Source of the DNA: Daphnia pulex
Taxonomy: Eukaryota > Arthropoda > Branchiopoda > Diplostraca > Daphniidae
DNA: 64,000 nucleotides
NCBI RefSeq assembly: GCF_021134715.1
Contig: NC_060017.1
Coordinates: 1-64,000, forward strand
Reading direction: 5' to 3'
Below the pieces are notes generated by a model. That model was not told the DNA's origin and ran no database searches. It saw nothing but the letters and a program-made list of their open reading frames with translations. Shown here piece after piece: positions 1-64,000 of the stretch (the first letter of the stretch is position 1; each line of letters begins with the position of its first letter). The position numbers were made by a program, and so were the translations under genes.

Positions 1-975
1 TTAAACTATTCATTGCTCACGCAACCCTCTTCTTGGGGGAAAGAATTTTTTCTTGCGAACTTTTCATTGCTTACGCAATTTAAGCAATATTCCTGATTGA
101 TTATCTCTCATTCATTCTCACGTTGCTCACGCACTTATACTCTTTGAGAACATGGCTTTATTAGACTCTCCTCATTTCTTACGCAATTGATTTACATCTA
201 AAAAACAAAACCCTTAAATTTATAATTTATTTTTTAAAGAACGTTATTACTTGACTACCAATGTCTAGCTAAGATAACCCACATAATCAATTTTTTTTTT
301 CTTTTTTAGGACTACGATGATGATGGAGAGGTCACAAATAAGACGGAGATAAGACAATGGAAAAGAAAGGACGTGTTAGCTCGCAGTTGCATTATGGCAA
401 CGATCACAAGGGAGATTAAACAAAACCTTTACACTCCTCCCTACTAACACGGCCCATCCACTTTATGTAAGATGTAGGTAAATATGGGATGAATAGATCC
501 AGGTTGCAATTGGGGGGCGGTAGTATAGCGTAGGTATAAATTTATTCGGATCTAGGATGGGATCAAATAAAGAATATTCATCGTAGATCCACCAGCGTAT
601 ATTCATTAATATACTGATTGTACGTCAAAGTAATATACCCGGGGTATGATTTTGTTGATATACCATTTGGTACATACACAGAATGTGCATCACAGTATAA
701 CAATATTAGGTACACAGTGGACGAAAAAGCTAAAAAATACCTCAATTTCCATTACTCCCAAACATTTGTTGTAGTAGTTTTAATCTGGGTTGAGACTTTT
801 AGCTTTTATTTTCTAACAGAAATCATATCCAAAGATGGATGTTACTTAGGTATACTGTGTATACACAAACCGGTATATTCAAGGGACATACAAATGGTAC
901 GTAAGCATTCCATGGATATGCTGTTTGTATCTCCCTTATCCTTGGGAGTACGCTGCAGTCATATCCATGGTACAT
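1..975. other. Non-coding DNA left of the copia element
   Basis: No convincing gene is seen. AT-rich DNA with a degenerate spaced repeat at 11-186 (separate entry) and a 13-bp inverted pair, TTCCATGGATATG at 908-920 against CATATCCATGGTA at 960-972, close to where copia-like coding sequence begins. The open frame across 618-986 lacks an ATG start and has no recognisable domain. No copy of the 3' LTR found at 5548-5796 is visible here, so the copia element appears to lack its 5' LTR in this window. Confidence 0.6.
11..186. repeat. Four degenerate CATTGCTCACGCAA units at about 54-bp spacing
   Basis: Related 14-mers lie at 11-24 (CATTGCTCACGCAA), 65-78 (CATTGCTTACGCAA), 121-134 (CGTTGCTCACGCAC) and 173-186 (CATTTCTTACGCAA). 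Spacings of 54, 56 and 52 bp suggest a decayed minisatellite with a unit of about 54 bp, or a run of spaced binding sites. The window starts inside it, so the full array length is unknown. Confidence 0.5.
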
Positions 976-3900
976 CGCTGTGTTAGTAGGGCTGGCTTGA
1001 ATGCAGCCCAAATGTGGACGAAACTGAACTTACATTACCAACTACAAACAGAGGAGCACCTTCACCTCTTATGGCAAAATTACTACGACTTTGCATACAC
1101 CAAAGGTACTTACACACATGTCTGTGCAGACACCATACAAGCACTAAAGCCAATTTTTTGTTCTTTAGGTGATGACATGCGTACCCACATACAAAAGCTA
1201 TCTAACATCGCCGACAAACTGAGAGAACGAGATCAGCCCCTCAATGACATCCAGTTAGTGTCAAAAGCCTTGACCACATTGCCAGAAGCCTTCCGAATAG
1301 TACGATCAGTATGGGCTGCCGTGCCAGCAGCAGATCGAACACTCGATCACCTACTTCAACGTCTCCTATGCGAGGAAAGCGTCGTAAAATCCTACCAAAA
1401 GGCAAAGGCTCCAACTGAAGAAGCCTTTGCTGCAGGAGGTAGTGGAAGATCTGGATTCAGAGGTCGCGGTAGAGGAAGAGGAAACTTTCACGGAACACGT
1501 GGAGGTTACGTCGACAAGAAATCAAAGGGCCAATACGGAAGTAACACTGACTTACGTCCACGATGTGAAAGCTGCAGACTTCCTGGACATGAGATGAAAA
1601 ACTGCTATAAGCTGCATGAATACCCTGACAAGAAAGGAAACAATCCACCGAATCAAGCACTCATCTCATCATCTACTTTTGATCCCCGAAGCGTATTAGA
1701 ATTCTTTGCAGATTCTGGTGCTACAAAGCACATGTGCGATCAAAGAAGTTTCTTTACCAATTTCTTACCTATTGAACCAGGAAGTTGGACGGTCTCAGGT
1801 ACAAACACTAGCCATACTTACTCTTTTATCTCCATGTTAATCTATGGTATTAATTGTCATTCAGGCATCGGAGACAAAAAGCTTGATGTACTAGGATCCG
1901 GCAGAGTCACAATCTCAGTTGATGTAAACCAAAAGGTGACTTTAAAAACACTACAGGAAGTACTCTACGTACCTGGCCTTGGAGTAAATCTCTTCTCCAT
2001 TGGAGCCGCAACCGCCAGCGGATTAACAGCAGAATGTAAGGACGACAAAGTATTTTTCATTTCACAATTCATTAATAAAAACATCTACTGATCTCAATCT
2101 TATTGAACATTATCAAGGTTCTATTCACCAGAGATGGGGAATTAGTTCTCACTGGTGAACGAAAAGAGAACACCCTATACCAACTTAATTTCAAGCCCGA
2201 GATCCAGAAGACTCAAATTGAACTTGCTCGCATATCCATTGACATAGCATTCAATGCCGATCTTCGATCCTCCATCAACATCTGGCATCAACGCCTAGGC
2301 CACATTGGATATCACACACTGAAGAAAATGATCCAACAAGATTTGGTGATTGGCCTAAATGTCTCCGGGAATCTTGACATTCCTTCGACACTTTGCTCAG
2401 GATGCGAATTCGGAAAATCACCAGATCTCCATTAAGGACGACTTTAGTGGATACTTGACTGTATACTTTATGAAAAAGAAGTCTGAGGGCACTGCCTTTC
2501 TTCGCCTCTTTGCAGCGATGGTACTAAATGAAACCGGCAACTACATCCTCACTCTTCGATCCGACAATGGTAGAGCTGAATACATCAACAATGAAAACAA
2601 AGGTTAGTCAAACCAAATTAAATCATAGATTAAACAAAAAGTTTAACCTTTTTTTCTTTCTCAGCCTGGTTCGAGAAATGTGGAATCCGTCATGAGACAA
2701 GCGCTCCCTACACTCCCGAACAAAACGGTGTAGCCGAACGGACCAATCGAACAATACTAGATTCCGTTCGCTGTATGATCATCTCAAGTGGTCTTCCAGC
2801 AACTCTGTGGGCTGAGGCTGTCTCCTACACCACTTATGTTCGCAACAGAGTTCTCTCTCGGACATCCAATATTACTCCCTTCGAGCACTGGAACGGAAGG
2901 AAGCCGGACGTTTATCAGATTTACGTATTTTTGGAGCATGGGCCTTCGTACGAGTCCCTCGACCCCCCCCCCCCCCCCGACACAGCAAAACTGGATGCTA
3001 GAAGCAAAGAAGGCATATTCGTAGGGCGGTGCAACACTCAAAACGCATCAAGAGTATTCATCCCTGACAACAGAAAGATTGAAGTCAGCAAAGACGTTAA
3101 GGTTGATGAGGAAGCCCTCTACCGTGACATGAAGAATCTACCATCCTCAACGGTAACCCCAAGCATTAAACTTTTTTTTTCTTGCGTCATTACTTATATC
3201 TTTATCGATTACCATAGCATGAACTGAGAATCACTGACACGGCAGATGAAGAAATGAATGTAGACGAAGCTGAACCACTCGCTCATCCAAATGGTCCTCA
3301 ATCAGACGAAGCTTCAACTCCGTTTACTGACGCGAATCTCATCGAAGACGTGCCTATCCATGACAATCCAATCGTCAACGAGGAGGAAACTCTTCCTGAA
3401 ATCATGATTCACGAGGACAAGACTCCTTCCACTACTAAAACTTATCAAAGAGATTAAGACTCTCGTCCTCAACAGCGAGTGCGCCAGTCAACTCGTAAAC
3501 CGAAGTACAGCGAGAGATTCCTCGAATGGCAACAATCCTTGGCCAAACAAGCAACTTTATCCAGCGTATCAGCCGAAACCCAAGTAGTCAACACTCCTTC
3601 TCTTTCACTGGAACTCGAGTTATCTGGAGGCCATCTCCTGTGCTGATTCCGAATACTGGATACCCGCCATCTTTGAAGAATATTGTCACCGGTGAGGAGG
3701 CTAACACGTTCGGTTTTGAGAGCGACCTGAAGCTGTTTGGTAAAAGAGAAACAAACAGACTGGAAGTCGCGACTCCACCACCGACACACACACCAACACA
3801 GAGAAAAGTCCAACACCGGAGAAACATGCTCACCCTTTTTGTATGTTTCTCGTCCTTGATAACTATTGTTGTCAAGCGTCAGGGAATCGTTAAGTTCTTA

Positions 3901-5490
3901 GGACTGGGATCGTATGGGAAACGTCGGTCCTGGGACTGCCAAATGTCTGTTCTGGGAACCAATCAATTGCTACGTTATTGAAACGTGACAATATGACTTG
4001 CTCCTACAAAACAGCACCTGGACACTCTGTCGACTTCCACCAAACCGGAAGGCGATTGAAGGCAAATGGTCGATGAAATTCAAGCCTGGATTCAAGTCAA
4101 CATCCACAAGATATAAAGCCCGTTTTGTCATTAAAGGGTACTCGCAAGTATTCGGACTGGATTACACCGAAACCTACGCACTCGTAGCCAAAAATTACTC
4201 TTTCCGTCTTATCCTGGCCATAGCTGCTGCAAAAAATATCGAGATGATCCAGCTCGACGTGAAGACAGCCTTCTTATATGGAACGCTGGACGAAGAGATA
4301 TTCATGAAACAGCCGAATGAACGTCATCCCTGGAAAGGAAGAAGAAGTCTGCCACCTTGTCAAAAGCATCTACGGCCTAAAACAAGCCTCCAGAGTATGG
4401 AACATCAAGTTCAATGAACTTATCATTAAGTTTGGCCTAACTAGAAGTCAAGCGGACCCATGCATCTACTACCGACACCTCCGTCTGGGGGAGGCTGTTG
4501 AAGAGCTAACCATCTTTATCCTATACGTCGATGACGGACTCATCCTGAGTAACATCAAGTCAATTCTCACAGACATGGTGGAATTCCTCGGTAAAGAATT
4601 TAAAGTTCGATCTCTTCCCGCAGATCGCTTCATAGGTTTCGACATTAATCGCAACCGACATCTAGGAACCATTCATCTCTCACAACCGGAATACGTCCAA
4701 AAAATTCTAGAGCGATTCAACATGAGCAACTGCAATCCTCTCGCGGTCCCAGCCGATCCATGTGTCAAGCTATCGCCACAAATGAGCCCACAAAACGAAG
4801 AAGACAGGAAAGAGATGACCAATTTTCCCTTCATGGAATGCATCGGGTCAGTAATGCACCTCACACATCTAACGCGGCCCGACATTGCATATGCAGTTGG
4901 ACAAGTATCCAGATATTCGCAGAACCCCGGCAAGGAGCATTGGAAGGCTTTGAAACGTATTCTAGCCTATCTCAAAAAAACAATCAACTTTGGTCTTCTC
5001 TTTGGTGGTGGAAGGAGCGAAATATGTGGTTATTGTGATTCGGACTACGCCGGAGATCTGGAGAGCAGAAGATCCACGTCAGGAGCCGTCTTCACTCTGC
5101 ACAATGGTGCCGTGTCATGGTTCAGTCGGTGTCAGACATTGGTAGCCCTCTCCACAACAGAGGCCGAGTTCATTTCAGCAGCGGAAGGTACAAAAGAAGG
5201 GATTTGGCTCAAACGCCTCCATCTCGAACTGGGAGCTACTGAATCGGCAACACCTCTTCGATGTGATAATCAAGGCGCTATTGCACTGATCCATGACCCT
5301 GTATTTCATCAGCGCACGAAGCACATGGATGTGCGCTTCTTCTTCATACGGGACGCTCAACAAGAGGGACGAATCAACGTCTCATACATTGAAACTGAAT
5401 CTCAACTGGTGGACATCTTTACAAGCCCTCGCCGTCCCAAGATTCGAGAAACTACGCAAAGAACTCAACATTTGCGAACTTTCAGAGTAG
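976..5490 (+). pseudogene. copia gag-pol coding remains with five intron-like interruptions
   Basis: Visible landmarks: UBN2-type gag around 1010-1400; CCHC knuckle (CESCRLPGHEMKNCYKLH) around 1567-1620; protease motif DSGATKHM around 1710; pre-integrase WHQRLGHIGYHTLKKM from about 2280; integrase SDNGRAEY at 2560 and NGVAERTNRTI at 2730; RT YVDDGLILSN at about 4525, with the YVDD pair intact; RNase H CDSDYAGDLESRRSTSG at about 5035 and KHMDVRFFF at about 5320. Five GT-AG segments of 62-68 bp (1106-1168, 1799-1864, 2050-2117, 2603-2664, 3153-3217) fall exactly where family homology breaks, and removing each keeps or restores the frame. A deletion near 2430, a stop at 3455 and frameshifts in 3458-3997 and near 4320 mean the copy is not intact. 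A 16-C run lies at 2963-2978. Confidence 0.82.
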
Positions 5491-5796
5491 AACTGTTTGA
5501 GGGACGATTATTGCATTTCAGCACTTGGACACTTGACTTGAGGGACGTGTTGTATTCTTTATTTTTCAACTCAAGCGTTCCCCCAACTATGTTGCTGAAC
5601 CCAACTGTTGCAAAAACCTTTCTCTTCTACTTCTTCTTGTCAAAGTTCCCTTCGTCTGCTATACGACGTCTTTCACACTTCTTCTTCTACTTCAACCACG
5701 TTTCGACATATAAGTATTCTGTCTGAAATTGTCATCTGTAAAGTGTGTGTTCTCGTATAGTATACTTTGGTATTAAACTCTCTTTATTTCTATCAA
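980..5796 (+). mobile_element. Decayed Ty1/copia LTR retrotransposon lacking a visible 5' LTR
   Basis: Domain order is typical of copia: gag, CCHC knuckle, aspartic protease, GAG-pre-integrase, integrase, reverse transcriptase, RNase H. This places it in the Ty1/copia group rather than gypsy, where integrase follows RNase H. A probable 3' LTR follows at 5548-5796. Near 2400-2440 the normal link between the pre-integrase zinc region and the integrase core is missing, together with the first catalytic Asp region. In-frame stops and frameshifts occur, for example the TAA at 3455-3457 and a shift near 4320. Five short GT-AG segments interrupt the coding region. The left boundary is uncertain. Confidence 0.88.
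5548..5796 (+). repeat. Probable 3' LTR of the copia element
   Basis: A purine-rich stretch (TTGAGGGACG, 5538-5547) resembling a copia polypurine tract directly precedes TGTTG at 5548, the usual copia LTR start. A TATAAG box lies at about 5709. The LTR plausibly ends at TCTATCA near 5796, immediately before LINE sequence. The end is an estimate because no second LTR is present for comparison. Confidence 0.55.
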
Positions 5797-5800
5797 GAGC

Positions 5801-8141
5801 ATGCGTTCATCATTCTTAATTCTAACATATAAACTCTACAGATACGTACCGAAGGATTGGAAATGCGCAATTGTGGCACCTGCCCAAAAGCTAAACAAAC
5901 GAGCAGAAAGCGCCGACTCATACAGACCAATTTCCCTCACTTCATGTCTCTGTAAAGCTATGGAGAAAATTATTAACAACAGACTGAAGTGGCATCTAGA
6001 CCGTCTAAACTTACTCCCCAAGGTCCAGACTGGGTTCCGAAGAGGATGCACCACCACAGACAACCTGATCCGGATAGAGTCAGCAATCAAACGAGGCTTC
6101 AAAAACAGCCACTCCACCACAGCAATCTTCTTAGACATATCCGAAGCGTATGACAATGCCTGGATAACTGGACTCCTGTTTAAATTAACAAAAGCAGAAT
6201 TTAAAGGACGCACCCTGTTATGGCTTAAGAACTTTCTCACCGGCAGAAGCATCAGAACCCGGGTAGATGACGACCTCTCTGATGAAAGAGAGATATTCAA
6301 AGGAGTACCCCAAGGAAGTGTCCTCAGCCCCCTACTTTTCAACATCATGCTCGCGAACTTTCCAATGCCGGACAACGGATGCGAAATATCCCTTTTCGCC
6401 GATTACATCGCGATCTACTACACCGCTAAGACGAAGAAAGATGCAGAGGGACCGCTCCAGGACCTACTAGATAAGATAGAAGAATGGGCCATCAGTTGGA
6501 ACTTCCAATTCTCCGTGGATAAATGTGCTTCACTAACATTCACAAAGAAAAGGACAAATGAACCAGAACACCGATTTAAACTCAGTGGAGCCGACATAAG
6601 TGACGAAGTTCTCCAATACAAATTCCTAGGAATCACATTGGATCAAAAACTCTCATTGGAACCCCACACGATGACAATCATCAACAAGATACAGAAGAGA
6701 GCTAACTTAATCCGTACGTTGACATACGGAAAGAATACCTTGAAACTGCCACTCCTTATCCGTATCTTCAAAGCCATGATCCGGAGCGCCTACGACTACG
6801 GCTCGTTCGTCCTTGGATCCATGCGTAAAACAAGAAAAAAAAAGTTTAATCAAGCCCGAAATCAGATTCTCCGCATCATACTAGGCTGCTTTAAATCTAC
6901 CCCAAGAGCTTTACTAAACATGGAAACCGGCATCCACCCAGTTGAGAGTATATGGGAACAACTAGCCTACAGATACCTCATCAGACTTAACGAAAAACCA
7001 TGGAACCCAGCGTATGACACAGTCCAACAACTAATCAAAGCAACGGCGAAATGGAAACACAACAGCACCCCAGCAGCCATTATCCATCTGAGGAAACTAG
7101 ACCAGACAACTAAAACCCTCTTCAAATTTCCCGTCTCCCGCCATGGAAACACATTCCCACCAAATACTTCCCTCTTAAGAAAAAAGAAGCACTCAACTCA
7201 ACTCGAACAGCCCGAATCTTCCTGTCCCTTACTTCATTACAAGACCCCAACCACTTAGCAATCTACACTGATGGATCAGTGTGCGAGTCTTCCAAAACAT
7301 CCACATGTGCATTCTACGTTCCCCTACATGGAGAAAAAAAGGCCTGGTTCCTTCAAAAACCCACCGACAGCTTTGTCGAAGAACTATATGCCATTAGGCA
7401 AGCCCTCTACTACCTGAACGAGCATGATATTCCGTCAGTCACCATCTACACTGACTCCAAATCAGCTGTTCAAGCAAGTTCAAATTTCAAATGGGAAGCA
7501 AGTACAGCTGTACCTGAAATAATAAATCAAATTATAAATCTTAATTCATCGGGGACCCAAGTCACATTAATGTGGATACCTTCACATGCTGGGATACCAA
7601 GAAACGAAATTGCTGACCCACTGGCCACCGAAATCCGAAAAAAACGAAAAAAGGACCTGGGAAAATACAATCCAAAATAAAATAGACATTAACCAAACTA
7701 TTAACAAAGTCAAAACTAAATAAAACAACATCACCTTCAAGAAACTGAAAACACAATCAAACAACATGGCGGTGACGCAAAAAAACGAGACTGGAGTCTT
7801 ACCTTGGCGCATTAACAAGAAACAAAATATCCAAACAGCAATGCTTCGGTTACGCAGCGGGCACAATAAACTAAATCACTTCATGGGCAGATTGGACTCC
7901 GAAATACCTGATGAATGTCCTCAGCCCAGAACAAGAAGACGCGTCACATGTGCTCCTCTACTGCAAAGAATATTCTGAAGCGAGGGACAACCTCGAAAGG
8001 AAACTCCTCCCCCTCAACATCCCGATCGACGTACCGACCCTACTAGGACTGAATGGCTCCATCCCTAAACACACGCAAACGAAAATAGTGGTTTCCGTCA
8101 TAGCCTTCCTTCTCGAATCACATCTTATTGAAAGAATTTAA
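5801..8141 (+). pseudogene. LINE ORF2 remains: RT, RNase H, C-terminal Cys/His region
   Basis: RT motifs run through YRPISLTSCLCKAMEKIINN (about 5920), FRRGCTTTDN, FLDISEAYDNAW and GVPQGSVLSPLLFN (about 6303). The catalytic FADD box reads FADYIAIY at about 6397, so one metal-binding Asp is replaced by Tyr. The RT frame ends at 7258. The RNase H domain (YTDGS about 7265, EELY about 7380, YTDSKSA about 7450, NEIAD about 7605) lies in another frame, and the C-terminal HVLLYC region (7911-8141) in a third. The frame change near 7180 sits at an A-rich run. The copy is inactive by sequence. Confidence 0.85.
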
Positions 8142-8295
8142 TTTAACCGTCCAAATTCTTTGTTATTCCCCCTCTCTTTCTCGTGTCTATTTTTTTGCCT
8201 TCGTGCTATGTAACTACAACAAAAATTCAATAAATCGAAGCGAAGGTATCTAAGGGACGCCATGGCTTTGATTTGATTTGATTTTGATTTGATTT
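5801..8295 (+). mobile_element. 5'-truncated non-LTR retrotransposon (LINE) with RNase H
   Basis: Reverse transcriptase, then RNase H, then a C-terminal Cys/His region, as in the I/LOA/Jockey-like LINE superfamilies. A polyadenylation signal (AATAAA, about 8229) precedes a simple TTTGA-repeat tail at 8267-8295. The endonuclease is absent: the element begins inside the RT N-terminus, as in typical 5' truncation, directly against the copia LTR end. Clade assignment within the RNase H-bearing LINEs is uncertain. Confidence 0.85.
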
Positions 8296-8297
8296 AT

Positions 8298-8710
8298 TTA
8301 TAACGCGCATTATCCAAATAAAGTTCTAATGACGCGGAAAGTACAGTCAGGGTAAGAGTCACAGAAAAAGCATAAGACACATCAATCGAAAAGGTGCTTG
8401 AATAAAAGAGAACGAAACTTGGGGAGTGTGGTGGCATTACGAACAGCAAGAGGGAGTCGGTTCCAGATGGCAGGAGCGACCTTTGCAAAAGATCGATCAC
8501 CAAGATTAACATGGCGAGTGCGAGGAAAGCGAAGTAGAGCAGATGAAGATGAGCGTAGGCTGCGTGAGTTTTCAAGAGGAATGATTAGACGAGTCAGGTA
8601 AGGTGGTGCGGAGCCATTTAAACAGCGATAGGTCAGGGTGGCAATACGAAAAGTGATGGCGACCCGTAAACTGTCACCAGTGGCAACCAGCCATGGCCAG
8701 TAGCACCTAC
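8298..8710. repeat. Probable old repeat fragment
   Basis: The stretch begins TTTATAACGCGCATTATCC and contains AGGGAGTCGGTTCCAGATGG near 8450. From memory, both resemble parts of widespread invertebrate LINE or SINE 3' sequences carrying GCGC...GCGCTTTACA and GGGAGTTCCAGAGG-like blocks. A 67-codon open frame at 8398-8601 is arginine-rich and has no recognised domain. The class cannot be decided without a repeat library search. Confidence 0.3.
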
Positions 8711-9904
8711 CGTATCAAATCAAAAATATCTTCCACTTTTGATCTCTTTGAGGTATGATGCAGACCGTAGGGAGATGTGACCACAGAATTAATTGTACGG
8801 GTATCTTCACTGTGTTATAAATTCGGGACAGCCTTAAGGCGATTTTTTAACTAATTTTAATAATTTGTTGGATTTCCACCAACGACTAAAAGTTTCTTAG
8901 CGCATGTATCTGATAGGGTCACTTAATCCACTGAGCCACCTGAAATATCCTTCAACAGATTTCATAACAAACTAAGTTGGAATTATCAATGAGGGAATGC
9001 AAGACCCTTTTACAAAATCATCAATTTAGACGTAATGAAAAAACTTTCAGCATGATCAACATTCCACCTCAAAATAAGTGTCGTCAAACTGCACGTAACT
9101 AAAAAAGAAGTTAGTAAATCCCAGATATTGACACTTCAACTAGGGCATCTTGTGTACATTATACTGTCCCGATTTTGTGTTATGGGTTTTATCACCAGCA
9201 AGCTTCACGATCGATTTTATGCAAATTTATTATTTATTCTTGCATTTCTATGAATGGAATCTAGAGATTCTGTCGAGCTCTTTATTTTAAGACTAAATTC
9301 AGCTCAAAATAACCCCTAAATAGTAAATACCTTAATATGGATGGATTTCAAACGTCCCAAATCTAGTTTTTTTCTAAGTCCTTTTTCATAATATATTTTT
9401 TGTCATATCTTTAAAATTTGTACAGCTACATTGACATGGTTGTATAAAACGTAGATCCGTTCATTTTCTTTAATTTCAGCAACTTTCCCTTTCAAAAATC
9501 GGGTTAGTTTTTCGTTTTTCTATTATACTGAAAAATGTTATTTCGTCCCAAATAAGAAATTTTCGGGCCTGTCCCGAATAAGATGGCCTTCTTTACCCTT
9601 TACGTTAGATTTTTTTTTCGCACACTAAATTTATTCATAATTGCACCAAATTGTTACAATTAGATAGCTAATGAAAGATTTACTACAATTTTATATTTTT
9701 TTAAATCTTTTATTTCCACCAGAACGTGTGTTTACACGGGTAAACAAATAAAAAACAACAAAATTCAAATAACTTTTTAACATGTTCTGCACGATATTAT
9801 TCACGGGGATTTCGAACAGAACTATATTGTAATGGCATGAACAGTGCTCACCAACGAAATAACTATTAAAAATTTGTTTGGGGTGAAATGTCTTATTTGA
9901 CTCT
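8711..9904. other. AT-rich intergenic DNA, nothing recognised
   Basis: No gene, RNA or repeat boundary could be supported. Short open frames lack domains and start codons. Confidence 0.6.
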
Positions 9905-10068
9905 AAGGGTCGCGTCACCATACCATGATGACCATCATACCACGATGTATAATGAGAGGTGGGCAAACTCAGTAGGGCGCCCCCTCTTAAAACTGTGCCA
10001 TCTTTCTGAAATTGTTTACACTTCTACCGCTAGGTTCTCAAGTGTTAGTGGCCCTGAGATTTGGCGCG
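9905..10068 (+). repeat. Repeat family copy A1 (left arm of an inverted pair)
   Basis: About 130 bp at 9938-10068 pairs, as reverse complement and at roughly 80% by eye, with 10738-10870. Anchors are CCTCTCATTATACATCGTG and GGGCCACTAACACT on the other arm. The outer part (GTCGCGTCACCATACC, 9908-9925) also matches the outer part of the right arm. Together with 10738-10960 this forms a foldback-type structure around about 670 bp of AT-rich DNA. Confidence 0.6.
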
Positions 10069-10737
10069 AATTATCAGAAGTAAAGCGTCTGCCATTGTTC
10101 ATTGTTGATAGTAGATTCCATTTCGTTGTTTCAATTCATAATTTCTTTCTTTAACTTGAAAAATGCAAAGAATGTATGGACACGTTAATCACAAAAGAAG
10201 ATATCCCAAGTGATTCTGAATATCCAGACAACCTTGTAATTCTCAGAGATAAGGGTGGGCTAAAAAAAAGTTACTCAGAATTTTTTTTTTTATTTCTTGT
10301 GTTGAGAATTTGCTAATTAAACATTTCGATGGAAATGACAGCTATATCAGGGATTGTTTTGAGTCGGTTATTGAAAAGGTGTCAAAATTCACCCTCTAGG
10401 CCTACTCTGTTTGCTGTGAAACACATCAACGTGTGACAATTCCATTTCTAGTTTATGAATACATTGTCCTTCGTTTTCGCTTTCAAGCTAAGTGAAAAAA
10501 AAATGAGATGGACGTGGCCAAAAAGTCAAGTAAGCAACACAAGTCAAGAAAATTGTCCAAATTGTGAAAAATCGTAATTTTTATTGCATTTTGTTTGTTG
10601 TTACATTTCAAAAGCGAAAAAAACAATCAAGAATTAACAATTATAATGAAAAAAAATTACAAACTAGCATGGTCTTAATTTTATTGTTTCTAAACTAAAA
10701 CACCCTTTAACCAAGATGCTTTATCCACAATGGTTAA

Positions 10738-10960
10738 ACTTGGCGCCAGATTTCAGGGCCACTAACACTAGAGAACCTAGCGGCAGAAGTGAGAACAATT
10801 ACCGAAAGTTGGCACAGTTCTTTCCTCTCGCGTTTGCCCACCTCTCATTATACATCGTGATCATACTCTCTATCACTCTCTGGCAGAGTGATAGAGGGAG
10901 ATGGTGGCGTCGCCCTGTCGAAATTCTCCATAAGGCTAAGTCCGAGGTTTTTCAAGATTT
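10738..10960 (-). repeat. Repeat family copy B (right arm, inverted relative to A1)
   Basis: The inner portion pairs with 9938-10068. The outer portion (about 10885-10960, through GAAATTCTCCATAAGGCTA) pairs with 12640-12715 as reverse complement. A near-perfect 12-bp palindrome, CTCTATCACTCT and AGAGTGATAGAG, lies within it at about 10867-10896. Confidence 0.6.
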
Positions 10961-11225
10961 TTTCAATTGTTTGGCGAGAGGCGGTTCAATTGTTTGGCGG
11001 ATTACACCCTTAGCTTAAACGCAGCGCCGCCACGCGTAGCCTTCAGTCAACATAAGCAAAAATATCATTCTTCATTCCTTTCCACGATTTCCATTGGCTG
11101 GTATTATTCAAGGGAATGTCTCTTTCAAATCCGTTGAAATTAAAATCTTCAAGAAAAAGAAAAGGTATGATTTATATTTCAGAAGACAATTTTTGTTTGT
11201 TGACCCTATCATTTGTTAATTGCAG

Positions 11226-12420
11226 CTGTCAGATCAGAAGCCCCTTAAAAGTTGGAGCACTAGACAATCAAACCAGATTACATAGAAAAGTGTCTATAAC
11301 GGCATCAATGACAAATATGTATGTGTATTGAATAGGAAACACATTTGCATGTGGAATGAAGAAGAATCATACCTCGAAGATGTCAAGAAGCATACAGTAA
11401 GTTTTCTATATACTTGTAGTTAACGGGCAAGCAATAATTCTTTTGCATTTAAAGTTTACAACAAATATTCACACTATCCACTCTTCCCCTGGGAAATCAT
11501 CCAGTGAAAGTTTGGAAGTTGGCTTAACCAAACGGAAGGATGTCAAGCCCAACTTACTAGAACAGGGTGAAACTGTTTCCAAATCCTACCTTGAAAGAGT
11601 TAAAGATCAAACAGTTCTGATACTGTTTACATCTAAAAACAAGGTATATCTTTATCAATTTCTAAGAAGCTTAATGCTATTTATATTCTGCATATAATCT
11701 AGGTCTATTATGTCCGTCTGACCGGTGATGGCTCACCAGATGGGAATCTTAATTTCTCTTTGATCAAAGGTGCCAACTGCAAAAATGTAGGAATGGCTGT
11801 GGTTAATGAAAATGCCAACATTGTCACCATTCTTGTACTATGTATGTTTCTTGTACATGGTGTATATGGTAAAAGAACATGTGATTAAATTATTAAATTT
11901 CATTGTTTTACAACAGGGTCTGATGGAGAATTGGTCCAATATTCTGAACAGGGAGCCATCATGGTGGCTTATAACCTAAGTGGGATTTGTCTTACAAGTC
12001 CTGTAGCAATGGTCATGTTGGATACGGTGCGGATGTGAGTGAAGAAGGAGCCGTGTTATTGCTGTTTGATTTGAAGTTTGGCATGAGTGTGTCCAATAGA
12101 AAATTAAAATTTTTCTGTGATCCACCTCACCTGTATTGCCTACCATTTATTGCTATGAGGAAGTCATGTCAGAGTTATGTAAACTAAATGTTTTGAATGT
12201 TTGCTGTGATAAACACGAAGATTCCTTGCCCTATTTAATAATGCAATATGTACATATTCGTTTTCACACAGAGTCTAAGCGATTTCGAAACATACATCTG
12301 TCTAGTGATCGAACGCAAATGAAAACTAACAAAAAATTGTCAAGAATACCAAAAAGTGCTGAAATTCAATGTGAAAAAGTCAAAGAAAAAGTAACAGCAA
12401 ATACAACGAATAAAACTTAA
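11226..12420 (+). pseudogene. NOL11: NOL11 (nucleolar protein 11) gene fragment, broken
   Basis: NOL11 is a nucleolar factor of the small-subunit processome needed for pre-18S rRNA processing. Exons 11226-11398 (begins LSDQKPLKSWSTRQ, close to the conserved SDQKPLGSW of vertebrate NOL11), about 11455-11641, 11703-11839 and from 11918 keep GT-AG introns, so this is not a processed copy. Lesions: a TAG at 11283-11285 just after NQIT, a stop/frameshift near 12034 (the match continues as SEEGAVLLLFDLKF in another frame) and a further shift near 12140 (continuing as YCYEEVMSELCKL). The N-terminal exon is not convincing and the C-terminal half of the family (NOL11 is about 700 aa) is absent. Homologous repeats flank both sides. 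Sequencing errors could explain some breaks, but not the missing half. Confidence 0.72.
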
Positions 12421-12639
12421 AGTTTGATATTTATTTCATTTCATGAAAAAAGGAAAAATATTTATAAATCATCAACTATTTGCATTATGGTATAATTTGT
12501 AGTATAATTTAAGTGTAACTTTACATTTGAGTTTTGTTGCTTTACAGACAGCATGTTGTAATCTTATTTCACGGACTCGCGGGGAAATTTCAGTTTAGTT
12601 CTTGGAAAAATCCGCAAGGTGTCACCCTTTTTAAAGGCG

Positions 12640-12715
12640 GCGGCTCGGACATAGCCTTATGGAGAATTTCCACAGCGCGACGTCACCATCTACCTCTATC
12701 ACTCTGTCTCTGGTG
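12640..12715 (+). repeat. Repeat family copy A2
   Basis: The stretch from CTCGGACATAGCCTTATGG through the CTCTATCACTCTG block is the reverse complement of about 10870-10955, nearly 90% by eye over roughly 60 bp. It lies in the opposite orientation to copy B, on the other side of the NOL11 fragment. Confidence 0.55.
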
Positions 12716-13185
12716 ACGCCAGTTGCCAACTCGCCTTCACGGCTTCACCCCTCCACCCCTCCATCACTTTGCTAGAACTCTGGCCGGGGCAACAGCCCAA
12801 TTTCCCGGCCATGTGTTTACAGCAGCCCTCACCATTACATTACAGGACACACAGCGTGCACACAGTACCATCGTACCTATCGAAGAATAAAGTGTCATGG
12901 CTGCCTAAATTAAAAAAAACCTTAATAATTCTTTCTTCTGCAACGTGTTGTTTCTAGGTAAATTACAAAATCAAAGTTTAAAATAATTTCTAAGAGTGAT
13001 TAAACTGGATTTGCTATTCACGAATTCGAAGAATTTTGAAACTACAGTGTCGTTAATAAAATTAATGAACGTGCGTCTCAGCCAATCCCCCCCCACACAC
13101 ACACACACTCTCTAAAATGACGTGTCGAGCTGTCGGCTAGAATGATTCAATATCCTTAAACTTATTTCTAGGATATTCCGCTGTT
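12716..13185. other. Intergenic DNA and probable RER1 5' region
   Basis: No gene is recognised. A short CA run lies near 13090-13106. A splice-acceptor-like TTATTTCTAG ends at 13171, 14 bp before the RER1 start, so a 5' untranslated exon probably lies somewhere upstream. Confidence 0.45.
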
Positions 13186-14116
13186 ATGATGATCCCTGAC
13201 CAAGGAGCTGATTCAAGGCAAAGTCCTAATCTATTAATGCAGTTCTTTAAGAGGCTGGGACAAGTAATAAATTGTTTTACATTCTTATACTTTTTATTTT
13301 GGGTTGGTATTTAAATTACAAATAACTTTCAATTATTGCATTGAAGGCACTGTCTAGTTAACACAAGATGTAGATAAAAGGTTATGTAATATGAAAAATT
13401 GTAATTTTTAGTCCTATCAGTCTCTTTTGGATAAGTCGACTCCTCATCCAATGTCAAGATGGATCTTCACTTTTCTATTGATAACACTATTTTTGGCAAG
13501 AGTTTTTTTCAGCAAGGTAAGTGAGAAAACCCTTCTTTGAACCCTTCTTTAAATCCATAACTGATGAATTTTCTCTTTTGTGTATAGGGATGGTATATAG
13601 TCACCTATGCATTGGGCATTTACCATTTGAATCTATTCATTGCATTTCTCTCTCCTAAAATTGATCCTGCTATGTCTGATTTTGAAGGTAATTTGTTTTC
13701 CTAAAAGAAAAATATCATTTTTATTGAACTTGTTTGTTTAGAGTCAGAAGATGGTCCTGAATTGCCAACAAAAGTTAATGAAGAATTTCGGCCATTTATC
13801 AGACGACTACCAGAATTTAAGTTTTGGTATTCAGTCTCAAAATCAACTGTTATTGCTGTGTTTTGCACTTTCTTTGAAGTGTTTAATGTCCCTGTATTTT
13901 GGCCTATACTTGTGATGTACTTCATCACACTTTTCTGCCTCACTATGAAACGCCAGATAAAGGTGATTTCTCATACATAATTATAGAATATGTCAACTAA
14001 TATCATCTCTTTTTCAGCATATGATTAAATACCGTTACATACCATTCACCCACGGAAAACCCAAGTATCAGGTAGATAACAACAAAGGGTTTTCGGGAAA
14101 TATCCCTAAAAAATAG
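13186..14116 (+). CDS. RER1: RER1, ER retention/retrieval receptor
   Basis: RER1 is a Golgi four-pass membrane protein that returns escaped ER membrane proteins and unassembled subunits via COPI vesicles. Five coding exons join in phase: 13186-13263, 13412-13516, 13588-13687, 13742-13962, 14018-14116, giving about 200 aa, the normal family length. Conserved segments seen include [74 protein letters not shown] and FTHGKPKY; hydrophobic segments fall in the expected places. The start is the first of two adjacent ATGs (13186, 13189). The frame has no lesion. Confidence 0.96.
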
Positions 14117-14959
14117 AAGAACCTGCTATCATCTAAATTGATGAGTGAATGTTTGTCAAAAATTCTGTACTGAAAATAGAGTAATATTGTTTTTCTTTGT
14201 TTTTTTTTTGTTATGGATTTCCAAAATCTTATGATAAAATCGAGCAGAATTCTTGTTTCGTGTTGCATCTTGTTTTTTTTTTTGTTTTTTCTTTGTTTGT
14301 TTGTTTTTCAACAATTGAGATCTGGCTGTTAGCTTTCTGCTGAGAGAGGCTGTTTTCATTCTGCTGAACTTCTTAGGGTGTGGACGAAAACTAAACTTGC
14401 TTCAAATTCTACTTGCTTTAAGGAAAGTTAATACGTGTTTGGAATTGAAATGTCTTCTTCTGCAAGAAAAACGGCTCAGATAGGTTTATTTCTTCCTTTC
14501 TTTTCCAGTAAACGTCCACCCGATATGCCTTAAACAGACAAAATATATGAGTTTCATAAGAAGAATATGAAATAAACAAAGGTCAAATGTTTTATCTGCA
14601 TAACGAAGGTAGGGAGTTAACCACAATTTTTTCCCCATTTTAAAAATGATTGCATATCATCAAATAATTATTTAAATTCAACTGACTAGTATTAAGTATT
14701 AATCAGAGCTATAGAGTATAAACTGGTATAGCCATAGCCCTGGTATTAACTATTCAAATTCAATAGTTCACTTGAGGCTCCATTTTCGGCAACCCTGCCA
14801 CCAGAGTTAAAAATGATAGATTCGTCCTCGGATTCTTTTTTTTAAGCGGAAAGTAAAGAATAAGTAAATTTTAAAATGCTGCCGCCACCAGAAATAGGCA
14901 AAAAGCCTATTTTACAAACTAGCAGGTAATTCGTAAGTGTGCTATTTGTGGTATATGCC
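14117..14959. other. RER1 3' region and AT-rich intergenic DNA
   Basis: Contains T-rich runs at 14205-14305. No gene or repeat boundary is recognised. Confidence 0.55.
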
Positions 14960-15593
14960 CAATGGAGTAGTTGGACATCCTGCGTTGCGCATTCTCCGCA
15001 AATTCGAAAATCTCATTTGTGTCCAACTTGATCTGTGTCGCCTACAGCGTCTTATGGAAAAACCAACTTCTTCCCGTTAAAAAAGTTGTTTTCTTACCTA
15101 TAACTTTGATTTCCCCCCTTTTCTTCCTAACAGTGAATACTTCATTCATTTCTCTATTATATAATTTTTATTTCTATCCCCAATTCCATCTGGTTAATTT
15201 TTAATCAATTTTTGTTTGTGACTGGTTTTTTTGTTGTGTCCTGTAGCAGAAGAATTTCGCTCGTAGCGTGGTCGATTCTGTCTAGAAACGTCTAGAAACG
15301 TCTGCTACAGGAGACGAACAAAAAAACCAGTCACAAACAAAAATTGATTAAAAATTAACCAGATTGAATTGGGGATAGAAATAAAAATTAGATAATAGAG
15401 AAATGAATAAAGTATTAACTGTTAGGAAGAAAAGGGGGGAAAATCAGAGTCATAGATAAGAAAACAAATTTATTACCGAGGAGAAGTTGGTTTTCCCATA
15501 AGACGCTGTAGGCGACACAGACCGAGTTGGACACAAATGAGATTTTCGCATTTGCGGAGAATACACAACGCAGGATGTCCAACTACTCCATTG
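14960..15593. repeat. 634-bp foldback element (long near-perfect hairpin)
   Basis: The left arm (14960 to about 15250) and right arm (about 15300-15593) are reverse complements over about 290 bp with few mismatches, from CAATGGAGTAGTTGGACATC at the left edge to its complement at the right edge. Pairing continues inward to TCCTGTAGCAGA and TCTGCTACAGGA, leaving a loop of about 50 bp with the direct repeat CGTCTAGAAA twice. No transposase is encoded. No target duplication is evident at the edges (only CCC on both sides). Confidence 0.85.
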
Positions 15594-16832
15594 CCCATTA
15601 AGAAGACATCAGAAAAGTTGGCCCAACCCAATTCAAAACAAGGGAAAAAGAAAACAAATTTTTATCTATTTGATTTTCGCTTTATTTTCCGCGCTTAAAT
15701 CAACGATAAATGTTGTTCTTGACTTTGACGCAGAAATTAAAGAACAAAGTACAAAATCGTGCACCTCCGAACAATTGCAACAACTACGGTAAGGCGTCTG
15801 GTTAATAAGAAACGACCCCTGAGAAATCATCTCGCCACTTCTGGACCTTCTCTGGTGTCTGGTGGTCAAAGACCAACAATTACTACATGTTTAAATGTTT
15901 ATAGATTTTTACAAGTCCTTTTCCTCATTTAAATAAAAATCAAAAACCAGAATTTTGATGCCCTTTATTGGGAGATAGCTAAATAAATAAATTAAGTTCT
16001 TAGTTTCTTACGTTAATACTTCTTTAAAAAGGTTTCTAAAACGCAAAGTACGAGACGCATTAAAAAAAAAATACGCGAGCATTTTCAAAGAAATACAAAA
16101 GAAAGCTCCACTGCTCCAGTGTAGCTGGACTTAAGTCAGCTTGAAATTTGAGTTGAAATCAGAAGAGGCTAGAAATCTAGATTGAATCAAATACTATAAA
16201 CGTGTAGGCCTATTTGTGCATTAGCCTACTGCTGGAATTATCCGTGACCAAAGCTGCGCACGCTCCCACTGAATCCGTCACCATATCCTTAGTGCATTAT
16301 CGATTTCTGGAAGAGTCGGACACTGCGCGTGAGTGCCCCAAGATATGTGAATTCGTCTCTTTGACAACCTAGCCCTGAACGCATGCGTTCAAAAGTAGCC
16401 TAGTCTTCTGCCATGTCACCCCCTGCAAAGACAGCGTTTGCACCCCTGCTATACACGAGTTGAATTATTGCAGTGCTTCGCCTTTCAAGTTCTCGGATGA
16501 TGTGAAACGTTTCTCGTTTTCCTCATCCAAAACAGTAAGTTGGCTCTTTTTATTTTCATTTCTGGATCGTTTTTGTTTTGTTTTTTTTTCCTTTTCAAGC
16601 AACGAATGAACGAATCATTGTTCGAAATTTAGAGAAAAGCACGCGAAAGCACGAGTCGGAACATTTTCGGGTTGTTCGTTCGATATTCTCGTGCAAAGGA
16701 GAAAAGAGGGCTACGATCGATATGCGCGAGCTTCTCTTTGCTCCGACATCAGTAATGATTTGATAGCTACGTTCTCAACATTTGCAGAATCATTCAGCCG
16801 CTAAAAATTGTGAAGGTTCCTTGTAGAAGATC
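15594..16832. other. Intergenic DNA and probable 5' leader of the Cdk5 activator
   Basis: No other gene is recognised. A donor-like ACA|GTAAGT at 16534/16535 and an acceptor-like TTTGCAG ending at 16787 suggest a 5' untranslated intron just upstream of the ATG at 16833. The minus-strand frame at 15666-15869 has no domain. Confidence 0.4.
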
Positions 16833-18023
16833 ATGGGAACGGTCATGAGTTTTAATCCTCGTGAAACCCGATCGTCGGTCGGCACGACGTCAGACACTCA
16901 AAATCATCTTCGTCACAGCAAAGACGCCATTTTGCAATCAACCACCAGTCAAATGGATCACGCCATCAATAAATCTCTTGTCGCAATCATCCGCGATGAA
17001 AACGACATTCGAGACGGGCAGCTCGAACGCAATTTTCGTAAGTCGTCCATGTTTATCAATTCGCTCAGTTGGAAGCGACTTTCCAACCCGGCTTCTCAGA
17101 AAAAAAAGATGGAGGTTCACAACGCCACAATCTCGAATCGTGTCTCCGTTTTGCGAACACCATTAGACAACGTCCACTCCATGCTAGATAACAATAAAAA
17201 CATTCAAAAATCGTATTACACGTTGAAAGCTAACGACTACTTTGAACCGACATTTCAAACGAAAACAACTATTCGTCCACCCTTGACGCTGTCGGTAACG
17301 CCATTCGAGTCGAAGAGTTCGTGCAATCACAACCGGAAAACAGACAAAAATTACGTGACTCAAGATCAACTGGAGCAAAAAACACAAAAATCCACCAACG
17401 CTAACGCCAACAGGAATAATAATAACCGAGCGGTCGCTCACAGCAAGCCCAGCGTCAACAAGACTAAGAAAACGGTGGTTCAAGCATCGACTTCCGAACT
17501 TCTTCGCTGTTTTGGAGTTTTTCTGTTCCGTCGGTGTCACCGACTGAAAGATTTTCAAGCCGCAGATGCCGTGATGTGGCTCAGAATGGTGGATCGCAGT
17601 CTCTTGTTGCAAGGCTGGCAGGTAAAAATAAAAATTTAGAGAGATTTTTCACAGATTCAAGGACAGAATAACAGTTTACAAATTACACATTTTCAGGATA
17701 TTGGCTTTGTTAACCCTTCGAACGTCGTGTTCGTCTACCTGATTGTTAAACAAATAGTGACCGAGAATGTCGAATCGGAGCAGGAACTGCAGTCTATCGT
17801 CCTCACGTGTTTGTACTTGTCCTACTCGTACATGGGCAATGAAATTTCGTATCCCCTGAAACCGTTTCTTGTCGATTCTGATCGGAGCCGCTTCTGGAGC
17901 CGTTGCCTCTTCATTATAGATCGACTTTCAAGTGACATGTTGCGACTCAACTCAGAACCAGCATTTTTTACCGAAGTCTTTAGCGAGCTGAAATCTTATG
18001 GCACTACTCCATTCCAGTCCTAA
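16833..18023 (+). CDS. Cdk5alpha: Cdk5 regulatory subunit p35 (Cdk5 activator)
   Basis: Binds and activates Cdk5 in neurons. Two exons, 16833-17621 and 17697-18023, join in phase to 371 codons including the stop. The N-terminus MGTVMSF matches the p35 MGTVLSL start, with Gly2 as the myristoylation site that holds p35 at membranes. The basic and Ser/Asn-rich middle (about residues 60-220) is poorly conserved, as usual. The C-terminal cyclin-like Cdk5-binding domain is strongly conserved: [55 protein letters not shown] and [10 protein letters not shown]. The single intron falls right after LLLQGWQ. The start is supported by the myristoylation context. Confidence 0.96.
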
Positions 18024-19371
18024 ACACGGGATATCCATTACTCTTATTGATCTCACCTGTGAGTTTGTGATGTTTTCATTTGGACGTCGGGATCCACTTT
18101 CGTGTCCGTGTCCACTGTCGACTGTTTCATTGTAATCATCATCACATCATGATTACCCGCTTGTTTGTAAATGGAAAGATGACTCTGTCTGAACGTGTGA
18201 TTCGCTGCAGTTAATTTGTTTCATACTAGGTTAATATTTACTTCAATATTGTTCTTTCCATGTTCATATTTGCAGTACACAATAACTAAATAGCTGCAGA
18301 TAAATTGACAGCTATAGCTAGGATCAGTTTGATTGCTGGATTGTGAATATTCTACAACTCTATACGATTCTAGAGAACAATTATGTAACATTGCGTATCA
18401 AACTGATTTTAGCGTCTAATTTAAGTTCCCATTGGTTTATAAACAGGAATCCTTTTGACCGATGCGTCGCAATCTCTTTGATCTCTATACTTGGCGATAT
18501 AGTCTAACAAACAACTTGTTTCTTTACATTATTGCAACTGTTTATTGTTTTCAACAAACTGTGTAATGGTTACTGGTCGCCAAGTTTAAAAATTTGTATA
18601 ATAGTTTGATTGGTTGAAGGACTTTGTTCTTGAAGCATCTCCTTTATGCATAATTAATTGTCATACAGTATAAACGTGTAACCATTGAACGTGTAGACTT
18701 AACGCAAGACATTTAATTTAACTTGAATTTAACCTTTGATGATTCTACAAAATATTCGAATCAATTCACCCAATGAACATTCGACCCGTCAGAATTTTCG
18801 CAATGGTTTTTCTTGTAATACAGACAACTATGTACTACATTTCCGCAAAAAATACATCTTACTTTAAGTTCGACGCACCTGAAACCACTTAATTTCACAA
18901 TCCTCCCGCTGACAAACTCCATAAACTGAGAATCACTGTTTTTTGTTTTTTTTCAAATAAGTTTAATGTATCAACAAGTTAATTTCGTTTTTCTATTTAG
19001 AATGTTCATTGCATTTTCATGTCACAAGCCGTACAATAGCAATACCACTAGTTTTTAATTGGTTAAAACATGCTTGCAAGGTTAAACAAAAGAAAATGGT
19101 ACTCTCTTCTTCTACAGACAATCAGCAACTAAGATCTGCTTCAACCGATTCAATTAAGCAACACACTCTCTAGCACACGGTAAATGACGTAAAGAGCACT
19201 GGCGAATTAAATTAAATGCGTCGACATGGGATAATTCGACAATACAGATTTCCTCGCACACAATCAATATGGGGAAGCGTAGCCCCGAGCAACGGCGTTG
19301 TTTTAATTCCATCTCCAGCGGAAATAAATAACGAGTATAAGGCTAGGTAATAAGATGTAGAAAAAATGAAT
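18024..19371. other. Cdk5 activator 3' region and intergenic DNA
   Basis: AT-rich, with no gene recognised. The two flanking genes converge here, so both 3' untranslated regions probably lie in this stretch. Confidence 0.5.
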
Positions 19372-22047
19372 TTAAATTTCTTTCAAAAGAGCTGATTTTG
19401 CGGTTTTCAGTTTATCTAGTCGTCGCTGTAAATGGTTGTGTGATGTTTCAAGTTCTTCCATTTTGGTCTGAGTTTCTCTTAACTGAAAAATAGATTTAAA
19501 AAAATATATTATTCAATTTAGTATTATATAGATTGCACGTTGGTACGATTTCCTATAACATTCAGTTGATTGGGTCAGCAAACAGCATTCTCTTTCCCTT
19601 TATCAATCAACCATACACTAAAATTTGCAATAGGACATAAAATTGGATCCATACCGGTCTACTAATAGTTAAAAACTACTAATGTCCAGTATTCAAACAA
19701 GTGCGATGCAACCTCCAACTTGGTGCTGAATGCAGCGTTAAAAGTTAGTGCAATGTTTTCTTTCATTGTGGTACTAGTTCGGTAATAGTGATAGGTTAAG
19801 TCTCAAAATACGTTCATTCCCATGCGAGCGTCCCCCTTCATCAGATCCCACCTTGAACGTAATCCTACATCGTGACAGTCCATATTTTCTTAAAATGGGC
19901 AATGAAACTATTCACGGTTGAGCGAAAGTAGGTTTATCGCCCATGTTTCAGCTTATCATACTGGCGCTGCAGCGTACGACGCGCCGTATCCGTTTCATCA
20001 AGGAGCTGTTTGACCTCTCGTAGCTAAGATCAGCGATGCAGGCTGAGGTAATCGGCCACAAAAAACAGGGAAAATATTAATGATACACCTTACCTCTCTT
20101 TGAAGTTTACGTTTTTCCACTTTTAGTTCATCTTCAGATTTTTCTAACGTTTCAGCGGTCACTCTAAAGCGAGTAACTTGTGTCTCCAGCCGAGCAACCT
20201 TTGAATTTACCAAGAATTTACCAAGAATCATAAATAGAAAAGGGAAATGAATCAATAGAGAACATACCGTTGCTTGAAGAGTTGCGATTTCTTGATCTGC
20301 TTTCTGAAGCTTTATTTTGTAGTCATTAACCTGTTTGGCAACTGCTTCCTCTGTGTACATAGAACAATAAAAACAAAACATTTAATGTAATCTCACGTTA
20401 CAGTTAGGTTAATTGAAAATTCTAGCAAACAATTAACTCACTCTGCCATTCTGAAAGATCGCCGATTGGACCGTTAGGTAATCCAGGAGCGCTAGAAATC
20501 GGCCTATCTCGATACATGGATTTTGTGCGTTCCTCTTCTAAATCCAGTTTAACACGCCTCAGCTGATCACATAACTCGTTTTTCTCTTCAGTCAATCTCC
20601 GTATCCGTACATCTAAACAAACATTAATTCACATGTTTAATTATATAACCAAGTATACCTATATCGATAAACCATAATGTGTGCACGTTTTTCAGATTAA
20701 TAAAGTATTTTATGCTTTTATTTTGTTATTTGAAGTTTAGGATAGATAACATTGTGTGCAGCACAAGTCTTCCTGGAAACAACAGCTATCTTTCTTTATA
20801 TATACATATTTTATATTTTAATTATATATTTTAATTATATACATAAATAAAATTAAAAGAAATAATAATAATAATAATCATAATAATAAGAACAATTACC
20901 GAGTGATCCATCACCCGCCTTTTCCAATAAAGAAGCTACATCAGTGGAAACTAAGACTTTCTTTGGAGTCTTTCGTACAGCAGTGGTCGTATTTTCATCA
21001 CTATCCTCATCTTCACCGACAATGACTAATCCATGTTCCTAAAAACACAACCAGAATCAAACTAAAATACTTTAAGCACACATTTTGGTAGGACAAACCT
21101 GAATCATTTTATCACGTTCCTCAAGAATATAGCGGTTGTAATTAAGCTCTTGCTGAATTCTCATCATTTCCCTCTTCGAATCTTCACATTCGCGATGCTT
21201 GTCTTTGTGTTCTTTCTACACATCACAATAAGGATATTATTAACTGTGGTAATAATAACGTATAAGTATGTAAACAGCAATAATAATATTACCTGAAGGA
21301 GTGCATAAGCTTCATCCATATCTTCTATTTTGTCTTTGAATAGCTCCACCTGATACATCAATGAAGCTTTTTCATTATCAGATTGGGCATTCTGAACCAT
21401 TGCTTTTCGGAACTTTTCTTCCAATTCCTTGAGTTCTTGCTATAATTTAAAAAATATACAAATTATAAACTTGGTATTAGGTATAGAGAAATTGGTTGTC
21501 TTTCATAAGAAACTAGTAGAAGGTACCCTAAGATCTCGTAATGTCATTGACTGGCCAGGATTTTCATCAGTTGAGTCTTCTGAACCACGGCGACTGGATT
21601 GAAAGCTACCAGTACTTCCAAGTATTGGTCTGTTATTCCCTGCTAGAGGTACACCAGTGCTAACAGTTCTACTAACTGGTATCTTTGGGTTTATATCTAA
21701 TTAATGAAATGGTATATGATGTTCAAACTTCAAGGGAAACAAGTTAACCAAAAGTCATACCCATGCTACTGTCTGCAGTAAACTGGCGATCAGCATTTTC
21801 TTCCATTTCTTTCTGCTGCTTTTCAAGTTCTCTCATACGAATGTCACGTGCTTCAGCTCTGGCCAGTCGTCTTGCAACAAGCCTAGACTCTGCCTATAAG
21901 ATTTCAATTTAGATTGTTTCACCTTTATAATGTTTTAATTAGTTATGTAAAAACCTCTTTAGCAATCTGATCCAGAGCCTGTTCTTCTGCAGAATAATGA
22001 TTTCCTGCCACACGTTTTCTACTACCAATATTACCAACACTATCCAT
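19372..22047 (-). CDS. LRRFIP: Leucine-rich repeat flightless-interacting protein (LRRFIP), two alternative last exons
   Basis: LRRFIP1/2 proteins are coiled-coil partners of the Flightless-I LRR domain, linked to TLR and Wnt signalling. Coding exons in transcript order: 22047-21955, 21893-21761, 21696-21527, 21439-21293, 21215-21099, 21038-20900, 20612-20442, 20350-20268, 20198-20094, then either 20023-19934 or 19482-19372. All phases agree. The family N-terminus is clear ([37 protein letters not shown]). The long middle and C-terminal parts are heptad-rich coiled coil ([30 protein letters not shown]). The ends differ: [15 protein letters not shown]...KLKHGR or [20 protein letters not shown]...ALLKEI. 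Products are about 414 and 422 aa. The distal ending resembles the vertebrate tail. Confidence 0.92.
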
Positions 22048-23725
22048 TTTGATTTTGAATGTTTACAGACAGATAGAATTTAGTTGAACTTATTGTTTAG
22101 AAATAGGCAACCAGGTGAGCATTGCTATATTTCCAAGACCTGTAAATGTAATCAAAAGAATATTATAAGCAACAGATGATAAATCACAAAAATTGTAATC
22201 AAACAGTTAATAATCTGTTTCTATTTTAATAGAAATGTAAAAGATGTTTATACTATTAACTGGTTTCAGAATAAATTGTTTGCAGCTAAAGTACTTTGCT
22301 TTACAATGTTGTTAATAGTTATCTATCTTGGTCTATCTTCTAATAACTTTTCCAAATGTGCAGTATGCCACTGTTGTATCAGTTGTATCATGCTTGAGAT
22401 TTGATTCATTATAATGTGCATTACAGATTTTCATGAATTAATGAGAAATTCGATAGTTACCCGAATAAATGTTTATAAAGTGCCGTCAATATTTTGTTCT
22501 CAATTTTGTTCTCAATAATAATATTTGACAAGAGTCACAAACGGAATTGGGCGTTGATATGATGATATTACTACTAAGGCTATTCACATACACAGCGACA
22601 TGGTAGATGGAGCCATCTCACATTCTCACCCTCCCTAAACGGAGAATGCTGCTGAGAGCGCCTACTTTTAACTGGTTGCAGGTTGCTTCATGAAGTTGGC
22701 CATATGTTCACCTGGTAAATGTTTCAGCTTTTCAGCTCCTCAAAGAACGACGTAAAAGAGATAATGTAAAAATTTCAATCCCAATTATCTACGTCTTTAA
22801 AAATGAAACAAAAAACAAAAAAACAGAAAGTTCTTAGAGGTAAAAATGCGATGTGATTATTATGTCCATATTACACAGTTGAAGAATATGAGCGCATCGA
22901 GCGAAAGTTAATCATTAGCGGCCTGCGCTGTTGGTAGCGCTTGTGCTATTGCGAAATATTTAACCTAATTATTTTCGCGTAGATAGCCAGTAGATAGCCG
23001 CCTGTATCGGCGGACGATGGGCGGCGTTCAGCGATAAAAAAGCGGACGGACCCGCCGTAAGAGCTAAAATAACGGATCGCTACTCGTCCAACTAGTCGCC
23101 GCAATCGTTTTTCTTATGTCGCTAAAAAGTGGTACTAACGGATTGCCATAGGATTAGGCCATTTGGGGTATGACATGGCCAAAAAATAATTATGTCGGAA
23201 AAAGTCCGATTTTTCGGCGAAATTTAACCATTTTAACCATTTTAAAAATTAACGGTTAACCGTGGTTAACCCCCAAAAAATAAATCTTAAATGGTTTAAC
23301 CGGTTAAGAACGGTTAAACGCACACCTCTGGTTTGATAACTCTGCTTATGATAACTATTAGCTATTAGTTAAAAAAAGAGAAGAAGGCAATAATAGTAAG
23401 CTAAAACGGAATCAGGACACCATAAGTTTTTTTTTTTTTCTATTAACATTTAAAAACAGGTTGGTCCTAGTTAGAAAGTAGAAACTGCGGTAAATTCCCG
23501 CGGGTTAAATCAGGACAAGAGAAATCATACGTTTTAAACTGGTATAATAGATACGTTGTATATTTGCACAAAATAAAGGTTGTACCTGTTTTTGTTTTTT
23601 TTTTTAAGTAAGGATATAATACTTTCACAGCTCTGGCAGAGTCATCAAACAAGTTAGATGACTCTGGCTCTGCTGGGGAAAGTTTTAACTATTAACTTGG
23701 CATCAGCAAACTCCTTCCGAAACAC
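22048..23725. other. LRRFIP upstream region and intergenic DNA
   Basis: Presumed LRRFIP promoter side; no gene is recognised. A TTAACGG-rich stretch lies at 23220-23328 (separate entry). The last nine bases, 23717-23725, are the left target duplication of the element that follows. Confidence 0.5.
23220..23328. repeat. Possible hAT-type transposon end
   Basis: Ends with GTTAAACGCACACCTCTG, whose complement, CAGAGGTGTGCG, has the CAGNGGTG-like form common at hAT ends, preceded by GGTTAAC/TTAACGG subterminal motifs. No matching left end or 8-bp duplication was found, so it may be a lone end or a coincidence. Confidence 0.3.
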
Positions 23726-24672
23726 GGGCGTCCCTAAACTGCGAAAGCGAAACGCGAAACGCGAAACGCCTAAAATGCGGAAAAGCTGTGCGAAACGGAC
23801 CAAAATTTTGGGACCGTTTCGCGGGACCAAATGCCGGAGGGCATACTAAAGAGCGAAACATCTTGCGAAACAAAAAGTTTTCCTTTTCTCCACAGAGGTC
23901 CAAATTGACGGAGATTACCGCCATTTTTCATTGTCTCCTGCTATGATGAGGCATTAAAGGAGGAAGGGGGGCAATCAAATTCGATTTCTTCGCCACTACC
24001 CCTGTATGTTTTCATGCGCATTTTACGATTATTAAACTAATGAAAGACATAGAGCAGCACGTTATGGTGATATTTTTAAATAATAAAATATTAGGTAATG
24101 GCCCAGGGATTATACATTACATTAAATAATTTAAATCAACCAGTAGGTACGTGCACAAAGAAAGAATCGGCCATAACAGTATGAGTGCCTTATATCAAGC
24201 TAAAAATCAAAGCTACCATGTTCCAAATCAAGCTAAAATTTAATCAGCTAAAACTTTCCTTAAAATTAAGAATGTTAATCTGATTGATACTGATACATGG
24301 AAACGAGAAGTTCCATTAATTTTTTTTATACCAATCTTCTAATTAAAAACACCTATTGCATATTGCATTCAAGGTATTTCGTATTCATGGTCAACACACA
24401 AATAGACCAGCGGAGAGCGGACCAGCCATAAGGTGCGCGAAACTCGAAGTCTCGAAAATTTGAAACTCTTAACAAATTGTTTGTTGACGGCGTCCATTGT
24501 CGTCTGCTACCAAGACGTTTACGCTGCGACGTTTCGCACACACCGATTTCGCAGTTTAGTACGGACCCAAAGACTAAAATGCGAAACAGGGTCCCAAAAT
24601 TTTGGTCCGTTTCGCACAGCTGTTTCGCATTTTAGGCGTTTCGCGTTTCGCTTTCGCAGTTTAGGGACGCCC
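23726..24672. mobile_element. Non-autonomous DNA transposon (MITE-like) with GCGAAA-rich TIRs
   Basis: The terminal inverted repeats are about 90-105 bp: the left starts GGGCGTCCCTAAACTGCGAA at 23726 and the right ends with its complement at 24672. Nine-base flanks CCGAAACAC at 23717-23725 and 24673-24681 are identical, a clear target site duplication. The TIRs carry clustered GCGAAACG motifs; the left arm has one more 7-bp unit than the right. There is no transposase frame inside; the 760-bp interior is AT-rich. A 9-bp duplication fits Mutator-like elements, but if one base belongs to the element it becomes 8 bp, so the superfamily is open. Confidence 0.85.
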
Positions 24673-24817
24673 CCGAAACACCCGACAGATGCATACTTAC
24701 TTTCCTACTGTTTATTAACATCCAAACTCTTCCCTCCTGAAAGTCTTCTGCTTTGATTTTGGTGTTCAAAGTTTGTTTTTGTTATTTTTGAACATATTTC
24801 GTACCCGTACACGTAAA

Positions 24818-26738
24818 ATGTGGAGTAGGACGACAAAAAATATCAAGAACGTTGTAAGTTATTTCAGAACTGTAAATTTCTCATCTCAAGTAGTCTGTCA
24901 TCAAAAAGTATGCATTGTTGGAAGTGGACCTGCAGGATTTTACACTGCTCAACATCTTCTTAAGGTCTTGATTCATTTATTTTTGCTAACCATAGCAAGT
25001 GGTTACATTGGTAATTACAGTTTTTCTTATATAGAATTGCCCAACCCTTGAAATAGATATGTTTGAAAAGCTACCTGTGCCTTTTGGATTGGTCAGGTAA
25101 AATTTGATAGTTTTTTTATTCATCAACTCGAAATTGTATATTTTTATTATTTTATTGATTTTTTGTTTGTTTTTTTAGATATGGGGTAGCCCCAGATCAT
25201 CCTGATGTGAAAAACGTGATAAATACATTCACAGCTATTGCCAAGTCTGGTAGGCTACAGTTTGTTGGAAATGTTACAGTTGGAAAAGATGTTACCCTAA
25301 ATGATTTGAGAAATGCTTATGATGTAGTGGTTTTGGTAATAATGTTAAAAATCAACAAAGCAGATTTATTTTTATAATAAGAACTAATAACTCAATCCAC
25401 ATAGGCTTATGGTGCTGCACAAGACAGGTGGTTAGGCATTTCTGGAGAAAATTTATGTAATGTTGTGTCTGCAAGAAAATTTGTGGGGTGGTATAATGGG
25501 TTACCTGAAGAAAGCCATCTTAAGTTTGATTTGGATGCTGAAACAGCTGTTATAATAGGACAAGGAAATGTTGCATTGGATATTGCCAGAATACTTCTCA
25601 CTCCAATAGATATGTTAAAGGTAATGTATTATTGAAACATTTTAAACTATCTGAAAAATTAACATTATGTTTTATTTTTCCCAGAAAACTGATATTGCTC
25701 AACATGCTTTAGAAGCTCTTAGCCAAAGTAAAATCAAAAATGTTAAAATTGTCGGAAGACGAGGACCTTTGCAGGTGAACTTTTGTCTTGTACAATAAAT
25801 GTAAATCGCATTTTTTTGTAATTAGTCTCATTTTAGGTCGCTTTTACCATCAAGGAATTGAGAGAAATGATTAAACTTCCAGGAAATTCCTATCGGATTC
25901 ATCTTGAAAATCCGGAATTTATCGATGCATGTCTTCCTAGTATAAAACAAAAATAATTTGTCACAACAGAATATTTAATTAGTATGTCTTGTTAATAATT
26001 TCAGAAACCTCTAGGCCTAGAAAAAGACTCACAGAATTGATGCTGCAATCTTCCAGTATAAAGCGATCAGAAGAGGACTCGTCAAAGCAATGGGAGTTAA
26101 TTTTTCATCGAACTCCGATAAAAATAGTCGGAGACTCAAACGCGAATAAAGTTAACGGATTAGTGGTAGGCATCAATCACTTGACGGGAGATGACTGGGA
26201 GAATCCTCAAGTAGAAGATACAGGTCTTAGAGAAACTATACCTTGTGGAATGATTTTAAAAAGCATCGGATATAAGAGCCTTCCCTTGTCCGATGAACTA
26301 CCTTTTGACCATGCCAAAGGGATTATTCGCCAAACAGAAGGAAGAGTAGAAGGAATGCAAGGTGAAAAACTGAGACCGATATGTGCAAACAAAAACTAAT
26401 GATTTTATTTGCGACTTTTTTCAGGGGTATTCTGCAGTGGATGGGTGGCAAGCGGACCTGTTGGAGTGATAGCATCAACTATGCAAAGTGGTCATGATGT
26501 CGGAAAGAGAATTATTGAAGATTTAAAAAATGGAATTGTTGGAACTGGGACAAGGAAACCAGGCCGTGATGCTATTTTATCCCAACTTGAAGCAAGAAAT
26601 GTTGAACCTGTAACATTTGTAGAATGGGAAGCCTTGGATAACGAAGAGCGTGAACGTGGTAAATATCAGAAAAAACCACGCGAAAAGATAGTTGACGTTA
26701 GAGAAATGATAGATATTGCCAAAAAGGGACAATCATAA
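24818..26738 (+). CDS. FDXR: Ferredoxin/adrenodoxin reductase, mitochondrial
   Basis: FAD enzyme that passes electrons from NADPH to mitochondrial ferredoxin for steroid (ecdysteroid) hydroxylation and Fe-S cluster assembly. Eight exons: 24818-24964, 25035-25096, 25179-25335, 25405-25620, 25685-25774, 25837-25939, 26005-26361, 26425-26738, giving 481 aa, near the family length of about 490. The basic Ser/Thr/Asn-rich N-terminus looks like a mitochondrial presequence. Motifs: FAD-binding [30 protein letters not shown]-binding [16 protein letters not shown]-terminal [15 protein letters not shown]. The stop is only 45 bp from the stop of the convergent canopy gene, so the two 3' UTRs must overlap or be very short. 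Confidence 0.97.
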
Positions 26739-26783
26739 GTACTGCCTTTATTTAATGAAGCGTAATTTGGACAAATGGCTTGA

Positions 26784-27572
26784 CTATAATTCATTCTTGA
26801 CTTTTGTTTCACCCTTTTCATCGAGGCATTTTTGTTGGCTTTTGGGCAAAACATGCTGTCGACACAAATAGTTCTGTAAATCCATATTATCTTGTTGGTG
26901 GTTGTACCACTCTTCTATTCTTTCTTCATAATCTTCTATTAAAGATTCACACTACAGGAAAAAAATTGTAAAGGTGAATTAATATACATTTACTCTAGAC
27001 ATTATGCTTGCCTGAGTTTTCAGATGGGTAACTTCTGCTGGTGGTTTGTCCCACATCTCATGAGGAATTCCTAAATCAACTTTAACACCTTTTGCACTAT
27101 TAAAACAATAATTAAATTGTAAAACAAACCCTCTCATGTACTGAATGCAAATACTTACACCAAACCATGGAGTGTTTTAAAAGTTTGGCTCATTTCTTTT
27201 GAAAATCTAGATGTATCTGTCCTTTCTTTATGCATTCGGTAATCAAGAATTCTTTCACAAAGTCCTTCAAGAGATTCAACTAATCTAAGCTCCCTGCAAA
27301 AGCAACAACATTTATACATTTGTTTTTAAATTTCAGCAGGAGATTATTTCTTACGATTTGATATATTTCTTTTTTGCCTTTTTAGCTTCAATGCTGTAGC
27401 CTGTTTCGATGTTTTCGTGGCTTTTACCAGTTTCCTTGAGTCTGTCTTCAAGTTCACCGGCAACTATTTTACAAACTTCACATGGAGTGGCATACTTAAC
27501 GTCTTCACCAATGGCAAAACTAATAAGAATATAAAAACTGACCAACCAAGAATATCTCAAAAAGAAATACAT
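26784..27572 (-). CDS. CNPY: Canopy family saposin-like ER protein (CNPY3/4 type)
   Basis: Canopy proteins are ER lumenal saposin-fold factors that help fold or traffic receptors such as TLRs. Exons in transcript order: 27572-27355, 27293-27159, 27096-27012, 26951-26784, giving 201 aa. A signal peptide (hydrophobic residues 5-21) is followed by TPCEVCKIVAGELEDRLKET, the saposin-like Cys motif; further Cys residues lie in LCERILDY, CESLIEDYEERIEEWY and LCRQH. The protein ends in KNEL, a plausible variant of the KDEL ER-retrieval signal. The third intron begins with GC (CAG|GCAAGC at 27012/27011), a GC-AG intron required by the frame. It is head-to-head with sphingosine kinase (551 bp between starts). 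Confidence 0.92.
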
Positions 27573-28123
27573 GAGTAAAACAAATTTCCTGGACCTGTCA
27601 AATCAAACTAATTAACGAACGAAGATGTCGTCTGCTCAGTACTCAAACAGAAGGCATTATCGCGGGAAACTGGATTACTTCAGAACTGTAGGATGGTGGC
27701 GCTGATTTTTATAACAAGCGCAAAACAATATTTTCCCGAATCCTAAACCTACATCTTATATTAAAACATGTAATAAATCATTTAAAAAATTTAATGTGTA
27801 CATTGTTCATTGATATGATATCCAATAAAAAAAATTTCTCATTTTCATTCTCATTGCAATTTGCTTAGATTCTCATTCTCATTGCAATTTGCTTAGATTC
27901 TCACCAGATGACGTCTTCGAGTCAATAAACAAAAGGTTCAGTGCACGTGTACTGAGATTAGAAACGTTAAGAGATTTCTTGATGGACACAAGCAAATAAT
28001 TTACTCGATAGTCGCCTAGTGAAGGCTAAAGTAATGTATCGGAGACGTGCGTCGTCTCCTATCTAATTTTGCCTTGGACTGACACGTCAACAGACTCAAC
28101 AGCGTTCATTCCGTTCCACAAAA
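27573..28123. promoter_or_regulatory. Shared upstream region of canopy (-) and sphingosine kinase (+)
   Basis: The two divergent coding starts are 551 bp apart, so both promoters lie here. It contains two exact tandem copies of a 28-bp unit (27847-27874 and 27875-27902, beginning ATTCTCATTGCAATTTGC). No TATA box is assigned. Confidence 0.5.
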
Positions 28124-30034
28124 ATGTCCAACATACTACAAGATGACATTTTTTATTACTGCGAGGAAAAGAATTTCAGGGGAATCGAGTGCAGAGTTAG
28201 TTTGTCACAGTTCAACCTCACGATCACGGAAACTGGAAGCGGGAACAAAAAACGCACAATCAATGTAGATGATGTAATTGGATGCCTTTGCATGAGGAAC
28301 CAAGATCCAAATGAGGGTTCAAGAAATCCTGAGCAGGACACAGTCAGTGTGTTTCTTTGTGTCTATTTCTACAGCCTTTCAAAAACAGATTTCAAGAAAA
28401 GTCTATATAGAAAAAGAGAAACAGCTTTGCTGAGATGTCACAAGTATCCTGCATTTGTAGAAAATTGTGATCATGTTGCGAAGTATATGGAAAAAAGAAA
28501 ACTTAAAAATTAATTCAAAATCTATAATAACCAATTTTCTTGTTAGATGGCAATCATTGTTATATTCACTGATTCAGAGCAATCAAATATATCCTCACAT
28601 GTCTGTTACAACCCCCAACATAGCCGAATCACGAAGACTGCTTGTATTTGTAAACCCAAATAGTGGACCAGGAGTAGCCTTGAAAACATTCAACACAAGA
28701 ATCCGGTCTTTCCTAGGAGAAGCCAATATTTCATATGATTTAATTGTCACAACACATGTGGGGCATTGCCAACAAATAATTCAAGATTCCAAAGATTTAT
28801 CAAAATATACAGGAATAGTTGCAGTTTCTGGAGATGGGCTGCTATATGAGGTATCTTTACATTATATCATTGATCATATTATGATTAAAAATAAACAACC
28901 CATTTATGTTTTGTTTAAATAGATTTTCAATGGATTGTTTGCCAGAGAAGATTGGGACACCATGTGTGAAATTCCCGTTGGTGCAATTCCCCAGGGATCA
29001 GGCAACGGGCTGGCTCGTTCTCTAGCACATTTCAATAAGTAACTATTAGAGAAAATTTTGAGAAATATGTCGGAACTATTACAAAAATTCTAATTATTAT
29101 TTTTCAGTGAACCTTATCTACATGATCCTCTGGTGGTTAGTGTACTCAACGTTGTAAAATTAAAAAGCAGAGAAATGGATCTTTGCCTGATTAACACAAC
29201 TAATTTCCCTGTAGGATTCTCTAATAAATCTTTATATAAAACAATTTCTAATAGAATTCTTCGCAGCAGAAACTAATCAGCTTTCTTAGTGTTGGATGGG
29301 GTCTGATGGCAGATATTGATATTGAATCTGAACGCCTTAGAATGATTGGAGAGGCCCGTTTTACTGTGGGAGCATTGGCTAGAGTAATGCGTAAGTAGAC
29401 TACAGAATTTTGCCTGCTGCAATGTAATCTGAGCGCTTGTATCCTACTAGGACTCCGTACATATAAAGCCACCATATTTTATTTACCAGTCAATGAGGAT
29501 ACCCCTTCAGAAGAAATGCCACCCTTACCTCCACTTGATGAACCATTACCGGATCAGCGCTGGGTCACTATGAGCGGAGAATTCGTTTGTGTCTATTCTT
29601 CGATGGTTCCCTTCATTGGAACCGACCTATTTTTTGCACCAAAATCTGTACTAAATGATGGGATAATTTGGTTAATGATTGTCAAAGGTAGGAACAAAAA
29701 ATATAGCTGTTTTGCAGGACCTTTAAGAATCAACATAATTTATCTATTTACACAGCGCCCATTTCGAAATTTCAAGTTACCCAATTACTGCTAAGGTAAA
29801 TACTTAATGGGTTGGTACGAATACAGACGACCTGATTCTTTTTATATTAGCATGGATAAAGGAACACATATTCAGCTACCTTGGGTGACGTTTGTTCCAG
29901 TCACAGCTTTTCGCCTAATTCCGGACAAAAGTGTTGGCCCTCAATCGTATCTAGTAATTGATGGTGAGAAACTGGATACTCAGGCAATGCAAGCACAAAT
30001 AATACCGCGCAAAGGGCGCATTTTTATGCGTTAA
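28124..30034 (+). CDS. Sk: Sphingosine kinase
   Basis: Phosphorylates sphingosine to sphingosine-1-phosphate at membranes and in cytosol. Eight exons: 28124-28482, 28547-28850, 28923-29038, 29108-29210, 29255-29390, 29451-29687, 29756-29795, 29851-30034, giving 492 aa. The diacylglycerol-kinase-type catalytic domain starts at RRLLVFVNPNSGPGVALKTF. The ATP-binding and catalytic loop reads SGDGLLYEIFNGL, followed by IPQGSGNGLARSL. Later blocks are VGWGLMADIDIESERLRMIG, WVTMSGEFVCVY and the C-terminal MDKGTHIQLPWVTFVPVTAF. Ending exon 1 at the internal donor AA|GTATAT (28483) is preferred because it restores the W after HVAK. The last intron is 55 bp (29796-29850). Confidence 0.93.
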
Positions 30035-30696
30035 GATTTCGCCCCAAAATTCTCCTCAACCAGAATTCCTATACACACCGTCGATTTCTACAAGTTAAGT
30101 TTCTCAATTTACCAGGGTTTGTAATGCCTTTTAAAGATTCGTCTTGCAGCCTATATGAATTTATATCTAATAGTCCTCTACCAACATTCCACTATATGTA
30201 CACCATTGATTAGTAATAAATCTACCTTGCGTTTTACTAGTTAAATTAAGTAATACCAACATTTTGTTAAAACAAAATATTTGTACCATTTAATTTAACT
30301 AATATAAAATCAAGTGCGTAGTTTTTGTATTACCTGAAGATATATTCGTTTCCAAAATCCCAGTTATTTTCCAGTAAATTAACCATGAAACCGAAATGTT
30401 GTAGGCTAAACGGCTTGATTACGTGCAGGTCGGTAAACCGGTCGTGTTGTAAAAGAAAAATAAGTCAAAGTAAAAAAAGTTTTTTTTTTTTTTTTTTTCA
30501 TGGGAAATCTATTTTATAACCCAACATTCCTAATAACTGATTAATGATAGAAGATAGAAACAGTATCTTAGCTATTTTGATTGAGATGGAATCAACTGCG
30601 AATAAACTGTGAAAACCGTATCAAAAAGGCTTCGTCGTTTTGGTCCCGCTTGAGAAATGAAGTGTTTCTAGTGGTTACTAAAGTTTCATTGCATTT
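30035..30696. other. Intergenic 3' regions between convergent genes
   Basis: Probably carries the 3' UTRs of sphingosine kinase (+) and FBPase (-). A run of about 20 T lies at 30480-30499. Nothing else is recognised. Confidence 0.55.
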
Positions 30697-32121
30697 TCAC
30701 AATTGGTCAGCATGACGCTTGATGATATCGAGTACGTCTTGAACATCGTCCTTTGAGCCCAAAATAACTGGACAGCGTTCGTGAATTTTTTCTGGTTGAA
30801 TATCTAGAATTGGGATAGATCCTGTGGTTGCTGCGCCGCCTGCCTGCTCCATGATGAAGGCCATTGGGATGCTTTCGTACAACAGACGGAGCTAAAATGG
30901 AAGAAATAAATGTTCTTTTTTCCTCAATCGTTACAATCAGGAAAGTTGTTTACTTTTCCTCGTGGAGCATCTGTGGTGGCAGGGTACATGAATATTCCGC
31001 CATACTTGAGGGTGCGGTGAACATCGGCGACCATCGAACCGACATAACGAGCTCCATAAGGCTTTGGTCCCTACACATTTGGTTTACCCCCACAAAATAC
31101 AATTAAACCAAATGTTTAAATTTCTACAAGTCGTCCACTCCTTTCACCTCTTTCTTTGATGCAACATATTCTTGAATAGCTTTGTCCCAGTTATTTGTAT
31201 AACCCTCATTGATTGAGTAGATCTTGCCTCTAGGTTTCACTTTCATATCAGGGTCAGTGAGCACAAATTCTCCAATTGCCTTGTCAAAACACCCACTTTA
31301 TAATAAACCTAACTTTGAAGAATATATAAATGAATCACTCACTGGGTCCAGAAGGAATCCATTAACCCCATTACCAGTTGATAAGACCATCATTGTGGCA
31401 CTACCATACAGAGAATAGCCAGCAGCTACACACTGCCTTCCAGGTTGCAAAGCATCTTTAACTGATGGAACACCTTCTGTGGTTTTCCTACAATTTGAAG
31501 AAAAATATATGTATTCATAAGATTAAACACATAGGTTTGTATAAAATTACTTGAAAATTGAAAAAATGGATCCAATAGAAACAAGGCAATCTATGTTTGA
31601 AGATCCATCCAAAGGATCAAAGCAGACTATATACTTTCCTTGTTTCTCTGTTTCTACCTAATTAAAAACAAATATGGCCATAAAAACCTTTACTACTAAA
31701 TTCACTGTTAGAATGATAATTCTATTAGACTGCCATTACTGTACCTCAATAACAGTTTCATCTTCTTCAGAAACAAGTAAACATGTGGTAAAAGAACTTC
31801 TCAATAAGTTGATGAACAATTCATTTGCTAGAACATCAAGTTTCTTTACTTCTTCTCCTTGAACATTGACTTGGCCTGCAATACCATACCTAGAAAGTTG
31901 TTAGGGCATGGTTATAGTATGAGTGTTCTGAAATAACACAGAATTACTCACAAATTAGCAATTCCTGCTCTGCGAACTGCAGAACTAACAGCTTTAATGG
32001 CAGATTGCAATGAATTAAGCAACTGTGATAAATCTCCTGATGCACCTGGGATACGTCTCTGTTCAGCAAGAACAAATCTAGTCAGAGTCATACAATTTGT
32101 ATCAATTGGTGAGTTGGACAT
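30697..32121 (-). CDS. fbp: Fructose-1,6-bisphosphatase
   Basis: Gluconeogenic enzyme that hydrolyses fructose-1,6-bisphosphate to fructose-6-phosphate; cytosolic, Mg-dependent, AMP-inhibited. Seven exons in transcript order: 32121-31952, 31889-31745, 31657-31551, 31487-31343, 31279-31148, 31070-30954, 30891-30697, giving 336 aa (family about 338). Motifs: [12 protein letters not shown]; the signature [20 protein letters not shown] with metal ligands; [63 protein letters not shown]. The donor at 31148/31147 (GAG|GTGAAA) is chosen over one 20 bp further because only it keeps the frame. The N-terminal Met is ATG at 32121; an acceptor-like sequence just upstream suggests a leader exon. Confidence 0.96.
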
Positions 32122-33577
32122 CCTTGAAGGCACTGTATAATAGAAAATCTAAAATATCATCAATATTATAGAATTGTAGTTAACCTAATGCAACTCAAAT
32201 GAATAGTATAATTTATAATGGATATGCAGTTATGCACCAGCACCACACCCTAATTTTACCAGAGTCTTGGGTATAGGAATGAAGATAGTCAATCCGCCAA
32301 CGGAGACCTAGAAATGGAGGACTAGAGTCACTCAACTCTTGTTTACTTCTGAGAGTTTCTTGTGTAACTCGGTTCGTACTAACCCAAGGTATTGTTTGAC
32401 TTGTTGAATTTTTTTATCAACACTAGATGGCATTCAATCGTGGCCTTACGTGTTGCTAGGCACGTAAGCAAAACAGATACTTTCAAGGATATTAAACATT
32501 CGTGTGATGAATATTGTATTTTTTAAATTTCATTCGTATTAAATTTTCACGCAGTACAGTTTTGCAATACTTTATGTCTTATAGGTTTCAAAACACTTAT
32601 GTAAAGTGTCGTATTGTACCGCTAAAAAGAATGGCGTGAAGAAGGAGAAAAAAGAGGCCTTCAGTCAATTTGAGCACTTCTCTTATTATTAGAGACTAGA
32701 GCACGATATTTTTTTGTTTTTTTGTTTTTTGTTTATGACCTTCAGCGCTTTGGTTGGGTGGATATAATTATTATTTTAAAAATACAGAAGAGAAATGGAG
32801 GATTATAGAATTTTTCTCAGGTTCTCATAACAACTTTGTTTATCTAAACTCGCCCTTGAGAGAACTTTCAGTGATGGTAAACATAAACAATGAATAATAA
32901 TTTACAAGCGAAAGATATATTCGGTTTTTTAATCTGAAAAGGCTATGAAAACTGAACGAAAACTTAATACCGATTTTCTTTTTCATTATTAAGGGGAGGA
33001 CTGAAAGCCTGACAATGATTTTTTTACAAGAAAAGTCAAGAAATTTCGATTTTTTTGCTTACATATACGTCACAAATACGGTTACGTCTTTTTCCCTGCT
33101 TTTTCCAATTAACAGATCATCTGTCATTCTGTCTTCAACCATCAACAAATGCACATTGTCTATTTGGCCTTCTGTCCGGCACCGTCAACAGAGTCAGTAC
33201 TCAGTACAAAATCAGGGAGAAAATTCTTGGCATGTGCAACCTATTTACAACTGCTAAGTGTAAAAGTTAAATAACTAAAGAATTAAAAAATTAAATGCAA
33301 TAAAAAAGTGTTGAAATAACCCAATAATATTTTTATGTAATTTTTATAATGTCCTATTTCGACGGTTTGGCAATCAAGAAATTTCACATCCGGTTCGAGA
33401 CAGCCAATCAGATGGCCCCTCGAAATATCAAGGTCGTAAGGAAACCCGTAGGACAAACGATATTTTATTCGGCCTTGAGACGCACGTGAGGAAGGTTGTC
33501 TTAGGTCGTCGTTGATAATTGTATTGTTTTTGTTATCAATTTAATTTGCGATTTCGGTTTTGATCGTTTATTCTACC
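32122..33577. promoter_or_regulatory. Upstream region shared by FBPase (-) and an unrecognised gene (+)
   Basis: Divergent starts 1.46 kb apart; no gene is recognised between them. A perfect CCAAT/NF-Y type site (AGCCAATCAG) at 33402-33411 lies 167-176 bp before the ATG at 33578. Otherwise AT-rich. Confidence 0.45.
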
Positions 33578-35340
33578 ATGTCGTTAGCCATATTTGTTTC
33601 TCCTAAACTAGTCCGTATTCTTGATCCCAACTCTAATCCCATCGATGTATGGGTGGTTGAATTTCCATTTTGGTTGGCTAAATATCTCTGTGAACAAAAG
33701 GCGCAAAATGAAAGTGACCAGCAAGTAAATGAAGATTGCCCTTCTGAATATCATTCCTCAGGTTTGTTCAGACATTCATTCCTTTAATCTATATTAATAA
33801 GTGTTCAAACAGTGATTTCTTAAAACACAATTCCTATCTTGAGATTTAACCTGATTATTCATTGATTGTGTTTTACACATTATTGAAAATTAATGAAAAC
33901 AGGAAGGAAAGTTTTTGAGTTGAGAAGCCCTTTAAATTAATTAGTCAGTTAGTACGGTTTGAGTTATTTTATTTTCTGCATGTGGTCTCATGTTCTGTTC
34001 ACTTTTGTTTTACAGCAGATTATATTTCAGATGCGAATGAGGAAAACTTTGAATATCAGTCCGTTCCTGATGTTGTGCAGCATGAACCACTTCAAAATTG
34101 TCATTTTGAATTAGAAAAAGACACCCTTGCCATGAGCCCTGTGAACTACGTCTACAATCTGAATGCTGGGTATGTCATGCAGTCTCCTCACATGGCTTTG
34201 TTTCAACAAGATACTGCAATGTGTGTGCATGCAAACTTGGCACCATCAAACAGCTACTGCACAAAGAGCTTGCCATTTCATCCCCAGACAACACACCTTA
34301 ATGAACACCAACATTGGCCAGTACCACAAATCCCCGAAACAAGCTATGAAATCTACCCTGAAAGTTTGCCCTTTAACCAACCGGAAAGCTATGATCCTCA
34401 TTCATATTTTCCTGATACACCATTTCTTCCAGTTGGCATTCATGGAGGAGATGAATTTCAAGGTTTACCTCTGCATTCCGATAATGACTCTATGCCTGAA
34501 AATTTCATGATGTACACCGCAGAAAACGGCTCATTTTTAATTGAAAATAAGCTTTCGGAAATCTCTGCATTTGCTTACAAAAACTTGCCGGATTGGGGAT
34601 TCTCGCACCCTTTAGGGCATGTGCTAAAGAACAAACGAGGATTGTTCGGATGTTTCACTCTTCACTCTGGAAACGCTTGGTAAGTTGGTATGAAGTATAA
34701 TTTACTGTTTCTTAATAATTTCAAGTCTTTACTTTTCAAGTTATGTAAAATTTACGCCCTACTCAATCAAATTCTCGAGCAATCAACGTGGAGTCGCATA
34801 TGTGATTGACGAAGCTGGTGTCCGTACTTGTTGGGAATCCTTCAAGTCATTCGAGGAACTGATCTCGGAAAGAGATGATAAGTGGGAAAAGATTGATCAG
34901 CCTCAAGTAATCCTGCAGAGACCTTGCGGCTGTGGGGCTTCGTCGTGCTTCCATCACATGTCATCCAAAGAAATGTGGAATTCCAAGTCTGAAGAAGGAG
35001 AAAACATCCGGTAAATTTTCGAATACATTCAAAATAATCGTACATGGCTCTTTATCGATGACATGTCCCTTTCTAATAATTATGCAGCATCGAGAGAAAC
35101 GGCCTGAGATTCTATTCTGAAACAAGCGAGTTAAAGAGTCTGAATCTCGATTTGGAAACATATCACCTGAGTTCAACCCTCCGACACGTCGGCGAGCAAG
35201 ATGGTCATATCTACGTCAAAAGCTGGCATTATCGATTCAACCAGAGCGTCCTTTTCAACGGTAAATCACTTCAAGTGAAGTTTCATACACAGACGGCTCG
35301 TTTAGATAGTAATGGAAAATTGTCACTGAGCGACCATTAA
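33578..35340 (+). CDS. Unrecognised 456-aa protein with a Cys/His cluster
   Basis: Four exons join cleanly in phase: 33578-33761, 34016-34679, 34741-35010, 35088-35340. I do not recognise the family. The N-terminus (LVRILDPNSNPIDVWVVEF) looks folded. Residues about 62-230 are acidic, Pro/His/Ser-rich and probably disordered. The C-terminal half (from NLPDWGFSHPLGHVLKNKRG) looks like a globular module of about 200 aa with a Cys/His cluster (RPCGCGASSCFHH) and WHYRFNQSVLF near the end. There is no signal peptide or membrane segment. Layout (disordered activation-like region plus a Cys-bearing module) could fit a transcription-related protein, but that is a guess. The intact four-exon frame makes it very likely a real gene. 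Confidence 0.85.
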
Positions 35341-36048
35341 GTCGAGGGAAGGAGGGGGTTGACGTTTGCATTACTCGAAGTAGACTGATAGCAAAATTCT
35401 CTTGTTAAAACTCTTTTTGGATTGATTTTCTAAAGATTCCCACTCCCCACTGTATAAATCACTATTTATTCCCCCGTCGTACCTAAGCGTTCCTTATTCC
35501 TCTTGGTGATTCATTGAGGCTGCATTTTCTGCAATATTCTGCCAGGCAGTTTATGAATCCCCATTCGAAAGCGTGATATATTGAAGATTTTCAGTTTGAT
35601 GATCTAGTTAAAATGTTTGACCTTGCACGTATTCAACGTTGCTCAAAATTAATTCTCTGTGATAATAACATGTTATCGACTTTCAATATATAAACGACAA
35701 TTCAAAAATAAATTGTTGTTTTTGTTTTGTTTTTTTATTTTATTTTGAAGCCGCGGTATTTTTCTAAATTATAAGAAAATGAAAATCATACCTTGTGACG
35801 TATATAATAAGATATTACAGGTCGCCGATCAAATTCATTGTGATCACATTTGCTAAAGTCTCGTTTGTGTTATTACTGCCATATTGCTAAGCATATTTTA
35901 TAGATTGTAAACGTGCAGCAATCCAATTTCTACTACTTCTCGTTTAGATTAGCACCTTTTATTGAGTCTCCAATTCTTTTACGCATACACTGTTCGATTC
36001 TATGAAAATTAGACGGGTGCACGACAAACATAATGAATTCTCTCCGCA
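35341..36048. other. Intergenic 3' regions between convergent genes
   Basis: The 3' sides of the 456-aa gene (+) and the hydrolase (-). AT-rich; AATAAA-like signals are present (for example near 35709). No gene seen. Confidence 0.5.
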
Positions 36049-37144
36049 CTACGATTTAAAAAATTCGGAAATAAGGCTAGCGATGCGTTCCGGATGGGTC
36101 AGATGAGTGTGATGTTTCCCTTCTATTTCAACGTACCGAACACTTTTAGAGTTTTTCTTAAGGGCTTCTATGTGCTCTATTTGATCCTCGATACTTTCGA
36201 AATAAGGACCTTCAATGAATTTTATAATTAATACATCAGCGGTTACTTTTTCTGCGAGAATCACTTGATCTTGTTTTGGGCAGAACGACAAGGGGGCGGC
36301 ATGCAAGCGCCGGTCTCTACTAAACACATAGCCTCCGTTCACTTTCTTGAGACCGCGTTTCAACATAACTTCACAAGCTTTCCTGTTAAGGGATCCAAAT
36401 GAACCATTGATGCTCTTCTCTATTGCTGTCTCGTACGTAATAGGTTTTTCAGGGCCTTGCATGATTGCATTTTCGTATTTCAAAAGCTTGCCGACGGTTT
36501 TTCTTAATCTCAAATTCATTGTTTCCGCCCTAGTAGTTGTAACTCTCACAATATCAACATTGACCAGTTTAACTACCTTCTCAGGAAAGACGCCGGCGTA
36601 TAACATAGCCATGCAGCCTCCCAAGCTATGTCCAATGAATGAAAATGTGTCCCATTTCAATTGTTGTGATATTCTCTCAATAGCTAAAAGGCAATCCATG
36701 AAGTGATACATAATATCTCTTGGAAAATGATCACTAAGTCCATGACCCGGGATATCAACAGCGACTACTCTCAAATTGTCTGGAAGCATTGGAATCAAAT
36801 TATCAAAAGTGCCGGCATTATCCAACCATCCGTGTAATGCGAAAACGGGTTTCCCATTAGATGGACCCCAGATTTTAGCTGCGTGCGAATAAGAAACAAT
36901 GTCATTGAAGATCTTTGATTGATTCTATCAATATTATACCTGCTACATTTCCATAGGTCATAGGAAATGTCACTTCTTCAAAGGTTTTGGTTGGAACATC
37001 AGACTTATTAGTGGACTCGACGTGGTTATTAGCTGGTCCTTGTAGAGGGATGATATTGTTATTGGTTATTTTCGGAGCAGCAGACGACAATCCGTGCGGA
37101 ATTAAATGCTGCAATCGGAAAACAAGTTTGTCGCAACTATCCAT
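36049..37144 (-). CDS. Alpha/beta hydrolase, SERHL/kraken type
   Basis: Serine hydrolase-like protein related to vertebrate SERHL and Drosophila kraken; the physiological substrate is not established. Two exons in transcript order: 37144-36940 and 36878-36049 with a 61-bp intron, giving 344 aa. The fold is clear: FALHGWMDNAGTFDNLIP (oxyanion-hole HGW), VAVDIPGHGLSDH, nucleophile elbow FIGHSLGGCMAMLYAG (Ser), NRDQRL-like SRDRRL, and the catalytic His region EGKHHTHLTHPERIA. The N-terminal 60 residues are longer than in vertebrate SERHL and polar. The junction restores NVAAKIWGP, the expected family register. Confidence 0.93.
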
Positions 37145-40100
37145 GATTTTATTTCTACCTTGGAATCAACACGAAGAATAGTGGAAATTAAAAGAGATAA
37201 ATGTATGGATGACAACACTGTCTAGTACCTTTACTGAGTGAAGTCTTACTTGTAAATCACATCCAGATTGATTAGATTGCTCGTAATGTCTGTTACCATG
37301 CACTTCTTTTTTATTCCGCGTTGCTCTGAACTTTCTTGTTGACTGAAAGGCTAAAAAAGAATCCATCTAATTTTGGATGTCTGCCTGCTCATTTGTGTTG
37401 TGTAACCGAGATCTATTTTTGAAAACCGCCATTAAGAGAAGTTGAAATCTTATCGGTAGGTGTCTCCATCTCTACAAAATCTACGAAATTCAAAATCACC
37501 TACCGTCACCTATCTTCATGCTAGCGGCAAATGATGATAGTGATGAGCAGCTAGCATGATGATAATGGTCAATGATCATGCAATCAACAAACTATGCTGC
37601 GGCCCGAAACTGATAAATGGGGAAATCTGATGAAACTTCTGGCCACATTTTTAAACGCTAAAAACACCGGCAGCCGTTTATTTAACGTTCGCTAATTATT
37701 TTAACAAATAAAATTGGAATTGGATTAATGGAAGCAGACGATGAAGGGGTCCAAGAAAAAGTGAAAAAATTATAGTAATTAATTGACACAAATGATAATT
37801 TGTAAACTAATTCACCAACTGTCTTTGATTAGCCTAGTTGATGGGTTGCGAAGAAAATTTTTTTTAAACCAACGGGCCAACTATCGGAAAGAAGCAATCA
37901 GATAAAAAGGAAAAGCGCGGAAGAAGATCCTATGAGTGATGAATAATTGAATATATAGTGCGCAATATCCCTCTCCAGTCTCCACACACTAAAATTTATA
38001 TCTATTTCTATCTAGGAATGAATATCCATTCTTCCTTCCAACTCACGTATAATATTCGAAAAATATACATATATATTTTATATTTTTATTTCTATTAAGC
38101 AATTGGATAGCTATCAAATATATAGACATGTAGTCTTCCATACATGTCATCTTATCTATTTTAAATAAACCTAACTATAGAAAATATACATATATAGTAT
38201 GATTCAAAGTACGGCAGTCATCTTTCTGTTTATCAAACAGTCATTCTTTGGCTCATTGCTTTCCTTAGGCCTCAGTTTCCGTTTTCTCGTAATGTAATGC
38301 CCCATCTTTTCAGAAATTTTCTAAATAGCTTGACAATGAGTTTGATCAAGCACTTTCACAAGCTTTCGTCATCGTTCACAAAATAGCGGTGGAACTACTG
38401 ATTAACTCACCGGAACTGGCGATAGCAATAAAGTCTGCGCAACACACCATCGTTCTTAGCAAATTTAGAGGCTTGCACTTTATCTTAGAGAAATTACCAT
38501 AAGTTTCTTTTTGTCCAATCTCTCTTTATTGGTTTGCTCGGTCGTGGGAGGAGCTCGAGGTCTACAACTGGTAGATCAGTAGTCTGCAGGCTATGGACAG
38601 ACACGTAGCCCTGATGCTGGTAGTGCTTGTAATCTGAGTCAAGAGAGCTGCGGAGATAGCGAGAGCCACGCCGGACGTATCTCGCTGATAACAAACCAAG
38701 GGTTTATTTTTCTTTTCCTTTCTGTTTAACTCCGTGGACGTGTGAACACACGACTCATACTTGAAACGTATGCGCTGGCGGTGAGTCGATCCCTGTGAAT
38801 AGTGAGTGCCAATAAGTCTACAGACCAAAAATCAACTGATATTAACTATTATTGCACTGACTTTTTAAAATGAAAACAAAAAGGTGAGTGAAGTCAGTTT
38901 TCTATTTTGTGCAAGTCAATTCATTTTGACGTTTAGTAGAAATCGTAATTAATTGTAATCAGCAAGCCAGACTACGACTAGATATACTAACTGGTACTTA
39001 AAAAATTCAGTGAAAAACATGTGGGCGTTATCTTTTGATACAAGACGTTGATGACGGGTTTCTGATCACGCGTGTTTGTTGTTGTCGTCTCGGCTCAGCT
39101 GCTACTGTGGGATACATTTCATAGTTTATGTTGATTCAGTCCTAGTGGGTGGGCCATTTAAATAACAACCAACTCGGGAAGTCGTGAACGAAAGAGATTA
39201 TCCTGGAACTTTGATGCTCTCGCCTGACCTCTTTCCCCCTCCGGTTCGTCAACACCGTGCAAACAAGAAAACTTTGCCCTTATTCTCACCCGATCGTTAT
39301 ATTTTCTATTGCCAAGGCGTTGATCCACTGTTGTATTGGCTCATTGGGCTATTCTGATGATTCATCACCATCATCCACCCGGGCCTGTTTAACCTTTGTA
39401 CTCAACTGGGAGGCTGTTTTGTGCGCCACGCAATATCGTCGAGGTTTCTCGTACGTATTAGAAGATGACATTCAATTCAATAGCCAGTCTCCAAGCAACT
39501 TCCGTCCCGATACATTTATGTCAGGAGAAATAAAAACAACCCTTTGATGCTTAAAAACACACAAAACGAGTTATGACGGGCAGTTGCTATTACTCGTCAT
39601 GAAAAATATCATCTACTTACTTTGAAAGCGGGACAAGCAATATTATTACACAGCCAACAGCCCGAACCGCGGAGCCACCCTCTTTCATCATCGTCGCAGC
39701 TATCCGGCAGTATAACGGCTAGCGCATTCCATTTGATCTCCTCCGCTGTATATAACAGATCGTGCCGTCACCTACTGCATCCAATGAAAGGCCTTTTTTT
39801 TTTACATCGCCTAGAGTCATTTCGTTAGCAAACAGAGCGATCGTATAATCGGGTGGGCTGTGTGTAATGTCAGCAAACAAGTTCCAGTTTCCCCCCACCC
39901 CTATTCCGGGGCAAGGCGGATGATGATGATGATGAAGCTAGTAACTCAAGATTTGCATCTTTATCCCAACAATGGACTTTATAACAATAGGATCTGAAAG
40001 ATTTCTATATCTAGATAAGAAAAAGGTTCGTTCCGTTTGTTCAACTTGTTTGCTAAACTTCACTTACGCAGTTGACATGTTGGAATATTTTATTTGCCAA

Positions 40101-40851
40101 CTGTTCCGGACGGTATAATCCTCCTGGAAGAGTTAAGAACTTGCGTATAGATAACTCTTGGTTTTCGCTTTTGGTTTTCTTGATTGTTTTTGAAACTATG
40201 CCGTCCAAGAAGGGAAGGTGCTGTAATTTGGCCACGGCTCGCGGAGAAGAAGCGTCTGTGCTCTGGATGTCTAATTTGAGACTGGCGAGGCGATCAGGCA
40301 GTAAACTTTGCATCCGGCTGGTTGCTGGTTGGTGAAAGAGAACATATCGGCGGGATTTAAGATAACAAATCGCTAGAGAAATCCTCCTCCGGACAGCAGA
40401 TAGTGAAGGAGCCACTAGCTATTCTCGCCCGTCATTGAAAACAACAAGATATTGCTGTGAACGGTTGAGGACGAATCCTACCGAGGTACGGTAGTACATT
40501 CCTCCCAGAAAAAAAAAATGTCCGCGCCAACTTAGGAACTATAAAACAAAACAAAACAAAAAGAAAAGTTTGAATAACAATTAACAGCAGTTGAATGGTT
40601 TCCAGCTGGTCAGAAACGGAACGCAGGCGCGGACTGACAATATGAAGCTGATGACGCGCGTGGGTGAGAGGCCAAGAACCTTTGCAATGTGTTATAAATT
40701 CACGGAGCGGAACAAGTTCCGCGAGGAGTCGGATCCCGACAAGCCAACAGACAGTTCAAGCTTTGAATTTTGTTTACCTTTCAGAATGTTCGTGATCAAC
40801 TAGCTAAAATTGTACCGCACTGCAAAACCAATTGCTATCCAACGCAGAAAA
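37145..40851. other. Long intergenic stretch upstream of the first GPCR
   Basis: No gene can be supported. Features seen: a minus-strand AATAAAGAGAGATTGG at 38516-38531 at the edge of a 66-codon frame (38494-38694) that could be LTR or repeat sequence; a GAT run at 39921-39938; a 120-codon minus-strand frame at 40053-40415 without an ATG start or known domain. Non-coding 5' exons of the GPCR at 40852 may lie in the last few hundred bases. Confidence 0.45.
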
Positions 40852-43800
40852 ATGGTCTCAACTCACATTCACAAGTGGGCAGTCCGTTTGGTACTTGCAA
40901 CGCTGGTGGTCTACCCATTCTCCAACGCCAGCATCCAACCGCTGGACTGGACGGAATTGGCCAACGAGATTGACAACCAGCAATGGTGCGGCAAGAGTGA
41001 TTATTGCCACTCTCTCTATGAGACAGATGACGAATCAACAACGGAATTATTCTCCATCAAACACGGAAGGACCACAATGAACCCGAGCGAAATGGAAGAA
41101 AAACGGTCAGTATATCTTGTCCATTTATAGAATTTGACGATGCTAGAATTCAAGGGCAATAAAGACCCTGACTCTACCACCAAACGAAATTTAGCTTTTT
41201 GGAAAGGCCATGCCGTTGCGATGAGGAATGCCATAGATATGGCGACTGTTGTTACGACGCTCCGGCTGCCGACGTCGGCACCAGCATCAGCAACAATAAC
41301 ATCAAAGGCGTGGAGTTCAGCAGAAATTCGTTGGCGTGTTTACCTCTTCGCTTCAAAGATAACGATCACACTCCAGACCAAAAGGTAACACTGCCCAAAC
41401 ACTTACTCACGAGCTATCACGCGAGCTGGCTTGAAAATGTACACAACTTCTGCGACATCATGTCTTGCGCAGCCGGTCTTTCAACAATGTTTTCCTCCCC
41501 CCTCGTCATTTATTTATTTTAACTTCAATTTTGAAACCTCTTGTATTCTTTCATCTGACGTTTATTTTTGTATTGTCAACCTTTTCTTTTAAATCTCATC
41601 GTATCAAATTTGACTTTAATCTTGTGAAATTTTCTTGTATTTGGTATTAAGTACTACATTTACATGGTCGATAAATGTCCGTCTACTTGGTTCGTCGACG
41701 GCGACGACGAATCTCTACCGGCCTTGTGTCAGAAAAAACCAAACCAGTCGGACTATACCCATTTGATGGACATCCCCGTATTGTCGCTTGACACCAACCA
41801 GACTTACGCCAATGTTTTCTGTGCTCGATGTCACTCGGATGCTGCCCGGCTGGCTCGTTGGAATGTTTCCATCGAATGCAACGAAGATTTCGATCAGTAC
41901 GCATACAACTAGTACACGCTGATTAAAATAATTCTATTATTAATATAGGAAGATGTAGAGTGTGAACTATTTACTAATGACTTGAATTATTTTCAATTCA
42001 GGCTTAATATCAGCCGAGCACAAATATTTAGTCAATCCAATTATCAGCCAGGTTTGCGGCAATGGGTTCTTTATAACCCTTCTATTGATACCATTGGCAG
42101 CATTCGATGTCACATAGTTATCGATGAATTCCGGATGTTTTCAGATTATCTCAAAGTAGGATCAAATATTCCACTTATCCATAATTTTTATCTCAACGCC
42201 AGCATTTCTTTTTTATTGGACAACAATAGACGACAGGCAGCAGGAGATGCTTACCGAGAATAGAAAGTTGTGCTACCAATTGGACAAGTGAGTCCGACAA
42301 AATCAAATGTCATGCCTACACTTTTCTTGTTCAAACGGAACCCCCTCTGGGATTCAGCAGACGGGTAATTTAATCATGCAACAACTATTGCGTTAATTTT
42401 GGAAATTTACTGGAATTCTTTGAACGTGTAGCACTTACAGCAGAACGTGTACAAGAATGCCCACTGCGCCAAGTGCAACCATGTCCAGCCTAATGAAACT
42501 CTTTGCTATTTTCCGAGGAGTACGGACTTGTTCAGATTAAGAGCTCCTCTTCCAGGCGGCCGAAGACAATATTCGTTTTCAATGTTAATTGATTTTGACT
42601 TTGGCGGAAGTGGAGCAGGAGGCGGAAGAAATGAAATTGTGTGTGGGCCCAAGGAAATATTTGACTACTTCCACGATCGATGTCATGCAGTTATTTGCGG
42701 CGCAATGTTTGTCAACGAAGGAGGAACTTGCGTACCGAAATCTGAGCTGAAAGTAGATGGACCAACATCCAGAATTTGGCTCAATTCATCTTGCCAGCGA
42801 TTGGTTTTAACGGAGAATCTGGATTATATCCAGCTGGAAAACGGTTCGCTAATTCTAAACTCTACTGGCGAAATGCTTCATCCGGAAGATTACGAACCGA
42901 TTGAAGTCGGACAGAACGTCAGCATTTGCTCGATCCAACCGGACAGCTACTTCAAATACGCCTCAACTGGGCAGCATTACATGTCCGATATTTGTTTAGC
43001 TATTAGCGTCGTCTGCCTTGCCTTCCACATAATCGTTCACATGATCCTACCGAAATTACGAAATTTACCCGGCAAGAATTTGCTTTCGCTCTCTTGCGCC
43101 CTCTTCATGGCCCAGCTGCTCTTTTTGACGGGCATCGGTCTTCGAGACACCGTCGGCTACCGCCTCTGTGCCACTCTGGGAGTGTTGACTCATTGGTTTT
43201 ACTTGGCAGCTTTCTTCTGGATGAACGTCATGGGCTTCGACATTTGCCGGACATTCACCGGGTCACTGATCAGACACCGCGGCATGCAAGGCCGTGGCCA
43301 GCGCTGCACTTTCATTTTTTATTCTTTGTACGCCTGGGGTTTTCCAACTTTGGTCGTTTCCCTGGGAATCATGTTGGATTTAACCCACTTGATGGACGAC
43401 TACGCACCCGAATACGGCACCCGCCTTTGCTGGATCTCAAACAAGACTGGACTGGGTTTCCTTTTCATGGTGCCAGTAGCCGTTCTGCTGTTGGAGAACA
43501 TGATCCTCTTCAGTCTGACCGTATTCTCCATTTTGAAACAGAGGAGAGCCGCTCGGTTCGCAGTCGACAAGAAACAGTCCTACCGAAAGGCCGGCGAGAG
43601 CAAGTCGGTGACGGAAAGGCTCCAACTTCCGCCCGGTCCGACGGCCCCAACGGCCCCCATGCGTCACAGTAGCACCGCCAACAGCAAGCAAAAGATTCGC
43701 TTCATCCTTTACATCAAACTGGGTCTGATTATGGGAATGGGCTGGATCTTCGGCTTCATAGCGGCTCTAGCCAAAATTCCAGCTCTCTGGTACCCGTTTA

Positions 43801-44108
43801 TCTTCTTCAACGCTTTGCAAGGCGCCTTCATCTTCGTGGCTTTTTGCTGCAAGCGAAAAATCTATTTTATGCTGTACCAATGGGCCACCAATCGACCGCA
43901 CCCATCTGACTCGTCGTCAAGCAGCCGAACGACGGCTAGTTCCAACAAGCCTAGCACCAGCACTCAGAGGGCCAGCGTTGCCGTTGAACTACCCAGTAAT
44001 TTGGCAGTCGAATTCGAAAGTCATCCAACCAATCGGTTCGTTCCCATCGTCCAAGACAGCACACAACCGGTCCGTCAACAGTCCCTTTCTAAGCATCGTC
44101 AATACTAA
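40852..44108 (+). CDS. Class B-like 7TM receptor with somatomedin-B-like N-terminus (GPCR 1)
   Basis: Six exons: 40852-41105, 41195-41384, 41652-41896, 42002-42155, 42230-42364, 42432-44108, giving 884 aa. Signal peptide (WAVRLVLATLVVYPFSNA). An SMB-like knot follows: WCGKSDYC and, after the first intron, PCRCDEECHRYGDCCYDA, matching the C-x-C-D-x2-C-x3-G-D-C-C core of somatomedin-B domains. Then a Cys-rich ectodomain with FCARCHSDA and HCAKCNHV blocks. Seven helices: TM1 DICLAISVVCLAFHIIVHMI, TM2 LLSLSCALFMAQLLFLTGIG, TM3 FYLAAFFWMNVMGFDICRTF, through TM6 GLIMGMGWIFGFIAAL and TM7 FFNALQGAFIFVAFCCKR. The TM pattern is adhesion/methuselah-like. Ligand unknown. The long cytoplasmic tail is Ser/Thr-rich. 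Its paralogue is at 47797-50924. Confidence 0.88.
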
Positions 44109-44394
44109 AAAAAAAATTCAAAACAAATCAACAAAATTAACCATTGCAAAACGATCCTCCTCTGATGTAACCAACGATCTTATTTGGCTGACGATCTTCT
44201 CTCTCTCTCTGCAAACTCTTTTTTTATCTCTATCCTTTCGCTCTCTTGAATGGCGCTGCATGACGATGGACTCCGATGGGGTTCCAAGATGTGAGCATAC
44301 CTGTCATTCGACCCATCTCAGCATAAAGTCGGAGATGGTATTGGGATATGCAGAATAATGATTTGATAAAATGTTGTATTCTTAATTTGTTCAG

Positions 44395-44637
44395 CAGCAG
44401 CCTTCCTTAGCGGCCGAACGTCTGCTCCCGCAGGTGGCCGCGGTCGAGATTGCTCGCAATTGGATCAGTTCCGCCTCGCCGGTCAGCCGGGCCAAACGAA
44501 ATCTGCCTCGAGTTGTCGTCACCAAACATTTCGTCAACGATGACGAATTTCATCCGGATCCGTTCGCCAACGGGCAAAACTCCGCGTGCCATCTCTACGT
44601 TCAAAATAACAATCACTCATCGTTGTCCAAGTCCTGA
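44395..44637 (+). other. Candidate alternative C-terminal exon of GPCR 1
   Basis: After a good acceptor (TTTGTTCAG, ending 44394) comes an 81-codon frame to TGA at 44635-44637 with coding-like composition, unlike the AT-rich surroundings (AAERLLPQVAAVEIARNW, VVVTKHFVNDDEFHPDPF). It lies 287 bp after the GPCR 1 stop. It would join in frame if the final GPCR exon were spliced at a phase-0 donor such as CCG|GTCCGT near 44070, replacing the last residues with a longer tail. That donor is weak; transcript data would decide. Confidence 0.35.
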
Positions 44638-46646
44638 CTATAGATACTTATTCCGTGTCCATTTCACCTATATATATCGCGCCGCTACATAACCCTCTGT
44701 TGTTTTAATTTTAAAAAACAATTTCTACATTTCCCTTTTTTTTTACGTAATTTAGGTTTGAGGTGTTTGATGTCTGCTATAGGTGGAAATATATCAGCCC
44801 CTGAAATGATGGCGTCCATTGCGATAGCGATCGTTAATTGACATTTGAGAATGCTTTTCAGCATAAATCCAAGAGAAAGAGCCTTTTTTATAATATGTGC
44901 TGCGTTATGTTATAATTAAGTTATCATATCATGTACGCAAACTCTGTTTCATAATCTTTTAGTGTATACAAATGTAATCAAAAGACTAATGGCCATTTGA
45001 TTATTGTACAGCATAAATCAAGAATGTTTGCCAGCAGTGTGGTCGATTTTTGTTTGGAACTACAATAGGCAAGTGCGTAAACAAAAGATGCAACACACGG
45101 TGGCCTTCAAAACAATTTCAAGGGAGAAGTGTGTGGTCTATCATGGGGACCATCGGTAGCTCGTCTAAGAGGATCCATGCAGTAGCCACTTGTGTAAGCG
45201 ATAACAAATTGTATTGTATACACAAAAACTTGTATAAAATAACAAAAACCTAGATCTTTATTTATAGATTTCAAAGTGAGACAAAGGGAAACTTAAATCC
45301 ATTTCGGTAGTAATTGAACAAGAAGAATTAAAACACAAAAATCAACTTTTCTACGACATTTACGATTATTATGCACGCTGCAAGGAACAACTATTGACTG
45401 AAATTTGATTATATATCCATTAAAATTAGCCTAATAATTATACGAAGGTGTATTGAAGATCAGAAATAAGATTGCAACGTACAGCACTTCTTGGAAGATC
45501 TTACGCTTTGCTAAATAAAAAATTATTCGAAGAAATGAAATCTGTCGATGGAACAGAATATGTGATCCAGCTAGTGATTTTTTTTGTAACAATATTGCCA
45601 ATGTTGCAGCGTGTGTTAGATAAATTGTCGTTGTAACACTGAGCTAATTTTATTATTCGTAGCGGTAAACTGGAGACACGCAGGAAAATTCTTTGAGAAT
45701 TTCCGACAAAAATAGTAACTGAGACACGGAAATACGAAATCATAAAAGGGTCTCAGTGACTTCGCCAGGCAGGCAGACCAACAGGCAGTCGCCGGTCGCA
45801 ACTCCATGCCAGTCTGAATTGCTGTTGGTATTATACGATTCTGAAATTTATTTAGTACATTTGTATGCCAAGTTGAAAGATTCATTAACGTCCTTATCAC
45901 GCGATCAGTCTACACATCAGTGTGTCCTGATTTTACAACTACAAGTACTTGAAGTTGTTGAAGGATTTAATCAAGATAAGGTAAAAACCTAAGCGATTGT
46001 TAAATTATCCGTTTATTTTTGATTATTCCGAATTTCTAGATTCCCGCTACTTTCGAAAAACTGAACACCAACCCTCAACAGCATTCCCGACTTCTTGTAA
46101 TCGTAAAACAAGCTAATTGCTTAAGACGTCCTAGTGCCGCCATTAGATAAGATTTATATTTTTGCCGTAAGCAATTGTTTAAAGAAGTGGTAAGAGGAAA
46201 ATAATTTAAACCGTTATCTTCGTTTTCCAAGTAAGTGTCATTGGAAACGAGGGAGTCTTACTGAAGTCTTATGAACAAAATGCTTAATTATGCGATGATC
46301 AATAAAAAAAAAACACGCATCGTCTTCTTAGTAGAAACGACACCCAAAGATGAGTAAGCGATACGTGGAACATGATAGCTGTTCTGGCTCCCAATGCACA
46401 CACTAAACTCACTGTTACAAAGCACGTAAGTTAGTAGCCGTGTACCGTATTAGCGCGTATTAGTGACAAGCGATTGACAAGTTGCTAATAACTAGTAAAC
46501 TCAGTCAGTGCCTGGTCAGTGCACGCCACGCAAAAAAAATCTATTTATCCAAACTATTCAGTTTTTGTACCATTTATTTAGATAATATAAAAAGATGAGT
46601 GAAGATGATACTCCGAAAGTTAATTGTAAAGACCACATGAGAAAAT
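44638..46646. other. Intergenic DNA with a weak two-exon candidate
   Basis: No recognised gene. A plus-strand frame from 45756 to a donor at 45980/45981 joins in phase (68-bp scale intron) to 46040-46150 (TAA stop), giving coding-like text such as LILQLQVLEVVEGFNQDK then IPATFEKLNTNPQQHSRLL. There is no clear start or domain; it could be a gene remnant. Confidence 0.3.
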
Positions 46647-46721
46647 AGGTCCCAACGAGACTCGAACTCGTGATCTCCTGCTTACTAGGCAGGCGCTTTG
46701 CCATCTAAGCCATGAGACCTT
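46647..46721 (-). tRNA. tRNA-Thr (AGT)
   Basis: Read on the minus strand from 46721. The acceptor stem AGGTCTC pairs with GGGACCT; the anticodon stem CCTGC/GCAGG encloses loop CTAGTAA, giving anticodon AGT; the T arm is ACGAG-TTCGAGT-CTCGT. The A box TGGCTTAGATGG fits the pol III consensus. A T-run (TTTTC) follows the discriminator A and can serve as pol III terminator. No intron; CCA not encoded, as usual in eukaryotes. Confidence 0.95.
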
Positions 46722-47796
46722 GCGTTAAGATTTTAAAACTATCAATGATTATAAGCTGCACGAAGACGATGAAGTTGGGAACATTTTCATTGCTACCTAA
46801 ACTTAAAGTGAGCTTCGTTTAAGAATAAGAACTATAAGAAAAAGATTTTTTTAATGAATTTTATTCACTATAAATATATGTAGGCTACTGATGGGCAGTA
46901 AATTTGCTATGATGGCAAGTTAATTAACTTTTAAATAAAAATCAAATATTTATTCCGTTGTTTTTACTATTCCACCCATTCTCGTAAAAATGACAGAGAA
47001 AATCTAAATTGACGCGCTTCCCGATCCATGCACTGTCGCACGGAAACATGCAATTCAAGCTCTCTGTTTTACTGAAATAAATGTTTCACTAGCCAATAAT
47101 TAGTAATTGTAGCCTATTGCCAGTCAGTCTTAACAACATCACAAGTTCTTTACGCTAAAGGTCATCAACCTAGCTTCAACAAAAACAAAAAAAAGATTAA
47201 TTTAATTTACAGTTCAATAATAATGTATTTATAAAGCCTAAAAGAACAAAAATTTAATTAGGGAACGTGGAGCGAAGAGAAAACAACATTATAGTCAACA
47301 ATACTTCTGTTGCCTGCATCGAAAATTATGCCAGCAACGGATAATTAGATTACTGACTTGCATCGCAGTGCGGACTGTGCTGTTGCTGGAGTGAGTGTGC
47401 TAGAAATAAGGTCGGTGAAAGACGTTGTTTTGCTAAAGGGTAGAGACTGAGCTAGAGACTTAACCCAAACGCTATCATGTGTTTCTAGAGGAACGAAAGA
47501 AACCAGACCCCAGCCCTCGTATTTGCTGTAGCTTTTTTTTACAGCAGAGAGGTTAACAGATTGCTTCGTCTTTATCGGCCTTCTTTTTTCGATAATCAAC
47601 GTCTGAGCTCATTCCAGACTGACAACGTGATAATGCAAGTAAGTGTAGAACGGCACACAGGCACAAAGGCCGTAGATTTCAGCAGTAGCGCAGATCTAAA
47701 ACAGGCTCCCCTCGTCCAGTGCGATCTACGCAAGTCTGACTTTTGTCTAGAAATACCAAGGCCCGTTGGCAGTGTTTCGCCAGCCTTCGCCACAGA
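46722..47796. other. Upstream region of GPCR 2
   Basis: Mostly AT-rich up to 47330. 47340-47796 is more GC-balanced and open in several frames but has no recognised domain; it probably contains the 5' UTR of the GPCR whose ATG is at 47797. Confidence 0.4.
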
Positions 47797-50700
47797 ATGG
47801 CAGAGGTGACGATTCGTCAGTTTGTGTGGACTATGCTGTCGCTCTTCACGCTCTCTTTCTGGATTAACCTGTCCATCCTGATCGAATGGTCAATAACGCT
47901 GGTCGAGAACAATGACGCTGAAAATGTCAACAGGTGCAACCATCAGCAAAAGAACCTCTGTCGATATCGGTATCCCATTATCCGAGGACCGAGAGATTTC
48001 TCCATCACTGCAGGACCCGACTGGAACACAACGGCCGTTGGGGATGATGCCGACTCGTCAGTATATCTCGTTCATGTTATTTCTCTGGCAACATAAAAAT
48101 CGCTCATTTCTTTCACCTCACAGATTTGGAAGATGCCGTTGTGACGTCGAATGCGGTCGCTACGGCGACTGCTGTGCGGATGCGGCGGACGTGTACGATA
48201 TCGAGTCCAGAAGTAGCCTGACATCCCAGTGGACATGTTTACCCATGAGGACGGAGAGGGATCGCTACAGATCCGACCAGAATGTAAGTTTTTGCTACGT
48301 GCCGTTCACCAGCACCACTGCCCACCTATTTCGTTATTTATTTACTTTGGCGTCTTTTTTTTTGGGGGGGGGGGGGGAGGGAGGGGGAGTGGGAACGGGT
48401 AGATTTCATTCTTCCTTTCCCTTTCGGTTCTCTTATTCAGGCCGATGTAAACAAACTTTTCGTTGAAGCTTTTTGTGTAAACGTTCGTGAGGAATCCCGG
48501 CTTCCCACCATTTCAGATCCGGTGTCTGAATAGCCTCTCTATTGATCCACAAAGAATGTCAATTTTTCTCACCCCTGCGGTAGTCTAAATCCACGTACGT
48601 GGTCCGAGAGTTCGTAATTCAATTTTTTTTAAAGAGAATTTGTCGAAAGATTCTTAAAATGTGTTGAATAATCTGACGCGTATTTAACAGTTTCACATGT
48701 ACATGATCGGAAGCTGTCCAATCAGTGATTTGTCCAGTAATGACAAATCCGTGGAAGCCTTGTGTCGCCGTCGAAAAGATCCTGAATCCTATCATGAGCA
48801 CCAATATTCTTACTTGATCGACATTCCTGTATTGTCATTGGCAACCAACCGGACTTACGCCAACGTCTACTGCGCCCAGTGTCATTTTGATTCTCACCAA
48901 TTGGCCCAGTGGAACATTTCCATCAAATGCGACGACGACATTGAAAAGTTGTTTTATCACTCTTTCTGAAAATGAAACAAACACAAACAACACATTTTTT
49001 CTTCAGGTACAATTTAACTCGAGACAGAATGTTTCGCCAAGAAAATTATCGTCCGGGTAAGAGGAGTTGGATTTATAATCAAGAACACCTGACCCTTAAA
49101 TGCATCTTCATCATCGAACAGTTCAATAATCCCATCAATTACCTCAAGGTAATACAACATAATTACCGTAGCACAGTTTCCATTCAAAATTAATTATTTT
49201 TTTTTTCATCAATGGCATTTTTTTTTAAACGAACGAAAGTCAACGGCTGGTAGACATTGCGTTTCGGGCTCGCACAACTGCGCATCGGACTGGACGGGCA
49301 CGGCAGAAGGCCATAACTGCGACATCTATACGCTTTTTGTTGAAACGTCTGCTGTGGAGGTAAAGCTACATCAATTCCACACATAATAAAATAAACATGG
49401 TCAATAATCTAATAAAAGAAAGAACTTTGAAAAAATAAGGTACCCAAGAACTCTCACTGCGTCGACAACACTCTTTACTCGTTTTCGATCGTCATGGATT
49501 TCAAATTTGGGGGAAACCAAGTCGGTAAAACATGTCAGTCCAACGAGATATTCGATCACTTGCAAAAAAGCTGTCACGCCGTTACCTGTGATTCACAAAT
49601 GCTGAAACACGCCTCTGGAATTTGCGTTGGGCGTCAGCAGCTGGCGGAAAGTGTCAACAATGTTTCTTTGGGTTCCCGCTGCTCTAGATTGACGCTGTTC
49701 AAGCATGTCGATTACTACTCATTGGATAACGGGTCTCTGGTGTTGAACAAAACGGGCGAAATACTCCAGCCCAACGACTACGAGTCAAGCCGAAACGGCA
49801 CAGTCCAGATTTGCGAGAGCGAATCGTTTCCAAGATTCCTCAACGAACTCAAAAACTACCTGAAAGATTCTTACGCGCAACGTTGCCTGTCGAACGTGTG
49901 TTTAACCATCAGCGTCATTTGCCTAGCATTTCACATTGCCATCCATATCGCCCTTCCGAAGCTACGCAACGTGCCCGCCAAGAACTTGCTGGCACTTTCC
50001 TGTACCCTTTTCCTTGGCCAGTTTCTCTTCTTGACTGGCGTCGGAGCGCGAAACTCGATCGGTTACGGGCCCTGTGCTTTTATTGCAGTCCTGATTCACT
50101 GGTCCCTCATGGCCGCCTTCTTCTGGATGAACATCATGGGCTTCGACATGTGCCGAACCTTTGCTGGCTCGCAAATCAAACCCCGCCTGCAGCACGCTTC
50201 CGTCACAAGACGTCGGACAACTTTCCGCTCTTATTCTCTTTACGGATGGAGCTGTCCGTCTTTAATCGTGGTCGTCGCTCTCATCGTGGATTTCTGTGGT
50301 GTGACGGACAGTGGATGGGCGCCCCACTACGGGACTCATCAGTGTTGGATTTGCAACAAAAACGGGCTGGGACTTTTCTTCGTTCTGCCGATGGCTGTTT
50401 TGTTAACAGTAAATTTTGTTTTCTTTATTCTTACAGCTTGGTCCATCGTGAAGCAGTGGAGGGAGACCCATTTTGCAATTCGACAAAGTCGAACGTTCAA
50501 GCAAAAAAAAGGGATCGCTAATTTCTCCGATAGTCTTAAAATGTCCGACATGATTTATCAGCGTAACAGGAAATCCTACATTGTCCGTTTGCGCACTCGG
50601 TTCTTTCTCTACGTCAAACTGGGGACGATTATGGGACTCGGATGGGTCTCGGGTTTCATCGCTGCACTGGCTGATGTGCCTGGCCTCTGGTATCCCTTCA

Positions 50701-50924
50701 TTCTTTTCAACACTCTGCAAGGGGCGTTCATTTTTCTGGCATTTGATTGCAAACGTAAAGTCTATTATATGGTCTACGAAGTCATTACTAAGCGACCGCA
50801 TCCGTCGAATTTGTCATCCAGCCAAAGGGTTTCCACAACGCCGACAACGGCATCCACGAAGTTACAAGCAACGCGCAAGATATCGTTACTTACGCCACCA
50901 GTAGTTTCTAATAACCAAATGTAG
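47797..50924 (+). CDS. Class B-like 7TM receptor with somatomedin-B-like N-terminus (GPCR 2, tandem paralogue)
   Basis: Six exons: 47797-48056, 48124-48283, 48691-48947, 49007-49148, 49240-49359, 49440-50924, giving 807 aa. Intron positions and phases match GPCR 1 one for one; exons 3+4 are 399 nt in both genes. An N-terminal hydrophobic segment (MLSLFTLSFWINLSI) may be a signal peptide or anchor. SMB-like core: CRCDVECGRYGDCCADAAD. Conserved ectodomain blocks: YANVYCAQCHFDSHQLAQWN and CASDWTG. Seven helices include CLTISVICLAFHIAIHIAL, MAAFFWMNIMGFDMCRTFAG and FNTLQGAFIFLAFDCKRKVY. It differs from GPCR 1 in a shorter third intracellular loop region and tail. A G-run of 14 at 48364-48377 lies in intron 2. 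Confidence 0.88.
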
Positions 50925-51191
50925 CATAGTAGTCTCGGAATCATTCGTAGACGCATTTTAAAAACAAATGCGATCACGAATAATCTTTATGTTTCTTTCT
51001 TCATTTTTAAATCTTTTTTATGTCAATTTTATTAAATTGAATGTCAATTCACTCACTGTTATTCACTCACTGTTATTAAATACCACCCTTACAAAAAAAC
51101 CATCAGGTATTTTCTAAGCTATTAGAATGGCATAGTTCATTTAATTTCATCTCCTGTCATTATAGTCCGAATCCTTTTTCTGTAATCTGTT
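50925..51191. other. Short convergent intergenic region
   Basis: Separates GPCR 2 (+) from the gustatory receptor (-). AT-rich; includes a short tandem of TCACTCACTGTTATT near 51050-51077. Confidence 0.6.
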
Positions 51192-52889
51192 CTAACTTTG
51201 AAGAAGGATGACCATGTATGTAACTGCGGCACCTGTCAACTTCAGATATATGTTATAATACATGTGATACTTGAGAATTTAAAAAAATAAAAATAGGCTT
51301 ACCCCAGGAATCAGAAACATTCCAACATTGAACAACCCTGCAGCAGATAAACGGACGCGATCTTCATCAATTTGAATCAGTGTTGCCATAATCTAAATTT
51401 TAAAGACGTAGCAGTTTAATCTGAACTCTCTAAATGTTCTTGACAAAATGAAGGAATTGAGACCGAAATTTTTGTAGCTACTGCTTGGACCTCTTCGGAG
51501 CAGGACTCTGCGATAACGTGTTCGCGAAAAACACGAACCTAGAATTAGAAAAATATAAAGGGAATATAAATTTGATTCTCAAGTAGTAAATATTGAGTCT
51601 TTCTCAAGTAGTAAGTAATATTGATTTTTATTTTTATGTGACTAGCCTATTTTAGAAATGGCTGTTGTCCACAACCTGATTAACGGGCAAGTCAGCGGCG
51701 GAGAGAAGGATCAATATTCGAATCCAATCGACGAAGAACAAAAAAGGTAAAGCGAGGACGTAGTTCTCTATCACTTCGTGGGTATGACTGAAAGTGTATA
51801 TGTAGGCAAAGGCGAAGCTAATAACCGCGAGGAATTTCGTTAACAAAATAAACAAGGCAGGCATCGAGAATATATAATTGATTTCTGACGATGCCCGGCA
51901 AAGATATTTAAATATCAGGGTACTTCGACTCAACATATTCTCCATCCTGTATTTGTTCATCCGAATTATAACGTTTAAGATAAAAACTCCAAAAAAGAGG
52001 ACTAAATTATTCTTCGTACCCTCTGGAAGAAGTTGGTATCTGGTCTTTATCGACAACTCCAAAGGACGAGTACGGTAACAAGAGTTCCGTGTAATGGGCG
52101 ATAATGTAGTAACAAATGTGGGCCAAGAGAAATGTGCTATCAAACATCACGAAGATTAGAAATACAAATGAGAGTATTGCTGTTTTGATTGGTAAGGCGT
52201 CCATAGCTGCCGGCAAGACTGACTGAAATATTGGTGTGAACACTGATATCGTACCTGTTGCCTACCTTAATAAAATGCGGTTTTGCAACCGAAAAAAAGA
52301 TTAGTATTCATACAGAATAATGAAAATAAAAATAATGAGTATCCCTCTAACTTAATAAGTGACAAAGGTTGACACGGGTTGACAATGAAAGGTCTGTGGA
52401 TGATGATCAAGTTTTTAAGTACTAAGGTGCACTAACCGTCGTAACAACGAGAATAAAGCCAATGATAAACCGTGTCATTACAGAGCTCTTGTGCTGCCTA
52501 ATAAATGGATCTCCAAATAGTCTCTCGACTTCTTGAATGGCCTCAACTGCTCTTCGTAGTTGACGGTAATGAGACACTATCCAACGAGATATTAAGAACT
52601 GAGAGGAAATCGACACCCAATTAACGCCAAACACAACAGCCATCATAATTGGCAGATCTGGATCAATTGATAAACTTATTGTTTGACTCATTGATGAATA
52701 AATTAATCCGACAGAAACTGTTAACTGCAAAACTAATAATAAAATGAACCACCAGGTAGTGAGATGTCTAAGAGAGAAGGTGAATCTGACAAATTTCTTC
52801 GAAATTAAATCTTGCTCTACAGTAAAAGGTATCATGCCACACGCTTGGCATAGACTGACAAACGGACGAAGCTGTTCAAAGACAGACAT
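51192..52889 (-). CDS. Gr: Gustatory receptor (Gr family)
   Basis: Insect/crustacean chemoreceptor, a seven-pass ligand-gated channel subunit. Six exons in transcript order: 52889-52437, 52222-52074, 51946-51676, 51538-51464, 51392-51303, 51239-51192, giving 361 aa, normal for the family. The C-terminal signature spans the last two exons: LSAAGLFNVGMFLIPG, then AVTYMVILLQS, close to the TYhhhhhQF signature but with Ser instead of Phe as last residue. Short terminal exons in phase 0 are typical of Gr genes. Hydrophobic helices are visible in TWWFILLLVLQLTVSVGLIY, SFVFLIFVMFDSTFLLAHIC and FLAVISFAFAYIY. The intron at 51947-52073 is needed to move between the two overlapping frames. The second-exon acceptor (TTTCAG before 52222) is the better of two options. 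Confidence 0.85.
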
Positions 52890-54050
52890 GACGATCTACA
52901 CAGTTTTAGCGAGAATGACGAAAACTTGCGAAATGCTGGGTCCTTTTTATTCGATCTTGAAAGTGCTGCCTTCAAATTGGTTTCCGTTGCCACGACATCA
53001 TGAGTGCATGTTTACCCCAACAAAAGGCAAAGTTACGAGTTAGCAATTTTCATAAATGAGCGTAAAGTTATAATGGGTGCCACACCTTGTCGTTTAATTC
53101 GTTATTGATTGGATGGATGTAAACCATTTTTATAACTGTATAACCAGGAGAAAAAACTTGAAAAAAAAACAAAAAAAAAAAAAACACACAGCAATGTAGT
53201 TTCTCGAGCGTAAAACACGTTACCTGATGTAAAGTCCGAACTGTAGTCAAGTAAGTGATGGGGAGTATGATGCGCCCATCACAAACACAAATAAAGAAGA
53301 ATACATTAAATTTGGCATCAATAAAGATGAATTAAAAGCAAACGCAAGTGCAAGCGCTATCAAAGAATTTTGAAAGCAAAAATGAAGACTGTTAAGACGA
53401 ATGAAAAAATTACCGGTACTAAATTTCCCCCCAAATTTTTTTTTAAATTTCGGAGCTGTTGTTTTTATTAATAATCCAACACAAAATTGCAGCTCCCATT
53501 TTGATTGCTCAAAAGTCAAAACCACCACCAATGGTGTTTGGGGATATTTGAAGGGGTGTTGCTGGTCAACACTAATAGGCCTACCATATGCACGGTCAAC
53601 AATAATATAATACCATCAAATTGTTCTAAATCGTTACATTCATTAAGGAAATCGCCACATTTAAAATTTTTTAGATTTTGATCTCATAATGTAAAAAAAT
53701 ATATCAGAAAAATCATCCACGAGAAACTGAATTCCGGATCTAAATTTGCAGAGGTAGTGGAATTCTGTACCCATTAGACAATCGAAATCTAATAAGCTTC
53801 TAGAGATGAAGATGCCGCTGAATCCAACGTCTGTTTCTAATCAAAGATCTTATGGTAGCATCTATTCTACATTGCTGGGGTAGTTCTTAACGCAATCGTC
53901 CGTTTCTTTCAATTTCAGACCAAATTAAAAAAAAACAGATAAAAGAGATTTTCTAAAAGGGGTTTCTGTTCTTTCCATTCTCCAAATCTGTCGGCCTTTG
54001 TGTCCAAAGAAATAGGGGACGATAAAAGTATGGGGTACCGTTTTCGCTTT
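52890..54050. other. Intergenic DNA, nothing recognised
   Basis: AT-rich with an A-run at 53161-53184. No gene or repeat boundary supported. Confidence 0.55.
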
Positions 54051-54966
54051 CTATCAGCAAAGCGGATCAAACGAAATCAAACAGGGATCCGCGGTTGCTG
54101 TCGACTCAACGAGCGTCAAATCGGTGGCCGACTTCTTGACGCAGTCCTTATCCTTTCCGTTCTGATGAAATCCGTGCCGAACGTTTCGGCCCGTTTTGGC
54201 AGTATAGAGGCATCGAGAACGTGTCGCACTGTGTCTGTGTGTCTCTCGCCCACTGAGCTGACGCTGCGGGACAGGTTCCAGTTTGCCGTGTTGCTGGACA
54301 CGAAAATATGTGCAGTACATATGATAGTATATGTTAGTATATATGAGCATTAGTACCCAATAGACGGTGGAGCTCCTTCATGCTGGCCTGGGATAAAGTT
54401 TTCTTGGCCTGATCCCTGCTCCACTAGATGACTTTATTTGGGCGGGGTGCTGTCGAAGTCGATCGGAGCCCAGGAGGAGCAGGAGAGCTGATGCTGTCCT
54501 CGGTGCTGGCCAAAAGCTCAACCAGTTTGCTGAAAGGACATCATATCTTCTAACCAACTGCCAAGTTGTCGAGATCCTTTTCCGCAGAATGACGATCAAA
54601 TAGCAGGTTTTTATATCCTGGGCCTCTCGGATCTTGTGCTGCTCCGTGCCTTCACTTACGTTCGCTTTCTCATCTTCCGCTTCCGGACAACGTTCCACGG
54701 ACGCTCTGATCGTATCAATCTGATCAAAAAATATTATGAGTTTCCTGAACGCGCCGGCTTTTTCAGGGACCTTCTGCAGCGAAATGACTCCGGCCTGGAA
54801 AGAATTTAAACTTTTAGACTAATTGAAATGACAAATTGATGTTGGACGATACTTTGTTGTCGTGGCGAAATCAAATTTTTGATAATTCGACTCCTGAAGG
54901 AAGAAATCCGTTCGAAAGGACGACGAGTCGACGACTGTCACTAGCTGGACTCAGAAGGGACTTTAC

Positions 54967-56108
54967 TAGTGATGTTTCGTTAGTGCTTTTTCTAAACGTT
55001 AGCGTTATCCGTTAAGTTAACGATGTCTCATTTTTTCACGTTCGTTAACGCCGTTAATTAACGCCGTTAAAAATGTCTCCGTTAACGAAAATTCGACGTT
55101 ATTTTTACCGTTATTTAATAAAAAAATTGCACTATCAAATCACTGAAATCAGTCACGGTCTTGATTACTTATATTTAAATTGCTGCTGGCGTTGAACAAT
55201 GTCACAATGAAGCAATGATCAACTAAAAAAAACAGAAACTGCGGATTAAATAAACGCACAGACAAAAGAAAAAAAACAAGTTCCAACTAAAAAAGTAAAG
55301 GCCTCAATAAATCCTTATTGCAAGTGAGGAAGACTTTTGCGGCCAAAACTTCTTCCGCCGTCCTATTTTTGTGTCCTAGACAGTGCCATCCGGCAATGGA
55401 AAATTCGCGTTCAGATGATGCCGAAGAAACTGGTATAACCAGTAAATTATAGGCCATTTTGGATAATTAGGGGAAACGACCAGACAAATCCTTCCAGTAA
55501 GAGATCACATCTTGAACTGGCGGATCCTTAGAAGGATCAAATTCATGACTTGCAAAGTGGAAGTAGTCTAAAAGTTCAGTTTCAATGCAGTCGAGGGAAG
55601 TGGCTAGAAGGTAGGAGCAGTCGAAATCAGGATCTCTTTAATCTGTCATGAAATTAAATCTTCTTTCGAGATCTTCTAACATCGCAGATGCCACGCTTAT
55701 TCACCGTCAACAGGAGCATCAGAGTCTGAATCTGACATTAAAGATTTACACTCTGATTCTAGTTGTTTCCCTACTCTACTTATACAGTTTCGTTTGCCAC
55801 GTTTTGAAAGCAAAAAAAAACCTCAGAGAAGCTAAGAAGACTACTGCTCACTGTCACTGGCTATTTAAATTCGTTTTCATAGTCAACCTACTACAGTAAA
55901 ATGTTGGAAGCGCGCAAAAAATACAAATTTCATTTTGAAAAATCCAAAAATTTCATATTTGGCAGCGCTGTTAAAAACAAAAATAACGTCTGAAAATAAC
56001 GTCTGAAAAATGCCAAACGTTAGCGTTATCCGTTAAGTTAACGAACCCCAAAAAAGGTCCGTTAACGGACTTTTCACGTTATCCGTTATCGTTAACGAAA
56101 CATCACTA
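54967..56108 (-). mobile_element. hAT DNA transposon, internally deleted
   Basis: Inverted ends TAGTGATGTTTCGTTA (54967) and its complement (ending 56108) are bounded by an exact 8-bp target duplication, GACTTTAC (54959-54966 and 56109-56116), the hallmark of hAT insertion. Total length 1142 bp. A 30-bp subterminal block (AAACGTTAGCGTTATCC...) is present at 54994-55023 and again, in the same orientation, at 56015-56044. Many GTTAACG motifs line both ends. The interior keeps a remnant of the hAT C-terminal dimerisation domain, so it derives from an autonomous element by deletion. Confidence 0.93.
55310..55610 (-). pseudogene. Remnant of hAT transposase C-terminal dimerisation domain
   Basis: Minus-strand translation gives DVISYWKDLSGRFP, then after a stop (TAA, 55467-55469) NLLVIPVSSASSEREFSIAG and KNRTAEEVLAAKVFLTCN. 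These are the recognisable hATC features: the YW..., the S-S-x-x-S-E-R-x-F-S-x-A-G core and the R-x3-E-x-V-x-A segment. The N-terminal zinc finger and RNase H-like catalytic parts are absent. Not functional. Confidence 0.85.
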
Positions 56109-56645
56109 GACTTTACCCCTTGTGTCATTCAGCCTCACCCTCCAACATGAGTCGTCTATGTCTATTGCGGAAAAGGAGGTTGACTTTTTTTAACTTTTTA
56201 TTCCTAATATAGGAGCGTATGAGTCGCGACTTGCTGCGCTCCTTCTCGGCCACTTGGGTGTTGACTCCAATCAGAATGTCCTGTAGAATCAACAAGAATA
56301 TCAATAAACATTTAGTTCATTGGATATTTCCTGGTTTATTCCTGCGTAAAAATTAAGGAAATGAACCTTGACAAAGCCGAGGACTTATTGGTGGAGTTTG
56401 AGATATTCTTCCTGCAGCTCCTTCGACTTGATGAGCGGATCGACGAGAAGCGGGTACTAGGTATAGCGGAGCATGACAAATAAAATGCATTCAAAATTTC
56501 CGCGCCTGTATTCAAATGAGAAAATTTCAAATGAGTCACTGCCTTATAGCCTTGTACTCGCAGTGCCCATCGGTGCCCTGCCCATACGCCAATCCTGTCC
56601 ATGTCGGGATCAACACATTTTTCGAAATACTTCTTATTCAATAGA

Positions 56646-57690
56646 ATCCTAAATTATAATTTGATTTATAATGAAGTCCTATTTGAAGCATAGGTTTAAA
56701 AAACTTTAATAACTATATCTAGCTATAATCTATTCCGCAAAATGTTTATTATTTTCAAAAGATCAGCAGTGTAGGCTACTATAGCATATTCGCAACATTT
56801 CTGATTTAGAAGACTATCAAAACTCACACGATATTCCGCCAATTAATTTTTTCCTTGACGTTTTTCCATGCGTGGAACATTTTAATAACTGTATTGCATT
56901 ATAATTAAATTTAGGCCTAGTTTTGTTGTTGCCTATAAATAAAACGATATAATCTTCCTAGATATAAAATTTTTATTATATATAATTGATATAGTCTATA
57001 CAGTATATAAAAAAAAATTGACTCTAATTAATAATTTAACACGTCCAGTATTTATTTATTTTGATTATGTAAAAAATTTACATAAGAAGTAGTTAATTTC
57101 TTCAAAATAAAGGTGCAATAACGTTGAAATAACATAGAGTACACGACAATGCGTACACGATTAAGACAATTTCTGTTATCGTCTGCTGGCTCTAAATCAT
57201 TTAGGCTAGCGAGGTCCATAAGCCTCTCCCCCTACGGGGAGAAGTTGAGCAAATACACGGTAGATGACACGATATAGGGCTGTTCGACATCTTTTCTAAC
57301 ATTTTTTGCCATCGCGGCAACGCAGCATTTGAGTCAAGATGATGTATGCTACAATTGTCCGCCCCGCCTTGTCTGACCAATTGACGTAGGTCACATAATG
57401 TCAGATTTGGTCTGACGTCATCTGACCTTCGTTAGTATGACATGTAAGGGATGGTTGTGAACTAGGATAGCTATCGCCTGACGACATAGGTGTGATGGAA
57501 TGGCACAGATAAATAGACAATTGGAGAACTTGGCGATATTTTAAGATAGAATCGACACAGCGTGGAAATATAAAAAGCGATGTAAAGAGAAAAGGTGAAT
57601 TATAGAATGCGATAGACATTGATGCCAAAATCGTATGGTTAAGAGAGACAAGGGGGGGAGAACTGGCGAGTGTTGCATACGGGATACAAT
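56646..57690. other. AT-rich DNA and possible gypsy 3' flank or LTR
   Basis: 56650-57100 is very AT-rich with no gene. 57190-57690 is more balanced and lies just beyond the gypsy integrase end, so it may include that element's 3' LTR, but no paired LTR is available in the window to prove it. Confidence 0.4.
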
Positions 57691-57719
57691 CCTTTAGTGT
57701 CTAACGATCGAATATGGCT

Positions 57720-60700
57720 TTCCTCCGGATGCGATCGCTAAGGCGAACTGGGGGCGGATGTGGGCTCGTCCGGGTCCTACTTCCGTCGCTCTGCTTCGGG
57801 ATGTCGCTGTGAAGTGGTGGTGTTTTGCCGTTCCCTGGTTCGGACACGTCGCTGCTACCGCCAATGAGAGTATCGCCATCAGAGAAACCTGCACTACTGT
57901 TGGCGACGGTATCGAGATTAATCTCGCCGTCCTCCTTGCTAAAGATGGGCCGGAGAAATCGACGATTTCTCCATAGAACGCTCCCGCTAGCGAATTTAAT
58001 GCGGTAGTCGCGATAACGGCCAAGTCACACTACTACGCCTACAAGGCTCCATTTTTTTAGATTTCGGGTCCTGTATGCGTACCTGGGCCCCAAGCGGGAG
58101 CCGTGATAAGGGTTTGGTGCTAGCGTTGTAGCGGGTTTTTACAGCGGCGTCGATTTCGGCTTGTCGATCACGGGCGTCCATTACGGCTTTCCATTTGTCG
58201 GCAAATGCCGTTTGATGGGCCGGGATAATCGACCAAGTTCGATGGCCAAAAACCATCTAGGCCGGTGATACTCCGTTTGCTCGTGGGGTGTTACGAAATT
58301 CAAGCACACCTTGAAGAAACTCCTCGGAAGATAGGTCGCCCGATGGGGAGATTTTTCCACCAATTCCTTTATTGCGCTGACCGCGGCCTCCGCATGGCCG
58401 TTGCTTTGTGGGTAATATGGGGTGGAATTACTCCACACAACGCCCCATCTTTTGAGCGTGGATTGGAAAGCTCCTAAGTCAAATTGCGGTCCGCCGTCGG
58501 ATTGGAGCCGAACAGAGACGCCCAGATCCACGAAATTTTCGACGATGGTCTGAACGATCTCGCGTGCTGACGGATCATGTCTCCCGCGGTGTATGACTAG
58601 CCAGCCCGACAATCGTTCCGCATACACTAAAACGTGGAGCTGGCCCGATTGAAATAAATCCGTGGACACGTCTTCAAACACTCGTATTGGGAGGGGGTCT
58701 CTCATCAGGAGTTCTTGCGGCTGGCTAGATAGACGTTCTTGGCACGTTTGGCAGCTCTCAATGAAGGTCACGATCTCGTTCGTGATTCCGGGCCAGAACA
58801 CGGTTTGTTGGGCGCGTGGCTTCGTGTGGGCTATGTCCTGATGGGCGGTGTGTAGCTTTTGCAAGATCAAGCGTCGTGCTGCTCGAGGTATAAGAATCCG
58901 GCAGCCGAAGAATATGATGCCCTGGTCCACAGATAGATTTTGGCGAATATTCCAAAATTGAAGAATGTGGGCCGGGGTACATTCCCGGCTTTTTGGGAAA
59001 CCAGAATCGATGGCCTTGATCAGGTCCGCGTATTCGGCGTCGGCTGCTGCCGCTTCGCGTATTTCTTCTAGTGTCAGGTCTCGTAGGTGGTCCAGCGGTG
59101 TGTCGTCGAATCAGGTGGTGGTGGGCGGATGATACCAAATCTCCGGCGAACGCATCGCCGTCCGATACGGGGTCCGCCACCAATGATTGTTCCATAGAAA
59201 AGGAATGTTTAATTTGAATAAATGTATATTCATGTTTCCCCATGTTAGTTAAGTCTAAAGTATCGGTTAATTTAGTAGGCCCCGGCTGGGCCACTAGTCG
59301 GTGCAGTTGAGAACAGCTGATGTTGTAATTAAGTATCTGGGCAGAAACAGAAGGTAGCCATTATTTATTTTAGGGCTTGTATAGCCATTGATAACTCGTT
59401 TTTACTGTGAATTGGTGTGAATTTTCACCTTTGTGATTCCCTGTTCCTCATCTGAGCCTTTGAGGTAATTTTGTTTATATATTTTATGTGCTTGATGGGC
59501 TAACATTATTCTCGTGTACATAGATTAGGTCCTAGAATTGATTTGTGTCTATGATTGCCTTATTGACCGGCTCCAAATTGTGGATGGTAGGTGAGAGCTA
59601 GTTTTTATTTCAATTGAAGTCTGTGTGTGTTAATTCTGTATTAACTTAGGCAATTTGTGCTGTGTTCGGTTCCATTGCTTGCATGTGCTTGCAAATTTAC
59701 CAATAAATCCGTGCCTTGATTAGAAGCAATCGATCGGCCTACTCCCCCCCCCCCACTCGACTATTTCATTCTCTCGCTAGAACAGTGATCGGGAAAGCGC
59801 GTCCGGAATCGCGTGCTCCTTGCCTTTCTCCACACAGTTTTGAAGATGTAGGGAGATGGAGCTCCTTCAATCTTTGAAGTTTTGGATTTTCAATGGCATC
59901 CAGCGTATGATTGTCGAGTATGGACACGAGCGCCTGGTGATCGATTATAAGGGTGAACGACGGCAAACCTTAAAGATATAGTTTGCTTTTGCGGATGGCC
60001 CACTCTGCCGCAGCCAGCTCCAGCTCTACGAAAGCGTAGCGTGATTCCGTGGGGGTGCACCACCTCGAGTTAGCGTCGATCAGCTTCCAATGATCGTCGT
60101 GTTTTTGCAGTAAGGCGTATCCCATACCTTTTGTTCGGGACGCGTCGACTTTAATGACGGTCTCACGGCCAGGATCAAAATGGGCCAACACGGGGGGTGA
60201 CAAAAACGCTGTTTTCACCACCTCGAACGAACGTTCCTGGTCTTCTGTCCATTCGTACGCGTTTCGGGTGCTCAAAAGAGGGCGGAGGGGTCCTTTTGCA
60301 GCCGCAACTTCCGTTGAAAAATCCGAAAGCTGCTCCACCAACTCTAAAATGGACCGGTGCTCCGTAATACTGGTGGGTCGGGGGAATTTGGCGATGGCCT
60401 GTAATTTGCTGGGGTCTACTGTTACCCCACCATGCTGAATTTCATAGCCAGCCCACACCAGCTTCTTTTGAGCGATCTTAAACTTGTCCACGTTGAGAGT
60501 GATTTTCGCTGCACGCGCGGCCTGTAAAATCGCGCACACGCCCTCGACATGCAACGGGAATGACCGGTTGAAACGTAGGATGTCATCCACCACTCTGACC
60601 ATGTTTTGAAGTGTGCCAAAGGCGCAGCGTCTGCCCGCCGATTATATTCATCGCCCGACGAACAGAGGCCCATTGAGGCACACAGGAACTTATAACGTCC

Positions 60701-60930
60701 CCAGGGCGTCATAAACGTGGTGGACATAAAGATGCTGGCTCGCTGCGTGAAGGGGGATCTGAAAATATCCATTAGTGGCATCGAAGCTGCTGTAGAACTT
60801 TGCTTCAGTGTCGATTTCCGCCACCGCGTCCCTCGGCCTGCGGGTCGATGGGGGTGGGACGGAGAACATGACTATTGAAAGACTCCCGTTTCCCGACCTG
60901 TTGCCCGAAAGGCTTGACCGCGTGATCAAT
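57720..60930 (-). pseudogene. gypsy pol remains: RT, RNase H, integrase
   Basis: RT motifs: FYSSFDATNGYFQIPL (about 60820), PWGRYKFLCASMGL in a second frame (about 60690), and [20 protein letters not shown] (about 60597), where the usual Y-x-D-D is VVDD. The RT thumb/RNase H linker runs through [18 protein letters not shown] and [20 protein letters not shown]. RNase H-like text continues as [17 protein letters not shown] and FTLIIDHQALVSIL (about 59955). The integrase has the H2C2 finger (HTAHQDIAHTKPRAQ...CQTCQE), DVSTDLF, LQSDGGPQF and NGHAEAAVSAIKELV, so D, D and E are all visible. A tail block with LWRNRRFLRPI lies near 57960. Confidence 0.83.
59195..59770. repeat. Insertion of about 570 bp inside the gypsy pol
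   Basis: On the minus strand the pol text stops near 59790 (just after the CACGCGATTCCGGACGCGC block) and resumes near 59185 (VADPVSDGDAFAGDLVSS). The sequence between is AT-rich, non-coding and unlike pol. It contains AATAAA at 59702-59707 and ends in a 10-11 C run near 59745, so it could be a solo LTR or another short element. Neither exact ends nor target duplication could be fixed by eye. Confidence 0.5.
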
Positions 60931-63900
60931 ACTTTCGGCCGACAGGTATAAGGTCTGGGTACGAAGTCCTCATGCGGTTTTAGCTATTATGGCCGTTACA
61001 ATCGTTCTGGGACTTACTGTGTGATAGGATGTGATGGGGGGTAGGTGCGTCTGCATATATCCGGCGTAGCTGGATTTAGTAGACATCTTGTCTTCTAATT
61101 GAAGACCCTCAGTTCTGGTTTGCGAATGTATCTTTCGATTTGTTTCTTTGGTGGTTAATTTAATTTTGTTTTGTAGGTGGGAGAAAAGGGAATGGTTTTT
61201 AGTTTTTTCTGGAGTTTTAATTTGTTGTCTAGCAATGCTTGAGGGGGTGCTTGCTGGTGGGAGGGATGGGAGTGGATCAGCGATTGAAAATTCTTTCGTT
61301 GGTCAGTCGCGTGGTCGCCCTCGTAAAGAGAGGCGACTCACGTATATTGCTGCGTCGTTTGTTGTTGTGGTTCCGTTATTTCTTCGGTAAAGTGATTGCC
61401 TGGCTGGATTTCCAACTTGGATTATTTCTAGTGGTCGCTCGTATTTTTTTGTGCAAGTAATTGATTCTTGTGTTGTCGAGATTCTTCCTTGTGACTGTTT
61501 GTCCAGCTGTCGTTGGATTTCTGACTTGGATTTAGTTGTGGACGCTGACAACCTTGTTGATTAACGTGGAGTGTCGATTCTTGGAGTTTAGTGCGTAGGG
61601 CTGATACTGGAGCTGGTTGATTGATGATGGGCCTTCTTTTTGAGTTTGGGTTTTTTTAATTCTTCTGATTTGAGGAATTTGGCGGGTTTCGATTGCCCGC
61701 TGATTTGCCATGGAAGAGGCACGATAGAATTTTGTTTTGGTCCCCGATGGCTTTGATTGTTTGTTTGGGTAATTTACTCGGTACTTTTCAAATTTTTTAA
61801 AGCAAAAAGTGAGTGTATGGAATTCCAGCCGGTGTAGTTGGAGTCTGTTGCCACACCACGCAAGTTACGGAACGGAAAATACAAAAAACACAGCAAGTTT
61901 TTCGAGCCAATGTATTCCGGGACGTGCTGCCAGTTGCCAGCCAACGGCAATGAACACGATGACAAAAACACGGGATGAATCGTCGGGGGCACAAAATGTC
62001 CTCCGGACCACGCGACTGACGGAAAGAGTTGGAAAGTATCCAGCAAAGACGTACGGTAAAGCCGGACTTAATGACGGTCTCACGGCCAGGATCAAAATGG
62101 GCCAACACGGGGGGTGACAAAAGCGCTGTTTTCACCACCTCGAACGAACGTTCCTGGTCTTCTGTCCATTCGTACGCGTTTCGGGTGCTCAAAAGAGGGC
62201 GGAGGGGTCCTTTTGCAGCCGCAACTTCCGTTGAAAAATCCGAAAGCTGCTCCACCAACTCTAAAATGGACCGGTGCTCCGTAATACTGGTGGGTCGGGG
62301 GAATTTGGCGATGGCCTGTAATTTGCTGGGGTCTACTGTTACCCCACCATGCTGAATTTCATAGCCAGCCCACACCAGCTTCTTTTGAGCGATCTTAAAC
62401 TTGTCCACGTTGAGAGTGATTTTCGCTGCACGCGCGGCCTGTAAAATCGCGCACACGCCCTCGACATGCAACGGGAATGACCGGTTGAAACGTAGGATGT
62501 CATCCACCACTCTGACCATGTTTTGAAGTGTGCCAAAGGCGCAGCGTCTGCCCGCCGATTATATTCATCGCCCGACGAACAGAGGCCCATTGAGGCACAC
62601 AGGAACTTATAACGTCCCCAGGGCGTCATAAACGTGGTGGACATAAAGATGCTGGCTCGCTGCGTGAAGGGGGATCTGAAAATATCCATTAGTGGCATCG
62701 AAGCTGCTGTAGAACTTTGCTTCAGTGTCGATTTCCGCCACCGCGTCCCTCGGCCTGCGGGTCGATGGGGGTGGGACGGAGAACATGACTATTGAAAGAC
62801 TCCCGTTTCCCGACCTGTTGCCCGAAAGGCTTGACCGCGTGATCAATACTTTCGGCCGACAGGTATAAGGTCTGGGTACGAAGTCCTCATGCGGTTTTAG
62901 CTATTATGGCCGTTACAATCGTTCTGGGACTTACTGTGTGATAGGATGTGATGGGGGGTAGGTGCGTCTGCATATATCCGGCGTAGCTGGATTTAGTAGA
63001 CATCTTGTCTTCTAATTGAAGACCCTCAGTTCTGGTTTGCGAATGTATCTTTCGATTTGTTTCTTTGGTGGTTAATTTAATTTTGTTTTGTAGGTGGGAG
63101 AAAAGGGAATGGTTTTTAGTTTTTTCTGGAGTTTTAATTTGTTGTCTAGCAATGCTTGAGGGGGTGCTTGCTGGTGGGAGGGATGGGAGTGGATCAGCGA
63201 TTGAAAATTCTTTCGTTGGTCAGTCGCGTGGTCGCCCTCGTAAAGAGAGGCGACTCACGTATATTGCTGCGTCGTTTGTTGTTGTGGTTCCGTTATTTCT
63301 TCGGTAAAGTGATTGCCTGGCTGGATTTCCAACTTGGATTATTTCTAGTGGTCGCTCGTATTTTTTTGTGCAAGTAATTGATTCTTGTGTTGTCGAGATT
63401 CTTCCTTGTGACTGTTTGTCCAGCTGTCGTTGGATTTCTGACTTGGATTTAGTTGTGGACGCTGACAACCTTGTTGATTAACGTGGAGTGTCGATTCTTG
63501 GAGTTTAGTGCGTAGGGCTGATACTGGAGCTGGTTGATTGATGATGGGCCTTCTTTTTGAGTTTGGGTTTTTTTAATTCTTCTGATTTGAGGAATTTGGC
63601 GGGTTTCGATTGCCCGCTGATTTGCCATGGAAGAGGCACGATAGAATTTTGTTTTGGTCCCCGATGGCTTTGATTGTTTGTTTGGGTAATTTACTCGGTA
63701 CTTTTCAAATTTTTTAAAGCAAAAAGTGAGTGTATGGAATTCCAGCCGGTGTAGTTGGAGTCTGTTGCCACACCACGCAAGTTACGGAACGGAAAATACA
63801 AAAAACACAGCAAGTTTTTCGAGCCAATGTATTCCGGGACGTGCTGCCAGTTGCCAGCCAACGGCAATGAACACGATGACAAAAACACGGGATGAATCGT

Positions 63901-63984
63901 CGGGGGCACAAAATGTCCTCCGGACCACGCGACTGACGGAAAGAGTTGGAAAGTATCCAGCAAAGACGTACGGTAAAGCCAGAC
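60151..63984. repeat. Tandem duplication, two 1917-bp units
   Basis: Unit 1 is 60151-62067 and unit 2 is 62068 to about 63984; every landmark recurs exactly 1917 bp later. The copies are almost identical; differences seen are A/G in the GACAAAAACGCTG block (near 60206 against 62123) and G/A near 62064 against 63981. Each unit carries the gypsy RT segment plus its upstream gag-side sequence. The first unit continues into the rest of pol; the second ends by joining RT to unit-1 upstream sequence. Confidence 0.95.
61150..61720 (-). pseudogene. gypsy gag-side reading frame (unit 1; repeated at about 63067-63637)
   Basis: On the minus strand a frame opens at the ATG near 61710 (MANQRAIETRQIPQIRRI) and runs through STTKSKSEIQRQLDKQSQGR and RRNNGTTTTNDAA toward the RT segment. 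It is Gln/Lys/Thr-rich, as retroelement gag N-termini can be, but no zinc knuckle or protease is seen before the RT block, so the middle of gag-pol appears deleted. Function inferred from position only. Confidence 0.4.
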
Positions 63985-64000
63985 GGAAGACAGTAAAGCC

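Follow-up and report, generated by a model that had tools for sequence, protein, structure and literature searches.

Retroelements are expected to lose their introns when spliced RNA is copied, and such loss is the classic proof of an RNA intermediate. Ogre elements are of the Ty3/gypsy type and have one intron between protease and reverse transcriptase (RT), and Penelope-like elements, reportedly treated by Arkhipova and others in 2003, form a different retroelement class, without the Copia architecture of LTR, integrase and RVT_2. In the excerpts of PMC12786077 used here, the intron of the plant LTR element Ogre is removed by splicing and the unspliced RNA is presumably copied, while EVADE and BARE (plant Ty1/copia) and Cer1 (C. 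elegans) are LTR elements that divide their transcripts by splicing, Cer1 encoding a protein needed for export of the unspliced RNA. Translation and replication of BARE proceed via distinct RNA pools (PMC3735527, in part), and Penelope-like elements keep introns through retrotransposition (PMC3846280, in part). As for the host considered here, excerpts of PMC5427498 put the median intron length of two Daphnia pulex assemblies at 63 and 77 bp, and give lengths of 72 and 76 bp with GC contents of 20 and 25% for its gained introns. No description of a multi-intron LTR element that keeps its introns was found in the open-licence literature, which leaves subscription papers and Repbase mostly outside and makes a prior description possible; the words "intron" and "splic" occur nowhere in the main text of two Daphnia and crustacean LTR-retrotransposon papers.

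The locus studied here lies in a window, by which we mean the whole stretch of DNA analysed, of 64,000 bases (1–64000 of contig C1; D. pulex assembly of 133,188,837 bp in 13 contigs). Judged from its sequence, the element at the start of this window is a decayed member of a Ty1/copia lineage with an intron-split gag-pol. It is encoded on the plus strand, and the contig start cuts off its 5' LTR and the 5' end of its intron 0. The remaining 3' part of intron 0 (1–309; gag site aa48, phase 0) contains the hairpins TTGC-TCAC-GCAA (13–24) and TTGC-TTAC-GCAA (67–78) and ends with the 3' splice site ...ttttttag at 309, the gag exon starting at 310 as in the relative L031. This exon A is divided into a first part (310–438, 70% to exon A of L031 by tblastn) and a second part (992–1105, protein match to relatives) by a MITE-like insert of 553 bp (439–991), which has 14-bp terminal inverted repeats (CCCTACTAACACRG; 13/14 bases pair) and is not present in the relatives in a tblastn comparison of exon A. 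Thereafter follow intron 1 (1106–1168, 63 bp; site 1, aa128 phase 1), exon B with gag and the start of Pol_BBD (1169–1798; Pfam, 64% to L031), intron 2 (1799–1864, 66 bp; site 2, aa337 phase 1), exon C with Pol_BBD (1865–2049; Pfam and match to relatives), intron 3 (2050–2117, 68 bp; site 3, aa400 phase 0), the first part of exon D with pre-integrase and integrase (2118–2602; Pfam), intron 4 (2603–2664, 62 bp, 24% GC; found in the window copy only), the second part of exon D with integrase (2665–3152), intron 5 (3153–3217, 65 bp; site 5, after integrase), and the last exon with linker, RT and RNase H region (3218–5489; RVT_2 by Pfam). A purine-rich tract precedes the 3' LTR (~5548–5840, TGTTG...CTACA, delimited from the LTR termini of L031 and L032), which is the only LTR visible. 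Decay is evident in the loss of ~30–40 integrase codons near 2418–2432, in a reading frame that is broken both near 2920 and at a tract of 16 C (2963–2978), and in the last exon, where ~300 bp between 3683 and 3989 are foreign.

Nine exon pieces were submitted to Pfam, of which six matched Copia families in Copia order (Retrotran_gag_2, Pol_BBD twice, gag_pre-integrs, rve_3 and RVT_2 twice), and of these matches, rve_3 and one Pol_BBD piece fell slightly short of the curated cut-off. The other three pieces, all short, had no Pfam match. The succession of gag, protease-side domain, integrase and RT is that of the Ty1/copia class. Elsewhere in the window, frames resembling a non-LTR (jockey-like) reverse transcriptase and an RNase H region, named by eye, occupy ~5842–8141 directly after the 3' LTR, and Rfam identified one tRNA gene at 46647–46719 on the minus strand.

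A first-pass annotation had proposed that introns 1–5 are spliceosomal-type introns within a Copia gag-pol, which is unusual, and this reading gained support from the GT–AG ends, the disruption of the frame and the gaps at the same sites in relatives. Its coordinates were exact to the base, each segment beginning with GT, ending with AG and sitting exactly at a break in Copia homology. The segments were also rightly called host-like in size, at 62–68 bp compared with the D. pulex medians of 63 and 77 bp (PMC5427498, in part). Three of them are indeed not multiples of three, but the stops ascribed to all three occur in the 68-bp (two in-frame) and 62-bp (three) segments and not in the 65-bp intron 5, which, when read through, shifts the frame into a stop at 3225–3227; the 63-bp and 66-bp segments are open when read through. 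Translated insertions were ruled out as an explanation, since in many copies the segments contain stops or throw the frame off. The segments exceed what chance would produce, since relatives found by protein search alone show gaps at the same codon and phase, with GT near the start and AG near the end. As remarked before, the five window introns show no clear mutual resemblance (across the ten pairwise comparisons, the observed score was attained by 4 to 99 of 100 shuffles). An introner-like process, which had been offered as one origin, finds no footing here: introner elements are near-identical introns at many places, whereas the five window introns are not alike and a genome-wide search, which covered intron 4, returned a single match, namely intron 4 itself.

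The RT query yielded at least 114 matches in the genome and the integrase query at least 125. Introns were surveyed in the window, three genomic stretches and 30 integrase loci, several of which are the same elements, using a protein-to-genome aligner that accepts only GT..AG introns and will also call them in stretches of low homology. Aligner introns at ~aa 215–240 and 740–880 fell within such stretches and were dropped, as was one at 467–1006 in the window, where it corresponds to the inverted-repeat insert. Site 5 was positioned manually on the alignment. L066 and L067 lack the 5' half and were not informative for the intron map.

At sites 1–3, every nearest relative that retains the region has an intron, with codon and phase unchanged; these introns are 59–80 bp long (59 bp at site 1 of L032), and their sequences differ between families and are unalignable in diverged ones. 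Within the 27 rows of the integrase tree presented below, site 1 holds an intron in 12, none in nine, and is unscored in six. Introns at sites 2 and 3 are found in the window copy, L031, L032, L033, L035, L038 and L054, and were scored absent in the other 20 rows, among which exon C is unmatched in L045 and L056 and only partially matched in L058 and L062. Site 5 is occupied in five of these seven (the window copy, L031, L032, L033 and L035), L038 having lost the region and L054 being unscored; the intron measures ~241 bp in the L033 family versus 65–77 bp in the window copy and L031 (77 bp in the latter). L031 and L032 have introns 0, 1, 2, 3 and 5; in L064, L065 and L042 the set is introns 0 and 1. 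The first-pass annotation had held that a lack of intron-less relatives would count against it, and relatives without introns 2, 3 and 5 do exist with unbroken frames, some of them multi-copy. Intron 4 is lacking in all 34 loci, duplicates of one element included, whose integrase match spans the site, with no extra or missing residue across query residues 196–216. Other Copia lineages have introns at sites of their own: L051 (1310–1371) and L058 (1190–1269) at a common site near aa 358–361, L055 (1322–1384) at aa 366, and L061 (562–629) at aa 124.

Eight stretches or elements were examined for LTR pairs, and five intron-bearing relatives could be dated. The paired LTRs are 99.66% identical over 291 bp in L031, 98.48% over 263 bp in L032, 99.32% over 295 bp in L064, 100% over 291 bp in L065 and 99.68% over 314 bp in L042, and each element is flanked by a 5-bp target-site duplication (AAAAT, GATGT, GTAAT, ACCAC and CTTTA, respectively). 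These five thus possess the paired LTRs with TG..CA ends and the short duplication that are expected of Ty1/copia. No LTR pair was found for L066 and L067, and L033 belongs to a tandem array with shared LTRs. Because the LTR pairs are 98.5–100% identical and the 5-bp target duplications are in place, the five relatives inserted recently with the introns inside. It follows that the suggestion of a domesticated or long-resident copy is unsupported, as the introns are a family trait, present in relatives that inserted recently and have LTRs and target-site duplications; nor does the window copy, which is broken, have the character of a domesticated host gene. A search for spliced, intron-less junctions in two families, one junction each, gave no genome match at ≤3 mismatches for site 3 of the L033 family or site 1 of the L065 family; the exon–intron boundary control, run for the L033 family only, gave four.

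Our favoured reading, which we regard as probable, is that this Copia lineage makes its proteins from spliced mRNA and copies itself from a distinct, unspliced RNA, which is packaged and then reverse-transcribed, and that it has stayed mobile with its introns in place. The copied RNA would have to be unspliced because reverse transcription of spliced RNA would erase the introns, and the protein needs spliced RNA. We thus infer splicing, two RNA pools and packaging of the unspliced RNA: splicing of the element transcript would yield the gag-pol mRNA, and a second pool of the same transcript would escape splicing, be packaged and be reverse-transcribed. New insertions would in this way keep every intron, and new introns could accumulate. 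Regulated splicing is the only origin offered by the first-pass annotation that is left standing, as a probable one.

Selection on the integrase exon bears on the strongest competing explanation, according to which the intron-bearing copies are passengers whose unspliced RNA is copied in trans by the proteins of other Copia elements. Such proteins could come from the related families whose frames run unbroken through sites 2, 3 and 5, and both the window copy and L032 (broken in its gag frames) are defective, yet the LTRs of L032 are 98.5% identical. However, in L031, L033 and L065 the exons have open frames throughout their matches, and the integrase exons of intron-bearing families are under purifying selection. 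Among ten pairs analysed, dN/dS is 0.050 at a dS of 2.18 for L033/L038 and 0.078 at a dS of 1.50 for L039/L065, and these two informative pairs indicate purifying selection of apparently long standing. Close pairs with dS under 0.04 are weak (0.11 for L032/L033, 0.31 for L064/L065 and 0.50 for L042/L050), L033/L035 has no synonymous change, and L031/L033, L031/L038, L031/L039 and L044/L046 are saturated. We consider the passenger explanation improbable, with roughly the standing of a minor alternative. Conserved intron positions, recent insertions and purifying selection together argue that the lineage has long been mobile with its introns.

Spread at the DNA level, through segmental duplication, LTR recombination or circle re-integration, would make splicing irrelevant to intron retention, and one family does form a tandem array on C8 (~5280452–5293612; L033 and L035) of at least three Copia units of ~5.76 kb. 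Still, the five dated elements each have their own 5-bp target duplication, and the similarity ends at the LTR ends: L032/L033 and L064/L065 are near-identical copies on different chromosomes whose likeness is confined to the element itself, LTRs included. This leaves DNA-level spread as a rather unlikely account. Other tandem pairs ~6 kb apart are L015/L016 on C3 and L017/L018 on C10. Much less plausible is an antisense transcript as template, in which the introns would not be recognised, as proposed for intron-keeping Penelope-like elements (PMC3846280, in part); the relatives keep LTR ends typical of sense-RNA reverse transcription and a primer-binding-like site after the 5' LTR. That site presumably matches a tRNA. 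A post-insertion origin of the segments within a single resident or domesticated copy is the least credible of all, being refuted for sites 1, 2, 3 and 5 by their occurrence in insertions on other chromosomes and at odds with a window copy that is broken rather than a preserved gene, and it retains intron 4 alone, seen only in this copy, whose gain could precede or follow insertion.

The integrase tree (27 rows, midpoint root) groups the window copy, whose row fills only 42% of the columns, with L054, L031, L038, L032, L033 and L035 (support 100/98); L039 and L040 join this clade at 100/99. The minimum number of changes on the tree is one for site 1 (21 rows), one for sites 2 and 3 (27 rows), one for site 4 (26 rows) and one for the aa 358 site (23 rows). 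Site 0 requires two (17 rows, 15 present and two absent, with 10 unscored), having been scored from the acceptor alone in the window copy, L038 and L058. Gain and loss are indistinguishable for site 1 because the root is the midpoint, and gain appears the simpler reading for sites 2, 3 and 4. One change each at sites 1–4 suggests stepwise intron gain.

Intron 0 differs from the others in size and content. Its donor follows a conserved ...LP(E/A)(E/Q) in L031, L033, L039, L064, L042, L043, L044, L046 and L052/L053, and its length is 287–596 bp in the clade of the window copy versus 67–78 bp in L043, L044 and L056. Repeated hairpins with the same stem were tested against 500 dinucleotide shuffles. 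The stem CAGC occurs in six copies in L032 and five in L033, and ACAT in four copies, within 42-bp tandem repeats, in L064 and L065, numbers reached in 0/500 shuffles; the two TTGC copies in the window were reached in 12/500. No excess over shuffles was found in intron 0 of L031 and L039, so the notion of hairpins in every family was dropped, nor in eleven control stretches (exons, LTRs and intron 5). L064 and L065, otherwise nearly identical insertions, differ in the copy number of the 42-bp repeat. Predicted pair probabilities of the hairpins are ~0.7–0.9 in L038, 0.3–0.95 in L065, 0.1–0.7 in L033, 0.2–0.7 in the window copy and <0.1 in L039.

The 15-mer TCAGCCYTAACGCTG has 19 matches in the genome (133 Mb), compared with one for the reversed control, and every one of the 19 runs in the element's sense. 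Intron 0 encloses ten of them between its two splice sites; a further six precede its acceptor, the donor falling beyond the extracted sequence, two are in the third unit of the C8 array just past the extracted sequence, and one is on C10. The last (C10:11698948) is a single motif near RT fragments that are 67–68% like the window, probably a relic of the same clade. The first eight blastn matches between intron 0 of L033 and L038 are all this motif, and intron 0 of L031 shares 13 of its bases. The window motif CATTGCTYACGCAA has three genome matches, two in the window and one on C7, with one for its control; apart from a T-run, blastn found no intron-0 motif common to the window copy and other families.

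Retroviral packaging signals lie beyond the splice donor. By analogy, the repeated, family-specific hairpins of intron 0, which splicing would remove, might mark the RNA to be copied and are suggested as a candidate signal selecting unspliced RNA. The fuller proposal, that the array tags only unspliced RNA for packaging as in retroviruses, splicing thereby deciding between translation and replication, with introns immune to loss and slowly collected by the element, is tentative and, in our estimation, somewhat doubtful. The chief competing idea is that the hairpins serve as a DNA-binding site or enhancer; the repeats could also be relics of tandem duplication.

An LTR lineage that moves with its introns and seems to acquire new ones is a natural test of how genomic RNA is separated from mRNA, and its dated insertions let intron gain be tracked copy by copy in a genome thought to be fast at gaining introns. 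Intron 4 of the window copy (62 bp, 24% GC) resembles the newly gained introns of D. pulex described in excerpts of PMC5427498; those were counted in host genes, and the parts of PMC5427498 and PMC4202315 consulted make no mention of transposons. With Penelope-like elements, as portrayed in part of PMC3846280, the lineage shares the retention of introns through retrotransposition. The likeness to Ogre lies in an intron within an LTR element whose unspliced RNA is presumably copied (PMC12786077, in part), and the difference in the Copia gag-pol studied here, which has as many as six introns, several of them common to families. In EVADE, BARE and Cer1, as far as the excerpts of PMC12786077 describe them, splicing leads to a subgenomic gag RNA or to an export-aiding protein, whereas here the full gag-pol itself seems to need splicing.
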